The translations under genes and the position numbers were made by a program. A DNA stretch of 64,000 nucleotides from Nesterenkonia halotolerans (GTDB lineage: Bacteria > Actinomycetota > Actinomycetes > Actinomycetales > Micrococcaceae): the NCBI RefSeq assembly GCF_014874065.1, contig NZ_JADBEE010000001.1:434001-498000 (forward strand). The letters are read 5' to 3'. Numbering within the stretch: the first letter of the stretch is position 1; the number at the start of each line of letters is the position of its first letter. Shown here piece after piece: positions 1-64,000 of this stretch. The notes below the pieces were generated by a model, which was not told the DNA's origin, did no database searches, and was given only the letters and a program-made list of their open reading frames with translations.

Positions 1-852
1 GAAGACGAGATCAGGGCCCCATTCCTGGGCCTGCGCGACGATCTGGGAGGGGCCGAGGCCAGCTGCCAGCGCCCAGGAGGAGGCGGCGTAGAACACCGAG
101 ATGATGGCGACCGCGATATAGGTGGCTCGCGCCACGGAACGCTCGGGATTCTTCGCCTCCTCCGAGTAGATCGCGCCGGACTCGAACCCCATGAAGGCGG
201 CCATGCCGAAGGCCAGCAGCGCACCGAGGCTGCCGTTCAACCAGTTCTCCGGCATCAGCGTCTCGGCGGTGACGCCTTCGGGAGCAACGGAGAGGGAAAG
301 CAGGCTGACCACGATCACGACGAGGAACTCCAGCAGCACGATGACCGCGAGGAGCTTCGCCGAGAGATCGATCCGATTGACCCCGAGCACTGCCACCAGC
401 AGCCAGCCGACCAGCGCGCAGATCCACCAGGCGAGGGTGACCCCGAAGAGGTCATGGATGATCGAGGACGCAGTGAAGCCAAAGACACCATAGATGCCGA
501 TCTGCATCGCGTTATAGGTCACCAGCGCCAGAAAGGAGGTGCCGATCCCCGGTCGAACTCCCAGCCCCGCGGAGACGTAGGCGTAGAAGGCGCCCGCGTT
601 CTGCACGTAGGTGCTCATCCTTCCGTACCCGACGGCGAAGAGCCCGAGGATCACGCCCAGCAGCAGGTAGCCCACGGGCACCCCGGTCTGCCCGGTGATG
701 GCGAAGCTGGTGGTGGCGCCTCCTGCCAGCACGGTCAGCGGCGCGGAGGCGGCGATGATCAGGAACACCAGGGCAGGGACTCCCAGGGTGCGTCGGGCCA
801 GTGCGGTCTCCTCGGCTGTGGGCGGTCGTGCCGGCGCGGCGGATTCAGCCAT
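1..852 (-). CDS. APC-family amino acid/amine permease (3' end outside window)
   Basis: The minus frame is open for 284 codons from ATG at 852 to the window edge, so the C-terminal part is missing. The protein begins MAESAAPARPPTAEE and then shows successive hydrophobic helices, including the APC-type first helix with ASAPLTVLAGG and a later segment with FGMAAFMGFESGAIYSEEA, both typical of amino acid/polyamine/organocation permeases. A GAGGAG ribosome site lies just upstream of the ATG. It diverges from the AraC regulator; the 287-base gap contains the TTGAGCGC-NN-GCTCAA palindrome also found before the amine oxidase. The context suggests import of an amine or aromatic amino acid for that oxidase; the substrate is inference. 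Confidence 0.88.
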   Translation of the reverse strand, partial: MAESAAPARPPTAEETALARRTLGVPALVFLIIAASAPLTVLAGGATTSFAITGQTGVPVGYLLLGVILGLFAVGYGRMSTYVQNAGAFYAYVSAGLGVRPGIGTSFLALVTYNAMQIGIYGVFGFTASSIIHDLFGVTLAWWICALVGWLLVAVLGVNRIDLSAKLLAVIVLLEFLVVIVVSLLSLSVAPEGVTAETLMPENWLNGSLGALLAFGMAAFMGFESGAIYSEEAKNPERSVARATYIAVAIISVFYAASSWALAAGLGPSQIVAQAQEWGPDLVF

Positions 853-1086
853 GTCTGTTCTCCTCATCTGGTGAACTCTCCGGAATCTGGGTGACGTCGT
901 CGCCACCTGTTGTCGAGAAGTATCCCGAGCAGAGGACGGAGGAGTCTTGCATCACGGTGCACCTGAGTTGTCCATTCCGGCGGGCTCCGGCTCCACCGTC
1001 CCGCGGGATGATGCTTTACAAGCCCTGTGAGGGGTGTCACACTCAGCAAGCACGAAGGTTTACATACCCGAAATGCCCCTGCCATC

Positions 1087-1110
1087 GATATTGAGCGCTT
1101 GCTCAATATC
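1087..1110. promoter_or_regulatory. Palindromic operator, TetR type (site 1)
   Basis: GATATTGAGC-GCTT-GCTCAATATC is a perfect dyad with 10-base arms and a 4-base centre. Its core, TTGAGCGCTTGCTCAA (1091-1106), differs only in the two central bases from the core at 4902-4917. It lies 30 bases before the AraC start and in the gap shared with the divergent permease. The TetR-family protein at 2224-2874 is the most likely binder; AraC is less likely because perfect dyads of this form are typical of TetR dimers. Confidence 0.75.
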
Positions 1111-1139
1111 ATGGAGGGAACTCACTTGCAGGAGGGACT

Positions 1140-2129
1140 ATGCACACCAGCCACCGTTTCGGCCCTGCCCCCGACCGCGCCCGTCCCGCGGTGAACCTGG
1201 CCACCTGGCGCGAAGCCATCGCGGCCGCCGTCGTGCCCCTGGAGATCCGAGAGAAGCCGGGAGTCCCCTTCCAGGGCCACCTGCGTCACACCGCCTTCGA
1301 CGGCGTGGGCCTCTTCGAGCTGGCCACCACGGCCCACACCGTCCGGCGCACCCCGGAGCTGATCTCGCGTGAGGATTCACGGTTCTACAAGCTCAGTCTT
1401 CAGCTCTCCGGGCACGCAGTGCTGGAACAGGACGGCCGCCGCGCGGTGCTGGGCCCCGGGGATCTTGCCATCTACGACACCCACCGCCCGTATTCGCTGC
1501 ACTTCCCCGAATCCAGCCGCACCATGGTCATGGTCATCCCACAGGAGCCGGTGGACCTCACCCCGGAACAGATCTCCCGGGTGACCGCGATCTGCTTCTC
1601 CCGCGAACATGGATTCGGCCGACTCATCAATCCATTCTTCGTGGAGCTCTGCAACAGCATCGAACAGCTGCCCGACGCCTACGGCAGTCGGCTGGTGCAT
1701 TCCGCCCTTGACCTGATGGTCACGATGCTCGCCCACGAGCTCGATGCACACCGCGAGGGGCCCAGCTCTCCCACCCGGGGGCTGGAGCGCGAGGTCCGCG
1801 AGTACATCTTGGACCATCTCGCCGATGACACGCTGACCCCCGCCTCCATCGCGGCTGCCCACTTCGTCTCGGTCCGGTACCTCTACACGATCTTCTCCGA
1901 GGAGAGCCAGACGATCTCCGCCTGGATCCGGGCCCGCAGACTTGAGCATATTCGCCGCGATCTCCTCGACCCGGTCTATGCTCAGCGTCCGGTCTCCTGG
2001 GTCGCCGGACGGTGGGGGCTCCATGATGCGGCTCATTTCTCCCGGGTGTTCAGGGCCGAGTACGGCGAGTCACCCAGCGCCTACCGGCGACAGCGACTGC
2101 GCCACGACGCGCTCGCCCCAGCGTCCTAG
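1140..2129 (+). CDS. AraC-family transcriptional regulator with AraC-binding-like N-terminus
   Basis: 329 residues, the usual length for the AraC subfamily with an N-terminal cupin-like 'AraC_binding_2' domain (about residues 40-190) and a C-terminal double helix-turn-helix (about 220-325). The C-terminus shows the family pattern: LTPASIAAAHFVSVRYLYTIF for the first HTH and WGLHDAAHFSRVFRAEYGESP for the second. The ATG at 1140 has AGGAGGG a few bases upstream. It sits between permease and amine oxidase genes, like the activators of tyramine/phenylethylamine use (for example FeaR in E. coli), so it probably activates this amine locus. Effector unknown. Confidence 0.9.
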   Translation: MHTSHRFGPAPDRARPAVNLATWREAIAAAVVPLEIREKPGVPFQGHLRHTAFDGVGLFELATTAHTVRRTPELISREDSRFYKLSLQLSGHAVLEQDGRRAVLGPGDLAIYDTHRPYSLHFPESSRTMVMVIPQEPVDLTPEQISRVTAICFSREHGFGRLINPFFVELCNSIEQLPDAYGSRLVHSALDLMVTMLAHELDAHREGPSSPTRGLEREVREYILDHLADDTLTPASIAAAHFVSVRYLYTIFSEESQTISAWIRARRLEHIRRDLLDPVYAQRPVSWVAGRWGLHDAAHFSRVFRAEYGESPSAYRRQRLRHDALAPAS

Positions 2130-2223
2130 GAGGCAGTCAGCGGGCTCGCCCCAGCACAGCCTCCCGACCGCCTCAGCGCGCCCGGTGACCACGGACGGCC
2201 TCTGGTGGGGAAGAATCAAGACC

Positions 2224-2874
2224 ATGCCGAAGAAGATCGACCGCGAAGCCCGCCGAGCGCAGATCGTGCGGACCTATCTGAAGATCGCTGCGCGCGACGG
2301 GCTCGAGAGCACCACCTCGCGTGCCGTGGCGAACGAACTGGGCGTCTCCACCGGATCGCTCTGGCACTACTTCGCCGGCTTCGATGATGTGGTCTTCCGG
2401 GCATTCCAGCTGATCTTCGATCGCACCAACGACCGCATCGCCAAGGGCGTGGCAGAGCATACGGGGCTGTGCGCCCTGTGGGAGATGCTCGAGGAGATCC
2501 TCCCCGTGGGGCCGGAGACCGAGCGCGAGGCCTTCGTCGTCGTCAACTTCTGGGGCCGCGCGACGTCCAAACCCGACATGGCGCAGTTTCAGACCGAGGT
2601 CACCGCGCAATGGCGACGGCAGATCCTCGCACACCTGCAGGAGGCGGTGGACGCCGGTGAACTCACCCCGGCCGCCCCCGCGGCGGGACTTGCGGATATC
2701 GTGATGGTGCTGATCACCGGTTTCCAGGTGGAATGCGCGCTGCAGACCACCCTGGCCTCAGCGCAGAGGCAGTGGGAGACCATCCACCACTGCCTCTCCG
2801 CCTGGCTCACCGAGACCGGGACCGGCGCCATCGCACAGGCCTCCACGAGCAGCCCCCGCTGGGCGGATCGCTAG
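2224..2874 (+). CDS. TetR/AcrR-family transcriptional regulator
   Basis: 216 residues from ATG 2224. The N-terminal HTH is clear: ARRAQIVRTYLKIAARDGL, then TSRAVANELGVSTGSLWHYF (the TetR recognition-helix signature ending LWHYF). The rest is helical and resembles the BetI-like C-terminal ligand domain (TetR_C_6). A longer reading frame runs upstream to 1942, but that part is an out-of-frame shadow of the AraC gene, and the sequence before residue 1 is not TetR-like. Two identical-class palindromes at 1091-1106 and 4902-4917 flank the gene, so it probably represses the permease, araC and amine oxidase genes and responds to an amine or its aldehyde (inference). Confidence 0.9.
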   Translation: MPKKIDREARRAQIVRTYLKIAARDGLESTTSRAVANELGVSTGSLWHYFAGFDDVVFRAFQLIFDRTNDRIAKGVAEHTGLCALWEMLEEILPVGPETEREAFVVVNFWGRATSKPDMAQFQTEVTAQWRRQILAHLQEAVDAGELTPAAPAAGLADIVMVLITGFQVECALQTTLASAQRQWETIHHCLSAWLTETGTGAIAQASTSSPRWADR

Positions 2875-2901
2875 CCTGCGCTCAGCGCCACCCCGCTCCG
2901 C

Positions 2902-4884
2902 TCAGTGACAGGAGCAGCCGCCAGCCTCCGCCGACCCATCGGCAGCGGTTCCTGAGCCCGTCGCACAGTGCCCGGGAGTCTCGGGCGGGACGTCGAGCGT
3001 GGGATTGCGGTCGAAGAACCCATCCGGGGTCAGCTTGAACCCGGCGTAGTCCACCGGCATGATCGGCCAATCCTCCGTGCGGGGGAAGTGGGTGAGCCCG
3101 AAGGTGTGCCACAGCACCACGTCCTCCCCTTCGAGCGAGCGATCCTGGGTGATGAACGCGGGAAGCCCTCCGGAACCCGGGTTGAGGTTCACCTGATCCC
3201 CGGCCGGAAAGCGCTCGTCCCGGTCGTACTGGGTCACCCACAAGTGGTGTCCGGCGAAGGCTGCGCGCCTGCGGATGGAGGAGTCCTCGGCCGCGAGCAG
3301 CGTGGGGCTCTCCTCAGGATGCAGCACATAGGAGGTCGGGGCGCCCATCCGGTTTGTCCGTTCGGCGCTGCTGACCCGCCACACCCTGCCCACGGACCCC
3401 TTGGCGTCGCGGACGGCACGCTGCTCGCTGGTGAGCCGGGTGATGTCGCGGGTGAAGGCGTTGCCCCAGGGGTTCTCAGCGCTGGACGGCACGCGCGCGG
3501 CGTCGATCTCGTCCACCGAGTTTCGGGTCCCGTCCACGCTCATGTCCAGCCGTGCGCAGAACAGGTGCTGGTGCACCGGTGCACCCAGTCCGGGGGCGAT
3601 ATGCGTCGCGTAGGGGTAGTCAGCCGAAGGCATCCCGGAGGTGAACACGATGCCGGTGGCCTTGGACTCGAGCTCGATCTTCCCGTCCAGGTAGAGGTAC
3701 CAGTAGAAGCCGTAGTCGTAGTTGCCCACGGTGACGAAGAAGGAGATCACCAGGCGGCGCTGGCGGCGGACTTCCCGGGTGCCGGAGAAGTCATCGCTGT
3801 GCTTCCACAGCACCCCGAAGTCCTCCTCATGGATGCAGATCGCGTTCTTCAGCGTCTGCGGCTGACCGAGGTCATCGACGACGACGGCGTCCACGTAGGT
3901 GATCTCGCCCTTGCAGTCACAGCCGAGTTCCAGGGCGTTGGCGAGCCGGCCGAACTGGTACTCCCCGACGTCGAAGTAGTTCTGCCAGGCGTGGGAGGGG
4001 GTGGGGTCGCCGTAGTTGACCACCATCTCGGCGATGGAGCCGCGGTAGAGGATCGGCCGGTCCTCCCCCTGGTCCCGGAAGCTCAGCTGATGCAGCGTGA
4101 GTCCCTCACGACCGTTGAATCCCACCCGGACCTTCCAGTTCTCCCAGGCCAGCACGCCGTCTTCCAGGGAGAAGCTGACTCCCTCGGGCTGGGTGATGGA
4201 GATCGGCTTCAGGCTCGTGCGGTACTCACCGCGCACCGCAGGATCCAGATAGTCTCCGGACTCCTCCGGGACATCCATGACCTCGGTCTCGATGACGCGC
4301 AGCACCTTTTTGTTCGTCAGATCCACATGGGCGACGACGCCGTCGATCGGGTGCGCCCAGACAGAATCCGTCGGGTAGTCCTGACGGAAGGCCAAGGCAC
4401 GCACCACCCGCACGCCCACTTCATCCTCATAGCCGAAGACCCCGGCTGAGAGTCCGACGACGATGACCTTGTCCAGATCGGTGACACCGCGCTTCGCGAT
4501 GGCGTCCACCCAGCGCTGATCGGATTTCACGATCGGGTCCGCCCCGGCGAGGTCCTCGTCGAAGCTCGGGGCGGTGCCCTCGGCGACGGCATCGACGTCG
4601 CGGCGCTCCACGATGCTGCGCTGATCGAGGTCGACCACCAGGTCTGTCAGGGTCAGCGTAGAGAGGTCGGTGAGCAGCAGTGAGACCTCGCGCGGCAGCC
4701 GATCCTTCGGGGACCAGTCGAGAACCGCCTGCTTCTCGGGTTCCCGGAGTGTCACATAGGAGACGCGGGTCGCCTCGGTCATGAGCCCTTCACTCTCGAG
4801 CACGCCGCGCATGGACTCGATCTCTTCCACAGAGAGTGGGGTGAGGGGGTGTCGGGGCTGCGGGGTTGACGTCTTGTCAGCCAT
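2902..4884 (-). CDS. Copper-containing primary amine oxidase (topaquinone enzyme)
   Basis: 660 residues from ATG 4884, which has an AGGAGG site; an in-frame start at 4932 would run through the operator and is rejected. The enzyme oxidises primary amines to aldehydes with release of ammonia and peroxide. The topaquinone motif N-Y-D-Y is present with Tyr389 as cofactor precursor; the catalytic base is Asp305 in YFDVGEY; copper ligands are His438 and His440 (HQH) and probably His599. Length and motif spacing match Arthrobacter globiformis-type oxidases. The C-terminal 30 residues are unusual, rich in Gly/Ala and ending GGCSCH with an earlier Cys. The palindrome at 4902-4917 sits directly in its promoter region. 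Confidence 0.96.
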   Translation of the reverse strand: MADKTSTPQPRHPLTPLSVEEIESMRGVLESEGLMTEATRVSYVTLREPEKQAVLDWSPKDRLPREVSLLLTDLSTLTLTDLVVDLDQRSIVERRDVDAVAEGTAPSFDEDLAGADPIVKSDQRWVDAIAKRGVTDLDKVIVVGLSAGVFGYEDEVGVRVVRALAFRQDYPTDSVWAHPIDGVVAHVDLTNKKVLRVIETEVMDVPEESGDYLDPAVRGEYRTSLKPISITQPEGVSFSLEDGVLAWENWKVRVGFNGREGLTLHQLSFRDQGEDRPILYRGSIAEMVVNYGDPTPSHAWQNYFDVGEYQFGRLANALELGCDCKGEITYVDAVVVDDLGQPQTLKNAICIHEEDFGVLWKHSDDFSGTREVRRQRRLVISFFVTVGNYDYGFYWYLYLDGKIELESKATGIVFTSGMPSADYPYATHIAPGLGAPVHQHLFCARLDMSVDGTRNSVDEIDAARVPSSAENPWGNAFTRDITRLTSEQRAVRDAKGSVGRVWRVSSAERTNRMGAPTSYVLHPEESPTLLAAEDSSIRRRAAFAGHHLWVTQYDRDERFPAGDQVNLNPGSGGLPAFITQDRSLEGEDVVLWHTFGLTHFPRTEDWPIMPVDYAGFKLTPDGFFDRNPTLDVPPETPGHCATGSGTAADGSAEAGGCSCH

Positions 4885-4901
4885 GGTGGTCCTCCTTATA
4901 G

Positions 4902-4917
4902 TTGAGCGCACGCTCAA
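4902..4917. promoter_or_regulatory. Palindromic operator, TetR type (site 2)
   Basis: TTGAGCG-CA-CGCTCAA is a perfect 7+2+7 dyad lying 18-33 bases upstream of the amine oxidase start and within the 75-base gap to the divergent gene at 4960. It matches site 1 at 14 of 16 positions, the two differences being in the centre. Position near the start of the oxidase mRNA fits repression. Confidence 0.78.
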
Positions 4918-4959
4918 GAATAAATATGACACATTTCACACGTATTTCGGAAGGGTCTC

Positions 4960-5436
4960 ATGGACGTGATGCTGCGTATCCGGCGTACAGCCGCCGTGGG
5001 CGCGGCCACCTCTGGGATCCTCCATCTGCTGATGCTGGGACACGGAGGTCATCTGGGGTGGAGCCTGCTCATGGCGGCCATGGCCATCGTCTGCCTCCCC
5101 TGCGCCGGTCATCTCTGGCGCATGGCGAGCGTGCGCTCCTGGGCGCTGATCGGCGTGATGAACTCCGGCATGCTGGCAGTGCATCTGGGGATGCTCACCG
5201 CGGCAGACTCTGCGCAGCTCGCTCCGGCGGGAGGACTCACCAGCGCTGCGGGCAGGGTCCTCGCGGAGGGTGTCGCGATTCCGGCACACAGCCATGGGGA
5301 CTCCGTCATCAGCCTCGCGGGTCTGCACCCTGTGCTGCTTCCGCTCGCGACCGCGGTGGCTGCGCTGGAGATCGTGTTGGCGGGTCTCGGCTGGTATCTG
5401 CTGCGCCGAGCAGACCGCACAGTCCCCCAGCGCTAG
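4960..5436 (+). CDS. Hypothetical four-helix membrane protein
   Basis: 158 residues, ATG 4960 with GGAAGG upstream. About four hydrophobic segments are visible (roughly residues 12-28, 32-50, 60-80 and 125-150), with a loop that contains His residues (PAHSHGD) between the third and fourth. The HAGGH-like His spacing is suggestive of metal handling but no known motif is complete. It is divergent from the copper amine oxidase and shares its 75-base regulatory gap including the operator, so it could be co-regulated and serve copper supply; this is only an inference. The last four bases overlap the convergent gene at 5433. Confidence 0.65.
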   Translation: MDVMLRIRRTAAVGAATSGILHLLMLGHGGHLGWSLLMAAMAIVCLPCAGHLWRMASVRSWALIGVMNSGMLAVHLGMLTAADSAQLAPAGGLTSAAGRVLAEGVAIPAHSHGDSVISLAGLHPVLLPLATAVAALEIVLAGLGWYLLRRADRTVPQR

Positions 5437-6266
5437 CTGGACCAGAGCTCGCGCGGGAACGCGTCGATCAGGGGCGCAGGATCGTACTGCGGGAGTGGCT
5501 CCCCTCCCCAGCTCAGTGCGGTTCTGACATCCGGGGCCGGCGTGAAGCTGCGGCGTCCGGTTCCGCGGTAGTAGTCCTCATATTTGAAGAGTGTCTCCGT
5601 GCGTGGGAGCACCAGCCGTGCCGGGATGCCGAAGCTCTCCGCCACGATGATGCCGTGAAGTGAGGAACCGACGATGAGGCTGCTGGCCGCGATGCCTCCG
5701 ATGACGTCCCACAGGTCACCGCGAGGGTCCAGTGTTGGGGCGGACATCCGGTCGCGGACTTCCCTGAAGTCGTGGAAGTTCGGGACTATCCGGTGCGGAC
5801 GCAGTCGGTGTCCTGCAGCAAGTTGCTCGCGGTCCCACAGATGCCCCACCAGGATGCCGGGATCCCCGAAGAGACTCGGGGCGTCGATCCCGCGGCCGCG
5901 CAGAAAGTCGCGGGTCAATGGGCCGCGGACCGCCCTGACGTCGAGAGACGTGAACTTGTGCCGCCGGTCGCTGATCTTGCCGTTGCGCCCGGTGCCCCAG
6001 AGCGTGTCCCCATTACGGCAGAAGTGCAGGATGGACCCGACCGTGGCCAGCCGAGCCTGTGGTCTCTTGTCCTGTGCCGGGCTCGCCTGATCAGCCTGCC
6101 CCTGTTCGTCGGTGTCGATCCCGGAGCGGCGGAGAAGTTCGTGACTGATCACCGGTCCCAGCAGGTCCCCGAAATTGTTGAGCGGACGCTTGGGGGCGAA
6201 GCGCTCGCCGAGTCGCCCCTTCACAGCTGGGCGCTCGGGGTTCCAGTGCAGAAGCTCTACGGTCAC
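5433..6266 (-). CDS. Polysaccharide pyruvyl transferase-like protein
   Basis: 277 residues from GTG 6266, six bases after the stop of the isochorismatase-fold gene, so the two form an operon. The fold is recognised from LHWNPERPAVKGR near the N-terminus, NNFGDLLGPVI at about residues 30-40 and the strongly conserved C-terminal segment with GSSLHGIIVAESFGIPA. Family members (CsaB, ExoV, WcaK) transfer pyruvyl groups from phosphoenolpyruvate to wall or capsule sugars. No glycan cluster is nearby, so substrate and partner are unknown. Confidence 0.8.
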   Translation of the reverse strand: MTVELLHWNPERPAVKGRLGERFAPKRPLNNFGDLLGPVISHELLRRSGIDTDEQGQADQASPAQDKRPQARLATVGSILHFCRNGDTLWGTGRNGKISDRRHKFTSLDVRAVRGPLTRDFLRGRGIDAPSLFGDPGILVGHLWDREQLAAGHRLRPHRIVPNFHDFREVRDRMSAPTLDPRGDLWDVIGGIAASSLIVGSSLHGIIVAESFGIPARLVLPRTETLFKYEDYYRGTGRRSFTPAPDVRTALSWGGEPLPQYDPAPLIDAFPRELWSS

Positions 6267-6272
6267 GTGATG

Positions 6273-6893
6273 TCACTTCCAGTTCGGGGAGAAGACTCGA
6301 GACTGCTGCGCACCTGTTCCTGCCAGCGCGTCGAGCAGCGCGGAAGTGCGCAGCACCGTGGCGAACTCTCCGTTCAGGTTCGTCGCGGTGATCTTCGCGA
6401 GCATGGCCGCGGAGACCGTCTCACCCTCAGGTGTGGCGCGGTCGAAGGTGTGGGTGGCATCGATGGCGAAATATGTCTCATAGCCGAGATTCCCGGCCAT
6501 CCGAGCAGTGGTCTCACAGCAGTGGTTCGTCGTGATCCCGCAGATCACGACCTGTTCGATGCCCTCCGAACGAAGCCAGTGATCAAGGTCCGGAGTGCCG
6601 TAGAAGCTTGAGTTGACGCTCTTGTGCACCAGGAGGTCTGGGCTGCCGGAGACGACGTCCTTGAACTCGTGGCCGGGAGAACCTGCCGCGAGCGGCGAGT
6701 CGGGGTGCTCTGAGTCGTGCTGGATGAAGACCACGGGCCACTGTCGGTCTCGCCAGTGCGCCAGCAGCGTCGAGATGTTGCGCTCGCAGTCCGGATTGTC
6801 ACGTGGTCCCCAGAACTGCGCGTCATCGAATCCGCGCTGCACGTCAATGACGATGAGCGCTGGCCGCTGGGAGGAAGTCACGGGAGCTGACAT
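6273..6893 (-). CDS. Isochorismatase-family cysteine hydrolase
   Basis: 206 residues. The catalytic triad of the family is visible: Asp17 in ALIVIDVQ, a Lys in VHKSVNSSFY and the nucleophile Cys in GITTNHCCETT, followed by the cis-peptide region. Members cleave amide or vinyl-ether bonds (isochorismate, nicotinamide, N-carbamoyl compounds); the substrate cannot be told. The ATG at 6893 lies six bases after TAGCAT on the minus strand, a leaderless start, with no ribosome site. It is the first gene of a two-gene operon with the pyruvyl-transferase-like gene. Confidence 0.9.
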   Translation of the reverse strand: MSAPVTSSQRPALIVIDVQRGFDDAQFWGPRDNPDCERNISTLLAHWRDRQWPVVFIQHDSEHPDSPLAAGSPGHEFKDVVSGSPDLLVHKSVNSSFYGTPDLDHWLRSEGIEQVVICGITTNHCCETTARMAGNLGYETYFAIDATHTFDRATPEGETVSAAMLAKITATNLNGEFATVLRTSALLDALAGTGAQQSRVFSPNWK

Positions 6894-6899
6894 GGGTCA

Positions 6900-6905
6900 A
6901 TGCTA
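6900..6905 (-). promoter_or_regulatory. -10 box (TAGCAT) of a leaderless transcript
   Basis: TAGCAT on the minus strand is followed by six bases and the ATG at 6893. This spacing would place the first base of the mRNA at the start codon. Confidence 0.6.
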
Positions 6906-6925
6906 GACGCGGAAGCCATACAGGT

Positions 6926-7255
6926 TCACTCGGGGAGCCCGTCGAGCTCCGCCACAGCGGCGCGCGCCGCCTCGAGCCGCGCTGACTCGTCTCGCTCCCA
7001 CCAGTAGGGACCGCGCTCCCCCAGGCCGGTCTTGGCGAGGTTCACCCTTTTCCGCGCGCGGGCGACCCGCTCGTCGTCGCCGGTCTTCTTCCCGGCTCCC
7101 ACAGCGGACCTGCCCCGCCCCAGATGGGACTTCAGCTTCGCTTCGAGCTCTGCCGGGAGCGCGGGGTCTGCGCGCCGCCAGCGTCGCCCCTTGATCACCA
7201 GCCAGCGCGCGGACTCCTCCTCCGCACTCTCAGCAGGTTCAGCGTCCTCCGCCAT
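6926..7255 (-). CDS. Small conserved actinobacterial protein of unknown function
   Basis: 109 residues, acidic at the N-terminus (MAEDAEPAESAEEE) then basic, with ARWLVIKGRRWRRADP and a later segment RVNLAKTGLGERGPYWWERDE. This pattern (WLV-GRRWR then K-GLGER--WW) is familiar from short actinobacterial proteins sometimes labelled biopolymer transporter Tol, a label without experimental support. Start choice: GAAGGAG is followed by ATG-TCG-ATG; the first ATG (7261) touches the ribosome site, while the second (7255) has proper six-base spacing. A longer reading frame to 7909 is a shadow of the photolyase gene. Confidence 0.75.
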   Translation of the reverse strand: MAEDAEPAESAEEESARWLVIKGRRWRRADPALPAELEAKLKSHLGRGRSAVGAGKKTGDDERVARARKRVNLAKTGLGERGPYWWERDESARLEAARAAVAELDGLPE

Positions 7256-7354
7256 CGACATCTCCTTCACCGGCCCAGTTTCTGAACGTCTACTCCTGCT
7301 ACTGTGCCAGCCAGGACGGCCGCGCCGGCGGCATCGCTTCACTGAAAGGCACTC

Positions 7355-8743
7355 ATGACCCGCACCCTCGTCTGGTTCCGCGACGATCTCCGCACGGCAG
7401 ACCACGAGGCGCTCGCGGAGGCCTGCCGTCGCGCAGAGCGGCCGGGCGACGTCGTCGCACTCTATATCCTGGACGAGGTCAGCCCCGGTGTCAGGACCCT
7501 CGGGGGTGCGGCGAAGTGGTGGCTGCACCACGCGCTGGACTCCCTGCAGCAGAACCTCGCCGAGCTGGGCATCCCGCTGCTGCTGCGCAGCGGTGACCCG
7601 GGGCAGATCCTGCGCGAGCTCAGCGGCGAGCTCGGTGCGCAGCGGGTGCACTGGTCCCGGCGCTACGGCGGCCCGGAACGCGAGGTCGATGCCAGCATCA
7701 AGGCCGCGCTGCCCGAGCGCGGCATCGAGGTGGAGAGCTTCAACGCCTCCCTGCTGCACGAGCCCTGGACCGTGCAGACCAACACCGGCGGGCCCTATAA
7801 GGTCTACACCCCGTTCTGGCGCCAGATCAGCGTGCGCGACCCCGGACCCACGCGGGACCGACCGGCGGCCCTGGGCAGTCTGGAGGCCGCCGAGGACTCG
7901 CTGCCGCACGCCCGCCTGGGCACAGAGACACTCGAGGAGTGGGAGCTGCTGCCGACCCGCCCGGACTGGGCGTCAGGACTGCGCAGCACCTGGACCCCCA
8001 CCGAGGCCGGCGGCCAGGAGCGTCTGCACGACTTCCTCGAGACCCAGGTGCAGGACTACGACGACGCCCGCGATGTTCCCGCCGATGATGACACCTCGCG
8101 GCTCTCCCCCTACCTGCGCTTCGGCCAGCTCAGCCCACGCCAGGTCTGGGAAGCCGCCCACCAGCAGAGCCCCGACTCGGTGAGCACCTTCCTCTCCGAG
8201 ATCGGCTGGCGAGAGTTCTGCTGGCACCTGCTCTTCCACTTCCCTCACCTGCCGCACACCAATCTTCGCTCCCAGTTCGACGCCTACCCCTGGAAGTCCC
8301 GCAGCGAATCGCCCGAGGAGTTTCAGGCCTGGGCAAAGGGACGCACCGGCTTCCCCTGGGTCGATGCAGGTCAGCGTCAGCTCTGGGAGACCGGGCATAT
8401 GCACAACCGGGTGCGCATGGCCTCGGCAAGCCTCCTGATCAAGAACCTCGGCATCGACTGGCGTGAGGGCGAAGCCTGGTTCTGGGACACCCTGGTCGAC
8501 GCCGACGCCGCATCCAACCCCGCCAACTGGCAGTGGGTGGCCGGGAGCGGGATGGACGCCGCACCGTACTTCCGGATCTTCAACCCGGAGCGCCAGCGCG
8601 ACCGCTTCGACCCGAAGGGGCGCTATATCAACGCGTGGATTCCAGAGTTGAACACACCGGACTACCCCACCCCGATCATCGATCTGAAAGCTTCTCGCGA
8701 GGAGGCCCTGGCGCACTACAGCCAGATCAGCGGCAAGGGCTGA
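7355..8743 (+). CDS. phr: Deoxyribodipyrimidine photolyase (cryptochrome/photolyase family)
   Basis: 462 residues, normal length for class I CPD photolyases. The N-terminal antenna domain starts TLVWFRDDLRTADHEAL; the C-terminal FAD domain contains LSEIGWREFCWHLLFHFP, GFPWVDAGQRQLWETGHMHN, MASASLLIKNL and the FAD-pocket stretch DADAASNPANWQW followed by FNPERQ. The enzyme uses blue light and reduced FAD to split pyrimidine dimers. ATG 7355 follows GAAAGG at a good distance. It is divergent from the small gene at 7255 and ends shortly before the helicase promoter. Confidence 0.97.
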   Translation: MTRTLVWFRDDLRTADHEALAEACRRAERPGDVVALYILDEVSPGVRTLGGAAKWWLHHALDSLQQNLAELGIPLLLRSGDPGQILRELSGELGAQRVHWSRRYGGPEREVDASIKAALPERGIEVESFNASLLHEPWTVQTNTGGPYKVYTPFWRQISVRDPGPTRDRPAALGSLEAAEDSLPHARLGTETLEEWELLPTRPDWASGLRSTWTPTEAGGQERLHDFLETQVQDYDDARDVPADDDTSRLSPYLRFGQLSPRQVWEAAHQQSPDSVSTFLSEIGWREFCWHLLFHFPHLPHTNLRSQFDAYPWKSRSESPEEFQAWAKGRTGFPWVDAGQRQLWETGHMHNRVRMASASLLIKNLGIDWREGEAWFWDTLVDADAASNPANWQWVAGSGMDAAPYFRIFNPERQRDRFDPKGRYINAWIPELNTPDYPTPIIDLKASREEALAHYSQISGKG

Positions 8744-8768
8744 CATTAGGGCTGAGCCTCTGAACAGG

Positions 8769-8774
8769 TATAGT
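8769..8774 (+). promoter_or_regulatory. -10 box (TATAGT) of the helicase transcript
   Basis: TATAGT lies 26 bases after the photolyase stop with a weak TTAGGG at -35 distance (8745-8750). It predicts a transcript starting near 8781 and hence a leader of about 200 nt before the helicase start at 8985. Confidence 0.55.
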
Positions 8775-8780
8775 GGAGAA

Positions 8781-8984
8781 CCTGGTGCCCACCTCGTGTG
8801 GTTGCCTGCGTCGTAAGAACGCCTTGATCAACGGGGCCGTGCCGTTCCACCGGCCCACGTTTCAGCAGTGATTTTCTCGCGGCGACCGAGTGCATCAACC
8901 GATGCCTTCGCCCTTTGCCAGACCAGTTCCCGGCCGGTGACCCCTGCCTTCTCTGCGTCTTGCGCTTTCCGAAAGGCTCCCGCC
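8781..8984 (+). promoter_or_regulatory. Long 5' leader of the DEAD-box helicase mRNA
   Basis: About 204 nt without a credible gene. It contains a hairpin at 8831-8862: AACGGGGCC pairs with GGCCCACGTT through nine base pairs with one bulged base and a 13-base loop. Long structured leaders are common on cold-shock and RNA-helicase mRNAs, which are often autoregulated. I do not recognise a known riboswitch class here. The frame of the helicase stays open back to an ATG at 8868, but that ATG falls inside this leader. Confidence 0.45.
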
Positions 8985-10403
8985 ATTTCTGAGACCCAGA
9001 CCTTCGCCGATCTCAACGTCCCCGCACCGCTGGTGCGCGCACTCGCTGCAGACGGCAAGATTGACGCTTTCGCCATCCAGCAGCAGACCCTCGCCGACAC
9101 GCTGAACGGACGCGACGTCCTCGGCCGCGGCAAGACCGGCTCCGGCAAGACCCTCGCCTTCTCCATCCCGATGGTCGCCCGACTCGGCGAGAAGGATGCG
9201 GCCAAGCGCCGTCGTCCGGGCCGCCCGCTCGGCCTCGTGCTGGCACCCACCCGTGAGCTCGCCACCCAGATCAACGCTGTGCTGGAACCGTTGGCCGCCT
9301 CATACAACCTGAAGACCACCACCGTCTTCGGCGGTGTGACAGCCTCACGCCAGATCAACGCGCTGAAGTCCGGCGTGGACATCGTGGTGGCCTGCCCCGG
9401 TCGCCTCGAGGATCTGCTGAACCAGCGCGCGCTGAGCCTCGAGTCCGTGGAGATCACCGTGCTGGACGAGGCCGATCACATGGCCGACCTCGGCTTCCTG
9501 CCCGTGGTCACCCGCCTGCTGGAGAAGACCGGCTCCCAGGGACAGCGCCTCTTCTTCTCCGCCACCCTGGACAACGGCGTGGACAAGCTGGTCAAGCGCT
9601 TCCTCAACAACGAGGTGCTGCACTCCGTGGACGAGGCCACCTCCCACGTCTCCGCGATGACCCACCACGTGTTCGAGGTCAACAACGACGACAAGCGTGA
9701 CCTGGTCAAGCAGCTCGCCTCCGGCACCGGCCGTCGCATCCTCTTCACCCGCACCAAGCACCAGGCCAAGAAGCTGGCCAAGCAGCTGACCGAGCAGGGC
9801 ACCCCCGCGGTGGACCTGCACGGCAACCTGTCCCAGTCCCAGCGAGATCGCAACCTGGCAGCCTTCGGCGAGGGTGACATCAAGGTCCTGGTGGCCACCG
9901 ATGTCGCCGCCCGCGGCGTCCACGTGGATTCCGTGGAACTCGTGGTCCACGTGGATCCGCCGGCCGAGCACAAGGCGTACCTGCACCGCTCGGGCCGCAC
10001 CGCGCGCGCCGGCAGCGCCGGTGACGTGGTCACGGTGATGCTCCCCGAGCAGCGCCGCGACACCCAGGCCCTGCTGCGCAAGGCTGCCATCGCCGTGCAC
10101 CCGGTCCGGGTCAACAGCGAGTCCGAGGCCGTCAGCGATCTGGTCGGTGAGACCGCGCCGTTCGTGAAGCCCTCCCCCCGCGCAGCCGTGCAGCAGCAGC
10201 AGCCCCGCCGTCGCTCCGGTCCTCCCTCTTCCCGCGGTGCCGGTCCGGCTCGCGGCGGACGCGGCGGATCCTCCCGCGGCGGTCAGGGTGGTTCCGGTGG
10301 ACAGTCCCGCGGCGGTCAGGGTGGACCCTCACGCGGCGGGCGCAGCGGCGCCCCGCGCGGCGGGTCCAGCTCGGCCGGACGGTCCCAGCGCCCAGCGCGC
10401 TGA
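8985..10403 (+). CDS. DEAD-box ATP-dependent RNA helicase with RG-rich tail (probable ATT start)
   Basis: 472 residues if initiated at ATT 8985. Motifs in order: Q-motif region (FAIQQQTL), Walker A GRGKTGSGKT, Ia PTRELA, II DEAD (VLDEADHMADLGF), III FSATL, IV-VI with VLVATDVAARGVH and HRSGRTARAG. The tail (last ~85 residues) is Gln-, Arg- and Gly-rich with repeated SRGG/RGGQGG units, a likely RNA-binding, disordered region. Start: a GAAAGG site at 8971-8976 is eight bases from ATT, which gives the N-terminus MSETQTFADLNVPAPLVRAL, the place where homologues start. Alternatives are ATG 8868 (39 extra residues of unnatural composition, no ribosome site) or GTG 8937. The next in-frame ATG is past Walker A. 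Confidence 0.93.
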   Translation: MSETQTFADLNVPAPLVRALAADGKIDAFAIQQQTLADTLNGRDVLGRGKTGSGKTLAFSIPMVARLGEKDAAKRRRPGRPLGLVLAPTRELATQINAVLEPLAASYNLKTTTVFGGVTASRQINALKSGVDIVVACPGRLEDLLNQRALSLESVEITVLDEADHMADLGFLPVVTRLLEKTGSQGQRLFFSATLDNGVDKLVKRFLNNEVLHSVDEATSHVSAMTHHVFEVNNDDKRDLVKQLASGTGRRILFTRTKHQAKKLAKQLTEQGTPAVDLHGNLSQSQRDRNLAAFGEGDIKVLVATDVAARGVHVDSVELVVHVDPPAEHKAYLHRSGRTARAGSAGDVVTVMLPEQRRDTQALLRKAAIAVHPVRVNSESEAVSDLVGETAPFVKPSPRAAVQQQQPRRRSGPPSSRGAGPARGGRGGSSRGGQGGSGGQSRGGQGGPSRGGRSGAPRGGSSSAGRSQRPAR

Positions 10404-10420
10404 CCGCAGCTCTTCAGCAG

Positions 10421-10452
10421 ATGGCCCTCGTTCCTCCAGGGACGGGGGCCAT
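10421..10452 (+). terminator. Intrinsic terminator of the helicase gene
   Basis: ATGGCCCTCGTTCC, loop TCCA, then GGGACGGGGGCCAT forms a 14-pair stem (two G-T pairs), followed by a modest T-rich stretch (TTTCTGTCT). It begins 18 bases after the helicase stop. Confidence 0.8.
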
Positions 10453-10582
10453 TTCTGTCTGAGCACGGATCCAGGCAGGCACCGGACGTCACACCGGCCG
10501 CGGTGGCCTGCTTGACCAAGCAGTCCAGGACCCCCAGGATTGGTTTAATCCCCGTGCTCGTCGACCGAATGGAGTCTGCCCC

Positions 10583-11326
10583 ATGATCACGCTTGACGTC
10601 GCCCCAGGCATTCATCGGGTCTCCGAAGCGAATGTGAACTGCTACGTCATCGAGGACCAGGAGGGCATCACCCTGGTCGACGCCGGGCTCCCGCGGATGT
10701 GGGAAGGCGTCATGGAGATCTTGAAGACCCGCCGCCGCATGCCCCATGAGGTCCAGGCGCTGGTGCTGACCCACGCGCACTTCGACCACATGGGATTCGC
10801 GCTGCGGGCCCAGCAGAGCCTCGGCATCCCGGTGATCGTGCATCACCAGGACGCATGGCTCGCCGCTCACCCATACCGCTACGCCACCGAGCGCAACCGG
10901 CTCCTCCACCCCTTCACGCATCCGCGGTCGCTGCCGCTGCTGGGGAAGATGGCAGTCTCTGGAGCCCTCAACGTCAAAGGGGTGCACGGGATGCAGCTCA
11001 TGCCTGACGGTGTGATGCTCGAGATCCCAGGCAGCCCGGTCCCCGTGCATACCCCGGGACACACCGACGGGCACTGCATCCTGCACCTGCCGGATCGCCG
11101 CGCTGTGTTCACCGGCGACGCGCTCGTCACTCTCGACCCCTACACAGCCCAGACCGGGCCGCAGATCGTGGCCGGCGCGGCGACGAAGAACACCGCCGAC
11201 GCCATGGACTCGCTGCGGGCCGTCGCGCTCACCGAGGCCCAGCATGTGCTGCCCGGACACGGGGAGGCCTGGCATGACGGCGCCGAGGCCGCAGTGGAGG
11301 CTGCTCGGAAGGTCGGGGCGCACTGA
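10583..11326 (+). CDS. MBL-fold metallo-hydrolase
   Basis: 247 residues with the metallo-beta-lactamase fold. The metal signature is THAHFDHMG with His64, His66, Asp68 and His69; further ligands are in HTPGHTDGH, FTGDAL and LPGHGEAW. The order and spacing fit the glyoxalase II-like or YflN-like hydrolases, but the substrate cannot be named. ATG 10583 has a GGAG site nine bases upstream. The gene stands alone between the helicase terminator and the convergent flavin-reductase-like gene. Confidence 0.9.
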   Translation: MITLDVAPGIHRVSEANVNCYVIEDQEGITLVDAGLPRMWEGVMEILKTRRRMPHEVQALVLTHAHFDHMGFALRAQQSLGIPVIVHHQDAWLAAHPYRYATERNRLLHPFTHPRSLPLLGKMAVSGALNVKGVHGMQLMPDGVMLEIPGSPVPVHTPGHTDGHCILHLPDRRAVFTGDALVTLDPYTAQTGPQIVAGAATKNTADAMDSLRAVALTEAQHVLPGHGEAWHDGAEAAVEAARKVGAH

Positions 11327-11380
11327 GCGCAGAGCACTCAAAGGGCACCGCAAACCCCGTGGGCGCCTTCACCCGGCGGG

Positions 11381-11938
11381 TCAGTTCGAGAAGTACTTCC
11401 ACTTGGTCATGTGCTCGCGCAGATCGTGGAGCTCACCGTTGGTGGAGAAGGTGCCATTCCCGCGGTGGTGAAACTCGCTGGTCAACTCGGCGCCCGGTCT
11501 GATCCAGGCGGCCGTGGCGCGCAGCAGCCACAGCGAGTAGTCCTCCACCAGGGAGTCGTCCTCGACCTTGCACTCGATATTCGCCACACACTCCCCGATC
11601 AGCGGTGCCGCCACGCTGATTCCGGGCACCCGGGTCAGCCCGAAATGCTCCCACTTGTCCAGGTCATCCCCGGAGCAGTTCCCCACCTCCACAGTGGTCT
11701 GCATGAGCTCAGCCCCGGGAACCCCGATGACGCATTGCCGGCTCTTCTGCAGCGTGGCGAAGCTGGCGTCCCAGGTGCCCACGACCACCGCCAGAATCCC
11801 GTCGTGACGAACCGGCATGTTGAACGCGTTGGTCATGAGATTGTCACGGTCGCCATCGGAGGTGGAGATCAGCACCGTGGGCCCCGGCTCGATCAGCCGA
11901 TAGGTGTCTCGAACCGGATAGGACTCGAAGGTGTCCAT
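11381..11938 (-). CDS. Flavin reductase-like domain protein
   Basis: 185 residues from ATG 11938, which has GGAAGGAA upstream; an upstream in-frame start at 12007 adds a Pro/Arg-rich stretch unlike the family. The split-barrel FMN-binding fold is suggested by PGPTVLISTSDGDRDNLMTNAF near the N-terminus and by VVVGTWDASFATLQKSRQCVIGVP, typical of the HpaC/flavoredoxin group. It may act as an FMN-binding reductase component; partner unknown. It is convergent with the MBL gene, and the gap to the CoA-transferase is 133 bases. Confidence 0.78.
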   Translation of the reverse strand: MDTFESYPVRDTYRLIEPGPTVLISTSDGDRDNLMTNAFNMPVRHDGILAVVVGTWDASFATLQKSRQCVIGVPGAELMQTTVEVGNCSGDDLDKWEHFGLTRVPGISVAAPLIGECVANIECKVEDDSLVEDYSLWLLRATAAWIRPGAELTSEFHHRGNGTFSTNGELHDLREHMTKWKYFSN

Positions 11939-12059
11939 GGTGTTCCTTCCATGAGGACTCACATGCGGTCTGGAGCATCTCGCCGGAGGAACTCCACGCG
12001 GTGCCATGACACGTAGCGTAGCCCGGAGTCGCTGAATCGCAGCAGGGTCACCGGTCGCC

Positions 12060-12065
12060 TAGGCT
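12060..12065 (+). promoter_or_regulatory. -10 box (TAGGCT) of a leaderless transcript
   Basis: TAGGCT, six bases, then ATG 12072. No ribosome-binding site is present, so the mRNA probably starts at the A of the start codon. Confidence 0.65.
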
Positions 12066-12071
12066 GGGAAA

Positions 12072-13595
12072 ATGAGTGCCGTTCCGAGTCGAATCACCTG
12101 CCCCACGCTGGCCACCAAGGTCACCACGGCCGCCGAGGCCGCCACCCACATCCACGATGGCGACCGGGTCGGCATGAGCGGGTTCACCGGCGCCGGGTAC
12201 CCCAAGGCGGTGCCCGCCGCCCTGGCGGAGCGGGTCAAGGACGCCCACGATCGTGGCGAGGACTTCGGTATCGACCTGTGGACGGGCGCCTCCACCGCCC
12301 CCGAGCTGGACGGCGTGCTCGCCGAGGCCGGTGCCATCCGCAAGCGACTGCCCTTCCAGTCGGATCCCAGCCTGCGCGAGGCCATCAACACCGGTGAGAC
12401 CGAATACGTGGACACCCACCTGAGCCACTCTGCTCAGCAGGCCTGGTTCGGCTTCTACGGCAACCTCAACGTCGCCGTCATCGAGGTCGCCGCGATCCTG
12501 CCCAACGGGCTCCTGGTCCCCGGCAGCTCGGTGGGCAACAACAAGACGTGGCTCCAGCTCGCCGACAAGGTCATCCTCGAGGTCAACGACTGGCATCCGC
12601 GCGCCTATGAGGGCTTCCACGACATCTATTACGGCACCAAGCTGCCCCCGGAGCGCCGCCCCATCCAGCTGACCGATCCGCTGCAGCGCATCGGTGACCC
12701 ATACCTGCGCGTCGACCCGGAGAAGGTCGTCGCGGTGGTGCAGACCGACGCCCCGGACCGGAACCTGCCCTTCAAGCCCGCCGACGAGGCATCCAAAACG
12801 ATGGCCTCGCATGTGGTGGACTTCCTGCGCCATGAGATCAACCATGGCCGGCTGCCGAAGAATCTTCTGCCGCTGCAGTCAGGGATCGGCAACGTGGCCA
12901 ACGCGGTGATGGCCGAGCTGGCACACAGCGAGTTCGAGGACCTGCTGGCCTACACCGAGGTCATCCAGGACGGCATGCTGGATCTGATCGACACCGGCAA
13001 GCTCACCGCCGTCTCCGCCACCTCTTTCTCCCTCTCCGCGGAGCGGGCCGAACAGTTCAACGCCCGCGCTGAGGAGTACAAGGGAAGGATCCTGCTGCGC
13101 ACCCAGGAGGTCTCCAACCACCCGGAGGCCATCCGGCGCCTCGGCGTGATCTCCATCAACGGCATGGTGGAGGCTGACATCTACGGCAACGTGAACTCCA
13201 CCCACGTCATGGGCAGCTCCATTATCAACGGCATCGGCGGCTCCGGTGACTTCGCCCGCAACGCCTATCTGAACTTCTTCGTCTCAGGCTCGGTGGCCAA
13301 GGGCGGGGCGATCTCCTCGATCGTGCCCTTCGCCAGCCACATCGATCACACCGAGCATGACACCCAGATCCTGGTCACAGAGCAGGGTCTCGCGGACCTC
13401 CGCGGCCTCTCCCCTGCGGCCCGTGCCCGCACCATCATCGCCAACTGCGCCCACCCGGATTACCAGGACCTGCTGCAGGACTACTTCGACCGCGCCCTGG
13501 CGCAGAACCCGCGCGGCCGGCACACCCCGCATCTGCTGAGCGAGGCCCTGAGCTGGCACGGCAACTACCAGAGCACAGGCAGCATGAAGCCATGA
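12072..13595 (+). CDS. Succinate/acetate CoA-transferase (acetyl-CoA hydrolase/transferase family)
   Basis: 507 residues, full family length. It moves CoA between acyl groups, usually acetyl-CoA and succinate (Cat1, AarC, and the actinobacterial acetate CoA-transferase). The catalytic glutamate is Glu296 in YTEVIQDGMLDL; other family landmarks are GSSVGNNKTW, LQSGIGNVANAV, NSTHVMGSSIINGIGGSGDF and VTEQGLADLRGLSP. It provides a route for acetate excretion or uptake and an alternative TCA step. The start is leaderless. The stop overlaps the next start by ATGA, so the ASCH-ATP-grasp protein is translated from the same mRNA. Confidence 0.95.
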   Translation: MSAVPSRITCPTLATKVTTAAEAATHIHDGDRVGMSGFTGAGYPKAVPAALAERVKDAHDRGEDFGIDLWTGASTAPELDGVLAEAGAIRKRLPFQSDPSLREAINTGETEYVDTHLSHSAQQAWFGFYGNLNVAVIEVAAILPNGLLVPGSSVGNNKTWLQLADKVILEVNDWHPRAYEGFHDIYYGTKLPPERRPIQLTDPLQRIGDPYLRVDPEKVVAVVQTDAPDRNLPFKPADEASKTMASHVVDFLRHEINHGRLPKNLLPLQSGIGNVANAVMAELAHSEFEDLLAYTEVIQDGMLDLIDTGKLTAVSATSFSLSAERAEQFNARAEEYKGRILLRTQEVSNHPEAIRRLGVISINGMVEADIYGNVNSTHVMGSSIINGIGGSGDFARNAYLNFFVSGSVAKGGAISSIVPFASHIDHTEHDTQILVTEQGLADLRGLSPAARARTIIANCAHPDYQDLLQDYFDRALAQNPRGRHTPHLLSEALSWHGNYQSTGSMKP

Positions 13596-14926
13596 CCCCT
13601 GCGAACATCCGTGACCTCCCCGCCATGGAGCTTGGCGACGGCGAGCTTCGCACGGCGCTGACCACGGCCGTCATCGCCGGGGTGAAGACCATCACCACGA
13701 GCCTGCATCGTTCCTACCTGGCGGATTCCGAGCCGCTGCCCGTCCCGGGGCTCCAGCGCCTCGTGGGCCACGGGGACGAGAGCCTCGGCGTCGTCGAGGT
13801 GGTGGACGTGACGCTGGTGCCGCTGGGGGAGATCACCCAGGAGATCGCCCGCGGTGAGGGTGAGGGATTCGACTCTGTGCAGACCTGGCGCGAAGCGCAT
13901 GAGCGTTTCTGGCGCAGCACGGGCGAGCTCAGCGAGGAGCGATGGGACCAGCGGGACCTCATCGTCGTCGAGCGCTTCCGCTGGCTCGCCGAGCATGCGC
14001 TGGTCCCGACCCCGGAGCCGCGCCGGGTCGGGATCGTGGTCACCGATGACTACTCGGAAGCTCCCGACCGGGACACCGCTCCGCTGATCGCGCAGCTGCA
14101 GCTGCTCGGGATCGCGGCCGAGCCGGTCATCTGGCACGAGTGGACCCCTCACCCGGAGTATGACCTGTTGGTCATCCGCACCCCGTGGAACTACTCCTCG
14201 CGCCCCGCAGAGTTCCTGCGCTGGCTGGACCGGGCTGAGGAGCAGGTCCAGGTGCTCAACTCTCCGGCGCTGATCCGCTGGAACCTGGACAAGGTCTACC
14301 TGCGCGAGCTCGAGACCGAGGGGATCGCCGCCGTGCCCACCCAGTGGGCCGACGACGACGCAGCACTCCGCCGCGGCCTGGCCACCCACGTCGAGGGATG
14401 GGTCGTGATCAAGCCGACCATCTCCGCCGGGTCCTTCGACACCGGGCTGCTGCGCGCGGACTCCGCCGCGGCGATGGCCCTGGGTGAGCGAATTCTGGCC
14501 CGCGGTCTGACGGTCATGATTCAGCCCGAGATCCCAGAGCTCAGCGAGGGCCGGGAGAAGGCGCTGTACTTCATCGACGGGCATCACACGCACTCCATCG
14601 CCAAGGGGGCGCTGCTGGCTCGCGGCGGCGGACTGCGTGGGGGCAGCTACCAGGAAGATCCGCAGCTGGTGGAGGCCACCGCGACCGAGGTGGACTTCGG
14701 GGAGCGTGTGCTGGCGGCCGCGGGACGGCGCACCGAGACGCCCATGCCGCTCTACGGTCGAGTCGATCTGGTGGATTCCGCGGAGTTCGGCACCGTGCTG
14801 CTGGAGGCCGAGCTCTTCGAGCCTGCGCTGAATCTGCACCTGGCTCCTTCGACGGCGCTCGCGCTGGCCCGCAGCATCGAGACTCGGCTTTCCGAGCACC
14901 AGTCAGCGGGCATCATCATCAGCTGA
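13592..14926 (+). CDS. ASCH domain fused to an ATP-grasp ligase-like domain
   Basis: 444 residues in two parts. Residues about 1-135 match the ASCH (PUA-like) fold: VKTITTSLHRSYLADSEPLP, LVGHGDESLGVVEVVDV, and EGEGFDSVQTWREAHERFW, the classic ASCH tail. Residues about 146-444 form a RimK/glutathione-synthetase-like ATP-grasp: RVGIVVTDDYSEAPDRDTAP, VIRTPWNYSSRP, RWNLDKVYLRELE, VIKPTISAGSFDT and the metal-binding end YGRVDLVD...LLEAELFEPAL. Each part is usually found as a separate protein. The frame is continuous and the start overlaps the CoA-transferase stop by four bases. The substrate is unknown; a peptide- or amino-acid-ligase coupled to an RNA- or ligand-binding module is a guess. Confidence 0.85.
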   Translation: MTPANIRDLPAMELGDGELRTALTTAVIAGVKTITTSLHRSYLADSEPLPVPGLQRLVGHGDESLGVVEVVDVTLVPLGEITQEIARGEGEGFDSVQTWREAHERFWRSTGELSEERWDQRDLIVVERFRWLAEHALVPTPEPRRVGIVVTDDYSEAPDRDTAPLIAQLQLLGIAAEPVIWHEWTPHPEYDLLVIRTPWNYSSRPAEFLRWLDRAEEQVQVLNSPALIRWNLDKVYLRELETEGIAAVPTQWADDDAALRRGLATHVEGWVVIKPTISAGSFDTGLLRADSAAAMALGERILARGLTVMIQPEIPELSEGREKALYFIDGHHTHSIAKGALLARGGGLRGGSYQEDPQLVEATATEVDFGERVLAAAGRRTETPMPLYGRVDLVDSAEFGTVLLEAELFEPALNLHLAPSTALALARSIETRLSEHQSAGIIIS

Positions 14927-14965
14927 TGTGCCTCAACTGATCATGAGGGTCGCCAGAGGTGCGAG

Positions 14966-15340
14966 TCAGCTGATCGCGGCGAGCACTGCCACCCCGATGA
15001 GTCCGACCGCTCCGGCCCAGATGTAGCTTGCCAGGGTGCCGATGATGAAACGTTCGGTGGCCTTCGCACGGTGCTCCGCCTTCCAGGCGCGCAGCTCGGG
15101 GTAACGACCGAGCCCCTTGATCGCGAGCACCACCGCGATGGCCTCTGGGTAGCCGGCGAACACCGCGCCGGTGATGGCGAGGCGTTCCAGGATGCCGATC
15201 CAGGTTCCGCCGCGCAGGATGCCGGGACCGTAGCCCTCTGGCTCCACCCGGCGCAGCAGCAGGCCGACCAGGGCAGCGCCGAGCAGGGCCGAGACTCCCA
15301 GTGCCAGCAGCACCACGGCGGTGATCCACAGCCACGTCAT
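14966..15340 (-). CDS. Small membrane protein encoded downstream of the SatD-like gene
   Basis: 124 residues, three hydrophobic segments (about 3-27, 50-70 and 98-122). ATG 15340 has GGAGG eight bases upstream and lies only four bases after the SatD-like gene's stop, so the two are one operon. SatD-type genes are commonly followed by a membrane protein gene, and this one probably has a linked role; I do not recognise the family. The in-frame extension to 15415 reads into satD and is rejected. Confidence 0.8.
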   Translation of the reverse strand: MTWLWITAVVLLALGVSALLGAALVGLLLRRVEPEGYGPGILRGGTWIGILERLAITGAVFAGYPEAIAVVLAIKGLGRYPELRAWKAEHRAKATERFIIGTLASYIWAGAVGLIGVAVLAAIS

Positions 15341-15344
15341 GGTC

Positions 15345-15992
15345 TCAGTCCTCCTTCTCCGGCAGGGGCGTGACCCTCCACCCGGGCTCCCCCGCTGCGG
15401 CGGTGACCAGAGCATGGACCACCGGGCGGGCGCGTCGTTCCTCCTCGAGCATGGCAGAGCGCGCGCGCTGGCTCACGGCCGACACGGTGATGCCCAGCGC
15501 CGCGGCGATCTCCGCGCGGCTGCGGCCTGCGGCGGTGAGGTCAGCGACCTCCCAACCGGTCTCGGCGCGGCGCCGCAGGACTCCCCCGATCAGCTGGAGC
15601 ACGGCGGTGGCGGCCACGGCGGCGTCGGCGTCCTCTCCCTGGACCACCAGAGGCACTGGTTCGGTGCGACCGCGGGCTCGTTCCACGGCGTGGCGCGCAT
15701 GGATGAAGGCGCCGCCGGAGCTGGCCCGTGCGCTGGAACCCAGCGGCTGATCCACCGGGCCGGCCCCTATGCCCACGGCCCACTGTTCCGTGCGGCACAG
15801 CTGCAGAGCCAGGTCGACGGCGGCCTCCGCGCTGCCCAGCAGGATCTGCACCTCGTCGCCCACGGTGCGCTCCAGCGGCAGCACGATCTGCTCGCGCCAC
15901 TGTGCACTCCAGCCGGCGAGCTCACTCAGCAGCTCATCGACCCGTTCCCCGGATTCGGTGCTGCGATGCTGGTCTGCGGTAAGAACGAACAT
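15345..15992 (-). CDS. SatD-like protein with C-terminal helix-turn-helix
   Basis: 215 residues. The start MFVLTADQHRSTESGERV and the core with VGDEVQILL match the SatD family, known from the acid-tolerance locus of streptococci. The C-terminal 75 residues contain a sigma-70 region 4-like or LuxR-like HTH (TAAGRSRAEIAAALGITVSAVSQRARSA), which suggests DNA binding. ATG 15992 lies six bases after TAGCCT on the minus strand, a leaderless start. Two dyad elements AGGYTACAGCCT overlap the -10 and -35 regions, as expected for autorepression. The target genes and signal are unknown. Confidence 0.8.
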   Translation of the reverse strand: MFVLTADQHRSTESGERVDELLSELAGWSAQWREQIVLPLERTVGDEVQILLGSAEAAVDLALQLCRTEQWAVGIGAGPVDQPLGSSARASSGGAFIHARHAVERARGRTEPVPLVVQGEDADAAVAATAVLQLIGGVLRRRAETGWEVADLTAAGRSRAEIAAALGITVSAVSQRARSAMLEEERRARPVVHALVTAAAGEPGWRVTPLPEKED

Positions 15993-15998
15993 GCAAGC

Positions 15999-16038
15999 AG
16001 GCTACAGCCTTCAATATGGTCATTCAAGGTTACAGCCT
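15999..16038 (-). promoter_or_regulatory. SatD promoter with two overlapping dyad operators
   Basis: On the minus strand TTGAAT (16022-16027) and TAGCCT (15999-16004) form a promoter with a 17-base spacer, six bases before ATG 15992. AGGCTACAGCCT (15999-16010) covers the -10, and AGGTTACAGCCT (16027-16038) abuts the -35. Each is a dyad AGGCT-AC-AGCCT (one mismatch in the second). The centres are 28 bases apart. Best read as autoregulatory operators. Confidence 0.6.
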
Positions 16039-16092
16039 GGAAAGAGTTGTTTTCAGGATGCAGGCTGCACGTTCTCGGCTTCTCCGTTGGGG

Positions 16093-16150
16093 GGCGGCTT
16101 CTACGAGCATCTAGGGCCTAGAACGCACTCAACTACTCGTAGAATCCGCC
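16093..16150. repeat. Long imperfect inverted repeat next to the EamA gene 3' end
   Basis: GGCGGCTTCTACGAG (16093-16107) and CTCGTAGAATCCGCC (16136-16150) pair at 14 of 15 positions across a 28-base loop, which itself holds the dyad CTAGG-G-CCTAG (16111-16121). There is no T-run, so it is not a standard terminator, although it lies just downstream of the EamA stop. It could be a relic of a small palindromic mobile element. Confidence 0.5.
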
Positions 16151-16152
16151 GC

Positions 16153-17031
16153 TCAACGCGGGCGGCGCTCTCCCCCGCCCAGGGTCAGCGCATTGCTGAG
16201 CACCACCAGCAGGATTCCCACCCAGGCCACCGCTGGGAGCAGCTGGTGAAGGAACACTGCGCCGATCAGAGCTGCGAAGAGCGGGTGCAGGGACATCCCG
16301 AGGCCGAAGATCACCGGGCTGATGTGCCGCAGCACGATCAGGTCCAGCGAGTACGGCACCACCGAGGCCAGGACCCCGGCCACCGCTGCGAACAGGAAGG
16401 CCTCCAGGGGCGGCTGCAGGTGCCAGACGACGACGGCGGCGATCGGCACCAGGCCCAGTGCCGAGATCGCGGTGCCCATCGCCACACCCTGGACACCGTC
16501 GAGGCGTTGACCCACGACGCGATTGGTCAGGATGTATCCGGCCCAGCAGCCGGCCGCGAGCACGGCGAAGCCCAGCCCGAGCAGATCGCTGGTGGGTCCG
16601 GGCCGGGTCAGCAGCACGACCCCGATCAGAGCCATCACGGCACAGACGCCATCGCGGAGGCGCCGGGAGGCCAGCACCGCAACGGCCAGTGGTCCCAGGA
16701 ACTCGATGGTGACGGCGGTGCCGAGACCCACGCGCTCCAGTGCGGCATAGAGCGCCGTGTTCATGCCGGCGAAGAACAGCGCGAGCAGCAGCACCGGGGA
16801 CCACTGGCTGCGCGTGAAGCGCCAGAACCTGGGACGCGTCAGTGCCAGCAGGACTGTGGAGGCGACCACCTGACGCACGGCGACCACACCGACCGGGGTG
16901 AGACCGGTGAAAGCCAGCGAGCCGACGGCGGCCCCGAACTGAGTGCTCACCGCGCTGGCGCTGATCACCGCCAGCCCGCGTCCCGGGCGGTCGACCAGAC
17001 GACTCACCCGGGGAGGAGGGGTCGCGCTCAC
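16153..17031 (-). CDS. EamA/RhtA-family transporter (DMT superfamily exporter)
   Basis: 292 residues with ten predicted membrane segments in two EamA repeats. Segments such as QFGAAVGSLAFTGLTPVGVVAVRQ, LYAALERVGLGTAVTIEFLGPL and VLASVVPYSLDLIVLRHIS are typical of RhtA-like threonine/homoserine exporters. GTG 17031 overlaps the upstream RDD gene's stop (GTGA), so both are co-transcribed. Exported amino acid not known. Confidence 0.92.
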   Translation of the reverse strand: MSATPPPRVSRLVDRPGRGLAVISASAVSTQFGAAVGSLAFTGLTPVGVVAVRQVVASTVLLALTRPRFWRFTRSQWSPVLLLALFFAGMNTALYAALERVGLGTAVTIEFLGPLAVAVLASRRLRDGVCAVMALIGVVLLTRPGPTSDLLGLGFAVLAAGCWAGYILTNRVVGQRLDGVQGVAMGTAISALGLVPIAAVVVWHLQPPLEAFLFAAVAGVLASVVPYSLDLIVLRHISPVIFGLGMSLHPLFAALIGAVFLHQLLPAVAWVGILLVVLSNALTLGGGERRPR

Positions 17032-17459
17032 ATCCGCAGCTGGACGGTGCCAGCTGCCCGATCGTGAGCGCCGCGACCGTCGGAACCCATGATGATGGCG
17101 GGAAGGATCAGCATCAGCAGCAGCGTGCGGACGGTGGACCAGAGCGGACCCGGGATGCTGTTCCCACGCACTACCTGGATGCGCATCAGCCGCTTCCCCA
17201 CGGTCACGCCCAACAGGCCGATGAAGAGGATCTCGGTGGCGGCGAAGACGCCCAGGGTCACCAGTTCATTGCCATCGAACCAGGTCAGCGAGATCAGCAG
17301 GGCCAGGCCCCAATCGATGAACAGGGCGATGATCCGTTGGCTCCAGGGAGCCATGCTGCCCGGCCCGGTCTCTGGCAGACCCAGCTGTTCGCCCGCCCAT
17401 CGCGGCTCGCCGGGGTCTGCGCCGGCTCCGGGTGAGCGCGCGCCGTCGTTCTTCGCCAC
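17028..17459 (-). CDS. RDD-family membrane protein
   Basis: 143 residues. The N-terminal ~35 residues are polar (GAGADPGEPRWAGEQLGLPETGPGS); then come RIIALFIDWGLALLISL, the RDD motif region with Arg and Asp in the first helix, FIGLLGVTVGKRLMRIQVV and a third helix. This is the usual short actinobacterial RDD protein found beside glnA genes. GTG 17459 has AAGGAG five bases upstream. Function is not established for the family; proposed roles include ion transport. Confidence 0.88.
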   Translation of the reverse strand: MAKNDGARSPGAGADPGEPRWAGEQLGLPETGPGSMAPWSQRIIALFIDWGLALLISLTWFDGNELVTLGVFAATEILFIGLLGVTVGKRLMRIQVVRGNSIPGPLWSTVRTLLLMLILPAIIMGSDGRGAHDRAAGTVQLRM

Positions 17460-17580
17460 AGGTCTCCTTGTGCACGGGATATGAGAAGGTGATGTAGAGC
17501 ATGTCGCCGCGCGACGACGGCCCCGGTCAGTCTATTCCTCCGGCCAGGCGCCCTCGTCACCGGCTCCATGAGCAAGTTAA

Positions 17581-17618
17581 GTTACATGACCGAAACATTT
17601 GCGTGATGGCCGGGAAAT
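17581..17618 (+). promoter_or_regulatory. GlnR-type operator of glnA (four half-sites)
   Basis: GTTAC-N6-GAAAC-N6-GTGAT-N6-GAAAT runs without interruption from 17581 to 17618. This is the a1-b1-a2-b2 arrangement with 11-base half-site spacing and 22-base repeat known for actinobacterial GlnR nitrogen regulators. It ends 11 bases before the likely -10 box, the position of an activator. Confidence 0.85.
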
Positions 17619-17628
17619 GCCTGGCCCA

Positions 17629-17634
17629 TAGCGT
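17629..17634 (+). promoter_or_regulatory. -10 box (TAGCGT) of glnA
   Basis: TAGCGT follows the GlnR box by 10 bases and predicts an mRNA start near 17641, giving a leader of about 57 nt that includes the GAGGAG ribosome site (17683-17688). Confidence 0.5.
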
Positions 17635-17697
17635 AGAGCAGAGCGTTCACCACTGTTACGCGCGCAAGCCCAGACACCTGACGAGGAGCACGGACGT

Positions 17698-19122
17698 ATG
17701 TTCACAAGCCCTGATGAAGTTCTGAAGTTCATCGAGAAAGAGGACATCGCATTCGTCGATGTTCGATTCACCGACCTTCCCGGTCTTCAGCACCACTTCA
17801 ATGTCCCGGCCAAGACCGTTGACCTCGACTTCTTTGAGAACGGGCAGCTCTTCGACGGCTCCTCCATCCGTGGATTCCAGGGCATCGCCGAATCCGACAT
17901 GCAGCTCATCCCCGATGTGGCCACCGCCTTCGTCGATGAGTACCGCGCCGAGAAGACCCTGGTGATGACCTTCTCGATCGTGAACCCGCGCACCGGTGAG
18001 CCCTACGCCCGCGACCCCCGCGGCGTGGCGCAGAAGGCTGAGGAGTACCTCGAGGCCTCCGGCATCGCCGACACCGCATTCTTCGCCCCCGAGGCAGAGT
18101 TCTTCCTCTTCGACGATGTGAAGTGGCAGTCCAGCCCCGACGCCTCCTTCTACTCCCTGGATTCCGATGAGGCCTCCTGGCAGTCCTCTGAGGAGATCCC
18201 CGGCGGAAACCTCGGCCACAAGATGGGCCACAAGGGTGGTTACTTCCCCGTGAGCCCGCAGGACAAGAGCGCCGACCTGCGCGACGCGATCTGCGTGGCG
18301 CTGGACGCCGTCGGCCTTGAGGTCGAGCGCTCCCACCACGAGGTCGCCGGCCCCGGTCAGCAGGAGATCAACTACAAGTTCAACACGCTGACCCACGCTG
18401 CCGATGACCTGATGAAGTTCAAGTACATCGTGAAGAACACCGCGGACCAGTTCGGCAAGTCCGCGACCTTCATGCCGAAGCCGGTCTTCGGCGAGAACGG
18501 CTCCGGCATGCACTGCCACCAGTCGCTCTGGACCGACGGCAAGCCGCTGTTCTTCGATGAGAAGGGCTACGCCAACCTCTCCGACACCGCTCGCTGGTAC
18601 ATCGGCGGCCTGCTCAAGCACGCCTCGGCAGTGCTGGCCTTCACCAACCCGACCGTGAACTCCTACAAGCGCCTGGTGAAGGGCTATGAGGCCCCGGTCA
18701 ACATGGTGTACTCGCAGGGCAACCGCTCCGCGGCAATCCGCATCCCGATCACCGGCTCGAACCCGAAGGCCAAGCGCCTCGAGTTCCGCGCACCGGATCC
18801 TTCCTCGAACCCCTACCTGGCGTTCGCAGCCCAGCTCATGGCTGGCCTGGACGGCATCCGCAACCGGATCGAGCCCGCTGACCCGGTGGACAAGGATCTC
18901 TACGAGCTGCCCGCTGAGGAGCTCGCCGATATCCAGAAGGCTCCCGGCTCGCTGGAAGAGGCACTCGACGCCCTCGAGGGCGACTTCGAGTTCCTGCTCG
19001 AAGGCGGCGTGTTCACCGAGGACCTGATCAAGGCTTGGATCGAATACAAGCGTGAAGAAGAGATCGCACCGCTGAACCTGCGGCTGAACCCCTACGAGTT
19101 CGAGCTGTACTACTCGGTCTGA
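17698..19122 (+). CDS. glnA: Glutamine synthetase type I (GlnA1)
   Basis: 474 residues, the length of GSI-beta enzymes. It joins ammonia to glutamate with ATP. Motifs: FDGSSIRGF near residue 55, [10 protein letters not shown] with catalytic glutamates, [37 protein letters not shown] and [17 protein letters not shown]. The regulatory Tyr402 lies in [10 protein letters not shown], the adenylylation site recognised by GlnE, whose gene is at 31777-34893. The extra segment of ~25 residues around [10 protein letters not shown] marks the beta class. Controlled by the GlnR-type box and closed by a very strong terminator. Confidence 0.98.
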
Positions 19123-19143
19123 TCCCCCGCTGAATCTCAGCAT

Positions 19144-19180
19144 AAGAGGCCCCGCACCAGCTCCTGGTGCGGGGCCTCTT
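19144..19180 (+). terminator. Strong intrinsic terminator of glnA
   Basis: AAGAGGCCCCGCACCAG, loop CTC, CTGGTGCGGGGCCTCTT: a perfect 17-pair stem ending in T residues, 22 bases after the glnA stop. Confidence 0.93.
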
Positions 19181-19200
19181 TCGTCTGATCTCAAAAACTA

Positions 19201-19230
19201 TTGCCAGACTCGAAGCGCTTCGAATATGAT
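19201..19230 (+). promoter_or_regulatory. lacI-type promoter with operator in the spacer
   Basis: TTGCCA (19201-19206) and TATGAT (19225-19230) are spaced by 18 bases. The spacer contains the perfect 14-base palindrome TCGAAGCGCTTCGA (19210-19223), a typical LacI/GalR operator with central CG. The regulator gene at 19261 is therefore autoregulated. Confidence 0.82.
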
Positions 19231-19260
19231 CTACATCACGCACACTCGGAGGGAGGTTAT

Positions 19261-20265
19261 ATGGCCACGATCAAAGATGTCGCCGACGCAGCCGGCGTCT
19301 CGATCAGCACGGTGTCCTACGCACTGAGCGGCAAGCGCTCGATCGCCGAGAAGACTCGGCAGCGCATCATGGACGTCATCACGGAACTGGACTATAACCC
19401 CCATTTCGGGGCCAAGGTGCTGGCGGGCGACAAGACTCATCTGATCGCGCTGAGCGCCCCGCTGCACGAAGACGGCCACCTCCCCACCCACATGCGCTTC
19501 GTCACCGAAGTCATCCGAGCCGCCAGAAAGCACGACTACGACGTCGTCATGCTCGCCACTGACGACGAGGTCAAAGGCATCAAGCGGGTGGCAGCGTCCT
19601 CGATCGTCGATGGTGTCGTCAGCATGGGCGTCACCACGGGTGACGAACGACTGGCCCTGCTGCGCCAGCTGAAGCTTCCCGGCTCTTTCATCGGCATTCC
19701 GGAGCAGATGAAGGACTACGCCTACGTCGACCTGGACTTCGCGGCGGCGGCCCGAGACTGTATCGGGCGGCTCGCGGGGCTCGGTCATCACACGGTCGGG
19801 CTGGTCGGACACCCCTATGGCTACGTCAACCGCCACTCCGGCTTCATCGAGCGCTTCGACTCCGCTCTGCAGGAAGAGGCGAAGAAGCGCGACGTGCAGA
19901 TCATCACCCAGTGGGCGGGCCTCGAGCGCGGCTCAGGCAGGAAGGCACTCGACGCTCTCCTGAGCCAGGTCCCCGACCTCAGTGCCGTCATCTTCCACTG
20001 CAATGAACCTGTGGTCGAGGAGGTCGAACGCCGCGTGCGTGAACTTGACCTCCGGGTGCCGGAGCAGATCTCGCTGTTTGCTGCCGCGGCGAGCTACGAC
20101 CCCGCATCCCTCGAGATTCCGCTCAGCGGCATCTCGCTGCCCATCGAAGAGATGTGCACCGTTGCCGTGGAGACGACCATGCGCGTGATCAACGGCCTTC
20201 CGCCCGCCGAACCGGTCCTGCTGCAACCCAAGTTCATCGATCGCGGATCGCTGCATAAGAGATAG
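19261..20265 (+). CDS. LacI-family transcriptional regulator of the xyloside operon
   Basis: 334 residues from ATG 19261 with a GGAGGGAGG site; the frame upstream to 19201 covers the promoter and is rejected. The DNA-binding head is canonical: MATIKDVADAAGVSISTVSYALSGKRSIAEKTRQRI. The rest is a periplasmic-binding-like sugar domain ending RGSLHKR. Palindromes in its own promoter (19210-19223) and before the binding-protein gene (20304-20317) share CGAA-R-CG-C-TTCG. It most likely represses the downstream ABC transporter and glycosidase genes until a sugar such as isoprimeverose binds. Confidence 0.94.
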   Translation: MATIKDVADAAGVSISTVSYALSGKRSIAEKTRQRIMDVITELDYNPHFGAKVLAGDKTHLIALSAPLHEDGHLPTHMRFVTEVIRAARKHDYDVVMLATDDEVKGIKRVAASSIVDGVVSMGVTTGDERLALLRQLKLPGSFIGIPEQMKDYAYVDLDFAAAARDCIGRLAGLGHHTVGLVGHPYGYVNRHSGFIERFDSALQEEAKKRDVQIITQWAGLERGSGRKALDALLSQVPDLSAVIFHCNEPVVEEVERRVRELDLRVPEQISLFAAAASYDPASLEIPLSGISLPIEEMCTVAVETTMRVINGLPPAEPVLLQPKFIDRGSLHKR

Positions 20266-20303
20266 CTCCCCGCATACTCCTTCAGAGCTTTTCGTCACCA
20301 TTA

Positions 20304-20317
20304 TCGAAACGCTTCGA
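20304..20317. promoter_or_regulatory. LacI-type operator before the binding-protein gene
   Basis: TCGAA-ACGC-TTCGA, same half-sites as the operator at 19210-19223 with one central change. It lies 52 bases upstream of the lipoprotein start. Confidence 0.8.
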
Positions 20318-20368
20318 CACACCATTAGAAACTCAAGCAAACAGATCACTGTGGAAGGTGAAAGAGAC

Positions 20369-21649
20369 ATGACACTTCGACGTTCAGCCGGCGTACTCGG
20401 CATCACGGCAATGAGCATCGCGATGCTCTCGGGCTGCTCTCAGGGCGAAGACCGGGCCGGCGAGTCCCTGAAGCTCTGGCACTACGAGAACGAGACCTCC
20501 GCGATGGGCATTGCCTGGGATCGCGCCATCGAGATCTTCGAGGAAGAGACCGGCGTCCCCGTGGAGTTCGAGGAGCGCAGCTTCGAACAGATTCGCCAGA
20601 CCGCGAGCCAGGTCATCAACTCCGATGAAGCTCCGGACATCTTGGAATACAACAAGGGCAACGCCACCGCTGGACTTCTCGCCAGCCAGGGTCTGCTGGA
20701 ACCCCTCGACGGCGCCGTCGAAGAATACGGGTGGGACTCCAAGCTCGCGGAGTCGCTGCAGACCACCTCCCGCTACGACGAGGACGGGGTCATGGGATCC
20801 GGCTCATGGTACGGAATCCCCACCTACGGCGAGTTCACGATGATGTATTACAACACCGAGATGCTTGACGAATACGGCCTGGAAGTTCCAGAGACCGTGG
20901 AGGAGCTCGAGTCCGTGATGCAGGCCTTCGTCGACGAGGGAGTCACTCCCCTGGCGCAGGCAGCCAGCGAATACCCGCTGGGCCAGCTCTGGTACCAGCT
21001 CGCCCTGACACAGGCCGACCAGCAGTGGGTCAATGACTTCCAGATCTACGAAAACCCGGTCGACTTCGAAGGCCCAGAGCTGGCGTATGCGTCCGAGACC
21101 CTCGACGAGTGGCTGGATGATGGCTACATCTCCGAGGACTCCACCGGCCTGACCGCGGAGGACGCAGGAACCGCGTTCATCAACGGCACCTATCCGATGT
21201 TCTTCTCCGGGAGCTGGTGGTACGGCCGGTTCCTCGAAGAGGTCGACCAGGACTGGGAGACCGCACTCTTCCCGAACGAGGGAATGTCCCCGGGCTCCTC
21301 CGGCAACCTCTGGGTGGTGCCTGAGGCGTCGCAGAACAAGGACCTTGCCTACGAGTTCATCGACATCACGCTGCGCGCCGAGATCCAGGCACTGATGGGC
21401 AACAGCGGAGGCGTCCCAGTGGCCGCCGAGGAAGCCGACATCACGGATGAGGAATCTCTCGCGCTGGTCGAGAACTTCAACACTCTCCTGGACCGTGACG
21501 GCCTTGCGTTCTACCCGGACTGGCCGACCCCCACCTTCTACGACGATCTCAACGCCGGGCTGCAGGGCCTTGTCAATGGCGGACTTGATCCGGACGCCAT
21601 GAACGCCCAGATCGCCGAAGACTACGAGTCCGGCATTCCGCAGGACTGA
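20369..21649 (+). CDS. ABC transporter sugar-binding lipoprotein
   Basis: 426 residues from ATG 20369 (in-frame GTG at 20351 would precede the signal peptide and is less likely). The signal is MTLRRSAGVLGITAMSIAML followed by the lipobox LSGC, so the mature protein is lipid-anchored outside the membrane. The body is a family 1 extracellular solute-binding protein: LKLWHYENETSAMGIAWDRA, GIPTYGEFTMMYYNTEML and MFFSGSWWYGRF. It delivers oligosaccharides to the two permeases downstream. No ATPase gene is in the operon; a shared MsiK-type ATPase elsewhere is expected, as usual in actinobacteria. Confidence 0.93.
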   Translation: MTLRRSAGVLGITAMSIAMLSGCSQGEDRAGESLKLWHYENETSAMGIAWDRAIEIFEEETGVPVEFEERSFEQIRQTASQVINSDEAPDILEYNKGNATAGLLASQGLLEPLDGAVEEYGWDSKLAESLQTTSRYDEDGVMGSGSWYGIPTYGEFTMMYYNTEMLDEYGLEVPETVEELESVMQAFVDEGVTPLAQAASEYPLGQLWYQLALTQADQQWVNDFQIYENPVDFEGPELAYASETLDEWLDDGYISEDSTGLTAEDAGTAFINGTYPMFFSGSWWYGRFLEEVDQDWETALFPNEGMSPGSSGNLWVVPEASQNKDLAYEFIDITLRAEIQALMGNSGGVPVAAEEADITDEESLALVENFNTLLDRDGLAFYPDWPTPTFYDDLNAGLQGLVNGGLDPDAMNAQIAEDYESGIPQD

Positions 21650-21667
21650 TCCCCCTGTCACAACGAG

Positions 21668-21713
21668 GACCCGCTGTCGTGCCTCCGCCTGGCGGAGTGG
21701 ACGACAGCGGGTC
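21668..21713 (+). promoter_or_regulatory. Intercistronic hairpin after the binding-protein gene
   Basis: GACCCGCTGTCGT (21668-21680) pairs perfectly with ACGACAGCGGGTC (21701-21713), and CTCCGC pairs with GCGGAG inside it around a 3-base loop. There is no T-run, and the permease ribosome site follows. Such stems typically protect the upstream binding-protein mRNA and lower downstream expression. Confidence 0.75.
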
Positions 21714-21728
21714 AATGGGAGGAGTCCT

Positions 21729-22685
21729 ATGACAACCCTGGAAAGAGAAACGTCAGAAGCGACCAGGCCACTGCCGCGCCACCGCGGTGTGGTCGGCGGT
21801 CGAAGCTACTGGTGGTACCTGCTGCCCGGATTCGCGCTGCTCGCCATCGTGATCATCGTGCCGCTGGGATGGAACATCTATCTCAGCTTCACCGACTATC
21901 GCGGCGTGGTGTCGCCCCAATGGATCGGCCTGGAGAACTGGACTCGACTGCTGGGGGACGCGACGTTCTGGCTGTCCTTCAGAAACAGCATCGCGATGAT
22001 CATCGCCATGGTTCTCGTTCCGACGCTTGTCGGCCTGGTGCTCGCGGCTGCACTCTTCGATGTGATCGGCCGCAAGTTCGGTTCGAAGCTCGCCAGCTTC
22101 CTGCGCGCCACCTACTACCTGCCGCAGATCATCCCCGCTGTCGTGGCCGCCATCGTCATCGGCTGGATCCTCCGGTCCGAGAACGGGGCGCTGAACGAAC
22201 TGCTGGGAATGGTCGGGCTCGGCTCCCTCGAGCGCAACTGGCTCGGTGACCCGAGCACTGCACTGATCAGCATCATGGCGGTGCTGGTCTGGGTTCAGAT
22301 CGGCTATCCCGTGGTGATCTTCATGGCCGCCCTGGAACGGGTGGACCCCGAGCTGTACGAGGCAGCCGAGGTCGACGGCGCGGGCTGGTTCCGGCGCTTC
22401 CATGCGATCACGCTCCCGCAGATTCGCCCAGAGACGTTCGTGGTCGCACTGACCTGCACGATCGCAGCACTGAAGGTGTTCGCGCCGGTCTACGCACTCA
22501 CCGGTGGAGGTCCCAACAACGCGACGATCGTTCCCAGCTACTACACCTATAGCCAGTTCTTCCAGAGCCAGCAGGTCGGATACGGAGCGACCATCGCCAC
22601 CGCCCTCACCATCGTCATCCTCGCGGTCTCGATCCTGTTCGTCGTGGCACAAACCCGCTCCGAGCGAGCAGATCAGGGGCACTGA
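21729..22685 (+). CDS. ABC sugar transporter permease (MalF-like)
   Basis: 318 residues with about six membrane helices. The N-terminus is cytoplasmic; the first helix begins WWYLLPGFALLAIVIIVPLGW. The EAA loop that contacts the ATPase reads ELYEAAEVDGAGWFRRFHAITLPQIRPE. GGAGGAG precedes ATG 21729. Its stop shares one base with the start of the second permease (TGATG), so the pair is translationally coupled. Confidence 0.95.
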   Translation: MTTLERETSEATRPLPRHRGVVGGRSYWWYLLPGFALLAIVIIVPLGWNIYLSFTDYRGVVSPQWIGLENWTRLLGDATFWLSFRNSIAMIIAMVLVPTLVGLVLAAALFDVIGRKFGSKLASFLRATYYLPQIIPAVVAAIVIGWILRSENGALNELLGMVGLGSLERNWLGDPSTALISIMAVLVWVQIGYPVVIFMAALERVDPELYEAAEVDGAGWFRRFHAITLPQIRPETFVVALTCTIAALKVFAPVYALTGGGPNNATIVPSYYTYSQFFQSQQVGYGATIATALTIVILAVSILFVVAQTRSERADQGH

Positions 22686-23581
22686 TGCAGACCACCATCG
22701 AAACTCCAAAGACCAGTTCGGGGACTCCCGAGCCTGCGCCGAAGTTCAAGAAGACCAGCCGCCGGTCTTTGGGAGACTGGATCGTGCTCGCCGCCATCGT
22801 GGCGTTCGCGTTGGCAGTGGTCTTTCCTTTCATCGTCATCCTGATCAATTCCTTCAAGTCGCCGACCGACTATGCCACGGGCAGTCCGCTGTCGCTGCCG
22901 ACCTCGATCTACCTGGACGGGATCACCACCTTCTGGGAGAGGGTGAACTTCCCGGAGAAGGTCTGGAACAGCTTCTTCATCGCAGGAGTCGTCGCAGTGC
23001 TCGCCGTGGTGATCTCCGTGCTCAACGCCTACGCGATCGGGATCGGAAGGGTCAAAGGACGGGTCTCACTGATCCTGCTCTTCCTGCTGGCGAACATGCT
23101 GCCGCAGGAGGTGCTCCTGTACCCGCTGTACACGATCTTCCGCACCATCGGGCTGTACGACAACGTGTGGTCAGTGATCATCACCTTCGTCGTGATCCAG
23201 AGCGCCTTCGGCACCTATCTGCTGTCCTCGGTCTTCGGCACATTCCCCAAAGAGATCCTCGAGGCAGCGGCTATCGACGGTTCGGGACGGTGGCGGACCC
23301 TGTGGTCGGTGGTCGTGCCGATCAGCTGGCCGACCCTCGGCGTGCTGATGGTCTTCTTCTTCATCTGGACCTGGAACGAATTCCTGATTCCGCTGACCTT
23401 CTTGATCAGCAACGCCAACCAGACGGTTCCGGTGGCGATCACAGCCCTGCAGGGCGATCGACTCATGGATGTCACCACGACCAGCGCCTCAGCGCTGCTG
23501 GGCATGATCCCCACGCTCATCTTCTTTCTCATCTTCCAGCGCACCCTCACCCGAGGAATCACGGCAGGAGCAGTCAAGTAA
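22685..23581 (+). CDS. ABC sugar transporter permease (MalG-like)
   Basis: 298 residues, six membrane helices, with the EAA motif EILEAAAIDGSGRWRTLWSVVVPISWP. It pairs with the permease at 21729 to form the membrane channel for the sugar. Its stop TAA is immediately followed by the ATG of the alpha-xylosidase gene. Confidence 0.95.
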   Translation: MQTTIETPKTSSGTPEPAPKFKKTSRRSLGDWIVLAAIVAFALAVVFPFIVILINSFKSPTDYATGSPLSLPTSIYLDGITTFWERVNFPEKVWNSFFIAGVVAVLAVVISVLNAYAIGIGRVKGRVSLILLFLLANMLPQEVLLYPLYTIFRTIGLYDNVWSVIITFVVIQSAFGTYLLSSVFGTFPKEILEAAAIDGSGRWRTLWSVVVPISWPTLGVLMVFFFIWTWNEFLIPLTFLISNANQTVPVAITALQGDRLMDVTTTSASALLGMIPTLIFFLIFQRTLTRGITAGAVK

Positions 23582-25750
23582 ATGAAGTTCACAGATGGAT
23601 TCTGGCAAGTCCGCCCAGGCGTGGATGCCCTCTACGGACGAGAGGCCTACGAGGCCTGGACCGAGGCGAAGACGATAAAGGTCACCGTGCCCACCAAGGT
23701 GATCGAGGGGCGCGGTGACACGCTGAATCGCCCGGTCCTCACCGTCACTCTGACCTCGCCCCTGCCAGGCATCATCGGCGTGACGGTGGAGCACCACCAG
23801 GGCCGGAGGAAGGAGCTCTCCTTCGACCTGCCAGGCGCTGAGGCCGGTCATGGCAAGGCCACCGTCGACGACGGCGTCGCCCGCCTGGTCAGTGGCGACA
23901 TCACCGCTGAGGTCTCACTCGGCGCCGCGTGGGACCTGCGCTTCATCGACACCTCGACGGGCAAGATCCTCACCTCCAGCAAGGACAAGGCGCTGGGCTA
24001 CATGCGGCTGGACCCGGACGCCCAGGTGGACCGGGGCCCGGTGGGCAACGGACGCGAGCGCAGCACCCGATTCACCTCGGACACCTATGTCCATGAACAG
24101 CTGAGCCTGGGAGTCGGGGAGCTCGTCTACGGCCTCGGTGAGCGATTCGGGCCGGTGGTGCGCAACGGGCAGACCATCGACATCTGGAACGCCGACGGCG
24201 GGACCTCCAGTGAGCAGTCCTATAAGAACGTCCCGTTCTATCTGACGAACCGCGGCTACGGCGTCTTCGTGAACCACCCCGGCCATGTCTCGTTCGAGGT
24301 CGGCTCCGAGGCGGTGGAACGCGTGCAGCTCTCGGTGCCGGGCGAACGGGTCGAATACTTCGTGATCAACGGGGGCGCACCCGCCGGGGTGCTGGAACGC
24401 TACACGGCCCTGACCGGCCGGCCGCCGGAGGTCCCGGAGTGGTCCTACGGGCTGTGGCTCTCCACGAGCTTCACCACCGACTACGACGAGGACACGGTCA
24501 ACCAGTTCATCGACGGGATGGACGCTCGAAACATCCCGCTGAGCGTGTTCCACTTCGACTGCTTCTGGATGCGCGAGTTCAACTGGTGCGATTTTGAATG
24601 GGATCCCCGGGTCTTCCCTGAACCCGAGGCGATGCTGAAGCGACTCCATGACCGTGGACTGAAGGTCTCGCTGTGGATCAACCCCTATATCGCCCAGCGA
24701 TCCCCTCTCTTCGCCGAGGCTATGGAGAACGGATACCTGGTCAAGCGTCCCGACGGCGACGTGTGGCAGTGGGATCTGTGGCAACCCGGCATGGGGCTGG
24801 TGGACTTCACGAACCCAGGCGCCGTCGAATGGTACAAATACCATCTGCGCCGGCTGGTCCACCAGGGGGTCGACTGCTTCAAGACAGACTTCGGCGAGAG
24901 GATCCCGGTGGAGGTCGACTACTTCGACGGCTCCTCCCCCGAACGCATGCACAACTACTACACCCACCTCTTCAACACCGCGGTCTTCGAGGTCTTGGAA
25001 GAGACGCACGGGTCCGGGGAAGCGGTGGTCTTCGCACGCTCCGCGACCGCGGGGGGTCAGAGCATGCCGGTCCACTGGGGTGGGGATTCCACCTCGACCT
25101 TCGAATCCATGGCGGAGACGCTGCGTGGCGGTCTCTCCCTTGCCATGAGCGGCTTCAGCTACTGGAGCCACGACATCGGCGGGTTCGAAGGCACCGCGGC
25201 GCCCGCAGTGTTCAAGCGCTGGGTGGCGTTCGGGCTCCTGTCCAGCCACAGTCGACTCCACGGGTCCGAGAGCTACCGCGTGCCGTGGCTCTTCGATCAG
25301 GCAGACGGCACAGCGGAGGAGCACCCCGAGAGTGCCGTTTCGGTGACCCGCAAGTTCGCCGAGCTGAAGCGCTCCCTCACCCCCTATCTGCTTCAGGCGG
25401 GTCGCACCGCCGCAGCAGTGGGGACGCCTATCCTCAGACCCATGCAACTGGCTTTTCCCATGGACCCCGCGGTGGCCTACCTCGACCGGCAGTACATGCT
25501 CGGGCCGGATCTGCTGGTCGCCCCGGTGATGCAGGAGGACGGGACCGTCGAGTTCTACCTTCCGCAGGGCCGTTGGACACAGCTGCTCACCGGCGAGACC
25601 GTCGAGGGCGGTCGCTGGCTGACGCAGCGGCACGGCTTCGACTCTCTGCCGCTCTATGTCCGCGAGGGCGCCACACTCGCGGTACGAGCCGGGGAGTCGG
25701 AACAGTCCATGCACATCGCACCCGAGATCACGGTGGAGGTTCACCCATGA
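23582..25750 (+). CDS. yicI: GH31 alpha-xylosidase (YicI type)
   Basis: 722 residues. GH31 catalytic pair: nucleophile Asp436 in KTDFGE and acid/base Asp502 in HWGGDS, spaced 66 residues as in E. coli YicI. Other YicI-like features are the [19 protein letters not shown] loop with the substrate-binding aromatic and Cys/Asp residues, which favours alpha-1,6-xylosides over glucosides, and [14 protein letters not shown]. The enzyme removes xylose from isoprimeverose or the non-reducing end of xyloglucan oligomers in the cytoplasm. No signal peptide. The stop overlaps the GH1 start (ATGA). Confidence 0.93.
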
Positions 25751-27180
25751 CCGAATATTCAGCAGACTTCAGGGATTCTGGACTGATCTTTCCGGAGGAG
25801 TTTCTCCTGGGCTCAGCCACAGCCTCCTACCAGGTGGAGGGCGCCTTCGACGTGGGCGGGCGAGGACCCTCGATCTGGGACACGTTCAGCAAGACCCCGG
25901 GCAAGGTGCTCAACGGGGACACGGGCGACGTCGCCGTGGACCACTACCACCGTGTCGAAGAGGACCTTGACCTCATGGCGGAGCTGGGCCTCGAGGCCTA
26001 CCGCTTCTCGATCGCGTGGCCCAGGATTCAACCCCTCGGGACCGGTCCAGCGCTGTCCGAAGGACTCGGCTTCTACGACAAACTGGTCGATGGGCTGCTG
26101 CAACGCGGCATTCGACCGATCGCCACCCTCTACCACTGGGACCTGCCCCAGGCGCTGGAGAACCTCGGCGGGTGGCCACGACGTGAGACGGCCGAGAAGT
26201 TCGCAGACTACGCGGAACTCGTGGGGGCGGCCCTGGGTGACCGGGTGAGCATGTGGACCACGCTGAATGAACCATGGTGCTCGGCCTACCTGGGCTACGG
26301 CTCCGGCGCCCACGCCCCCGGCAGGACCGACCCGGTATCCGCGCTGCAGTCGGTGCACCATCTGAATCTGGCCCACGGCCTGGCGATCCAGCGGCTGCGA
26401 AGTGTGGCGACCAATGACCCGGAGTTCTCGGTGACGCTGAACTTCCATTCCATCCGCGCTGCAGATGAGAATTCCCATGACGCGGTCAGGAGGGTCGATG
26501 CCCTGGCCAACCGGGCCTTCACGCATCCGATGCTCCGCGGTGAATACCCGGCAGATCTGCTGGAAGACACGGCTGAACTGACTGATTGGTCCTTCGTCTA
26601 CAGCGGCGACCTCAAGGAGATCTCCCAACCCCTGGACATGCTGGGCGTCAACTACTACTCGACCACCACCGTGCGGCAATGGGACGGCAGCACCGCCAAA
26701 CAGAGCAACGACGGCCATAAGGACATGGGCGGATCTGCCTGGCCCGGTGCCGATGATGTGGAGTTCATCCAACAGCCCGGTCCTTACACCGCCATGGGGT
26801 GGAACATCGCCCCCGAGGCGCTGGAGGAGCTGCTGGTCTCACTCAGCCAAGAGTTCCCGGGGCTTCCGTTGATGGTGACCGAGAATGGGGCGGCATTCGA
26901 GGACGAGGTGATCGACGGCGCGGTCCACGACACCGAGCGGACGGACTATATCCGCCGGCATCTCAGCGCCGCGCACCGCGCGATGGCCCGTGGCGTGGAT
27001 CTGCGCGGGTATCAGGTGTGGTCCCTGCTGGACAACTATGAGTGGGGCTACGGCTACTCCAAGCGGTTCGGAATAGTCCGCGTGGACTACGACACCCTGG
27101 AGCGGCTTCCGAAGGACAGTGCCCGGTGGTACTCAGAGCTCATCCAGACTCGCACACTGCCTCCGGTGCCCGGCGTGTGA
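25747..27180 (+). CDS. GH1 beta-glucosidase
   Basis: 477 residues from the ATG that overlaps the xylosidase stop; the much longer open frame upstream is a shadow of the GH31 gene. GH1 landmarks: [15 protein letters not shown], acid/base Glu175 in [14 protein letters not shown] and nucleophile Glu379 in VTENGAAF, then [18 protein letters not shown]. It cleaves beta-glucosidic bonds and would complement the alpha-xylosidase: once xylose is removed, the exposed beta-1,4-glucosyl end is hydrolysed. Last gene of the operon; ten bases separate it from the convergent VOC gene. Confidence 0.96.
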
Positions 27181-27190
27181 AGCGCGCCGA

Positions 27191-27619
27191 CTACAGCGGT
27201 GCGGTCAGCTCCAGGTTGATGTTGTCGGGGTCTTGGAAGGAGAGGATGGCCAGTCCGGCGTCGTGCAGATCATTGATCTCACCGTGCTCGATCCCCGCTG
27301 CCGAGAGCGCCTCAGCCGCCTGCTGAAGCGCCTCGCGGGACTCCACGGAGAAGCTCACGTGGTCCAGACCTGTGGTGTCGGCGTCGAAGGACTGTTCCCC
27401 CACGGGACGAAGTCCGAACAGGGTGCCCTGCGGGGTCTGGTAGATCACGCCGCCGTAGAACTGTTCCTGAGACGTTCGCACCTCAGGGTCCTCGGCCTGA
27501 TCAGACATGTCCACTGCGGCCGGCCAGCCGAAGACCTGGTCGTAGAACTTCTTGGACCTTTCGATGTCGGTCACGGTCAGTCGGACATGGGCTAAGCCAT
27601 TGCTGGAGATGAGAGCCAT
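27191..27619 (-). CDS. VOC-superfamily (glyoxalase/dioxygenase-like) protein
   Basis: 142 residues with two beta-alpha-beta-beta-beta halves: GLAHVRLTVTDIERSKKFYDQVFGWP opening the first and GLDHVSFSVESREALQQAAEAL the second, ending in DPDNINLEL. Metal-ligand positions His and Glu (HVRL, HVSF, NLEL) are present. Function within the superfamily is open. ATG 27619 is preceded by TAGTGT and six bases, a leaderless start. Confidence 0.9.
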   Translation of the reverse strand: MALISSNGLAHVRLTVTDIERSKKFYDQVFGWPAAVDMSDQAEDPEVRTSQEQFYGGVIYQTPQGTLFGLRPVGEQSFDADTTGLDHVSFSVESREALQQAAEALSAAGIEHGEINDLHDAGLAILSFQDPDNINLELTAPL

Positions 27620-27625
27620 GGGCTC

Positions 27626-27631
27626 ACACTA
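27626..27631 (-). promoter_or_regulatory. -10 box (TAGTGT) of a leaderless transcript
   Basis: TAGTGT on the minus strand, six bases, then ATG 27619. Confidence 0.6.
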
Positions 27632-27635
27632 CCGG

Positions 27636-27791
27636 TTAACATCCAGTGGCGGAATGGAATGACCTGAGGTCACCGAGGAAGTCGGCAGCTCCCACGGAGC
27701 CGCAGTTGGACCAGATCATCGCTGCGTAGATGAGCACCGCCAGCGCGATGCTCACCACGATCAGGGCTGGGTAGAGTCTCTTGGTCGACAT
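27636..27791 (-). CDS. Possible 51-residue single-helix membrane protein
   Basis: Minus-strand frame [20 protein letters not shown] continuing [10 protein letters not shown], with basic residues at the N-terminus and one clear membrane helix (about residues 7-26), then a short polar tail to TAA at 27636. The topology (positive N-terminus, single helix) is that of many genuine small membrane proteins. No good ribosome site is visible, and the stop overlaps the VOC promoter, so the call is tentative. The 27620-27931 gap holds little else. Confidence 0.35.
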
Positions 27792-27931
27792 GCTTCAAGT
27801 TGAACATATCGAGTAGCTCTCCGTGCCCATTCAACGTGCTGATGAGTGATGATTCTGCGGGAGCCGTCGGTTCTGGGAAATTTCGCGGGCGCTGCGGAAT
27901 GAGATCCAACCTCGACGATGTTGCAAGGGAT

Positions 27932-28975
27932 ATGTCAACAACCGCATCTACTCCGCTGTCCCTGCTGGACCTCGCCTTCGTCCGCCCACCAGAGACGATT
28001 GCAGACGGCATCGCTCGCAGCGTGCGCCTGGCGCAGACGGCAGATCAGCGCGGATACTCGCGCATCTGGTTCGCTGAGCACCACAACATGCCCAACATCG
28101 CCTCCAGCGCCACCGCGCTGCTGATCCAGCATGTGGCCTCGCAGACGGAGAACGTGCGAGTCGGCTCGGGAGGCATCATGCTCCCCAACCACGCGCCGCT
28201 GATGATCGCTGAACAGTTCGGCACCTTGGAGACGCTCTACCCGGGACGGATCGATCTGGGACTGGGCCGGGCGCCCGGCACCGACGGCCCCACCATGCGC
28301 GCGCTGCGCCGGGACGGCACCGAGGCCGACCGGTTCCAGTCCGATGTGATGGAGCTCAGCGGGTACCTCTCTGGATACAGCCGTATCCCGGGGGTGAACG
28401 CCTACCCGGGGTCGCGGACAGACGTGCCGCTCTACATCCTGGGCTCCTCGCTCTTCGGCGCGCAGCTGGCCGCGAAGCTCGGCCTGCCCTACGCCTTCGC
28501 CTCGCACTTCGCTCCGCAGATGCTCAACGAGGCTGCGTACACCTACCGGACACACTTCGACGCGGCCAATTCCCTCGCCGGGCCGAACGCGAAGCCGCAC
28601 TTCATCGCGGCCGCGAATGTGATCGCTCACGACAACGCCGAGGTCGCTCAGGAGCAGAAGACCCAGGCGGAGAACGCCTGGATCAAGAACCACCTGGGAC
28701 GCAACCGGCAGATCACCGACGACGACGTCCACATGCTCAGGGACCACCCCGCGGGCCGGCAGGTGCTCAGCATGCTCTCGCGCGCCGCCGTCGGCACGCA
28801 GAGCGAGGTCGTCGCCTGGCTGGACTCCTTCGCCGCAGAGGTCCAGGCCGATGAGCTCATGCTGGTGAATCTGGCGCCCGATGAGTCCGTCCAGCACCGG
28901 ACCCTTGAGCTGCTCGCACCCAGCGCGGCCGAATCCCAGAAGAACTCCGCGCAGGACGCCTCTCAGGTGGCCTGA
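27932..28975 (+). CDS. LLM-class flavin-dependent oxidoreductase (luciferase-like)
   Basis: 347 residues from ATG 27932 (AAGGGA lies very close; the frame is open back to 27800 but that stretch lacks family similarity). It opens with [19 protein letters not shown], followed by [40 protein letters not shown] and [15 protein letters not shown], the signature of the YhbW/alkanal monooxygenase-like group. It uses reduced flavin and oxygen; substrate unknown. It precedes the DJ-1-like gene in the same direction by 51 bases. Confidence 0.92.
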
Positions 28976-29026
28976 GTCCTGCTCGCCGGAGTTCAACCCA
29001 AGAACCCATACTTCAAGGAGAACCAT

Positions 29027-29707
29027 ATGAAGGTCCTGATCGTACTCACCTCTCACGACGAGCTCGGCGACACCGGCAAGAAGACCGGGTTCTGGCTCGA
29101 AGAGCTCGCCGCACCGTACTACCGGTTCAAGGATGCCAGGTATGAGATCACGCTTGCCTCCCCCAAGGGTGGCCAGCCGCCGTTGGATCCCGCAAGCAAT
29201 GTGCCTGACTTCCAGACGGATGACACGCGCCGCTTTGAAGACGACGCCGAGGCAGGTGCCGCGCTGGCATCCACCGTCCGCCTGGAGACGGTCACCGAGG
29301 CCGATTACGACACGGTGTTCTACCCCGGTGGACATGGCCCGCTGTGGGACCTCGCCGAGGATCCCGCATCGATCCAGCTGATCGAAGCCACCCTGAGCGC
29401 GGGCAAGCCCGTCGCGCTGGTCTGCCACGCACCAGGCGTGCTGCGCCACACCACCAACGAGGAGGGCGCGCCGCTTGTCAAGGGCAAGCGGGTCACGGGC
29501 TTCACGAACACCGAGGAAGCCGGGGTCGACCTGGTCGACGTCGTGCCCTTCCTGGTAGAAGACGAGCTGACCAAGCTCGGCGGCGAGTACTCGAAGGGCG
29601 ATGACTGGAGCTCCTACGTGGTCGCAGATGGTCTGCTGATCACCGGGCAGAACCCTCAGTCCTCCGCAGAGACTGCCGAGACACTGATCGCCAAGCTCAC
29701 CTCCTGA
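29027..29707 (+). CDS. DJ-1/PfpI-family protein (class I amidotransferase-like, Hsp31-like)
   Basis: 226 residues. Features: KVLIVLTSHDELGDTGKKTGFWLEELAAPYY with the glutamate of the family in EEL, YPGGHGPLWDL, and the nucleophile elbow LVCHAPGVL with the catalytic Cys-His pair. This arrangement fits the Hsp31/YajL-like glyoxalase III branch that detoxifies methylglyoxal; deglycase activity is debated. A good ribosome site (AAGGAG) precedes ATG 29027. A strong terminator follows. Confidence 0.93.
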   Translation: MKVLIVLTSHDELGDTGKKTGFWLEELAAPYYRFKDARYEITLASPKGGQPPLDPASNVPDFQTDDTRRFEDDAEAGAALASTVRLETVTEADYDTVFYPGGHGPLWDLAEDPASIQLIEATLSAGKPVALVCHAPGVLRHTTNEEGAPLVKGKRVTGFTNTEEAGVDLVDVVPFLVEDELTKLGGEYSKGDDWSSYVVADGLLITGQNPQSSAETAETLIAKLTS

Positions 29708-29727
29708 CCTACAGCTGAGCTGGCTCG

Positions 29728-29768
29728 ACGGCCCCCGTGGTGGACACATCGTCCGCGACGGGGGCCGT
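29728..29768 (+). terminator. Intrinsic terminator after the DJ-1-like gene
   Basis: ACGGCCCCCGT (29728-29738) pairs with ACGGGGGCCGT (29758-29768) across a 19-base loop, followed by TCCTTTGTCT. Confidence 0.8.
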
Positions 29769-29811
29769 TCCTTTGTCTCTCACGCCGGAATCCGGTCAAA
29801 GTGACATGTGC

Positions 29812-30750
29812 TCACGCCGCGGGGAATGAAACTCCCGCCAGTTCCTCGGACACCGTCCAGATCCGTGCGGCAGCATGTCGATCAGTCAGCGGCGCGTAGA
29901 GCTTCTGCAGCGCCGGTGCACCAGCCAGGCGCTGGAACCCATCTGGGCTCCAGAACTGTCCTCCCTGGGCGTCCTCGGCTGTGGCGGCCACCACCGCCGG
30001 CATGCCGGCGCTCTCAGCGGTACCTGTCACACCCATTCGGGAGAGCGCACGAATGAGGCGTCGCCCATGAGTCGGCTGAGCTCTCCCAAGTTCCGGGCGA
30101 GCAGCGAGCAATGACGTGGGGGCAATCCCAGGATGAGTGATGTTGCTGCTCAGACCCCAGCCCTCTGCTCTGCTGCGCCGATCCAGCTCGAGCGCGAACA
30201 ACCCGAGGGCGATCTTGGACTGCTGGTAGGCCTTCATCCCGCTGTAGGAGCGCTCCCAGTTCAGGTCACTCCAGTTGATCTCCCCGCTGCGGGCGGCCAC
30301 GCTCAGCTGCGTGCTCACTCGCGCGCGGCCGGCACTGAGCATCGGGAAGAGCTGAGCTGTGAGCGCGAAGTGGCCCAGGTGGTTGGTGCCGAACTGAAGC
30401 TCGAGGCCCTCTGCAGTCGTCGTCCGGGCGGGTGGAGTCATCACTCCCGCGTTGTTGATCAACATGTGGATGGGCGCTCCAGCGTCTCGCACCTTCTGCC
30501 CGAAAGCCGCGATCGACCCGAGCGAGGACAGATCCAGGTCTGCGAGCTCGACGCGGGACCTGGGGCTCTCCCGCCGGATCGCGGAGACGGCTGCCTCCCC
30601 CTTCTTTCGGTTGCGCACCGGCAGGACCACCTCTGCCCCCGCCGCGGCGATGCGCGCAGCGATCTGCAGACCCATGCCATCGCTGCCACCTGTGATGACG
30701 GCGCGACGACCGGACAGATCGGGAACAGCAGTCTCGGCTTTTCGGTTCAT
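29812..30750 (-). CDS. SDR-family NAD(P)-dependent oxidoreductase
   Basis: 312 residues, classical-to-extended SDR of the retinol-dehydrogenase-like type. Cofactor loop: AVITGGSDGMGLQIA; NNAG motif LINNAGVM; active-site region with YQQSK (Tyr-x-x-x-Lys) after a Ser in LSVAARSG. AAGGAG precedes ATG 30750. It diverges from an MmyB-type regulator gene, a very common actinobacterial pairing in which the regulator represses the oxidoreductase. Substrate unknown. Confidence 0.92.
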   Translation of the reverse strand: MNRKAETAVPDLSGRRAVITGGSDGMGLQIAARIAAAGAEVVLPVRNRKKGEAAVSAIRRESPRSRVELADLDLSSLGSIAAFGQKVRDAGAPIHMLINNAGVMTPPARTTTAEGLELQFGTNHLGHFALTAQLFPMLSAGRARVSTQLSVAARSGEINWSDLNWERSYSGMKAYQQSKIALGLFALELDRRSRAEGWGLSSNITHPGIAPTSLLAARPELGRAQPTHGRRLIRALSRMGVTGTAESAGMPAVVAATAEDAQGGQFWSPDGFQRLAGAPALQKLYAPLTDRHAAARIWTVSEELAGVSFPAA

Positions 30751-30767
30751 TTCTCACTCCTTGGTGT

Positions 30768-30784
30768 GTGATGGTCATAATCAC
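30768..30784. promoter_or_regulatory. Dyad GTGAT-N7-ATCAC in the SDR/MmyB gap
   Basis: A 5+7+5 inverted repeat just upstream of the SDR start, overlapping CATAAT (30775-30780). Candidate operator for the divergent regulator. Confidence 0.45.
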
Positions 30785-30823
30785 TGTGGCGGTGTCGCAG
30801 AGAATCAGGCAGAGCTCGCTTAT

Positions 30824-30844
30824 CCAGGGATGGACTATCCCTGG
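30824..30844. promoter_or_regulatory. Dyad CCAGGGAT-N5-ATCCCTGG in the SDR/MmyB gap
   Basis: A perfect 8+5+8 inverted repeat 56 bases before the regulator start, lying at the -35 position relative to TAGAAC (about 30863). Candidate autoregulatory operator of the MmyB-type protein. Confidence 0.6.
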
Positions 30845-30899
30845 CACCAGATGCGGCGCGCCTGTAGAACTGAGGAGACCACGGACACAGGAGACTTCT

Positions 30900-31730
30900 A
30901 TGGCATTGGACCGCAGCGGGTTGGCGCAGTTCCTGCGACGACGCCGGCAACTTCTGCAGCCTGAAGACGTCGGACTTCCCCGCGGAGAACGCCGAAGGAC
31001 CGGCGGGTTGAGGCGTGAGGAGATAGCGAGCCTGTGTCACATGTCTACCGACTACTACACACGACTGGAACAGCAGCGAGCCACTCAGCCATCCGAACAG
31101 ATGATCGCCTCGATCGCCCAGGGGTTTCACCTCTCCCTCGATGAACGGGACCACCTCTTCCGGCTCGCTGGACGCAACCCGCCGAGCCGCGGCCCGGGAA
31201 GCGCCCATATCAGCCCAGGTCTCCTGCGGATCCTTGACCGGCTCAATGACACCCCGGCCGAGATCGTCACCGAACTCGGGCAGACTCTGAAGCAGACCCC
31301 GCTCGGAGTCGCTCTCACTGGAAATCTGACCTCATTCACCGGTCCTGCGCGCAGCATCGGCTACCGCTGGTTCACCGACCCCGGTGCGCGTGAGCTCTAC
31401 CGGTCCGAGGACCACCCATTCCTCACCCGACTCTGGGTCTCACATCTTCGTCAGGTGTCGACGCTCCGTGGTCCCCGCTCAGAGGCTGCGCAGCTGGTGA
31501 ATCGGCTCTTCGACAGCAACAGGGAGTTCCGGGATACCTGGAACCGGCACGAAGTGGGGCTTCGTGCCTTCGAGGTCAAGCACTTCGTCCATCCACAGGT
31601 GGGGGCGCTGGAGTTGAACTGCCAGACCCTTCTCGATGGCAACCAGCCGCACATGCTTCTCGTCTACACGGCCACGCCAGGCAGCGAGAGCTACGAGAAG
31701 CTGCAGCTGCTATCGGTCCTCGGCGTCTGA
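30900..31730 (+). CDS. MmyB-type helix-turn-helix regulator
   Basis: 276 residues from ATG 30900 with AGGAG upstream; the frame continues to 30768 through the operator region and is rejected. The N-terminal XRE-like HTH reads LAQFLRRRRQLLQPEDVGLP and TGGLRREEIASLCHMSTDYYTRLEQQR, the hallmark of the MmyB family. The C-terminal ~190 residues are the MmyB ligand-binding domain (LRFTDPGAREL-type stretch present as WFTDPGARELY), proposed to sense fatty-acid-like molecules. It probably controls the divergent SDR gene. Confidence 0.93.
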   Translation: MALDRSGLAQFLRRRRQLLQPEDVGLPRGERRRTGGLRREEIASLCHMSTDYYTRLEQQRATQPSEQMIASIAQGFHLSLDERDHLFRLAGRNPPSRGPGSAHISPGLLRILDRLNDTPAEIVTELGQTLKQTPLGVALTGNLTSFTGPARSIGYRWFTDPGARELYRSEDHPFLTRLWVSHLRQVSTLRGPRSEAAQLVNRLFDSNREFRDTWNRHEVGLRAFEVKHFVHPQVGALELNCQTLLDGNQPHMLLVYTATPGSESYEKLQLLSVLGV

Positions 31731-31776
31731 CCGCAGAAACATCATCGGAGCGAGCAATGGCTGGTCGCAGCTGACC

Positions 31777-34700
31777 TCAGGCCTCGTCGTAGAACAGTCG
31801 CTCGTAGACCTGGCGGCAGCGCCGAGTGGTGCGCAGATAATGCTCTTCGAACTCGGCGCTGCCGCCGGCTTCGAATCCGCACCACCGGGCGACGGCGTCC
31901 AGGTCCCGCCGGGCCGAGGGCAGCACGTCTGAGGTCTTGCCGCTCCAGACCGTGCTCGCCGAGCGCACCCGGGTGCACAGGGTCCACGCCTCGGTGAGCT
32001 GTTCCGCCTCTGACGGGCTGAGCAGCTCTTCGTCCACCAGCACATCCAGCGCGGTCAGCGTAGAAGTGGTGCGCAGCCTCGGTTTAGCATGGGCGTGCTC
32101 GAGCTGGAGGAGCTGCACCAGCCATTCCACGTCGCTGAGCCCTCCGCGGCCCAGCTTCACGTGGCGGGAGGGATCCGCTCCGCGGGGCAGCCGCTCGGAC
32201 TCCACCCGCGCCTTGATCCGGCGGATCTCGCGGATCTGTGAGGCGCTGGGAGCGGAGCCGTAGCGGACCGCATCGGCCATCTCCATGAACTCCGCGAGGA
32301 GCCGATCATCTCCGGCGATCGGGCGTGCACGCAGCAGCGCCTGCCGCTCCCAGACGTCCATCCAGCGCCGGTAGTACTCGCCGTAGGAGTCCAGGGAGCG
32401 TGAGAGCGGCCCGTTCTTGCCCTCCGGGCGCAGGTCAGCGTCAAGCTTGAGCGGGAACTCGCCGCGGATCGCGGGCTTCAGCGGTTTCGAGAGCAGGGCG
32501 CTGACCCGCGCGGCGAGCTTCTGCGCCTGCACATCGGCCAGGGAGGCGTCCCCGCCTTCGGCCACGGTGTGCACGAACAGGGCGTCCATGTCCGAGCTGT
32601 ATCCGATCTCGCGGCCGCCCTGACGTCCCATCGCGATGACCGCGAGGTCCGCGTGCCGGCCCTCGGCGTCCCAGATCTCGCGCTCGGCCACTCGCAGCGC
32701 GCCCAGGGTGGCGGCGCGGTCCACATCGGAGAGCGCCGTGCCCACGGCAGAGACGTCGAGCAGCCCGACCGCGTCGGCGATGGCCACGCGGAGGGTCTCG
32801 CGCTTGCGGACCAGCCGGGTCAGTCGCATCCCGGTCTCCAGGTCACCCTTGTGTCGGGTGATCTTGTTGCTGACCTCGCGCCATAGGGTCTCGAAGCTGC
32901 GCGGAGCCAGCGCCGCGTTGTCCCCGAGCCACTTGGTGGACTCAGGCGAGTGCTCCAGCATGTCGGAGATGAACTTGGACCCGGCCAGGATGAGTGAGAG
33001 CCGCTCGGCGGCCACAGACGAGTCCCGCAGCATGGTCAGGTACCAGGGGCTCTGGCCCAGGGACTCACTGAGCCGGCGGAAGGCGAGCAGTCCACCGTCG
33101 GGGTCCACGCCTTCACCGAACCAGCCCAGCATCATCGGCAGGATCCGACGCTGCAGCTTCGCCCGGCGGGTCAGCCCCGAGGTCAGCGCGGAGATGTGCC
33201 GCATGGCGCCGGCGGCGTCGTGGTAGCCCAGTGCCGAGAGTCGATCCTGGGCGGCCTTGGCGGTGAGCCGCACCTCGTCGTCGGAGAGCACGGCCGTGGT
33301 GGAGAGCAGCGGGCGGTAGAAGATCCGCTCGTGGAAGCTGGCCACCTCCCGGGCGATGTCACGCCACTGGTTCAGCACCTCATCCCCGGCCGGACGACGA
33401 CGCCGGTTCGGCGGCCGCACGGCATGGGCCAGCGCGCGGATCTCATCGGACTTCACGGGCATCAGATGGGTCCGGCGCATATGGCTCATCTGGATCCGGT
33501 GCTCGAAGAGTCGCAGCATCCGGTAGCAGCGAGACATCGCGTCGCGATCGGACCGGGCCACGTACTCCCCGGCCTCAAGCATCTCGATGGCGGTCAGCGA
33601 GTCCCGCACCCGCAGGGACTCATCCACCCGGCCGTGGACCAGTTGCAGCAGCTGCACGGTGAACTCGATGTCGCGCAGGCCGCCTCGTCCGAGCTTGATC
33701 TCCCGGTCCACCTCGTCGGCGGGGATGTTGTCGAAGACCCGTCGGCGCATCCGCTGGACGTTCTCCACGAAGTTCTCCTGCGCGGAGGAGGTCCAGACCT
33801 GTGGCCAGATCGCCTCGATGTAGTCCTGACCCAGGCTGCGGCTGCCCGCGATGGGACGAGCCTTGAGCAGCGCCTGGAACTCCCAGCCGTGTGCCCAGCG
33901 CTTGTAGTACTCCAGATGGGACTCCAGCGTGCGGGAAAGGTCTCCCTCTCGACCCTCGGGACGCAGGTTCGCGTCCACCTCCCACAGGCCGGGTTCGGGG
34001 CCGCTGCCGTTGATGACCTTGGAGATGCCCGAGGCCATCGCGACGGCGGTGTTCCGGGCGGCGGCGGAGTCGATGTCCTCGGCGGCGCGGTGCACGAAGA
34101 TCACGTCCACGTCGGAGATGTAGTTCAGCTCCCGCGCCCCGCACTTGCCCATGCCGATGACCGCGAGCTCCACCGTGGCAGCGGTGCGACCGTTGCGCAC
34201 GGTGAGCTCCGCCCGGCTGACCGCCAGGGCGGCGTCGATGGCAGCGGCGGCGAGGTCGGCGAGCTGACGGGAGACCAGCGGCTGGTAGGCGGCGGGATCG
34301 GCCGCGCTGAGATCTGCCAGCGCCAGTGCGGTGAGCTCACGCCGGTAGGCCCTACGCAGTGCGACGCCAGCCTCCTTGGCGGTGAACTCCTCGGTCAGCT
34401 CCGCGGAGGGCGTCTCCGCTGCAGGGTAGGCATGGACGGACTCCAACAGCCGGGCGCGCAGCACCTCGGGTTCGGTGACCGCCGGGTCGGCGAGGGCCGC
34501 GGCGTCGTCGGGGGTGTGGTGGTGCTGGCGTTCGTCCCGGTCCGCCTCCAGGGTGTCGGCGATCTCAAAGACCAGATCGCAGTTCTCCGGACGGCGGACC
34601 AGGAACTCGCCGAGGGCCTCGGAGGCCCCGAGCAGCCGAATCAGCGGAACCGCCCGCAGGTAGACCCCGTCGGTGTCGTCGGTGAAGAGGTCACAGACGT

Positions 34701-34893
34701 CACCGGCACGCTCGACCAGGCGGATCAGCAGCAGCAGCGCCTGATCGGGGTTGGGCGCGTAGTGCAGGGTGCGCACCAGGACCGCGGCGTCCAGCCCGCT
34801 GAGATGTTCATCGGCGAGGAAGCCCGATGCCCGCTCGAGCTCCTGGAAGCCCGCGGCGATCAGGTCCCGGTGGGTCAGCGTGGAGGAGGCCAC
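31777..34893 (-). CDS. glnE: Bifunctional glutamine synthetase adenylyltransferase/deadenylylase
   Basis: 1038 residues, normal for actinobacterial GlnE. Two nucleotidyltransferase domains are present: GMGKCGARELNYISDVDVIF in the first half and AMGRQGGREIGYSSDMDALF in the second, each with the S-D-x-D metal site; each is followed by a helical GlnD-UTase-like domain (LGRGGLRDIEFTVQLLQLVH, LGRGGLSDVEWLVQLLQLEH). It adenylylates the Tyr of GlnA1 when nitrogen is rich and reverses it when poor. Start chosen is GTG 34893, two bases after the glnA2 stop, giving coupled translation; the longer frame to 34959 lies in glnA2. Confidence 0.97.
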   Translation of the reverse strand: MASSTLTHRDLIAAGFQELERASGFLADEHLSGLDAAVLVRTLHYAPNPDQALLLLIRLVERAGDVCDLFTDDTDGVYLRAVPLIRLLGASEALGEFLVRRPENCDLVFEIADTLEADRDERQHHHTPDDAAALADPAVTEPEVLRARLLESVHAYPAAETPSAELTEEFTAKEAGVALRRAYRRELTALALADLSAADPAAYQPLVSRQLADLAAAAIDAALAVSRAELTVRNGRTAATVELAVIGMGKCGARELNYISDVDVIFVHRAAEDIDSAAARNTAVAMASGISKVINGSGPEPGLWEVDANLRPEGREGDLSRTLESHLEYYKRWAHGWEFQALLKARPIAGSRSLGQDYIEAIWPQVWTSSAQENFVENVQRMRRRVFDNIPADEVDREIKLGRGGLRDIEFTVQLLQLVHGRVDESLRVRDSLTAIEMLEAGEYVARSDRDAMSRCYRMLRLFEHRIQMSHMRRTHLMPVKSDEIRALAHAVRPPNRRRRPAGDEVLNQWRDIAREVASFHERIFYRPLLSTTAVLSDDEVRLTAKAAQDRLSALGYHDAAGAMRHISALTSGLTRRAKLQRRILPMMLGWFGEGVDPDGGLLAFRRLSESLGQSPWYLTMLRDSSVAAERLSLILAGSKFISDMLEHSPESTKWLGDNAALAPRSFETLWREVSNKITRHKGDLETGMRLTRLVRKRETLRVAIADAVGLLDVSAVGTALSDVDRAATLGALRVAEREIWDAEGRHADLAVIAMGRQGGREIGYSSDMDALFVHTVAEGGDASLADVQAQKLAARVSALLSKPLKPAIRGEFPLKLDADLRPEGKNGPLSRSLDSYGEYYRRWMDVWERQALLRARPIAGDDRLLAEFMEMADAVRYGSAPSASQIREIRRIKARVESERLPRGADPSRHVKLGRGGLSDVEWLVQLLQLEHAHAKPRLRTTSTLTALDVLVDEELLSPSEAEQLTEAWTLCTRVRSASTVWSGKTSDVLPSARRDLDAVARWCGFEAGGSAEFEEHYLRTTRRCRQVYERLFYDEA

Positions 34894-34895
34894 GA

Positions 34896-36236
34896 TCAGA
34901 TCAGGCCGAGATACCGCTTGATCTCGAACGGGGAGACGTTGACGCGGTAGTCGTCCCACTCCTGCTGCTTGTTGCGCAGGAAGTTCTCGAACACCTGCTC
35001 CCCCAGGATCTCGGCCATCAGCTCGGAATCCTCCATCTGGCGCAGCGCCTCATGCAGGGTGCCCGGAAGCGGCTTGATGCCCAGCGCCTTGCGCTCGGAG
35101 GTGGTCAGCGACCACACGTCCTCGCCCACCGGATCCATCAGCTCGTAGCCCTCGCGGATGCCCTTGAGCCCTGCGCCGAGGACTGCGGCGTAGCCGAGGT
35201 ACGGGTTCGCACCGGAGTCGATCCCACGGAACTCGACGCGGGCGGAGCCGCCCTTGGTGGGCTTGTACAGCGGGACCCGGACCAGCGCGGAGCGGTTGTT
35301 GTGGCCCCAGGAGACGTGGGAGGGAGCTTCGCCGCCGCCCCAGAGACGCTTATAGGAGTTCACGAACTGGCTGGTGATCGCGGTGAACTCCGGCGCGTGG
35401 CGCAGGATGCCGGCGATGAACTGGCGCGCGGTGGTGGAGAGGTTGTACTCGGTGTTCGGGGCGAAGAACGCGTTGGTGTCGCCCTCGAAGAGCCCGAAGT
35501 GGGTGTGCATGCCTGAGCCCGGGTGCTCGGTGAAGGGCTTGGGCATGAAGCTGGCGTACTTGCCCTGGGTGATCGCGACCTCTTTGATCACCGTGCGGAA
35601 GGTCATGATGTTGTCTGCGGTGGTCAGCGCGTCGGCGTAGCGCAGGTCGATCTCGTTCTGACCGGGGCCGGCCTCGTGGTGGCTGAACTCCACGGAGATG
35701 CCCACGGCCTCGAGCATGTTGACCGTGTGGCGGCGGAAGTCCTGGCTGACGCTGCCTGTGACGTGGTCGAAGTACCCGGCGCGGTCCACCGGCACGGGGC
35801 TGCCATCGGCGTCGGTCTCATCGGACTCGAGCACGTAGAACTCGATCTCCGGATGGGTGTAGCAGGTGAAGCCCATCTCTCCGGCGACATCGAGCTGGCG
35901 GCGCAGCACGTTGCGCGGATCCCCGGCGGCGGGTTCCTGATCCGGTGTGAGGATGTCGCAGAACATCCGCGAGGTGGGTTCTTCCTCACCGCGCCAGGGC
36001 AGGATCTGGAAGGAGGAGGGGTCCGGCTTGAGCAGCATGTCGGATTCGAAGACGCGGGAGAGTCCCTCGATCGAGGAGCCGTCGAAGCCGAGGCCCTCGC
36101 TGAAGACCCCTTCGACCTCGGCCGGGGCCAGCGCCACGGATTTCAGGGAGCCCACCACATCGGTGAACCAGAGGCGCACGAAGCGGACGTCGCGCTCCTC
36201 GATGGTGCGCAGTACGAATTCCTGCTGTCGATCCAT
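34896..36236 (-). CDS. glnA2: Glutamine synthetase GlnA2 (GSI-alpha type)
   Basis: 446 residues from ATG 36236 with AGGAGG nine bases upstream, matching the usual GlnA2 length. Motifs: FDGSSIEGLSR, HPEIEFYVLE, HHEAGPGQNEIDLRYAD, HPGSGMHTHFG, NRSALVRVP, EFRGIDSGANPYLGYAA. The adenylylation Tyr is absent (the region reads EDVWSLTTSERKALG) and the beta-class insertion is missing, so GlnE cannot regulate it. The glnA2-glnE operon order is conserved in actinobacteria including Mycobacterium. Some GlnA2-type enzymes have other ligase activities, so glutamine synthesis here is likely but not certain. Confidence 0.95.
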   Translation of the reverse strand: MDRQQEFVLRTIEERDVRFVRLWFTDVVGSLKSVALAPAEVEGVFSEGLGFDGSSIEGLSRVFESDMLLKPDPSSFQILPWRGEEEPTSRMFCDILTPDQEPAAGDPRNVLRRQLDVAGEMGFTCYTHPEIEFYVLESDETDADGSPVPVDRAGYFDHVTGSVSQDFRRHTVNMLEAVGISVEFSHHEAGPGQNEIDLRYADALTTADNIMTFRTVIKEVAITQGKYASFMPKPFTEHPGSGMHTHFGLFEGDTNAFFAPNTEYNLSTTARQFIAGILRHAPEFTAITSQFVNSYKRLWGGGEAPSHVSWGHNNRSALVRVPLYKPTKGGSARVEFRGIDSGANPYLGYAAVLGAGLKGIREGYELMDPVGEDVWSLTTSERKALGIKPLPGTLHEALRQMEDSELMAEILGEQVFENFLRNKQQEWDDYRVNVSPFEIKRYLGLI

Positions 36237-36327
36237 GCGGTGCAGCCTCCTGAAGTGCCGTGGGTGTCGCCGGGACCACTCTACCCAACTACTCCCGCTC
36301 GCACGGGTGAGTCCGCGCAGAGTTCGG

Positions 36328-36333
36328 TAGCCT
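36328..36333 (+). promoter_or_regulatory. -10 box (TAGCCT) of leaderless panB
   Basis: TAGCCT, six bases, ATG 36340; no ribosome site. Confidence 0.65.
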
Positions 36334-36339
36334 GATCCC

Positions 36340-37158
36340 ATGTCCGAGCAGATCAGCCCCAAGCGGGTACGCACCGTGCATCTTCAGCAGTTCAAGGATG
36401 CCGGTCAGAAATTCTCCATGTTGACCGCCTATGACGCGCAGATCGCCTCGATCTTCGACGAGTCTGGGATCGAGCTGCTGCTGGTGGGTGACTCTGCGGC
36501 GAACGTGATGATGGGGCACTCCTCCACGCTGCCGATCACCACCGAAGAGATGCTGGTCTTCACCAGGTCAGTGGTCAACGGCGCGAACCGCGCGCTGGTC
36601 GTGGCCGACCTGCCGTTCGGAAGCTATGAGTCCTCCCCCGCCCAGGCGGTGGCCACGGGTGTGCGGTTCATGAAGGAGGGCGGAGCGCAGGCGGTGAAGA
36701 TCGAGGGCGGCGCGGCGATGGCCGAGCATGTCCGTGCGCTGGTCGCAGCCGGAATCCCGGTGATCGCGCATATCGGGTTCACCCCGCAGTCCGAGCATGC
36801 CCTGGGCGGCTACCGAGTGCAGGGACGCGGGGAGGCCGCGGAGGCGCTCAGCGCCGACGCGCTGGCGCTGGAGGCGGCGGGCGCGTTCTGCGTACTCATG
36901 GAGATGGTCCCGGCGGACCTGGCCACCGAGGTGGACGGCAAGCTGCGCGTGCCCACGATCGGAATCGGCGCCGGCAACGGCACCACGGGTCAGGTGCTGG
37001 TCTGGCAGGACATGCTGGGTCTGGGCACCGGGCGGGTGCCGAAGTTCGTCAAGCAGTACGCGAATCTCCGCGAGGTGGTCTCCCGCGCCGCGGGGCAGTA
37101 CCGCAAGGACGTCAGCGAGGGCAACTTCCCCGCCGAGGAGCACAGCTTCACCAACTGA
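36340..37158 (+). CDS. panB: 3-methyl-2-oxobutanoate hydroxymethyltransferase
   Basis: 272 residues. It adds a hydroxymethyl group from methylene-THF to ketoisovalerate, the first committed step to pantothenate and CoA. Landmarks: KFSMLTAYDAQIASIFDESGI, LLVGDSAANVMMGHSSTLPIT (Mg-binding Asp and substrate loop), VKIEGG, AHIGFTPQSEHALGGYRVQGR and PTIGIGAGNGTTGQVLVWQDMLG. Divergent from glnA2 with a 103-base gap and a leaderless promoter. panC is not in the window. Confidence 0.98.
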   Translation: MSEQISPKRVRTVHLQQFKDAGQKFSMLTAYDAQIASIFDESGIELLLVGDSAANVMMGHSSTLPITTEEMLVFTRSVVNGANRALVVADLPFGSYESSPAQAVATGVRFMKEGGAQAVKIEGGAAMAEHVRALVAAGIPVIAHIGFTPQSEHALGGYRVQGRGEAAEALSADALALEAAGAFCVLMEMVPADLATEVDGKLRVPTIGIGAGNGTTGQVLVWQDMLGLGTGRVPKFVKQYANLREVVSRAAGQYRKDVSEGNFPAEEHSFTN

Positions 37159-37192
37159 ACCGGCGGCTCAGCGAGAACTGCCGCTGGTTCAG
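37155..37192 (+). terminator. Hairpin at the panB stop codon
   Basis: CTGAACCGGCGGC (37155-37167) pairs at 12 of 13 positions with GCCGCTGGTTCAG (37180-37192). It overlaps the TGA stop and lacks a T-run, so it is a weak terminator or 3'-end stabiliser. Confidence 0.5.
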
Positions 37193-37234
37193 TGCTGACT
37201 CAGTACTGGTCCGCCGTCCTGATCCAGCGTTGAC

Positions 37235-37444
37235 TCAGCTCTTAGGGGTGCGACCGTGGCCGCCGTCGTCGTCCCAGTGCTCGGAGGTCTCCTCATCCCA
37301 GGCCTCGTTGTTGGCCTCCACCCGCTTGAGTGCCTCGGCAGCCTCATCCCGGCTGGAGTAGGGACCCAGCAGGTGTTTCCAGGAGGACTGCGCACCCTCC
37401 TCGATCGCTCCGGTGCGCACGTTGAACCAGTATTCGGTACTCAT
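37235..37444 (-). CDS. Small SPOR-like domain protein
   Basis: 69 residues, acidic. MSTEYWFNVRTGAIEEG then WKHLLGPYSSRDEAAEALKRVEANNEAWDEE is the short SPOR-like protein of actinobacteria (YW-N--TG-VE-G, LGPY-tR-EA--AL). No signal peptide, so it is cytosolic, unlike septal SPOR proteins that bind denuded peptidoglycan. Its place between panB and map is conserved in Micrococcaceae. ATG 37444 follows TATTCT at six bases, a leaderless start. Confidence 0.88.
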   Translation of the reverse strand: MSTEYWFNVRTGAIEEGAQSSWKHLLGPYSSRDEAAEALKRVEANNEAWDEETSEHWDDDGGHGRTPKS

Positions 37445-37450
37445 GCACCC

Positions 37451-37456
37451 AGAATA
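37451..37456 (-). promoter_or_regulatory. -10 box (TATTCT) of a leaderless transcript
   Basis: TATTCT on the minus strand, six bases, ATG 37444. Confidence 0.6.
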
Positions 37457-37529
37457 CGCCCCTGGTGTGCGACTCCACCCGGGGACCTGATCCGGTTCCT
37501 CACCGAGCGGGGCTCCGGGCAGCAGGCGT

Positions 37530-38321
37530 TCAGTGATTCATCCGATCAACTGAATATTCTTTGGCTGCAAAGGGGCCACCCTGTGGCAGGCTGCCAATCA
37601 TCGGCTCGGCAGGGCCCCCATCGGTGGCATCGTCTTCGGGGATATAGCCGACGGCGACGCCAGCGTCCAGGTCCCACCAACGTTCGCTGTTCGCCGAGAC
37701 GGCGTAGAAGACGGCAAAAGACTCGTTGGTCGTCATAGCCGCAAGGAACGCGCGCACCGCATCGGAGGGACTGAGCCAGGTCCGTTGCTCCCGCGGTGTG
37801 CCCGGCTGCTTCTCATAGCTGCCGATACGGACTGCCACGGTGCTGATGCCGAACTTGTCGGTATAGAGGCGACACAGGGCTTCGCCTGAGGCCTTGGATA
37901 CACCGTAGAAGCCGTCCGGACGCGCCGGCATCTCCGACGAAACCATCGTCCCCATGGAGTACATGCCCGTCACGCGATTGCTGCTGGCGTAAACAACCCG
38001 GGGCACTCCTGAGCGGCGGGCCGCTTCGAGCACGTGATAGGTCCCCACGATGTTCACCGCTGCCAAGTCGTGGAAATCGGCTTCGTCCGGGATGCCCCCG
38101 AGGTGAATCACGCCGTCCGCACCCTCAAAGAGGTCTAGCAGCGCCTCGAAGTCCGAGAGATCGGCAGTCACGATCCGGTCGTACGGACCCACGGGCGAGG
38201 TCGGGCGGACGTCAGTGGATACCAACTCCACCTCCCGTTCGTGGAGCGCGGCACGCAAGGCCCCACCGATGTTTCCGGCAGCTCCTGTGACGACCCAGCG
38301 GCTCTTCACGATATGCGGCAT
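37530..38321 (-). CDS. NAD-dependent uronate dehydrogenase-like SDR
   Basis: 263 residues from ATG 38321. Extended SDR with TGAAGNIGGALRAAL, GADGVIHLGGIPDEADFHD, NIVGTYHVLEAARRSGVPRVVYASSNRVTG, the active-site YGVSK in DGFYGVSKASGEALCRLY and VRIGS. These segments match uronate dehydrogenases (Udh), which oxidise galacturonate or glucuronate to lactones. TACGAT lies six bases before the ATG (leaderless); a GTG two codons upstream is possible. The divergent MFS gene may import the substrate, but that is inference. Confidence 0.85.
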   Translation of the reverse strand: MPHIVKSRWVVTGAAGNIGGALRAALHEREVELVSTDVRPTSPVGPYDRIVTADLSDFEALLDLFEGADGVIHLGGIPDEADFHDLAAVNIVGTYHVLEAARRSGVPRVVYASSNRVTGMYSMGTMVSSEMPARPDGFYGVSKASGEALCRLYTDKFGISTVAVRIGSYEKQPGTPREQRTWLSPSDAVRAFLAAMTTNESFAVFYAVSANSERWWDLDAGVAVGYIPEDDATDGGPAEPMIGSLPQGGPFAAKEYSVDRMNH

Positions 38322-38327
38322 GCCCAC

Positions 38328-38333
38328 ATCGTA
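38328..38333 (-). promoter_or_regulatory. -10 box (TACGAT) of a leaderless transcript
   Basis: TACGAT on the minus strand, six bases, ATG 38321. The -35 region would overlap that of the divergent MFS gene, whose candidate -10 is CAGACT at 38367-38372. Confidence 0.55.
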
Positions 38334-38379
38334 CGATCTTCTCCCGTCAGAGAAGCGGCGACGTGCCAGACTTCTGCTC

Positions 38380-39627
38380 ATGCACGCAAGCTCCCCACCC
38401 GGCACGGAATCAATCACCTCACGACGACGACGCAGCGCGCCCTCCCTGCGACGCAGCCGGCTGGCGACCATGGCCGCCTTCGCCACCAACGGCGCCCTGC
38501 CGGCCTCGCTGCTCGCCCGGTACGCCGAGGTCAAGGACACGCTTGGGCTGAGCCCGGCGATCTTCGGTCTGGTGGTGGTCGGTTTCGGGCTGGGCGGGGC
38601 CCTGGCGCTGCATTTCCCCGGAGTCATCGCGCGCAGGATCGGCGTGGCCAGGACCGCCAGCTTCGGCAGCGTCTGGATGGGAGCCGCACTTACCCTGGCT
38701 GCGGCCGGGGTCGCGCTGGGCAGCCCCTGGGTGGTGGTGCTGGGTCTGCTGCTGACCGGCTTCGGCGATGCCAGCGTGGACGTGGCGCAGAATTCGCAGG
38801 GCCTGCGCGTCCAGGCGGCCTATCGCAGGTCTCTGCTGAACTCCATGCACGCCGGGTGGAGCATCGGCGCGGCGATCGGCGGCGGCGTGGGAACACTGGC
38901 GGCGGTGCTGGGTGTGCCGCTGCTGGCGCACATGGCGATCTGGGCGCTGTTCTGCGTTCTCGCGATGGCTCTCGCCGCGCGGGCATTCATGCCCGAGCCT
39001 GTGGTGGGAGACGAATCGGCCGACGCCCCGGCGCGACCCTCGGGCTGGTCCACGGCCAAGATCCTGCTCCCGCTGGCGCTGATCGCGCTGGCCGGGATCT
39101 CCGTGGAGGACATCGGCAACAACTGGTCCGCGGTGCTGCTCTCCACGGAGCGGGGCATGGACCCTGCCGCGGCCGGCGTCGGACTCAGCGTGCTGCTGGG
39201 TGCCCAGTTCATCGGGAGGATGCTCGGTGACCGGGTGATCGACCGGCTCGGTGAGCGCGCCTCGCTGATCGGCAGCCTGAGCGCCGTGATCCTCGGGCTG
39301 CTCGGGGCAGCCTGGGCCCCGGGGATCGGACTGACCCTGGTGAGCCTCGCCGTCGCGGGACTGGGCTGCGCGGTGACCGTACCGTTGGCCTTCGCCCGGG
39401 CCGATCGTGTCCCGGGGCTTCCGGACCACAGCGGAGTGACCTGGATCAGCTGGGCCATGCGCGCGGTGATGCTGAGCCTGTCCCCGGCGATCGGCGTGAT
39501 GACCCAGGGCTCCTCCCTGCCGGTGGCGATCAGCGTGGTGGTGGCCATCGCCGTGCTGGCCCTGGTGCTGCAGCTGCGCCCACCTCGTGCTGCGGCTGAT
39601 CCCACGCCGCAGCGCGGCCGCGGCTGA
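38380..39627 (+). CDS. Major facilitator superfamily transporter
   Basis: 415 residues from ATG 38380, with about 12 membrane helices. The first helix begins near [42 protein letters not shown], resembling the YbjJ/FucP-like MFS_1 group; a second half begins at [27 protein letters not shown]. Substrate unknown. The start lacks a ribosome site; CAGACT seven bases upstream is a plausible leaderless -10. Earlier in-frame starts overlap the divergent gene. The positively charged N-terminus ([15 protein letters not shown]) is cytoplasmic. Confidence 0.85.
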
Positions 39628-39631
39628 CCGA

Positions 39632-39637
39632 TAGGAT
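39632..39637 (+). promoter_or_regulatory. -10 box (TAGGAT) of leaderless map
   Basis: TAGGAT, seven bases, ATG 39645. An ATG at 39636 overlaps the box and is unlikely to be used. Confidence 0.6.
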
Positions 39638-39644
39638 GGCGCCC

Positions 39645-40547
39645 ATGGCTACCCAGCAGTCCACTCCCCTGTCCTCCCATGCCCCGGTGGGCACCCTGAC
39701 CAAGGGTGCCGTCTCCCCCGAGCGGGCGGTCCCGGCCCATATCGAGCGGCCCAACTACGTGGGCCTGGAGGCGCCGCCGGAGTACACCGGTGAGGACGTC
39801 TATGACGCCCCCACCGTGGAGCGGATCCGCCGCGCCGCCCAGCTCGCCGCCGACGCGATGGTCGCCACCTCGAAGCTGATCCGCCCCGGGGTCACCACCG
39901 AGGAGCTCGACGCCTACGCACACCAGTACCTGACCGATCGCGGCGCGTACCCCTCCTGCCTGTCCTACCGCGGGTTCCCCAAGGCCATCTGCACCTCGGT
40001 CAATGAGGTCATCTGCCACGGCATCCCGGACACCACCGTGCTCGCTGAGGGCGACATCGTGAACCTGGACATCACCGCGTACATCGACGGTGTCCACGGG
40101 GATCACAACCGCACGTTCTTCGTCGGCGCGGTTGATGAGGAGTCCCGCCTGCTGGTGGAGCGCACCGAGGAGGCGATGATGCGCGCCATCCGCGCGGTGA
40201 AGCCCGGACGGCCCATCAATGTGATCGGTCGCGCCATCGAGTCCTACGCGAAGCGTTTCGGCTATGGTGTGGTACGCGAGTTCATCGGCCACGGAGTGGG
40301 CAAGGCGTTTCACACCGGATTGGTGATCCCGCACTTCGATGCGGCACCGGACCACGCGCGCCTGATGGAACCGGGAATGGTGTTCACCATCGAACCGATG
40401 CTCACCCTGGGCACGCGCCACTGGGACATGTGGGAGGACGGCTGGACGGCCGTGACCCGCGACCGGAAGCGCACCGCGCAGTTCGAGCACACTCTGGTCG
40501 TCACCGATGACGGCGCCGAGATCCTCACGCTGCCTTCTGGCGACTGA
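39645..40547 (+). CDS. map: Methionine aminopeptidase type I (1c subtype)
   Basis: 300 residues. It removes the first methionine from new proteins. The pita-bread metal ligands are all present: Asp in [10 protein letters not shown] and in [10 protein letters not shown], His in [12 protein letters not shown], Glu in [10 protein letters not shown] and Glu in AQFEHTLVV. The ~45-residue N-terminal extension with [17 protein letters not shown] corresponds to the proline-containing extension of mycobacterial MapB (type 1c), thought to contact the ribosome. A second, shorter aminopeptidase is at 51078-51872. Confidence 0.96.
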
Positions 40548-40589
40548 GTCCGGTCCCCTCCCCCCACAGCACGGAGATACTGCACCACT

Positions 40590-41453
40590 ATGAGCTCTTC
40601 TCACGAGCAGCCGCTGGCTGCCCAGGCCGTCGCCCCTGCCAGCGAGACCGTCTCTGATCTGCCCAAGCGGGCGATCGGCATCGACGTGGGCGGCACCGGG
40701 ATCAAGGGCGGGATCGTCAACCTGCACAAGGGCACGCTGACCGGTGAACGCTTCCGCATCCCCACCCCGAAGCCGGCGACCCCGGAGGCGGTGGCCGAAG
40801 TCATCGGTCAGATCCTCGAGGAGCTGTTGGGCCGGGAGAAGTCTCCGGCGGAGTCCGAGCTTTCGGTGGGCGTGCTGTTCCCGGCGATCGTGGACAAGAA
40901 CATCGTCCTGTCCGCGGCTAACATCGACGAGTCGTGGATCAACACCGACGCCGCCGCGCTGCTGAAGCATCTGCCCGGTCAGATCCACACCCTCAACGAC
41001 GCCGACGGCGCGGGTCTTGCTGAGGCCCGGTACGGAGCGGGCAAGGGCCTGGAGGGGACGGTCATGACCATCACCCTGGGCACCGGCATAGGCTCGGCCC
41101 TGGTGCACGACGGCGTGCTGGTCCCCAACAGCGAGATGGGCCACCTGGAGTTCGAGGGCGAGGTGGCTGAGAAGAAGGCGTCTGCCGCCGCGCGCGAACG
41201 CACCGATATGCCCTGGGACGAGTACGGCAAGCTGTTGAACCGATTCCTGAAGCATGTGGAGCGGCTGCAGTCCCCCGAACTGTTCATCATCGGCGGCGGG
41301 ATCTCCAAGCGCAGCGAGGACTTCCTGCCCCAGGTCAAAGACCTGCGCGCGAAGGTGGAGGTCGCGGCACTGCAGAACAACGCCGGGATCGTCGGAGCGG
41401 CGCTGTATGCGGCCGAACAGACCCAGCTGAACCAGTCCCGCGGACGGTCCTGA
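40590..41453 (+). CDS. ppgK: Polyphosphate glucokinase
   Basis: 287 residues of the ROK family. It phosphorylates glucose from polyphosphate (and often ATP). Phosphate loop: AIGIDVGGTGIKGGIVN; sugar-binding DADGAGLAEARYG; TLGTGIGSALV; GHLEFEG where many ROK proteins have a zinc site; and the PPGK-typical EVAEKKASAAARERTDMPWDEY. It would feed glucose released by the GH1 and GH31 enzymes into glycolysis. ROK zinc cysteines are absent, as normal for PPGK. Follows map by 42 bases. Confidence 0.95.
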   Translation: MSSSHEQPLAAQAVAPASETVSDLPKRAIGIDVGGTGIKGGIVNLHKGTLTGERFRIPTPKPATPEAVAEVIGQILEELLGREKSPAESELSVGVLFPAIVDKNIVLSAANIDESWINTDAAALLKHLPGQIHTLNDADGAGLAEARYGAGKGLEGTVMTITLGTGIGSALVHDGVLVPNSEMGHLEFEGEVAEKKASAAARERTDMPWDEYGKLLNRFLKHVERLQSPELFIIGGGISKRSEDFLPQVKDLRAKVEVAALQNNAGIVGAALYAAEQTQLNQSRGRS

Positions 41454-41487
41454 TCCCGACCCGAGGGTTGCTACACTTCTTGCTGCG

Positions 41488-41516
41488 GCAGATCGCGCCC
41501 TGCGGGCGGGATCTGC
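41488..41516 (+). terminator. Stem-loop between ppgK and tRNA-Val
   Basis: GCAGATCGCGCCC (41488-41500), loop TGC, GGGCGGGATCTGC (41504-41516): 12 of 13 pairs. It lies 34 bases after the ppgK stop and ends four bases before the tRNA. No T-run. It could end ppgK transcription or form the 5' leader of the tRNA precursor; TACACT at 41472 would be the matching tRNA promoter -10. Confidence 0.5.
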
Positions 41517-41520
41517 GCCC

Positions 41521-41596
41521 GGGCCTTTAGCTCAGCTGGTAGAGCACCGCGTTTACACCGCGGTTGTCGTCGGTTCGATCCCGGCAGGGCCCACCA
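41521..41596 (+). tRNA. tRNA-Val (anticodon TAC)
   Basis: 76 bases including an encoded CCA end. The acceptor stem GGGCCTT pairs with AGGGCCC (one G-T), the D-arm is AGCTCAGCTGGTAGAGC, the anticodon stem CCGCG/CGCGG holds the loop TTTACAC with anticodon TAC (reads GTA and other valine codons), and the T-arm contains GGTTCGATCC. All arms fold normally. Confidence 0.97.
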
Positions 41597-41651
41597 TTTC
41601 GCTTCTAGAGTGAAAACCTCCTCCTCCAGCCTTCGCGGCCGATCCCGGCGT

Positions 41652-41657
41652 TACTGT
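41652..41657 (+). promoter_or_regulatory. -10 box (TACTGT) of a leaderless transcript
   Basis: TACTGT, six bases, ATG 41664. Confidence 0.55.
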
Positions 41658-41663
41658 GATGGC

Positions 41664-42053
41664 ATGGCTTCCGTTATGCGCACCACCGGCCGAATCTTCC
41701 TCGGATCCGCCCTCACCTTTGCCGGGGTCTCGCACCTGGCTTGGGCCCGTGAAGAGTTTCGCGCCCAGGTTCCGAAGTCCCTGCCGCTGGATCCCGATAC
41801 GACGGTCCTGGCCTCAGGGGTGGCCGAGATCGGGCTGGGAACCGCGCTTCTCTTCTCTTCCCAGCAGCACCGGCCCGTGGCGGGCAATGCGGCAGGACTC
41901 TTCTTCGCCGCTGTCTTCCCCGGCAACATCGCACAATATGTGCACAAGCGTGATGGGTTCGGGCTGGATACGGATCGCAAGCGTCTGGTGCGGCTGTTCT
42001 TCCAGCCCGCGCTGATCGGTCTGGCCGTCTGGTCGACGCGCCGCCCGTCCTGA
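41664..42053 (+). CDS. DoxX-like membrane protein
   Basis: 129 residues from the leaderless ATG 41664; the extension to 41610 begins next to the tRNA and is rejected. Three to four hydrophobic segments with GRIFLGSALTFAGVSHLAW, ASGVAEIGLGTALLF and LFFAAVFPGNIAQYVHKRD. The pattern (G-A-E--lG and FPGNIAQY) belongs to DoxX-like proteins of unknown, perhaps redox-linked, role. Confidence 0.8.
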   Translation: MASVMRTTGRIFLGSALTFAGVSHLAWAREEFRAQVPKSLPLDPDTTVLASGVAEIGLGTALLFSSQQHRPVAGNAAGLFFAAVFPGNIAQYVHKRDGFGLDTDRKRLVRLFFQPALIGLAVWSTRRPS

Positions 42054-42321
42054 CCATTCCGCCGAGGGGAAGTCAGCATCCAGGGCCTTCGCCCGGGCAC
42101 CAGCAGCTGCTCCCAGCGTTTCACCGTCACCAGGGGCGGCGTTCTTCTCCGACGTATGTGCAAATCCGCTCATGCTCTCCGTCGCCTGGCCGTTCTCGCA
42201 GCGTTGCCGGAGCCTTGACGGACTCGCTCGGGTAGAGGACTGTGACAAGTAGGCCTCAGCGACTCGTGGGTTGCATCAGCAGCTCCCTCAACGCCCTGGC
42301 GGCTACCAGAGGAGCACGCAC

Positions 42322-42618
42322 ATGGATGCATGTGACACCTGCGGCAATCCCAGCAGCACCCTGATGACCATCGCTCGCGAGGGAGTGATGCACACCTTCG
42401 ACAGCTTCGAATGCGCGATCCACAGCATGGCACCTACCTGCCGAGAGTGCGGCTGCAGGATTCTTGGGCACGGCACCCATTTGGGAGGCTACCTCTACTG
42501 CTGCGACCACTGCGCCCCAGCAAGTTCGACTGGTCTGCGGATCGTCTCCTCCGAGGGGGACGACCGGCTGGAGAGCGAGGCCGCGTTCTCTTCGACAGCA
42601 GCTCCCGCGAGGCGCTAG
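42322..42618 (+). CDS. Small cysteine-rich (zinc-ribbon/metallothionein-like) protein
   Basis: 98 residues from ATG 42322 with GAGGAG nearby; an upstream in-frame ATG at 42271 lacks a site. Nine cysteines are arranged as C-x2-C (DACDTCGN), SFECA, TCRECGCRI and YCCDHCA, with conserved-looking F-D-S-F-E-C-A and GHG. This resembles small actinobacterial metal-binding proteins of unknown function, likely zinc. The C-terminal 30 residues are low-complexity (Ser/Ala). It is convergent with, and overlaps by four bases, the gene at 42615-42896. Confidence 0.75.
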   Translation: MDACDTCGNPSSTLMTIAREGVMHTFDSFECAIHSMAPTCRECGCRILGHGTHLGGYLYCCDHCAPASSTGLRIVSSEGDDRLESEAAFSSTAAPARR

Positions 42619-42896
42619 TCGTCGTCTTCAGACCGCGTATCGAAACGTCGAATGACGCGGTGCTTCGACGAGACGGCCCGACCCTGGGCCTGAAACCGGG
42701 ATCGGCTCCACTCCGACGTCGCCCCGCGCCCAGCTGAGGCCGCGAACTGGACTCCGACGCCAAGGTCTGCCACGAGGTCCTCTGCCACATGCTGAAGATA
42801 ATCACGTTGAGTCGAAGTAGGCGTTCCGTAGTGGCGAATATGGGCGGCGATCATCTTCTCGAAGAAGCTGCGGTCTGCGGTGGGGTGCATGGGCAT
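42615..42896 (-). CDS. Hypothetical protein, 93 residues
   Basis: Begins MPMHPTADRSFFEKMIAAHIRHYG, mixed alpha-helical character, then a Ser/Arg-rich end. No family recognised. In favour of a real gene: CATACT lies six bases upstream of the ATG, the leaderless spacing seen repeatedly in this window, and the first 55 residues have ordinary protein composition. Against: short and without known homologues. The C-terminal half may be poorly structured. Confidence 0.5.
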   Translation of the reverse strand: MPMHPTADRSFFEKMIAAHIRHYGTPTSTQRDYLQHVAEDLVADLGVGVQFAASAGRGATSEWSRSRFQAQGRAVSSKHRVIRRFDTRSEDDD

Positions 42897-43093
42897 ATCC
42901 AGAGTATGCGCCCTGCCGGTGACATGTCCGCAAGCCCCTCGGCAGAATGAGACACGTGAGACTCATGGCCCGTCCAGAGACAGCAGGGACTCGAGGAGAA
43001 GGGACTGACGCCGGAAGCGACGCACGACGCATCTCGCTGCACGAGCCATGGCCGAGCCGTTCTGCATCAGCACCCACGAAGAGGAGCCACGAC

Positions 43094-43567
43094 ATGATTC
43101 GCCTCATAGAACCGCCGGACAGGATTCGATGGACTGATCAGCTCTACGAAAGTCATCTGGGCGTCAAAGATCCAGACGACATCACCGGCCTGAGGTGGCG
43201 CGATGAGTATCGCTTCGTCATGAGCCAACCTCTGATGGAACTTGCTCTGCGGCGTGGTGTGCCCTGCAACAAGGGTCTGCTGCTCACCCGCATCTCGCTC
43301 ATGCCGCTCGAGCGGTACCTGGCCTCACGTACCGCACACCTAAGGGCGCTGCGCTTTGACATCGACCAGGGTCCGCAATTTGTCAGAGGAGAGCGCTTCA
43401 TCACCTCAACGAATCAGACGTTGTCGTCCGCGCTCGGAGCCCTAGAGGTGGTTCTCGGTCATCCCCGAGACAAGAGGATCGAAGAGCACTGGAGGGGTAT
43501 CGGTGGGCAAGCCCTGACATCGGGAGGCAAGTCTGTGTCGCCGGCCCACACCGTGGGGGCCGGCTGA
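43094..43567 (+). CDS. Hypothetical protein, 157 residues
   Basis: ATG 43094 has GAGGAG seven bases upstream; a longer frame to 42947 is less natural in composition. The protein starts MIRLIEPPDRIRWTDQLYE and has no membrane helix or known motif; a central stretch MPLERYLASRTAHLRALRFD suggests an alpha/beta cytosolic protein. I do not recognise it. Neighbours are other orphan small genes, so context gives no role. Confidence 0.6.
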   Translation: MIRLIEPPDRIRWTDQLYESHLGVKDPDDITGLRWRDEYRFVMSQPLMELALRRGVPCNKGLLLTRISLMPLERYLASRTAHLRALRFDIDQGPQFVRGERFITSTNQTLSSALGALEVVLGHPRDKRIEEHWRGIGGQALTSGGKSVSPAHTVGAG

Positions 43568-43594
43568 CGCTCGCGCTGGGGGCACAAGCCGTTG

Positions 43595-44098
43595 CTAGCG
43601 GGACAGCGGCGTCGTCTGGCCCCGGATGGCGGTCGCATTCGCCGTGATCGCCGCCTTGTAGCGGTCGATGTCAGGCGTTTCGACGTGTGCCACGATCACG
43701 TCAAGCAGACTCGCAACGGATGCGTTGGGCTCTCCGGCGGCCTGGAGCGTGAGGGCTTCGAATACGCCCAGCGAAGGGGAATCTGGGAATGCCTCGCGGG
43801 CTGCCCGAAACACCTCGCGGGACCTCTCGTACTCACCCAGGTTCCTGAGTGTGGAGCCGTACTGAACGTAGCACCGCCGGAGAAGGTCTCCGTCGAGACC
43901 CTCAGCCAGGGCCTCTTCATAGAAGCTTCGGGCGGTCTCCCCGTGCCCTCCGGTGTCATACGCGCCACCGACCTCGTAGAGGGCCCGCGCATTCCTTGGA
44001 TGGGAGTCGAGAATGCGGAGCAGCGCGTCAATAGTGGGTTGCATGTTGTCACGGTCGCGGGCGGCGAAGATCTGGTCGAGTTCCTCCTCCAAAGTCAT
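43595..44098 (-). CDS. Tetratricopeptide-repeat protein (TPR_5-like)
   Basis: 167 residues from ATG 44098. Helical repeats with TPR spacing: MQPTIDALLRILDSHPRNARALYEVGGAYDTGG, then ETARSFYEEALAEGLDG and STLRNLGEYERSREVFRAAREAFPDSPSL. A protein-interaction scaffold; partner unknown. The extension to 44143 is not needed: CAGATT sits seven bases before ATG 44098. Confidence 0.85.
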   Translation of the reverse strand: MTLEEELDQIFAARDRDNMQPTIDALLRILDSHPRNARALYEVGGAYDTGGHGETARSFYEEALAEGLDGDLLRRCYVQYGSTLRNLGEYERSREVFRAAREAFPDSPSLGVFEALTLQAAGEPNASVASLLDVIVAHVETPDIDRYKAAITANATAIRGQTTPLSR

Positions 44099-44167
44099 AG
44101 CAACCAATCTGCCATGGCGCGGGCCGTTTCGCGTGTACGCCATGTTTCATCGGTCAATCGAACCACC

Positions 44168-44671
44168 TCAGTGAATCGAAACACTGAGCACGCGTCGCGG
44201 GAAGCTGCCGCCTCGGTCGTCGCCGACACGAGTCATACCGAGCTTCTCCGCCACTCGCTCGGAGGCGCGATTCTCTGGGTGCAGAATCGCAACGAGCGCG
44301 TCGGCGTCTGTAGAGGTCCGCGCGAATTCCAGGCACGCTCCGGCCGCCTCCGTGGCGTATCCGCGGCCCTGCAGCTCTGATCGGACGTGATATCCCACTT
44401 CGAGCCGAGGCACCCCGTTGACCTGCTGCCAGGTCAGGCCGCAGTCACCGACGAAGTCTCCGGCTTTCGTCTCGATGATCCACAGTCCGAAACCGTAGAT
44501 AGCGTAGTTGTCTTGGTTCCATGAGATCCAGCGTGACGCTTCCTCGCGAGTCTTGGGCGCGGGGTAGTAGCGCATGACGACGGGGTCCCCGAGGAGAGAA
44601 GAGATCTCCTCAAGATCGGATTCGGCCATCTCTCGAAATCGAAGTCGCACAGTGGGTTTGGGCGTCGACAT
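44168..44671 (-). CDS. GNAT N-acetyltransferase (RimJ/RimL-like)
   Basis: 167 residues from ATG 44671. Acetyl-CoA fold: VRLRFREMAESDLEEISSLLGDP, WIIETKAGDFVGDCGLTWQQV, the pyrophosphate-binding VGYHVRSELQGRGYATEAAGACLEFA, and PENRASERVAEKLGMTRVG. The Asn-x-x-Ser-x-x-Val-x-x-Lys-x-Gly-Phe/Met end is the RimJ/L pattern. Substrate not predictable. TACCGT lies six bases upstream (leaderless); the longer frame to 44755 crosses the promoter. Confidence 0.92.
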   Translation of the reverse strand: MSTPKPTVRLRFREMAESDLEEISSLLGDPVVMRYYPAPKTREEASRWISWNQDNYAIYGFGLWIIETKAGDFVGDCGLTWQQVNGVPRLEVGYHVRSELQGRGYATEAAGACLEFARTSTDADALVAILHPENRASERVAEKLGMTRVGDDRGGSFPRRVLSVSIH

Positions 44672-44677
44672 GACTTG

Positions 44678-44683
44678 ACGGTA
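44678..44683 (-). promoter_or_regulatory. -10 box (TACCGT) of a leaderless transcript
   Basis: TACCGT on the minus strand, six bases, ATG 44671. Confidence 0.55.
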
Positions 44684-44736
44684 CCCGTTAATTTCTCGCG
44701 TCTGCTTGGACCTCCTCCGGAGCATCACGGCCTCAT

Positions 44737-44786
44737 ACGTGACGTTCGTGACCATAACGTGACATTCGTTATCTATCTGTTATACC
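44737..44786 (+). promoter_or_regulatory. Direct repeats and promoter of the NlpC/P60 gene
   Basis: ACGTGACGTTCGT (44737-44749) and ACGTGACATTCGT (44757-44769) are 12/13 identical, two helical turns apart, and a third GTGAC lies between them (44748-44752). The second copy overlaps a promoter-like pair GTGACA (44759-44764) and TATACC (44781-44786) with a 16-base spacer. This predicts an mRNA start near 44793 and a leader of about 190 nt. Repeated half-sites of this kind suggest a response regulator such as MtrA, an inference. Confidence 0.5.
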
Positions 44787-44792
44787 GTCGTA

Positions 44793-44986
44793 GTCGTGCT
44801 TGCGGCGGCTGTCCGATGTCGCAAGCTCCTCCGGCCAGATTTACTCCTGCCGCTGACCGGTGCCGTTCGAAAAACTACCGCTAGGCAGGGTGCGGGTTCG
44901 CTGTCACTCGTGACCTGAAGACTGTGGGCTTCCCGGCTCACACTTCACGAAGGCGGCCCCGCAACCTACAGGGAGAGGTTTCCACA
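44793..44986 (+). promoter_or_regulatory. Long leader of the NlpC/P60 mRNA
   Basis: No gene is visible in these ~190 bases. A hairpin GCTTGCG-N15-CGCAAGC occupies 44798-44826, and a small GTCAC-TC-GTGAC hairpin lies near 44900. Wall-hydrolase genes of actinobacteria often carry c-di-AMP (ydaO) riboswitches here, but I do not find that class's conserved segments. The ribosome site GAGAGG precedes ATG 44987 by about nine bases. Confidence 0.4.
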
Positions 44987-46000
44987 ATGACGCACAACAT
45001 GACTTCCGTTCCACGCCGCGACCGGCGCCGCCAGGCCAAGCCTTCACTGGCTCAGGCCGTGGCAGTCAATGCCGGCACCATGGGACGAAGCGCCGTAGCC
45101 GCGATGGCAGCTTCGGGCCTGGTGATCACCTCTGGAGCCGCCGCCAACGCATCCACCACCGTCGAGACCCCCGAGATCACCACCCTCGAGGTCGCAGCAA
45201 CTGGTCTCAGCGTGGAGCGCGCCAGCAACACCTCCTCCGTGGAGGTCACGTCATCGCGTGAGGTTGACCTCTCCTTCGACCGTCCCGTCGTCACCTCCAC
45301 TCCCGCGCCGGAGCCCGAGCCGGAACCGGAGCCAGCCCCAGAACCTGAGACGGTCGTCGAGCAGGCCGCAGAAGTCGTGCCCGCCTCCCCGCAGGCCGAG
45401 CCGGACGCTCCCGCCGAGCCCGAAGCACCTGCTCAGCCCGCAGAGCAGCAGACGCCCGCTGAGCCGGCAGAGCAGGAGGCACCCTCCGAACCTGTCCAGC
45501 AGGAGCAGACTCAGGAAGCACCGCAGCAGCAGACACAGCAGGCCGACAACGGTCAGCGGCAGCAGGCTGAACGGTCTGAGAGCGGCGGGCAGTCGCAGGG
45601 GAACACCCAGGTCGCCTCCTCCGAGCCAGCACAGAGCGAGGCGCCAGCCTCCAACGGAGGCAACGGCTCGATCGTCGGGGCGGCGTATGCAGGCCTCGGC
45701 AATCCCTACTCCTTCGGTGGGACCAGCCCCAGCGGCTGGGACTGCTCCGGATTCATCAACTGGGCCTACGCCCAGGCCGGAGTGGACGTGCCCCGCAGCA
45801 CCTACGCCATGATGAGCTCCATGCGGCAGGTCTCCTCCCCCTCACCGGGCGACATCGTCATCCAGAACGGTGGCAGCCACGCCGCCATCTACGTGGGCAA
45901 TGGTCAGCTCATCGGCGCGAACAACCCCCGCGTGGGCACGGTGCAGTACTCCCTGGACTCCCCGTACTGGTCCAACACCATGTACCTCAGCGCGAACTGA
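44987..46000 (+). CDS. Secreted NlpC/P60 peptidoglycan endopeptidase
   Basis: 337 residues. A long signal region (basic n-region PRRDRRRQAKPS, hydrophobic core ending SGAAANAST, about residues 1-53) directs export. Residues about 100-220 are a Pro/Glu/Gln-rich linker. The C-terminal NlpC/P60 domain has catalytic Cys253 in GWDCSGFINWAYAQAG and His298 in GGSHAAIYVGNG. It cuts the D-Glu-DAP bond of stem peptides for cell separation, as RipA-type enzymes do. Start at ATG 44987; an in-frame ATG at 44924 is in the leader. Confidence 0.95.
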   Translation: MTHNMTSVPRRDRRRQAKPSLAQAVAVNAGTMGRSAVAAMAASGLVITSGAAANASTTVETPEITTLEVAATGLSVERASNTSSVEVTSSREVDLSFDRPVVTSTPAPEPEPEPEPAPEPETVVEQAAEVVPASPQAEPDAPAEPEAPAQPAEQQTPAEPAEQEAPSEPVQQEQTQEAPQQQTQQADNGQRQQAERSESGGQSQGNTQVASSEPAQSEAPASNGGNGSIVGAAYAGLGNPYSFGGTSPSGWDCSGFINWAYAQAGVDVPRSTYAMMSSMRQVSSPSPGDIVIQNGGSHAAIYVGNGQLIGANNPRVGTVQYSLDSPYWSNTMYLSAN

Positions 46001-46070
46001 CGCCTCAGTTCCTGCTCATGGTGACACCACTCGTGGTTCACGAAGATGCGCACCGCTGAACGCCATGCTG

Positions 46071-46123
46071 CGCGGCGGAGCCTGGAGTCCGCTTCTGCGG
46101 ACTTGCCCCAAGGCTTCGCCGCG
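46071..46123. terminator. Large nested hairpin after the NlpC/P60 gene
   Basis: Outer arms CGCGGCGGAGCCT (46071-46083) and AGGCTTCGCCGCG (46111-46123) pair fully with one G-T; inner arms GTCCGC and GCGGAC close a TTCT loop. A short T-run (GTTTTTC, near 46132) follows on the plus strand. It lies between convergent genes, so it may terminate both. Confidence 0.55.
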
Positions 46124-46190
46124 CACGTGGCGTTTTTCGTGGCCGGGCAACCGAGGTTCCCAGGACAACGTCCACACCATGGACCAGAGC

Positions 46191-46703
46191 TCATTGCCCC
46201 TGGGGCGCCTCAGGAGATTGCTTGGCCAGGAGGGCTCGCAGCAATTGCAGGGAACGCAGCTGGGTCTGGGCCAGCACCTCCAGCGGCTCACCCGAGAAGT
46301 GGTGAAGCGCCGTCTGGACGACGCCGAATACGCTTGCAGCCATCCACGTCGTTCCCGGGGGCTGCCCCTCCTGCCCGTCAGGGCCTGCGGCACCACTGGC
46401 AGCTACTCCTGAATCCGCCCCGAACATGGACGTGACCCCCTCGACCATGCCGACCACAGCCTCCTCGGATATCACCGGGCCTTCAGGCACACCCAGGACT
46501 CGATGCTTGGCGTCCGACTGATAGGCCACCACTCCTCCGACGAACCAGTCACCGGACCCCCCGGCCGCAGCGAGTTGATTCGCAAGCTTCCCGCCGGTCA
46601 AAGATTCGGCCACAGCCACGGTCAAGCCTCGCTCCGCGAGGATCGCCCCTACAGCTGAAGCGACGTCGGAGGCTTCTGCCTCGATACTCTCGACGGTGCT
46701 CAT
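46191..46703 (-). CDS. CinA-family nicotinamide-nucleotide amidohydrolase (PncC-like)
   Basis: 170 residues, only the C-terminal CinA domain. It opens SDVASAVGAILAERGLTVAVAESLTGGKLANQLA, with the Ser-Leu-Thr-Gly-Gly active-site segment, then GGVVAYQSDAKHRVLGV, and ASGAAGPDGQEGQPPGTTWMA. It converts nicotinamide mononucleotide to the acid form in NAD recycling. GGAGGG precedes ATG 46703. It is 18 bases downstream of the aldo/keto reductase gene, so it may be its operon partner. Confidence 0.93.
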   Translation of the reverse strand: MSTVESIEAEASDVASAVGAILAERGLTVAVAESLTGGKLANQLAAAGGSGDWFVGGVVAYQSDAKHRVLGVPEGPVISEEAVVGMVEGVTSMFGADSGVAASGAAGPDGQEGQPPGTTWMAASVFGVVQTALHHFSGEPLEVLAQTQLRSLQLLRALLAKQSPEAPQGQ

Positions 46704-46721
46704 ACGTGTCCCTCCGTCTTC

Positions 46722-47768
46722 TCAGCGTCCGCCGCTCATCTTGCGGTGGCGCTGCTGAACACCGGCGGCACCGTAGGGGTAGTCCTCAGTCTCGGGCTCA
46801 CTGGCGGCAGTCAGCCGATCCAGCTGCTCGGTGCTCAGGTCGAGTGAGTCCGCCCCCATGTTGTCCTGGAGCTGCTCGATCGTGCGGGCTCCAAGGATCA
46901 CGGAGGTGACCGTCGGCTGGGCCTTGAGCCACGCCAGCGACACCTGCGAATGAGACGCACCATGCTCTTCGGCGACGGCGGAGACCGCGTCGATGACGCG
47001 CCATGTCCGTTCGTCGGAGTTGCGCTTCTCCCAGGCTTCCATGCCGCGCTTCGGGTTCTCTCCGAGGCGCGTCGAACCGGTGGGCGCCTCATCTCGGCGG
47101 TATTTTCCGCTCAGCCAGCCGCCTCCCAGGGGTGACCACGGCAGCAGGCCCAGTCCGGCGTCGAGGGCTGCGGGGACGATCTCCTGTTCGATTCCACGGA
47201 CGAGGAGGTTGTACTGCGGCTGCAGGGTCACCGGGAGCGACCAGCCGTGCCGCTCCGCGATATGGACGGCCTTGGTGAGCTGCCACCCGGTGAAGTTGGA
47301 GAAGCCGTAGTATCCGATCTTTCCTGCCGTGACCGCATCATCGAGGAAGCGCAAGGTCTCATCCAGTGGGCTGATCGCGTCCCAGGCATGCAGCTGGTAC
47401 AGGTCGATGTGGTCCAGGCCGAGGCGGCGCAGCGACGCATCGAGCGCATCACGCAGGTGCCGGCGCGAGGTCCCGAGATCGTTGGGACCCTGGCCCATCG
47501 GGAACCGCCCCTTCGTGGCGAGGACGATCTGCCGCGCCTCGGTCGGATGAGAGCCGAGCCACCGGCCGATGATCTCCTCGCTCGTGCCTTCGCTGTAGAC
47601 ATCGGCCGTGTCGATGAAATTGCCGCCGGCTGCGACGTAGGTGTCGATGAGCGCATGCGAAGTCGCCTCGTCGGCCTCCGCTCCGAAGGTCATCGTGCCC
47701 AGCGCCTGGGTAGAGACGATGGCGCCGCTTCGGCCCAGTGTTCGATAAGTCAGGTCAGCCTGAGTCAT
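46722..47768 (-). CDS. Aldo/keto reductase
   Basis: 348 residues, a TIM-barrel NADPH oxidoreductase. N-terminus LTYRTLGRSGAIVSTQALGTMTFG; catalytic tetrad Asp and Tyr in FIDTADVYSEG, Lys in VLATKGRF and His in LYQLHAWD; cofactor end ILGARTIEQLQDNMGA. Close to the YakC/AKR13-like group with broad aldehyde substrates. AAGGA lies seven bases before ATG 47768. First gene of a possible operon with the CinA-like gene. Confidence 0.95.
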   Translation of the reverse strand: MTQADLTYRTLGRSGAIVSTQALGTMTFGAEADEATSHALIDTYVAAGGNFIDTADVYSEGTSEEIIGRWLGSHPTEARQIVLATKGRFPMGQGPNDLGTSRRHLRDALDASLRRLGLDHIDLYQLHAWDAISPLDETLRFLDDAVTAGKIGYYGFSNFTGWQLTKAVHIAERHGWSLPVTLQPQYNLLVRGIEQEIVPAALDAGLGLLPWSPLGGGWLSGKYRRDEAPTGSTRLGENPKRGMEAWEKRNSDERTWRVIDAVSAVAEEHGASHSQVSLAWLKAQPTVTSVILGARTIEQLQDNMGADSLDLSTEQLDRLTAASEPETEDYPYGAAGVQQRHRKMSGGR

Positions 47769-48062
47769 GTCACGTCCTTCGTGGGTAGTGCGTTGCGGTC
47801 ATCGGATGGGGCAGCCGACGACGCTGAATGTGAGCCCGATCATTCAACCCCATACAGCTCTGACTGCAACAGTGTTTCCGTAGCAAGAACTGGCTACCAA
47901 CTGGACGAAACCTGACCGCCTTCTTGCATGACCGGGACGGTTCGACGGTGGCAACAGGCCGAGGACGACGGCCCGGGGATTCAGACTCGACCTCGCGGCA
48001 GCTGCGTCGCGGAGCCCAATTAGGTCACACCACTGGCCCTTTTTGATCACCCCTTTCAGGTC
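47769..48062. other. Intergenic region without recognised gene
   Basis: Divergent gap between the aldo/keto reductase and the DUF1540 gene. The minus-strand frame 47844-48398 is open by chance and overlaps the DUF1540 gene in antisense. I see no RNA gene or convincing dyad. Confidence 0.5.
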
Positions 48063-48068
48063 TACGGT
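48063..48068 (+). promoter_or_regulatory. -10 box (TACGGT) of the DUF1540 gene
   Basis: TACGGT is six bases before an in-frame ATG at 48075, and a strong GAGGAGG site with ATG 48120 follows downstream. See the gene entry for the double start. Confidence 0.5.
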
Positions 48069-48119
48069 GGTGACATGGAGCAGCCCAACCGGGCGTCCAC
48101 ACCGAGGAGGATCCTTGTC

Positions 48120-48404
48120 ATGAGCACACAAGTTTCGGAATGCAGCGTCGCACGCTGCTCCTTCAACGACCATTCCCACTGCAACGCGGCCGCCATCACG
48201 GTCGGTGGGGAAGAAGACCATGCAACCTGTGCCACCTTCATCGACATCGGCATCGACGGTGGACTGCCAAAGGTGCTCGCAGGGGTCGGGGCCTGCCAGC
48301 GCAGTGAGTGCGTCCACAACGATCACCTGATGTGCAATGCGCCCGAAGTCCGTGTCGGTCCGGGAGCCGACAATGCAGACTGCCTGACCTACACCCACGC
48401 GTGA
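48120..48404 (+). CDS. DUF1540 domain protein (cysteine/histidine clusters)
   Basis: 94 residues from ATG 48120, preceded by GAGGAGG at nine bases. Two DUF1540 units: CSVARCSFNDHSHCNAAAI...CATF and CQRSECVHNDHLMCNAPEV...CLTY, each with the C-x4-C-x5-H-C spacing of a likely metal site. An in-frame ATG at 48075 could be used by a leaderless mRNA and would add 15 residues (MEQPNRASTPRRILV). DUF1540 proteins are widespread in actinobacteria and have no proven function. Confidence 0.88.
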   Translation: MSTQVSECSVARCSFNDHSHCNAAAITVGGEEDHATCATFIDIGIDGGLPKVLAGVGACQRSECVHNDHLMCNAPEVRVGPGADNADCLTYTHA

Positions 48405-48451
48405 TGCGCTGCCACCAGCGGCACTCCGAACCAGGAGTGTTGACGCATCAC

Positions 48452-48457
48452 TAGGCT
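48452..48457 (+). promoter_or_regulatory. -10 box (TAGGCT) of a leaderless transcript
   Basis: TAGGCT, six bases, GTG 48464; identical to the box before the CoA-transferase gene. Confidence 0.65.
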
Positions 48458-48463
48458 GGCCTT

Positions 48464-48928
48464 GTGAGCAGACATTCCAAGGCCCAGTTCGACCGGCGTG
48501 TGCTGCTCTCCGGTGTGCTCTTCGGCTCAGGGATCGCAGCCTCGATGATCGATCTGTTCATCTTCCATCTGGCTCTGCAGTGGCACCACTTCTATGACCT
48601 CTCCACCACTGAAGTGGCCCTGACCGCCGACGGCTTCTTCCACGCCTTCGGCTGGTTCATCACCGTCTGGGGCCTCTTCCTGCTGGCGGATCTGCGCCGC
48701 CGCACCGCGATTCCCTGGAAGCGCTGGGCCGGTGCCGTCATCACCGGGGTGGGGTTCTTCCAGCTTCTGGACGGCGTGGTCAGCCATAAGGTGCTCGGCA
48801 TCCACCAGATCCGTTACGGCGTGGACCTGCTGCTCTACGACGTGGTCTGGATCGGCAGCGCCGTGGTGCTGCTGCTGATCGGACTGCTCATGCTGCGCCG
48901 CACTCGTCATCACCCCGCCACGACCTGA
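48464..48928 (+). CDS. DUF2243 membrane protein
   Basis: 154 residues, four membrane helices: LLSGVLFGSGIAASMIDLFIFH, FFHAFGWFITVWGLFLLADL, WKRWAGAVITGVGFFQLLDGVV, and a last helix. His residues at helix ends (FHLALQWHHFYD, GLFDGVVSHKVLGIHQIR-like end) could bind metal or haem. The gene is almost always next to a CtaG-type gene, as here (five-base gap), suggesting a role in copper or oxidase biogenesis. Starts at leaderless GTG. Confidence 0.88.
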   Translation: MSRHSKAQFDRRVLLSGVLFGSGIAASMIDLFIFHLALQWHHFYDLSTTEVALTADGFFHAFGWFITVWGLFLLADLRRRTAIPWKRWAGAVITGVGFFQLLDGVVSHKVLGIHQIRYGVDLLLYDVVWIGSAVVLLLIGLLMLRRTRHHPATT

Positions 48929-48933
48929 GCGCC

Positions 48934-49809
48934 GTGAACATCTCCGTTCCCCTTCATCACATGGATCAGCACGACGGCGGCCACAGCGCGAACCCTGCCA
49001 TGGCCGGTATGGACTGGGAAGTGCTCGACGTCGTCGTCGTGCTGCTGCTCGGTGTCGGTGCTCTGGTCTATGCCCTGGGTCTCTGGGCTGCCCGGGGCCG
49101 CAGTCCTTGGCCGCTCCGACGCACCCTCTTCTGGTATGTCGGAATCGGGTGCGTCGCTGCTGGGCTCCTGGGGCCGGTCGCCCAGGCGGCTCACACCAGC
49201 TTCACCGCGCACATGCTCGGTCACCTCCTGCTGGGGATGATCGCACCGCTGCTGATGGTGCTCGGCGCGCCGATCACGCTGGCGATGCGCGCCCTGCCCG
49301 CCGTCGCGGCCAGGAGGCTGAGCCGGCTCCTGCGCAGTGCCTGGATCAGGGGGCTCACTCACCCGGTGATTGCAGCGACACTGAATGCGGGTGGCCTCTG
49401 GCTGCTCTACACCACCGAGCTGTTCCACATGATGCATGCCTCCGCAGCGGTCTACGCCCTGGTGCACCTGCATCTCTTCGCCGCGGGCTACCTCCTCACC
49501 GCCTCGCTGATCGGGCCCGATCCTGATCCGCACCGTGCTTCGATGCCAGTGCGCTCCGCGGTGCTGGTGCTTTTCATCGCCGCGCATTCGATTCTGGCGA
49601 AGTGGCTTTTTGCCCATCCCCCGCAGGGGGTGGAGCCCGCTGACGGGCGTGCAGGGGCGCAGCTGATGTACTACGGCGGAGACGTTGTCGACGTCACGCT
49701 GATAGTTTTGCTGTTCGCTGGCTGGTATGCGGCCACACGCCCGCGGACATCGCGATCCCGCGGGTCAGCCCGTGCTGATGATCATGAGACGAGAGGGGCC
49801 CGAGCGTGA
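48934..49809 (+). CDS. CtaG-type cytochrome c oxidase assembly membrane protein
   Basis: 291 residues, seven membrane helices. Family features: FTAHMLGHLLLGMIAPLLMVLGAPITLAMR, the histidine-containing segments LFHMMHAS and HLHLFAAGYLL, and IAAHSILAKWLF. It belongs to the Bacillus caa3 CtaG-like family (distinct from Cox11), which helps insert CuA or haem-copper centres. The N-terminus is Met/His-rich (HHMDQHDGGHSANPAMAGMD), a likely copper-binding tail. GTG 48934 is used here; ATG 48961 is possible. The stop overlaps the next start (GTGA). Confidence 0.9.
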   Translation: MNISVPLHHMDQHDGGHSANPAMAGMDWEVLDVVVVLLLGVGALVYALGLWAARGRSPWPLRRTLFWYVGIGCVAAGLLGPVAQAAHTSFTAHMLGHLLLGMIAPLLMVLGAPITLAMRALPAVAARRLSRLLRSAWIRGLTHPVIAATLNAGGLWLLYTTELFHMMHASAAVYALVHLHLFAAGYLLTASLIGPDPDPHRASMPVRSAVLVLFIAAHSILAKWLFAHPPQGVEPADGRAGAQLMYYGGDVVDVTLIVLLFAGWYAATRPRTSRSRGSARADDHETRGARA

Positions 49810-50432
49810 CCGAGGCAAGCCCGAAGGACTTCTGGGAGAACCGCTATGCCGGCTCGGACCGAGTGTGGTCCGGCCGGGTCAATCCGACGATGAGCTCGCT
49901 GGTGACAGGTCTGTCGGCAGGCCGCGCGCTCGATCTGGGCTGCGGGGAGGGCGGCGATGTGTTGTGGCTGGCCCACCGCGGCTGGAAGGCCATCGGCGTC
50001 GACATCTCCGAGACCGCTGTCGCCCGGGCACAGTCCCACGCTGAGGCAGAGGACTTCGAGGAGGGCAGCGCCGAGTTCTTCGTCGGCACGCTGCCAGAGG
50101 AAATGCCCGCCGGCCCGTTCGACCTGATCACGGCTTCCTTCCTGCAGTCTCCCGTAGCGCTGGACCGACTCGAGATCCTCAGCGCAGCCGCCGAGCGCGT
50201 GTCGATCGGGGGCTGCCTGCTGGTGATCTCCCACGCGAGCGCCCCGCCGTGGTCCCAGCACCAGCACGGGCCCGATGAGATGCCCACCCTCGAAGGGGAC
50301 CTGGAGGCGCTGCATCCACGTGTGGCCTGGGAGGTCGAGGTCGGTGAGCTGCGGGAGCGGCCCGCGGTGGGACCTGATGGTCAGGAGGCCACCCTGGAAG
50401 ACCTGGTGATCCTTGCCAGGAGGTTGGAGTGA
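49806..50432 (+). CDS. Class I SAM-dependent methyltransferase
   Basis: 208 residues. Begins FWENRYAGSDRVWSGRVNP, then the SAM-binding motif I ALDLGCGEGGDVLWLA, GVDIS for motif II and PFDLITASFLQSP. This is the actinobacterial group related to TPMT/TehB-like methyltransferases; substrates may be small thiols or tellurite, unproven. GTG 49806 overlaps the CtaG stop by four bases, so they are coupled. Confidence 0.92.
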   Translation: MTEASPKDFWENRYAGSDRVWSGRVNPTMSSLVTGLSAGRALDLGCGEGGDVLWLAHRGWKAIGVDISETAVARAQSHAEAEDFEEGSAEFFVGTLPEEMPAGPFDLITASFLQSPVALDRLEILSAAAERVSIGGCLLVISHASAPPWSQHQHGPDEMPTLEGDLEALHPRVAWEVEVGELRERPAVGPDGQEATLEDLVILARRLE

Positions 50433-50477
50433 CCAGCTAGTGTGGTGGCCACGTCGGACCGGACGGAGAGGGAAGAT

Positions 50478-50741
50478 ATGGGGAAGAAGACCAAGGACCT
50501 GCTCGTCGGAGCGGCGCTGGGGCTTCTCCTCGCCGTCGTCGTCGAGGTGGTGCGTTACCTCGTAGAGGGCGAGCGGTCCCTCACCGACATCGCCTGGAGC
50601 CTCTGGGTGGTGCCATTCGCCGCGTTCCTGTGGAGCGCACGCCGATCGGGTGAACCGAACGTGGTGCGCGGATCGCACGATCGTTCCCTGGCCGAGCGCC
50701 GGGAGGACCGGTCAGTGGAAGCAGAAACGGAACAGCGCTAG
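50478..50741 (+). CDS. Small two-helix membrane protein
   Basis: 87 residues from ATG 50478 with GAGAGGGAAG just upstream. Hydrophobic segments LLVGAALGLLLAVVVEVVRYL and SLWVVPFAAFLW, then a charged tail rich in Glu and Arg. No family recognised. Its stop is immediately followed by the ATG of the SdpI-like gene, so they form an operon. Confidence 0.75.
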   Translation: MGKKTKDLLVGAALGLLLAVVVEVVRYLVEGERSLTDIAWSLWVVPFAAFLWSARRSGEPNVVRGSHDRSLAERREDRSVEAETEQR

Positions 50742-51089
50742 ATGGCTGCGGTGATCATCCTTGGAGTCACCCTGAGCGCGGCCGGGCTGCTCACCAGCTG
50801 GCTCGGATTCACCTGTCGGGATGGGAAGCTTCCGATGAACGCGCTCGTCGGGATCCGGATCCCTTCCACCATGGTCGACGCTGAGACCTGGACACGGTCG
50901 CATCAGGCCGCGTGGCGCTGGATCGTCACTGCTGGTGCAGGACCGGTGATCTCTGGGGTCGCACTTCTGGTCCTCGGCCAGGACGGCATCGTCTGGGTCA
51001 TGGCGGGCACGGTGTGGCTGCTGGTGTTCATCATCACGGCCTCAGTGGTGGCCTCACACGCGGCGCGGTCGATGTCTTCAGACGCCTGA
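50742..51089 (+). CDS. SdpI-family membrane protein
   Basis: 115 residues with three membrane helices. The conserved part MNALVGIRIPSTMVDAETWTRSHQAAWRWIVTAG corresponds to the SdpI/YhfL core G-R---t--n---W---h, seen in immunity proteins to the Bacillus SDP toxin and many orphans. No toxin gene is nearby, so it is probably a general envelope protein. Abuts the preceding gene; last 12 bases overlap the convergent aminopeptidase gene. Confidence 0.85.
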   Translation: MAAVIILGVTLSAAGLLTSWLGFTCRDGKLPMNALVGIRIPSTMVDAETWTRSHQAAWRWIVTAGAGPVISGVALLVLGQDGIVWVMAGTVWLLVFIITASVVASHAARSMSSDA

Positions 51090-51872
51090 ACCGTCGCTGG
51101 AGCGCGTGGGCAGGGTGAGGATATCGGCGCCCTCCTCGGTGATGGCGATGGTGTGCTCGCTGTGCGCGGTCCGGCAGCCCGTTGCGCTCTTGAGCGTCCA
51201 ACCGTCCTCCGCCGTGACGAGTTCATCGGTGTCGGCCATGACCCACGGTTCCAGCGCGAGCAGCAGCCCGGGCTGGAGCTTGTAGCCACGGCCCGGACGT
51301 CCGGTGTTTGCGATGTGAGGGTCCTGGTGCATCGTGGAGCCGAGACCGTGGCCGCCGAACTGAGTGTTGATCGGGTAACCGGCTTCGCTGAGCACGGCGC
51401 CGATCGCGTGCGAGAGGTCCCCGATCCTGGCTCCCGGCACCGCAGCGGCGATCCCCGCTGCCAAGGCGCGTTCGGTCGCGTCGATCATCGCGAGACTCTC
51501 CGGCTGCGCGGACTCCCCCACCAGGAAGCTGATCGCCGAATCCGCCACGACCCCGTTCAGCGAGACCGCGAGATCGAGGGTGAGCAGGTCGCCGTCGCCG
51601 AGGGCGTAGTCGTGGGGCCGGCCATGGAGCACGCCATCGTTGACGGAGGTGCAGATGTAGTGGCCGAACGGTCCGCGGCCGAAGGAGGGTTCGTAACCCA
51701 CGTAGCAGGAGGTGGCTCTCACTTCGAGGATCATCTCTTTGGTCCACTGATCGATCTCCAGCAGGTTGGTCCCCACCGTGGCACGGCGCTTCATGGTCTG
51801 CAGGATGTCAGCGACCAATGTTCCGGTGGTCTGCGCCCGACCCAGGGCGGTGGCGTTCAGGATTTCGATCAT
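51078..51872 (-). CDS. Second methionine aminopeptidase type I (short form)
   Basis: 264 residues from ATG 51872 with GAGAGG upstream; lacks the N-terminal extension of the copy at 39645. All metal ligands are present: Asp in TLDLAVSLNG and VADSAISF, His in FGGHGLGSTMHQDP, Glu in ALEPWV and Glu in AHSEHTIAI. It is divergent from a small XRE regulator across a 66-base gap holding the palindrome ATACCGG-N10-CCGGTAT, a pairing that suggests regulated expression of an accessory aminopeptidase, perhaps induced by inhibition of the main one or metal change. Confidence 0.94.
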   Translation of the reverse strand: MIEILNATALGRAQTTGTLVADILQTMKRRATVGTNLLEIDQWTKEMILEVRATSCYVGYEPSFGRGPFGHYICTSVNDGVLHGRPHDYALGDGDLLTLDLAVSLNGVVADSAISFLVGESAQPESLAMIDATERALAAGIAAAVPGARIGDLSHAIGAVLSEAGYPINTQFGGHGLGSTMHQDPHIANTGRPGRGYKLQPGLLLALEPWVMADTDELVTAEDGWTLKSATGCRTAHSEHTIAITEEGADILTLPTRSSDGSGV

Positions 51873-51901
51873 GCGGGGCCTCTCTCGACGAGCCAATAAC
51901 T

Positions 51902-51925
51902 ATACCGGTCATATTATCCCGGTAT
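51902..51925. promoter_or_regulatory. Palindromic operator ATACCGG-N10-CCGGTAT
   Basis: Perfect 7-base arms with a 10-base AT-rich spacer, ending at the -10 box TAGAAT (51926-51931) of the XRE gene and 29 bases before the aminopeptidase start. Likely target of the XRE protein. Confidence 0.75.
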
Positions 51926-51931
51926 TAGAAT
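51926..51931 (+). promoter_or_regulatory. -10 box (TAGAAT) of a leaderless transcript
   Basis: TAGAAT, seven bases, ATG 51939. Confidence 0.6.
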
Positions 51932-51938
51932 CGGTGCC

Positions 51939-52241
51939 ATGGTCAGATTGCCGCTCAGCCCTGCAGAAGTGGAACGCGGAGAACGGCTCGGTGCGCTGCT
52001 GCGCCGAGCCCGTGGCGAGCGTTCCATGCTCGCCACTGCCCTCGAGGCGCGCGTGTCTCCGGAGACCCTGCGGAAGATTGAATCAGGCCGAGTCGCGACG
52101 CCAGCTTTCCCGACCATCGCCGCCATCGCCCAGGTGCTGGATCTCTCGCTGGACACAGTGTGGGCGGAGATGAGTGCACCGGAACGCGATGGGCCGATGC
52201 GAGAGACAGATCACGAAGCCCCGGAGCGGCTGGCGTCCTAG
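51939..52241 (+). CDS. XRE-family helix-turn-helix regulator
   Basis: 100 residues, a single Cro/C1-type HTH: GALLRRARGERSMLATALEARVSPETLRKIESGRVATPAFPTIAAIAQVLDL. No sensory domain is evident; the tail is acidic and disordered. Leaderless ATG 51939 adjoins the palindrome at 51902-51925, so it is likely autoregulated and controls the divergent methionine aminopeptidase gene. Confidence 0.9.
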   Translation: MVRLPLSPAEVERGERLGALLRRARGERSMLATALEARVSPETLRKIESGRVATPAFPTIAAIAQVLDLSLDTVWAEMSAPERDGPMRETDHEAPERLAS

Positions 52242-52255
52242 GCGTCTGAGAGTCC

Positions 52256-52567
52256 CTACCGGGTCTGGGCCTCAGCGACCGCCACCCTGCGGTTATGCAT
52301 AAAGTTGCGCACGCACCCAGGGGCCGCGCCCAGCAGAATCAGGATGGGCCCCATCGCCCCACCGTAGATGTCGCTGAACATCCACCCGCTCGCCAGGAAA
52401 AAGATGAAGGCCAGGAGCCGCACCACATATACCTGCGGCGGGTTGATCGGCGGTTTTCCGAAGAAGAACGGCAACCGCGAGTGGGGATTCACCCGCCTGA
52501 GCATGTCGAAGGAGGCGGTGAGCAGCACCGCCGCAAGAACCCAGAGGACGATCGCTAATAGCTCCAT
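52256..52567 (-). CDS. Hypothetical membrane protein
   Basis: 103 residues from ATG 52567; the long frame above it is a shadow of the channel gene. Hydrophobic segments LLAIVLWVLAAVLLTASFDML, VYVVRLLAFIFFLASGWMF and GPILILLGAAP, with basic C-terminus NFMHNRRVAVAEAQTR. No family recognised. No clear ribosome site. Divergent from the channel-like gene at 52697. Confidence 0.7.
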   Translation of the reverse strand: MELLAIVLWVLAAVLLTASFDMLRRVNPHSRLPFFFGKPPINPPQVYVVRLLAFIFFLASGWMFSDIYGGAMGPILILLGAAPGCVRNFMHNRRVAVAEAQTR

Positions 52568-52696
52568 CCTGCTATTGCACCCGTTGCAGGTTGCCTTGGT
52601 CAACAAACCGCTCGGCGTCGGTGCCTTAGCGCGGTGCCATGATCGTAGAGTGGTGGAAGAAAACCCATCCTCATCGGCCCCGGAGGTCACCACACC

Positions 52697-53398
52697 GTGA
52701 GCAGTGCAGCCCAGCCAGCCTCCAGCGAACAGGCGGAGAGAGTCGAGGCTGCGGAAGTCCTGGCCGCCAAGCTCGACCGGCCGATGGGCCTGCTCGGCAT
52801 TCTCTTCCTCTTCGTGTTCCTGGGGCAGCTCTTGGTGACCGAACCCGGGTGGAGCCGCATCCTCACCATCGCAGGCTGGGGCTTCTGGGCCGTCTTTGTC
52901 GCGGAGTTTCTTCTGCGCGCCTACATCGCTGGGTTCCAGGCGACCTTCTGGCGGCGCAACTGGTGGCAGGTGATCTTCCTGCTGGTGCCCTTCCTGCGCT
53001 TCGTTCGCGCGCTGCAGGCCGTACGACTGCTGCGCGTGGCTCGAGTGGCCAGGGTCGGCGGCATCCTCTCGGCCGGCGTACGCGGTTCCCGCTCGGCCGG
53101 CCGACTGCTCTCCAGCAGGATCGGATGGCTGGCCGCAGTGACGGTCGTGGTCATCCTTGCGGCGAGCCAGCTGCTCTACGCCTTCGAATCTCACACCAGC
53201 TACGGCGCTGCCCTCTATGAATCCGCGATGGCTACCGTGACCGGCGCAGGGATCACCACCGAGGATCCCTTCTCCAAGGGAGTGCAGCTGGTGCTCGCGG
53301 TGTATTCGGTGGGCGTCTTCGCAACTCTGGCCGGGTCACTCGGCGCGTTCTATCTGCGCGGGGATCAGCCTGCTACACCGCGCGGCGACGAACGCTGA
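52697..53398 (+). CDS. Two-pore-helix/voltage-sensor-like ion channel protein with atypical filter
   Basis: 233 residues from GTG 52697 with GGAGGT nine bases upstream. Helices: LGILFLFVFLGQLLV, LTIAGWGFWAVFVAEFLLRAYI, FWRRNWWQVIFLLVPFLRFVRALQAVRLLRVARVARVGG (an Arg-rich S4-like helix), WLAAVTVVVILAASQLLYAF, a pore loop and VQLVLAVYSVGVFATLAGSLGAFYL. The layout is that of a voltage-gated potassium channel, but the filter reads TVTGAGITTED instead of T-x-G-Y-G. Ion selectivity is therefore doubtful. Conserved as 'ion transporter' in actinobacteria. Confidence 0.85.
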   Translation: MSSAAQPASSEQAERVEAAEVLAAKLDRPMGLLGILFLFVFLGQLLVTEPGWSRILTIAGWGFWAVFVAEFLLRAYIAGFQATFWRRNWWQVIFLLVPFLRFVRALQAVRLLRVARVARVGGILSAGVRGSRSAGRLLSSRIGWLAAVTVVVILAASQLLYAFESHTSYGAALYESAMATVTGAGITTEDPFSKGVQLVLAVYSVGVFATLAGSLGAFYLRGDQPATPRGDER

Positions 53399-53553
53399 TC
53401 GGCAACCCACAAGTGCTCAAGACACCGCCGTCCGAGTCGGAAGTCACGCGACTGGTTATGCGCGGCGTGTCCGGGGACGATCGACGCGTCTCAGGGTTGC
53501 TGCTGCCTCGCCGAGTCTTGTAGCCGGACTAGCCCACTGGCATCATCGGTTCT

Positions 53554-54009
53554 ATGTCCCCGGTCACGATTGTTCACGACACCGTCCAAGTATCCCGCTC
53601 GATACGAATCCCCGTCGATAAAGCATGGGCTGCATACCAAGACACCGCACGACGAGCTGAATGGGCGGTCCCGGCCGGTGAGCAGATGGTCTACTCCCGC
53701 GACCAACTGACACGCGGTGGCCTCACAGAGTACCGGTGTGGGACTCCTGGCGAACTCAAGTACCACGTCCGAGGGGAATACCTCGTGGTCGAGCCAGAGT
53801 CCTTGATGGTATATACGGAAACCGTCACAGCCGGCGATGAACTACTCTCTAGCAGTCTCGTCACCTGGGAGTTCAGGGAGAATCTTGACGGTGCACTAGT
53901 CTCGATCACCAACCAGGTCACGTCGTTCGTCGGCCAAGAAATGATTGATGGCACTCGGAATGGTCACTCGATTGCTCTGAACCAGCTCGCGACGCTGCTC
54001 GAGAACTAA
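53554..54009 (+). CDS. SRPBCC/AHSA1-like domain protein
   Basis: 151 residues. VQVSRSIRIPVDKAWAAYQDTARRAEWAVPAGEQMVYSRDQLTRGG and the later WEFRENLDGALVSITNQVTSF are typical of START-like (activator of Hsp90 ATPase homologue-like) domains that bind hydrophobic ligands. The CATCAT box seven bases upstream of the ATG fits a leaderless start, weaker than others. Codon use is slightly less GC-rich than its neighbours (many tct, act, gaa), a mild sign of acquisition. Confidence 0.82.
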   Translation: MSPVTIVHDTVQVSRSIRIPVDKAWAAYQDTARRAEWAVPAGEQMVYSRDQLTRGGLTEYRCGTPGELKYHVRGEYLVVEPESLMVYTETVTAGDELLSSSLVTWEFRENLDGALVSITNQVTSFVGQEMIDGTRNGHSIALNQLATLLEN

Positions 54010-54203
54010 ACGGCGAGCACGATGTTTCGCCCGGGTGCGCCGCTCAATGCGGCTCAGCACGGTCCCCCGATTTTGGACAAAAGACCGACCCGGCCCTAGC
54101 TGTACACGAAGGTTCCCTACACGAGTCGCAGACACGATGCCGCTGCCTCGTGTCGTCCCGCCCTCGTAGACCGGGGCCACCCAAGTCGGCAAGCCAAATC
54201 TGC
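54010..54203. other. Intergenic region, nothing recognised
   Basis: 194 bases between the SRPBCC gene and the convergent SgcJ-like gene. Composition is less regular than coding DNA; the minus-strand open frame here has no ribosome site or motif. No terminator-quality hairpin was found by eye. Confidence 0.4.
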
Positions 54204-54728
54204 TTAACCCCCAGTCGGGCCACCGAGGTCTTGGTAGGCCGTCGGGCGTAAGGCCTCACCCTCGGCGGTCAGGGTCTCTGCGCCGGGAACGCGGTCGGTG
54301 TTCTGTGCGCTGACGGCCAGCCAGGCGCCGTCGTCGTCAGGCTGTTTTTTCTGCACCGTGAAACTGATGACGCCTTGTCGGTCTCCGGGTGGGTTCTCCG
54401 GGCCTTCGCCTGGGGCGGCTGACTGGCCGGACAGCGTCCAGAGCGCGTGGACGACGGCGAGGCTCTCCCCCAGCTCGCGGACCCGGACCTCGTCCAGGTG
54501 CATCTGCGAGTCGGCGAAGATCCGGCGGAAGCCGTAGTCGTGCGCGGCTCGGATGCGTTCCCGGTTGTTCCACCACAGCCCCACCACGTTGACGAAGTCG
54601 GCGTCCTCGACGAACAGTGCAGCCAGTGCGTCCGCGTCGGCCGCGTTCCAGGCTGCGGCGAAGCCCTGGGCGACGCCTTCAGGGCTGCTCGGCAGACTGC
54701 TCGCCCCAGATGAGGGGTGCGGGCTCAC
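54204..54728 (-). CDS. SgcJ/EcaC-like (SnoaL/DUF4440) protein
   Basis: 174 residues from GTG 54728, overlapping the SDR stop (GTGA). Core SPEGVAQGFAAAWNAADADALAALFVEDADFVNVVGLWWNNRERIRAAH is the SnoaL-like cone fold of SgcJ/EcaC proteins. Function of the family varies (isomerase or binding). An unusual insertion after LWTLSGQSAA (GEGPENPPGDRQG) is polar. It probably acts with the upstream SDR. Confidence 0.88.
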   Translation of the reverse strand: MSPHPSSGASSLPSSPEGVAQGFAAAWNAADADALAALFVEDADFVNVVGLWWNNRERIRAAHDYGFRRIFADSQMHLDEVRVRELGESLAVVHALWTLSGQSAAPGEGPENPPGDRQGVISFTVQKKQPDDDGAWLAVSAQNTDRVPGAETLTAEGEALRPTAYQDLGGPTGG

Positions 54729-55525
54729 GGCAGGATCGAATCGACGTAGCCACCATCGACTCGCAGAGCACCGCCGGTCGTGGCCGCGGCCAGCGGCGAG
54801 GCGAGGTAGACGACCATGTTCGCAATCTCTTCGGGCTCGATCAACCGGTGCAGCAGCGACTGTGGCCGGTGCTCCTTCATGAACTCGCGCTCGGCCTGGG
54901 GCCAGGGCGTATCCGCGTCCACGAGCTGATACACGAAATCCTCCACTCCCTCGGTGAGTGTCGGTCCGGCCATGACCGCGTTGACCGTCACACCCGAACC
55001 CGCCGCTTCCTTCGCGAAACCTCGCGAGACCGCCAGCAACGCCGACTTGGTGGCGCCGTAGTGGATCATCTCTGCAGGGATGACCACAGCAGAGTCGCTA
55101 GCGATATTGAGGATGCGACCCCAGCCACGGGCGGTCATCTGCGGCAGGGTGGCTCGGATCAGGCGGACCGCCGAGAGGACATTGACCTCCCAGAAGCGCT
55201 GCCATTCAGCGTCGGAGATCTCCAGGGCCGGTTCGGCTCCGAAGATGCCGAGGTTGTTCACCAGGATGTCGATCTGTCCGGTGGCCTCCAGCGCCGCGGA
55301 GAGCCCCTCACCGGTGGTGACATCACCGGGTGCGGCCAGCAGATTCTCCGGACTGATCCCGTCGGCAACGAGCTCCTGGACTGCCGCGTTCACCCGCTCG
55401 GCGCCGCGCCCGTTAATGGCTACCCGCGCTCCGGCCTCGGCCAGGCGCTTGGCGATCGCCCAGCCGATCCCCTGGGTGGAACCACTGACGAAGGCGGTCT
55501 TGCCGCTGAGGTCCAATGCGATCAT
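54725..55525 (-). CDS. SDR-family oxidoreductase
   Basis: 266 residues from ATG 55525, six bases after AGGAG (a TTG two codons up is disfavoured). Classical SDR: KTAFVSGSTQGIGWAIAKRLAE, NNLGIFG, Ser in NIASDSA, active-site HYGATKSALLAVSRGFA and the C-terminal GGALRVDGGYVDS. Resembles 3-oxoacyl-ACP reductases of the FabG type in sequence but the substrate is open. Two-gene operon with the SgcJ-like gene. Confidence 0.94.
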   Translation of the reverse strand: MIALDLSGKTAFVSGSTQGIGWAIAKRLAEAGARVAINGRGAERVNAAVQELVADGISPENLLAAPGDVTTGEGLSAALEATGQIDILVNNLGIFGAEPALEISDAEWQRFWEVNVLSAVRLIRATLPQMTARGWGRILNIASDSAVVIPAEMIHYGATKSALLAVSRGFAKEAAGSGVTVNAVMAGPTLTEGVEDFVYQLVDADTPWPQAEREFMKEHRPQSLLHRLIEPEEIANMVVYLASPLAAATTGGALRVDGGYVDSILP

Positions 55526-55593
55526 GTTCAACTCCTGGGTTGCGGATCAGTCTGCTGATCCCAAGGCCCGTCGGGGCGGGTTCATTCCCGGCG

Positions 55594-56406
55594 TCATCCC
55601 CAGAGCGTGGGCACAGGGTCCAGCAGTGCGGGCCCGTTGTTGCGGACGTTGCCGACACCAGGGTCCACCTCGTAGATCTCCCAGCCGCTGGCGACCTCGA
55701 GGATCTCGGTGCGCAGCTGTTCGAGCAGGACCTCAAGTTCCTCGGGACTCTTGTCCCCGGGTTGGATCCACTGGGCGGCGAACTCCGGAGTCATGGCCAG
55801 CGGAATCCGGTCGTGGAGATCAGCAAGGTCGGTGAGCACGCCGGCCTGACCGCCAGCGGCTTGGCCACCGGCGGCTTCGTCATCAGCGGTCTCCGGTGAG
55901 GGGCCGGTGAGGATGGAGCAGGAGAGGATCCAGGGGTCTGACTCACCCCGAGCCTCGGCGTCTCTGTCCTTCCACCACTCGTAGAGACCCGCGAAGACCA
56001 GCGGCGACCCGTCGGCCGCGCGAATCGCGTGGGGGCGCTTCTTCGCGCCTCCTGCCTTCCATTCGTAGTAGGCCTCGGCGGGGACGGCGCAGCGCCGAGA
56101 CTTTGCTGCGGAGCGGAAGCTCGGCTTGGAGACCACGGTCTCGGAGCGAGCATTGAAGGTGCGGGAACTGAAGGTCATGTCCTTGGCCCACACCGGGAGA
56201 AGTCCCCAGCGCGCCGGGTGGAGCTCGCGCAGCAGCTGCCCGGCGTCGTCGTAGCGTTCCACCAGGATCGGGACCGTGGAGGTCGGAGCGATGTTCCAGT
56301 TCGGGGGCAGCCCGAAGGCCGGTGGCTGAACCGGCCCCAGCCTCGCGCGGTTGAGGTCATCGGCCAGGTCACCGGTGTCTTTGGCCATGACATAGCGTCC
56401 ACACAT
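55594..56406 (-). CDS. yedK: SOS response-associated peptidase (SRAP/HMCES/YedK family)
   Basis: 270 residues. Catalytic Cys2 is at the immediate N-terminus (MCGRYVM), with Asn in FNARSET, Glu in YYEWKAG and His in LHDRIPLAM, the four residues of the fold. It crosslinks to abasic sites in single-stranded DNA, shielding them. A Gly/Ala-rich insertion with repeat AAGGQAAGGQAG near residue 185 is unusual and lies in a loop. Start is unambiguous because Cys2 must follow Met1. Confidence 0.95.
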   Translation of the reverse strand: MCGRYVMAKDTGDLADDLNRARLGPVQPPAFGLPPNWNIAPTSTVPILVERYDDAGQLLRELHPARWGLLPVWAKDMTFSSRTFNARSETVVSKPSFRSAAKSRRCAVPAEAYYEWKAGGAKKRPHAIRAADGSPLVFAGLYEWWKDRDAEARGESDPWILSCSILTGPSPETADDEAAGGQAAGGQAGVLTDLADLHDRIPLAMTPEFAAQWIQPGDKSPEELEVLLEQLRTEILEVASGWEIYEVDPGVGNVRNNGPALLDPVPTLWG

Positions 56407-56487
56407 GGTCTGAGCTTTGCAGATGCGAGTGTCCGCGGCAATCGCCTTGGCCGAAGGGGTACACCAGCGAAGTCTTCTCGCGGGACG

Positions 56488-56733
56488 CTACCCCTGAGCT
56501 GGACCGGGGCGGGGAGGCCGCAGCCGGATGGCGCATATGCCGCACACGACTGCCAGTGCTCCCAGGACTCCTGCCGTCCAGCCCAATGGGGACGAGGGCG
56601 AGGCGAAGAGGACCGGGATCAGCAGCATCAGGACGGAGGTGCTGAGCACCAGCCCCGCGAAGAAGATCAGAAACAGTCTGAGGTGTTTGACGCCCATCTT
56701 CTCGATTCTGTGGGATCGCGGCTGGTCGGACAA
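56488..56733 (-). CDS. Small two-helix membrane protein
   Basis: 81 residues from TTG 56733 (GAGGA upstream); ATG 56697 would give 69 residues. Helices LRLFLIFFAGLVLSTSVLMLLIPVLF and GWTAGVLGALAVVCGICAIRL, with a basic, proline-rich tail. No family recognised. The next feature upstream is the repeat element at 56760-56823, only 26 bases away, so the element may hold its promoter. Confidence 0.65.
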   Translation of the reverse strand: MSDQPRSHRIEKMGVKHLRLFLIFFAGLVLSTSVLMLLIPVLFASPSSPLGWTAGVLGALAVVCGICAIRLRPPRPGPAQG

Positions 56734-56759
56734 GGGGTCCTCTGGTGCCAGCGGAAGAA

Positions 56760-56823
56760 AATCGTAGAGCTGATGAAAAGTCGTAGCGCTATAGCTCGAC
56801 GATTTGCTAGAGCTCTACGATAA
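56760..56823. repeat. 64-bp four-box palindromic element, copy 1
   Basis: Ends AATCGTAGAGCT and AGCTCTACGATAA. Four 10-base boxes of consensus TCGTAGAGCT lie at 56762-56771 and 56781-56790 (direct) and at 56793-56802 and 56811-56820 (inverted), giving a forward-forward-reverse-reverse order with 19/18-base spacing. 63 of 64 bases match copy 2 at 58381-58444, in the same orientation. Confidence 0.9.
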
Positions 56824-56845
56824 ACGCGGTGGCGGGGGTTTCGAG

Positions 56846-57163
56846 TTACGCGGACCCGGGATTGCCCTCCGCAATCTCAGCAAGTGCCGCGAGGTGGGCT
56901 TCAAGGGCGCTCCTGCCCTCGTCGGTCAGCGCCACCCACGTGAGCCTCCTCGAATCCGTCCGGCTGGGCGAGCGCTCCTTGCGCACAGTCACCAAGCCCA
57001 CCTCGCTCAGCACCCTCAGATTCTTTGACAGGTGGGCATCGGTGAGCTCGAGGGTGTCGCGGATGACCGAGAACTCCAGCTCGGGCATCTTCCGCATCAG
57101 TGCACATACCCTCAGCCGGACGGGCGAATGGATGACGGGGTTGAAAACTGGTGCGACCTTCAT
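56846..57163 (-). CDS. Winged-helix transcriptional regulator (HTH_34 type)
   Basis: 105 residues from ATG 57163; the long upstream frame is a shadow of the neighbour. The domain is the short winged helix: PVIHSPVRLRVCALMRKMPELEFSVIRDTLELTDAHLSKNLRVLSEVGLVTVRKERSPSR and TWVALTDEGRSALEAHLAAL (PF13601-like). ATG overlaps the stop of the upstream membrane protein gene (ATGA), so it is the second gene of an operon. The pairing of this regulator with a membrane protein is widespread, suggesting a sensor pair. Copy 1 of the 64-bp element lies 22 bases downstream. Confidence 0.9.
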   Translation of the reverse strand: MKVAPVFNPVIHSPVRLRVCALMRKMPELEFSVIRDTLELTDAHLSKNLRVLSEVGLVTVRKERSPSRTDSRRLTWVALTDEGRSALEAHLAALAEIAEGNPGSA

Positions 57164-57663
57164 GCCCTGTGGCGCCATCCCTCCGCGATCTCCTGACGCA
57201 GAGCCACGTCGTACCGACGACCCAGAGCAACAGTGGCCATGCCGGCCACCGATGCGGGCAGGAGCAACCAGACCTCTGGGATGCCTATCAGCTTGAATGC
57301 CAGAACAGCGATGAAAGCTCCCACGAGCACCCCCACCGAGATCAGGAGCAGACGCCTGCTGCGCGGACCCGCGGGCTGGGTCGTGGCCAGGCCATGGCGT
57401 CGACTGTATGAGTGCATCACCAGCGGTATCGCAAGAATTCCGAGAACGACCAGCGTGCTGGCGGCAGGCTGCGGCAGCGCCTGCGCTCCGACGGTCAACG
57501 CCACGATCGCTCCGAGCGCTGCGTGGTACCACCACGGCGTGATCACCCGCTCCGCGAGATTCGCGCTGTCGCGATCCAGGTCCGAGAGGGCATTCAACGC
57601 GTCGGCTGGCGCGAGCGGGTCGTGGGATTCAGAGTGGCTGGGACGCACAGAATGATTTGCCAT
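57160..57663 (-). CDS. Membrane protein co-encoded with the winged-helix regulator
   Basis: 167 residues from ATG 57663; the extension to 57741 passes through the promoter. About 45 polar residues, then four hydrophobic segments (roughly WWYHAALGAIVALTVGAQAL, TLVVLGILAIPLVMH, LLLISVGVLVGAFIAVLAFKL, VWLLLPASVAGMATVAL), then a charged tail. TATAGT stands seven bases before the ATG, with TTACCC at -35 distance (17-base spacer). No enzyme motif. Proposed partner of the HTH protein. Confidence 0.85.
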   Translation of the reverse strand: MANHSVRPSHSESHDPLAPADALNALSDLDRDSANLAERVITPWWYHAALGAIVALTVGAQALPQPAASTLVVLGILAIPLVMHSYSRRHGLATTQPAGPRSRRLLLISVGVLVGAFIAVLAFKLIGIPEVWLLLPASVAGMATVALGRRYDVALRQEIAEGWRHRA

Positions 57664-57670
57664 AGTGGCA

Positions 57671-57676
57671 ACTATA
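57671..57676 (-). promoter_or_regulatory. -10 box (TATAGT) of a leaderless transcript
   Basis: TATAGT on the minus strand, seven bases, ATG 57663; TTACCC 17 bases further upstream. Confidence 0.65.
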
Positions 57677-57773
57677 CGTGTGACTTGCCGGATGGGTAAC
57701 TCATTGAAGTCCGAGGCCGCATATCTGGTCCACATGGGCACCGCTCCCCCGGCCCGGCAAGTTTGCCGAGTGC

Positions 57774-57779
57774 CATACT
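57774..57779 (+). promoter_or_regulatory. -10 box (CATACT) of a leaderless transcript
   Basis: CATACT, seven bases, ATG 57787; the same hexamer precedes the gene at 42896. Confidence 0.5.
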
Positions 57780-57786
57780 GAGCGGC

Positions 57787-58335
57787 ATGGAACTCAAGGG
57801 CATGTACTCCGCAGCTGAGTTCTGGGCCCTCATGCGAGGATTCGACGATCAGGTCCGGGAGTCATTGGCACATCGGCCCGCCTTCGCACCCGCAGACTGG
57901 TCAGGCTCACGGGCCCTGGGCGAGTGGTCATTCGGCGCTGGGAACCGGACGTTGGTGCATGGCGATCCTGAAAATGGCCGACCCTGCGTCACTGTCCTCG
58001 TGAGTTCCCGCGCTGGCCGAGAAGCAGCGCGTGAGTTGTGGGTGAACAGAAGCGGCCCGTCCAAGGACAAGGCGGAACATGCATTGCGGCGCCTGGAATT
58101 TGAAGCTCAGGCACCTGTGCAGAGACCTATCGCCATCGACGGCGCGGTCCTCGAGTTCGACGTGTGGGAGGACGAGTCACGCTGGTGGGCCGCTGTGAGC
58201 CGTCCTGGATACGGGATCGCAGTTGAGGCCCGCAATATTGACCCGGCCGGAGTGAGCCTGGTGAGCGTGGATGACCTCGAGCCCTACATCGCTGGACGCA
58301 ACCAACGCATCAAGGAGCAGCGCGGAGAGACCTAG
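57787..58335 (+). CDS. Hypothetical protein, 182 residues
   Basis: Begins MELKGMYSAAEFWALMRGFDD; no signal peptide or membrane helix. A central HALRRLEFEAQAPVQRP and the Trp-rich FDVWEDESRWWAAVSRPGYGIAVEA suggest an alpha/beta protein. No family recognised. It is transcribed divergently from the membrane-protein/HTH operon and lies between the two copies of the 64-bp repeat. Confidence 0.65.
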   Translation: MELKGMYSAAEFWALMRGFDDQVRESLAHRPAFAPADWSGSRALGEWSFGAGNRTLVHGDPENGRPCVTVLVSSRAGREAARELWVNRSGPSKDKAEHALRRLEFEAQAPVQRPIAIDGAVLEFDVWEDESRWWAAVSRPGYGIAVEARNIDPAGVSLVSVDDLEPYIAGRNQRIKEQRGET

Positions 58336-58380
58336 GCTCTGCGCCCATCACCAGATGATCAGCCGGCGCCACCGGCGAAG

Positions 58381-58444
58381 AATCGTAGAGCTGATGAAAA
58401 GTCGTAGCGCTATAGCTCGACGATTTGCTAAAGCTCTACGATAA
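58381..58444. repeat. 64-bp four-box palindromic element, copy 2
   Basis: 63/64 identical to copy 1 (the only change is A at 58431 for G at 56810), same orientation, 1621 bases apart. It lies 45 bases after the stop of the orphan gene and before the FNT gene's 3' end. Flanks on the right hold a 13-base direct repeat GGCGCCGGGTGGG. Confidence 0.9.
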
Positions 58445-58450
58445 TCACCC

Positions 58451-58479
58451 GGCGCCGGGTGGGCAGGGCGCCGGGTGGG
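58451..58479. repeat. Short tandem repeat GGCGCCGGGTGGG
   Basis: Two exact 13-base copies at 58451-58463 and 58467-58479 immediately right of copy 2 of the 64-bp element; its left flank (58363-58379) contains the related GGCGCCACCGGCG. Confidence 0.7.
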
Positions 58480-58487
58480 GAGGGCGC

Positions 58488-58506
58488 GGGAGCCAAGAGC
58501 GCTCCC
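58488..58506 (-). terminator. Weak hairpin at the 3' end of the FNT gene
   Basis: GGGAGC-CAAGAGC-GCTCCC six bases beyond the stop at 58512; no T-run. Terminator role uncertain. Confidence 0.35.
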
Positions 58507-58511
58507 CTCCC

Positions 58512-59348
58512 CTACTCGCCGCGGGCGGCGTCGGGATCTTCCGGTGAGGCGCGGCGTCGTCGTTCCACGAGCTCTTTGGTGCGGACCAGGCGAAGCGCCG
58601 TCACCAGGCCGACGCCGCCGAGGATGTTGAACAGCAGGGTGAATCCGAACCAGGTGAGCCACTCCAAGAACGGGATGTCCGCGCCGGTCTGCATCGCACC
58701 GAAGATCAGCAGCGAATCCAGGATCGAATGGAAGAGCTGGAGCCCGGCCAGCAGGAAGCCTGCGCCCACTGCCGCGATGATCCTCGCCGGATCGGAATCG
58801 GTGCCCTGCTGCATGCGCGTCAGCAGCGTGATGATCATTCCACCCAGAATCGCCAGAGACATGGTCTGCAGTGAAAAGGGTGCGTCGAGGAAATGGGCGG
58901 CGGATTCCCTCACCGTGGATTCCCATTCCGGGAAGGCCTGCATCACCAGCCACATGAAGACCCAGCCGCCGACCAGGTTCGCCACGAGCGTGCCGCCCCA
59001 GAGCTTGCACAGCTGGACGATGCTGCCTTCTCGCGAGACCACCGCGGCGATCGGCATGAGGAAGTCCTCGGTGAACAGCTCGCTGTGGGCGAGCAGGATC
59101 GCGACCAGTCCGATGCCGAAGGCCAAGCCGGCCAGCAGATGATTGTCGGTCTCGTGCAGCACAGCCAAGTAGGCCATCACACCGAGGCCGACCTCCATGC
59201 CTCCGAAGAGCCCGGTGATGAGCATCGCCCGGAAGGTCCGCTGCAGCCGCTCGGCACCCTCATGCACGGTGTTGTCGAAGGACTCCTGCAGCTCTTCTTC
59301 GACGGGAGTGTCGTTGTCGCCCAGCTCCCTGCGCCGTTCCTCGCTCAT
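58512..59348 (-). CDS. Formate/nitrite transporter-family (FNT-like) membrane protein
   Basis: 278 residues, six to seven membrane helices after a polar N-terminus of ~40. Family segments: GLFGGMEVGLGVMAYLAVL, LAFGIGLVAILLAHSELFTEDFLMP, KLWGGTLVANLVGGWVF, and GAGFLLAGLQLFHSILDSLLIFGAM. The divergent actinobacterial FNT branch is meant; transported anion is unknown. GGAG lies seven bases before ATG 59348. Two 10-base direct repeats CAGCGCCTGA (59375 and 59404) lie upstream. Confidence 0.88.
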   Translation of the reverse strand: MSEERRRELGDNDTPVEEELQESFDNTVHEGAERLQRTFRAMLITGLFGGMEVGLGVMAYLAVLHETDNHLLAGLAFGIGLVAILLAHSELFTEDFLMPIAAVVSREGSIVQLCKLWGGTLVANLVGGWVFMWLVMQAFPEWESTVRESAAHFLDAPFSLQTMSLAILGGMIITLLTRMQQGTDSDPARIIAAVGAGFLLAGLQLFHSILDSLLIFGAMQTGADIPFLEWLTWFGFTLLFNILGGVGLVTALRLVRTKELVERRRRASPEDPDAARGE

Positions 59349-59441
59349 GTCATGTCTCCGCAGTCAGTAGGTTCCAGCGCCTGATAGCAGTGAGTCTAGT
59401 GTTCAGCGCCTGAGCTGCTGACCTTCCGGAGAGGAACACGA

Positions 59442-59475
59442 CAGCGGGCCCCGGTCACATGACCAGGGCCCGCTG
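59442..59475 (-). terminator. Strong hairpin, terminator of the SDR gene at 59513
   Basis: CAGCGGGCCC-C-GGTC-ACAT-GACC-A-GGGCCCGCTG: 10 outer and 4 inner pairs. On the minus strand it is followed by TCGTGTTCC, so it ends the SDR transcript. Confidence 0.75.
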
Positions 59476-59512
59476 GGGTGAGGCGACGGAACTCGTCGAG
59501 CTGCTGCGTGAA

Positions 59513-60178
59513 CTACTGATCCATGGGTTCGGCGAACACGCGGAACTCGTTGCGCCCCGCGTGCATGGCCCAGAGCTTCTCGGCCAGAACCTGGGGGTCC
59601 TTGTTCTCGCTGCCCTCGGTGATCTGTCCGGGAATGATCAGCTGGCCGACGTGGATGTTCTCCTCCGCCAGCTCATCGTGCAGCATCTGGGCGAAGGCGC
59701 TCTCGCCGGCGAAGGAGATGGAGGTTCCTGCGACCTTCGCGCTGGGGCGCGCACCACTGCCGCCGTTGATGAACAGCACCGTGCCGCGGCCCAGGGCACG
59801 CATGCCCTGCAGCACCTGATGCGTTGCTGCCACGGGGCCGTAGATGGAGAACTCCACCGCACCCTCGAGATCCTGAGCTGTGGTCTCTAGCAGCGGGCGC
59901 AGGAATTCCTTCTGCGGCAGCGGGCTGTAGGTAATGACCTCGATGGGTCCCAGTTCCTGCACGGCCTTGTCCAGAGCCTCGGTCAAGCTCCGGGTGTCCC
60001 GCACATTGGCTTCGAAGCCTCGGGCGGTGAAGCCCTCGGCGTTGAGCTCTTCGGCGAAGGCGTCCACGCGCTCCTGGCTGCGGGAGATCAGTGCGAGGCT
60101 GAAACCTTCGCGGCCGAATCGACGTGCCACAGCGGCTCCCAGGCCGCGTCCTGCTCCAATAAGTGCAACGGTAGTCAT
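59513..60178 (-). CDS. SDR-family NAD(P)-dependent oxidoreductase
   Basis: 221 residues. Cofactor motif VALIGAGRGLGAAVARRFGREG with ISRSQERVD (Arg after the second strand favours NADPH); the NNAG motif is altered (EVITYSPLPQKEF) and the usual YxxxK active site is degraded: the segment is SISFAGESAFAQML, without the catalytic Tyr. It may therefore be a non-catalytic or divergent SDR. GGAAGGA precedes ATG 60178. Confidence 0.85.
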   Translation of the reverse strand: MTTVALIGAGRGLGAAVARRFGREGFSLALISRSQERVDAFAEELNAEGFTARGFEANVRDTRSLTEALDKAVQELGPIEVITYSPLPQKEFLRPLLETTAQDLEGAVEFSIYGPVAATHQVLQGMRALGRGTVLFINGGSGARPSAKVAGTSISFAGESAFAQMLHDELAEENIHVGQLIIPGQITEGSENKDPQVLAEKLWAMHAGRNEFRVFAEPMDQ

Positions 60179-60201
60179 ATGCGTCCTTCCGTGAAGTCAC
60201 C

Positions 60202-60227
60202 GACTCGATACCTCGCGGAGTCGAGTC
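60202..60227. promoter_or_regulatory. Dyad GACTCGA-N12-TCGAGTC in the SDR/alkA gap
   Basis: Perfect 7-base arms with a 12-base centre, between divergent SDR and alkA genes, closer to the SDR start. Candidate operator; binder unknown. Confidence 0.45.
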
Positions 60228-60341
60228 TGTCGTCATTCTGTGCCCAGGCACTTTCCGTGCCGGGCGCTCTGCGCACAACCACCCACGGCCAGGTCCGATT
60301 CCCGCTAGCTTTCTATCGGGGCAGACTGTGAAATAGAGCAT

Positions 60342-62003
60342 ATGGAGCAGAGCGAGGACTTCGACCGGCGCTACCGGGCTGTGCAATCGCGGGATCGCCG
60401 CTTCGACGGGCAGTTCTACACGGCCGTTTCCTCCACGAAGATCTACTGCCGTCCCTCCTGCCCGGCACAGACCCCCAAGCCGGAGAACGTCACCTTCTTC
60501 TCCACCTCTGCTGCTGCCCATGAGCACGGCTACCGCGCGTGCAAACGCTGCCTGCCCGATGCCACCCCGGGGACCCCGGAATGGAACATCCGGCAGGACC
60601 TCGCGGGGCGTGCCATGCGGCTGATCCGGGAAGGCGCCATGAACGACGGCGGGGTGGGGACCCTGAGCGACCGGCTGGGGTACAGCAGCCGTCACCTGCA
60701 CCGCACACTCACCGCAGAACTGGGCGCGGGCCCCCTCGCCCTGGCCCGAGCGCACCGGATGCATCTGGCACGCAGCCTGTTGGTCAGCACCCAGATGTCG
60801 ATCACCGATATCGCCTTCGCCTCAGGCTTCTCCTCGGTGCGGCAGTTCAACGAGACGGCATCCACGCTCTTCGGTGCCGCGCCGCGGGAGATCCGCCAGC
60901 GTGCCCATAGATCGTCGAAAGTTGCGCAGAGACCTCCGGTCGGCCATAAAGTGGCAGATGCCGGGCCACGGCTCTCGCTGCGACTGGCCCTGCCGGTGCG
61001 CGAGCCCTTCGATGCTGTGGAGGTCTTCCGCTTCCTGGATGAGCGCGCGATCCCCGGTGTTGAAGCCACCCAGCTCGACGGCGAGGCGCTCGTCTACGCC
61101 CGCACGCTGCGTCTGACCCACGGGCCCGCCGCCATCGAAGTCCCCGACACTGAGGTCTCCTCCACGCTGGACGGTGGCGATTCCTCGACCAAGGCGCGCC
61201 GGTGGCAGCTGCAGCTCGATTGTGAGCTGAGCTCCTTCGCGGACATCCCGGCGGCCGTCGCGGTGGCTCGCCGGATCTTTGACCTCGACGCCGACCCGCA
61301 GGCCGTGGTGGCGGCGCTCTCCGCTGACCCCGCCCTTGCGCCCTGGGTGAGAGAGTCGCCCGGTCTGCGGATGCCGGGCACCGCGGACGGGCCCGAATAC
61401 CTGATCCGCGCGATCGTGGGTCAGCAGATCTCCGTGGTCGCGGCACGCACCCAGCTGACTCGGCTGGTCGACGTGCTGGGCACCCCGCTCGTCTCCTCTT
61501 TCACCGGGCTCTCCCGGTTGTTCCCCACCCCGGAGGAGATTCTTGCCGGGGTGCCGGAACCCCCTTCACGGAAAGGACCTGGTCCTCATGCGGCGCTGGA
61601 CCCTGAGCGTCCGCTGCGGCTCCCCGCCCGGTCCATCTCCACGGTGCGGGTCGCCGCCCAGGCCCTGGCCAGCGGAGAGCTGCAGCTGCACCAGGGCGCA
61701 GACACCCGGGCGCTGCATGACCAGCTCACCGCTATGCCCGGGATCGGGCAATGGACCGCCTCCTATCTGATGCTGCGGGTGCTGGGCGATCCGGATGTGT
61801 GGATGACCGGCGACGTCGTCCTGCTCACCGGGGCCAAGAAGCTTGGACTTCTGGACCCCGAACTGAACAAGGCAGCCGCTCACCGCGCGCTGCAGACCCA
61901 CGCGCAACGGTGGTCTCCGTGGCGCTCCTATGCCGCGATGTACCTCTGGAAAGCCGCAGCGCAGCATGCCGCTGATCAGCCCCGAAAGGACCCCAGCTCA
62001 TGA
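60342..62003 (+). CDS. alkA: Ada-type regulator fused to 3-methyladenine DNA glycosylase (AlkA)
   Basis: 553 residues in four parts. Residues ~8-80: Ada zinc domain with Cys36, Cys40, Cys67, Cys70 (YCRPSC, RACKRC), where Cys36 would accept a methyl group from phosphotriesters. ~85-190: AraC HTH (LGYSSRHLHRTLTAELG, ITDIAFASGFSSVRQFNETAST). ~210-330: AlkA N-terminal fold. ~330-545: HhH-GPD glycosylase with HhH loop LTAMPGIGQWTASYLML and catalytic Asp491 in WMTGDVVLLTGAK. The fusion is known in actinobacteria (mycobacterial AlkA) and both senses and repairs alkylation. Stop overlaps ogt (ATGA). Confidence 0.96.
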   Translation: MEQSEDFDRRYRAVQSRDRRFDGQFYTAVSSTKIYCRPSCPAQTPKPENVTFFSTSAAAHEHGYRACKRCLPDATPGTPEWNIRQDLAGRAMRLIREGAMNDGGVGTLSDRLGYSSRHLHRTLTAELGAGPLALARAHRMHLARSLLVSTQMSITDIAFASGFSSVRQFNETASTLFGAAPREIRQRAHRSSKVAQRPPVGHKVADAGPRLSLRLALPVREPFDAVEVFRFLDERAIPGVEATQLDGEALVYARTLRLTHGPAAIEVPDTEVSSTLDGGDSSTKARRWQLQLDCELSSFADIPAAVAVARRIFDLDADPQAVVAALSADPALAPWVRESPGLRMPGTADGPEYLIRAIVGQQISVVAARTQLTRLVDVLGTPLVSSFTGLSRLFPTPEEILAGVPEPPSRKGPGPHAALDPERPLRLPARSISTVRVAAQALASGELQLHQGADTRALHDQLTAMPGIGQWTASYLMLRVLGDPDVWMTGDVVLLTGAKKLGLLDPELNKAAAHRALQTHAQRWSPWRSYAAMYLWKAAAQHAADQPRKDPSS

Positions 62004-62581
62004 CCCTGCTCGACACACCCCTGCGCCACCTCACGCTGCACACACCCGACGGCCCTTTCAGTATGATCGCGGATGAGACCGACGTGCTGGCCTCTGGATG
62101 GACCGCGGAGATCAACGAGCTGCTCAGCCTGATCCACCCGCAGCTGCGCGGAGGCATCGCGCAGACCAGTCAGGTCCCGGAGGACGACCGACACCCGGTG
62201 CTCACCCAGGCGCAACAGGCGGTGGAGGCCTATTACTCCGGGGACCTCACCGCAGTGGACCGCGTGCCGGTGCGTCAACGCTCAGGACCCTTCCGGGAAC
62301 ACGCATGGGCCGCCCTTCGAGAGGTCAGCCCCGGGCAGCCGGTCAGCTACGCCGAGTACGCGCAGCGGGCAGGCAGTCCGGCGGCGATCCGGGCGGCGGC
62401 GGGAGCGTGTGCGAAGAACGCGGCTGCGCTGTTCGTGCCCTGTCACCGGATCATCCGGACCGACGGCGGGCTCGGCGGCTTCCGCTACGGGGTGGAGATC
62501 AAGCAGAGCCTGCTGCAGCGGGAAGCTGTCCCGGCACCGTCTCCCCGCGCAGATCCCAGGCTCGCGTCGCCTGCACGGTGA
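62000..62581 (+). CDS. ogt: Methylated-DNA-protein-cysteine methyltransferase
   Basis: 193 residues. Acceptor Cys148 in the PCHRI motif (ALFVPCHRIIRTDGGLGGFRYG), preceded by the Arg-finger HTH (PVSYAEYAQRAGSPAAIRAAAGACAKN). It removes methyl groups from O6-methylguanine and is consumed. The C-terminus of ~20 residues is rich in Pro/Ala/Arg and overlaps the 3' end of dnaE2 by 83 bases on the other strand. Translationally coupled to alkA, hence one alkylation-response operon. Confidence 0.96.
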   Translation: MTLLDTPLRHLTLHTPDGPFSMIADETDVLASGWTAEINELLSLIHPQLRGGIAQTSQVPEDDRHPVLTQAQQAVEAYYSGDLTAVDRVPVRQRSGPFREHAWAALREVSPGQPVSYAEYAQRAGSPAAIRAAAGACAKNAAALFVPCHRIIRTDGGLGGFRYGVEIKQSLLQREAVPAPSPRADPRLASPAR

Positions 62582-64000
62582 CCGCCCGGGGTCCGGTGCG
62601 CCGGATGGTGCCCTCGGCCATGAGCACCTTCGCTGCAAAGAGACATTCACCGGTGTTGTACTGGGCCTCCTCGAAGAAGCTCAGGTCCACGCAGCCGGTG
62701 CCGTCATCGAGGGTGATGAACACGACCCGTTTGCCCGAGGCCATCGGCGGGGTCTGCGTGGCCACACGGATCCCCGCCACCCGCACGGTGGCGCCATTGC
62801 GCAGCGAGAGCAGCTGCTCGGCGAAGGTCGCGCCCGCTGCCTCGAGCACCGGGCGGTGGATCTCCATCACGTGACCACTGGTGTCCAGCGAAGTCAGGTC
62901 CAGCTCGGTGGTGACGATCTCGCGGGCCTGCAGCTCCCCCGCCCCGGTGGGCATATTGGCGATCTCCACATCCTCGATGGGCAGGGAGAGCTGGCCCTGG
63001 ACCTGGCGGGCCGGCGGCTTCTTGCCGAATTCGAGGTTGGTGGACTCCACCCACTGGATCAGGTCCTTGCGGCCCTTGCGCCCCTCGGGCAGCAGGCAGT
63101 CCAGGGCGCCGACCTTGACCAGGTCGCGCAGCGTGGAGCGCTTCAACCGGGGACGATCCCGCAGATCCGCCAGCGAGGAGAAGGGCTGCTCCGCCTCGAT
63201 GCGGCGCAGCTCGGTCTTGGAGATCCCCTTCAGCCCGTTCAGCGACATCCGGATTCCCCACACCGGCAACCCCGCCACGGAGGTGGCCTCCACGTGATAG
63301 CTGCTGGTGGAGCGGTTGACGTCCATCGGCAGCAGCGGGATCCCGAGCCGGCGCGCCTCGGAGACCAGCAGCCGCAGCGGGTACATGCCGGGATCATGTT
63401 CGAACAGGCCGCAGAGGAAGTGGGCGGGGTGATGGGTCTTCAGCCAGGCCGACTGGTAGGTGGGCACGGCGAAGGCGGCTCCGTGGGCCTTGCAGAATCC
63501 GAAGCTGCCGAAGCTGAGCAGGATCTCCCAGACCCGGTCGATCACCGCGGCGGAATAGTTTCGCTTGGCGGTCTCCTCGCGGAAGAAGATCTCCACCGGT
63601 CCCGACTTGTCCTTGCTCATCGCTCGGCGCAGCTCATCGGCCACGTCGAGGCCGCAGTCGGTCATCGTGTCGAAGATCCGCAGCACCTGTTCGTGGAAGA
63701 CCACTACGCCGTAGGTCTCATCCAGGATCGGGGCCAGGTCGGGGTGCGGGTAGCCCACCTCCTCATAACCGTGGCGACGTTCCAGGTAGGGCTTGACCAT
63801 GCCCGAGCCCATGGGGCCGGGACGGAAGAGCGAGATGTCGACCACCAGGTCATTGAGGGTCTCGGGGACCAGCTTGCCGATCAGTTCACGCTGGCCGGGG
63901 CTCTCGATCTGGAAGCAGCCCAGCGTGTGGGTGGACTGGATCATCGCGAAGGTCGCGGGATCGGCATAGTCCACGTCCTTGACCATGTCGATCACCTCAC
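62499..64000 (-). CDS. dnaE2: Error-prone DNA polymerase III alpha-like subunit DnaE2 (5' part outside window)
   Basis: About 500 C-terminal residues are present; the frame is open to the window edge. The palm/fingers end carries LVVDISLFRPGPMGSGMVKPYL, ETYGVVVFHEQVLRI, GFCKAHGAAFAVPTYQSAWLKTHHPAHFLCG and DPGMYPLRLLVSEARRLGIPLLPMDVNRS, then an HhH region and an OB fold with VRVAGIRVATQTPPMASGKRVVFITLDDGTG. This end lacks the tau-binding extension of DnaE1, and the MYP--L segment fits the DnaE2 branch, a translesion enzyme that works with ImuA/ImuB after damage. Convergent with ogt. Confidence 0.93.
   Translation of the reverse strand, partial: EVIDMVKDVDYADPATFAMIQSTHTLGCFQIESPGQRELIGKLVPETLNDLVVDISLFRPGPMGSGMVKPYLERRHGYEEVGYPHPDLAPILDETYGVVVFHEQVLRIFDTMTDCGLDVADELRRAMSKDKSGPVEIFFREETAKRNYSAAVIDRVWEILLSFGSFGFCKAHGAAFAVPTYQSAWLKTHHPAHFLCGLFEHDPGMYPLRLLVSEARRLGIPLLPMDVNRSTSSYHVEATSVAGLPVWGIRMSLNGLKGISKTELRRIEAEQPFSSLADLRDRPRLKRSTLRDLVKVGALDCLLPEGRKGRKDLIQWVESTNLEFGKKPPARQVQGQLSLPIEDVEIANMPTGAGELQAREIVTTELDLTSLDTSGHVMEIHRPVLEAAGATFAEQLLSLRNGATVRVAGIRVATQTPPMASGKRVVFITLDDGTGCVDLSFFEEAQYNTGECLFAAKVLMAEGTIRRTGPRAVTVQATRAWDLRGETVPGQLPAAAGSA

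What the first reader, a model, noticed from the sequence alone, without database searches (positions are those of the whole stretch)
56760..58444. Two 63/64-identical four-box palindromic elements bracket a three-gene module
Each 64-bp element contains four copies of TCGTAGAGCT-like boxes in forward-forward-reverse-reverse order with 18-19-base spacing, so it is a nested palindrome. The two copies are direct repeats 1621 bases apart, one differing base, and the 1556-base segment between them holds an HTH_34 regulator, its membrane partner and an orphan protein. Three readings fit: a REP/MITE-like element, a four-site operator for a protein, or recombination sites bounding a movable cassette. 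Regular box spacing favours a protein that binds as two dimers; near-identity of the copies favours recent spread.
Basis: partly seen in the sequence, partly recalled or inferred. Interest (0 to 1): 0.75.

Follow-up and report, generated by a model that had tools for sequence, protein, structure and literature searches.

The report
Paired hairpin repeats bracketing swappable genes
A family of about a dozen DNA hairpin repeats sits at fixed spots, often beside housekeeping genes, in some Nesterenkonia bacteria, and pairs of them often bracket extra genes that differ between sister species, as if the repeats were joints at which gene blocks come and go.

Summary
In detail: two 64-bp four-box palindromes, one base apart, offset 1621 bp, bracket three genes. 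They belong to a dispersed family: 16 copies in this Nesterenkonia genome, 17, 13 and 11 found in three relatives, no match in the sampled genomes of 31 other genera of the family. In G000 the copies occupy 11 loci, all 11 shared with G011, 9 with G042, 8 with G021. Cores are 90% identical between sister species at the median; DNA 15-45 bp outside is 53-54% identical. At 8 of 11 loci some species has two copies, at 7 of them around genes. At A, G, J and K a relative has one copy and no cargo; at the window locus three sister species carry three different cargoes between the same flanking genes. Best reading: a conserved REP/BIME-like hairpin, probably a two-way terminator or 3'-end boundary, whose duplicate copies also serve as crossover points for gain, loss and swap of gene blocks. 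The HTH_34-operator reading is not supported. The only tyrosine recombinases shared by the nine clade genomes are two Xer-like ones; no Y1 transposase (own genome), attC core sites or target duplications were found. Homologous recombination is the likeliest engine. Function and enzyme are untested.

The parts
56760..56823 (+). Element copy 1 (EL1), four-box palindrome; lies after the 3' end of the HTH_34 gene
   Evidence: sequence, boxes, hairpin, family members
58381..58444 (+). Element copy 2 (EL2), direct repeat of EL1, 63 of 64 identical; lies between the convergent 3' ends of the orphan gene and the formate/nitrite transporter gene
56762..56771 (+). Box 1 of EL1 (TCGTAGAGCT)
56781..56790 (+). 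Box 2 of EL1 (TCGTAGCGCT)
56793..56802 (-). Box 3 of EL1 (TCGTCGAGCT on the - strand)
56811..56820 (-). Box 4 of EL1 (TCGTAGAGCT on the - strand)
56846..57178 (-). Bracketed cargo: HTH_34 winged-helix regulator, 110 aa
   Evidence: Pfam PF13601 57.6 bits
57160..57735 (-). Bracketed cargo: predicted membrane protein (my reading of its sequence), 191 aa, overlapping the HTH_34 gene; start codon uncertain
   Evidence: gene call; no Pfam match
57787..58335 (+). Bracketed cargo: orphan protein, 182 aa; relatives in the genus: G011 (74% aa) and a weak one in G003
55594..56406 (-). Left flanking gene of the locus: SRAP peptidase
   Evidence: Pfam PF02586; same flank in G011 and G042
58512..59348 (-). 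Right flanking gene of the locus: formate/nitrite transporter
   Evidence: Pfam PF01226; 97% aa in G011 and G042

Best explanation
The two elements are members of a low-copy REP/BIME-like family of four-box hairpins, found only in part of the genus Nesterenkonia among the genomes searched. Shown by comparison: the elements are inherited at fixed loci, are conserved far above their surroundings, and lie mostly just after stop codons, often between convergent genes; at several loci two copies bracket accessory genes whose presence or identity differs between species, with the change falling between the two copies. Inferred: the hairpin works as a two-way terminator or 3'-end boundary in RNA. Inferred: a duplicated copy provides about 64 bp of near-identity at which cargo is deleted or exchanged, most likely by ordinary homologous recombination between copies at the same locus (also with DNA of related strains), which would also keep the two copies of an active pair alike. 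At the window locus this has given cargoes HTH_34+membrane+orphan (here), orphan alone (G011) and MFS transporter+ArsR-like regulator (G042).
For: Dispersed family: 16 places in G000; 13 of 30 Nesterenkonia genomes at E<=1e-3; 7 of 245 family genomes at E<=1e-5, all Nesterenkonia, 1 of 32 genera (stricter filters). Conservation: 36 orthologous comparisons in G000/G011/G042, median core identity 0.902 (0.82-1.0) against medians 0.532 and 0.544 (0.41-0.93) in flanks 15-45 bp outside. Placement: of 77 mapped elements 43 convergent, 21 tandem, 13 divergent, against 38 convergent of 338 other spacers of 60 bp or more; 64 of 77 face at least one gene 3' end; 107 stop-to-element distances, median 25 bp (orthologues and pair members counted separately, so not independent). 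Stem: 66 cells changed on both sides against 39.7 (sd 5.6) in shuffles. Pairing: 5 neighbour distances under 9 kb in G000 against 0.71 expected, 4 in G042 against 0.47. One-element against two-element alleles: J, G011 against G042, flanks 96.0 and 94.5% identical, a 1.2-kb unit (element plus aldo/keto reductase gene) missing in G042; G, 8.2-kb unit with a seven-gene sugar-transport set in G042, single element in G000 and G011; A, SNase gene in G021, single element in G012 and G020; K, lipoprotein-like gene in G000, single element in G021. Swap: I, MFS+ArsR-like in G042 against orphan in G011. Polarity at J is most likely loss: the reductase is in 17 of 30 genomes, not in G042. Pair members: core differences 1 (I, G000), 4 (I, G042), 1 (A, G021), 4 (G, G042), 4 (J, G011), against medians 10-15 and minima 3-9 for different loci of one genome.
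Against: Loci C and D have pairs with diverged copies (10-15 differences), as has A in G018 (16), and C keeps the same cargo family in three species, so not every pair is active. Pairs at C, K, G (G042) and D (three of four species) are inverted, not direct; homologous recombination between inverted copies inverts rather than deletes. Elements at H, and one at K, lie between divergent genes, where a terminator makes little sense; only 34 of 77 have a T-rich right end and 21 both tracts. The simple terminator scan flagged neither window element (its loop limit is 8). Cargo also lies beside a single element: SNase in G017, lipoprotein-like genes in G017 and G020, reductase plus a MetNIQ-like set in G000 at J, 0.7 kb at E in G012. 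The HTH+membrane difference between G000 and G011 has an element on one side only. G040's three fetched elements and one of G041's four lie at none of the 11 loci. Flanks just outside elements hardly align, so alignment ends cannot place a crossover to the base.
Confidence: 0.6

Rival explanations
1. The elements are only conserved bidirectional terminators; accessory operons accumulate at such junctions and are exchanged by homologous recombination in the conserved flanking genes. The second copy came with the cargo or by local duplication and plays no part in exchange.
For: 3'-end and convergent placement and conservation; no shared tyrosine recombinase beyond two Xer-like ones; bracketed families not seen at a second locus; cargo also occurs beside single elements.
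Against: One-copy and two-copy alleles differ by one element plus cargo at A, G, J, K, and the copies of pairs at A (G021), G, I and J are near-duplicates of each other, which terminator use alone does not predict.
Confidence: 0.22
2. The elements are folded or palindromic sites of a site-specific recombination system (attC-like or Xer-like) that inserts and removes gene blocks.
For: Four boxes in nested symmetry, brackets of 0.1-8.2 kb, insertion or loss leaving one site, both relative orientations.
Against: Two tyrosine recombinases, which I read as XerC and XerD, are the only ones found in 9 of 9 clade genomes; G012, which has elements, has no other PF00589 match. 0 of 77 elements has an attC-type core heptamer (recalled motif) in both terminal 20 bp. 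No bracketed family at two loci. No element match in the plasmid or phage collections. Serine recombinases were not searched.
Confidence: 0.1
3. A MITE or REP family moved by a transposase, with pairs acting as composite transposons.
For: Repeat family with near-copies at some pairs; inverted pairs at C, D, K and G in G042.
Against: Positions shared across species (locus E: 9 of 9 clade genomes, one decayed); no Y1 transposase in the own genome; no target-duplication signal (9 of 77 with a flank match of 6 bp or more, 9.2 expected); no transposase domain in the cargo proteins given to Pfam. A parent transposase elsewhere in the genomes was not searched for otherwise.
Confidence: 0.05
4. The element is a four-site operator for a DNA-binding protein such as the bracketed HTH_34 regulator.
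For: Regular boxes; some elements lie between divergent genes (H, K).
Against: HTH_34 was found at one locus in one species among 50 proteins scanned; HTH gene and elements occur without each other (G011, G022); 43 of 77 elements lie between convergent genes. Binding by some other protein is not excluded.
Confidence: 0.03

Closest known systems
REP sequences and BIMEs (PMC2817692: abstract start seen in a search listing; the rest recalled)
   Same: Short extragenic palindromes arranged in mirrored units, often at gene 3' ends.
   Different: 11-17 copies in the richest genomes instead of over 100; positions shared between species; no REP-associated Y1 transposase in this genome; pairs bracket variable gene blocks.
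TIMEs and TIME-COMPs, composite elements bounded by two MITEs (PMC4133298, PMC13367494: abstract starts in a search listing)
   Same: Two copies of a short repeat bound a cargo of ordinary genes.
   Different: No target duplication signal; Tn3-type ends were not compared; bracketed families were seen at one locus only; one copy remains when cargo is absent.
pdif modules of Acinetobacter (PMC12907356: abstract start in a search listing; the rest recalled)
   Same: Gene modules bounded by short sites, gained and lost as blocks.
   Different: Locus-bound here; site of 64 bp with four boxes; no comparison with Xer sites was run.
Integron gene cassettes with attC sites (recalled)
   Same: Imperfect four-part palindromes bounding gene blocks.
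   Different: No integron-type integrase shared by the carriers, no attC core heptamers at the ends, no array seen; some cargo has its own regulator.
BOX and RUP repeats of pneumococcus (PMC3049150: abstract start in a search listing)
   Same: Small interspersed repeats.
   Different: Different host; no bracketed cargo exchange recalled for them; sequences not compared.

Membership tests
REP/BIME | Extragenic palindrome repeated in the genome | tested here: met
   16 places in G000, hairpin, between genes
REP/BIME | High copy number (usually more than 100 per genome) | tested here: not met
   16, 17, 13, 11 copies in the richest four genomes
REP/BIME | REP-associated Y1 transposase in the genome | tested here: not met
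   PF01797 0 matches in G000; 5 of 14 control genomes ring. Other carriers not searched
MITE / composite transposon | Target-site duplication around copies | tested here: not met
   9 of 77 against 9.2 expected
MITE / composite transposon | Parent transposase with matching ends | not tested
   No whole-genome annotation was made; no transposase domain in the cargo proteins scanned
Integron cassettes (attC) | Integron integrase | tested here: not met
   Only two tyrosine recombinases occur in 9 of 9 clade genomes, read as XerC and XerD; G012 has no other; no tree or IntI profile was run
Integron cassettes (attC) | GTTRRRY/RYYYAAC core sites at both ends (recalled motif) | tested here: not met
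   0 of 77 in both terminal 20 bp, 1 of 77 anywhere
pdif modules | XerC/XerD sites at both ends, XerCD-dependent movement | not tested
   No dif comparison run; dependence needs genetics
Intrinsic bidirectional terminator | Hairpin after stop codons of convergent genes | tested here: met
   43 of 77 convergent, median 25 bp from stop; 13 of 77 divergent do not fit
Intrinsic bidirectional terminator | A-tract before and T-tract after the stem | tested here: inconclusive
   31 A-rich left, 34 T-rich right, 21 both, of 77
Intrinsic bidirectional terminator | Transcripts end there | not testable with these tools
   needs RNA-end data
HTH_34 operator | Regulator gene linked to the sites across genomes | tested here: not met
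   HTH_34 found at one locus in one species among 50 proteins scanned; elements without it in G011

The most novel reading that the evidence does not exclude
The element is the site of an undescribed chromosomal 'socket' system: a four-box palindrome kept at about a dozen fixed sockets beside core genes, at which a host factor exchanges whole transcription units between strains without an integron integrase or transposase, the hairpin at the same time insulating the incoming genes from the core genes on both sides.
Probability: 0.12. Interest if true: 0.85.

Novelty: new variant of a known kind. Interest (0 to 1): 0.55.

Why it matters
If right, a small conserved terminator-like hairpin doubles as the joint at which accessory operons enter and leave a chromosome beside core genes. 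That would link two questions usually treated apart: why bacteria keep families of extragenic palindromes, and how integration hotspots beside core genes are set up. The clade offers a ready natural experiment: same flanking genes, one or two elements, different cargo, and one species (G022) in which the element at locus E has decayed.

Tried and rejected
HTH_34 as the binding protein: rejected on linkage (Pfam). REP transposase: none in the own genome. Rfam: only a tRNA in the window. Exact 59-mer in viral contigs: 0. Plasmid and phage collections: no match to the element consensus nor, in plasmids, to window 56600-58560. One hit of the degenerate pattern in Aquabacterium parvum (L113) is a partial match of 13.8 bits, taken as chance. 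Shared tyrosine recombinases: two types, each in 9 of 9 clade genomes; a first clustering picked wrong frames in some loci and was replaced; a few weaker PF00589 matches were not fetched. Target duplications and attC core sites: none above chance. Cargo moving between loci: 0 of 11 bracketed families (bracketed singletons and the G042 operon at G were not in that count; one flanking family, f4, is seen at D and E). Literature: the 10-mer box is in 23 papers, of which the 20 listed concern other subjects by title; Nesterenkonia with 'palindromic': 13 papers, 10 listed, none on such repeats by title and abstract start; MITE/composite/Actinobacteria terms: 12 papers, 10 listed, none on this; Micrococcaceae/REP/intergenic-repeat terms: 13, 8 listed, none on this. 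I opened no paper. Gene calls come from a home-made caller; starts and small genes are uncertain; one search was superseded.

Full report
What was checked. The window contains two 64-bp elements at 56760-56823 and 58381-58444 in the same orientation with one differing base. Each has four TCGTAGAGCT-like boxes, two forward and two reverse, with start spacings 19, 12 and 18. As + strand RNA each folds at -27.9 kcal/mol (z -4.7 and -4.8; 0 of 200 shuffles as good). Rfam has nothing for them.

A dispersed family in one genus. A search of the own genome (2.97 Mb, 3 contigs) gave 15 distinct places; a consensus-like query added one, at C2:409538, making 16. Among 38 genomes drawn as relatives, the own one included, 7 had matches, all of the same genus. 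A sequence-only profile (R1, from 52 elements) found matches at E<=1e-3 in 13 of 30 held genomes of the genus (only 150 first-look candidates per genome were scored and the list of matches was cut, so misses are possible) and at E<=1e-5 in 7 of 245 family genomes, all of this genus (stricter filters). G011 has 17 elements, G042 13, G021 11.

Fixed loci. I fetched 58 stretches around elements in ten genomes, called genes and grouped orthologues. The 16 elements of G000 fall into 11 loci, named A to K; all 11 are shared with G011, 9 with G042, 8 with G021, and A, B, E or K with G012, G017, G018 and G020. In the more distant G041 two loci coincide with A and G; one further G041 locus and the three fetched from G040 match none of the 11, and elements of G006, G001 and others in G040 were not mapped. 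Flanking genes include a class I tRNA synthetase of the I/L/M/V group and an MgtC-family protein (A), IMP dehydrogenase (B), glutamyl-tRNA reductase (E), PurD/PurC domains (F), fructose-bisphosphate aldolase (D), an SdhB-like protein (C) and a Cys/Met-metabolism enzyme (K). At locus E, between glutamyl-tRNA reductase and an OpuAC protein, 9 of 9 genomes of the closest clade have the element, decayed in G022 (23.6 bits); it was not found near this gene in 10 of 10 more distant genomes fetched, of which G019 has the same two genes convergent and next to each other.

The element itself is conserved. In 36 comparisons of orthologous elements among G000, G011 and G042 the core is 90.2% identical at the median, and stretches 15-45 bp outside 53.2 and 54.4% (single values 41-93%). 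Pairing is kept: 66 cells with changes on both sides of the stem against 39.7 (sd 5.6) in shuffles, covariation score 0.137 against 0.094, 81.7% of cells paired against 31-43% for slid partners; but 14 pairs with such a change against 11.5 (25 of 500 shuffles reach it) and 35 further pair types against 34.2 (220 of 500) are weak, and relatedness inflates these counts. RNAalifold's own covariation term is small (-0.12).

Placement. Of 77 mapped elements 43 lie between convergent genes, 21 tandem, 13 divergent; of 338 other spacers of at least 60 bp in the same stretches 38 are convergent. 64 of 77 face at least one gene 3' end, at a median 25 bp from the stop codon (members of orthologous sets are counted separately). 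This favours a 3'-end function. Against it, locus H and one element of K are divergent, and only 21 of 77 have both an A-rich left and a T-rich right end.

Pairs. In G000 five neighbour distances are under 9 kb where 0.71 are expected; in G042 four where 0.47 are expected; 0.04% and 0.09% of random placements reach this. Eight of the 11 loci (A, B, C, D, G, I, J, K) have two elements in at least one species (at G in G042 the two elements are in the overlapping stretches L124 and L125). Locus B brackets no gene, only about 100 bp. Elsewhere the cargo is ordinary: SNase (A), a 384-443-aa protein without Pfam match (C), TetR+MFS+FMN reductase+SDR in G000 and G042 with smaller or different subsets in G011 and G021 (D), a sugar-transport set with an alpha-amylase-family enzyme and a LysR regulator (G in G042), TetR+copper amine oxidase (G in G041), aldo/keto reductase (J), lipoprotein-like proteins by my reading (K).

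Gain, loss and swap. Pairwise comparison shows one-element against two-element alleles. J: G011 and G042 are 96.0 and 94.5% identical on the two sides; G011 has two elements and the reductase gene, G042 one element. The reductase is in 17 of 30 genomes but not in G042, so this was most likely a loss. G: G042 has two elements 8.2 kb apart around seven genes, G000 and G011 one; the best match of its alpha-amylase-family protein in other genomes is 60%, and 52-54% in G000 and G011, so this looks like a gain. A: G021 has two elements and SNase, G012 and G020 one element. K: G000 has two elements and a lipoprotein-like gene, G021 one element. I, the window locus: between the same SRAP and transporter genes G000 has HTH_34+membrane+orphan, G011 the orphan alone, G042 an MFS transporter and a regulator (weak HTH_20/ArsR matches below cut-off), each between two elements. 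The transporters of G011 and G042 are 97% identical to that of G000, the orphan of G011 74%. The HTH+membrane difference between G000 and G011 is bounded by an element on one side only; G022 has a 67.8%-identical HTH/membrane stretch at this locus and no element there. Cargo also occurs beside single elements: A in G017, K in G017 and G020, J in G000, so brackets are not universal.

Likeness within pairs. In 62 aligned core columns the two copies differ at 1 (I, G000), 4 (I, G042), 6 (I, G011), 1 (A, G021), 4 (G, G042), 4 (J, G011), 7 (G, G041), 5-7 (K), 8-9 (B), 10-14 (D), 12-15 (C) and 16 (A, G018) positions; elements of different loci in one genome differ at medians of 10-15 and minima of 3-9. 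Loci with varying cargo mostly have like copies and stable locus C unlike ones, but D and A in G018 do not fit this. Orientation: pairs are direct at A, B, I, J and at D in G021, inverted at C, D (three species), K and G in G042 (the near-symmetry makes some orientations uncertain).

Engine. Two tyrosine recombinases occur in 9 of 9 clade genomes (75-91% and 84-96% identical to those of G000); I read them as XerC and XerD. G012 has no other PF00589 match; the other genomes have further, unshared ones, some not fetched. No attC core heptamers at both ends, no target duplications, no Y1 transposase in G000. Of 11 bracketed families with relatives in the mapped stretches, 0 appears at a second locus. 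Homologous recombination between copies at one locus is the least demanding engine; it explains deletions between direct copies and homogenised copies, and explains inverted pairs poorly. Serine recombinases were not searched.

Verdict. A real low-copy REP/BIME-like family, not met in the paper searches, with conserved positions and a marked tie to accessory gene blocks. The function as two-way terminator or boundary and the role as crossover point are inferences from placement, conservation and comparison; neither has been shown by experiment.

Noticed in passing
L143:6530-6593 (G022, locus E): G022 belongs to the element-bearing clade (95% aa at GlutR) but gave only 3 weak matches, one a decayed element at locus E; possible loss of whatever maintains the elements.
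   Followed up: partly
L059:4831-7251 (G000, locus F): PurD (GARS domains) and PurC (SAICAR synthetase) domains lie in one uninterrupted open frame of 806 aa, a possible fusion or in-frame overlap.
   Followed up: no
L085:6853-7590 (G012, locus E): About 0.7 kb with small ORFs lies between GlutR and the element in G012 where G017 has about 20 bp; an insertion beside a single element.
   Followed up: no
L060:7745-12040 (G000, locus J): Beside the single element G000 carries the aldo/keto reductase plus a MetNIQ-like transporter set before the 805-aa Hrq1/MrfA-like helicase gene; no second element was found.
   Followed up: partly
window 56488-56733 (-): 81-aa possible membrane ORF, no Pfam match, starting about 26 bp from EL1, in a stretch mostly missing from the G011 and G042 alignments.
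   Followed up: partly
window 57787-58335 (+): The orphan protein has only 3 homologues at E<=1e-3 among about 5.8 billion proteins.
   Followed up: partly
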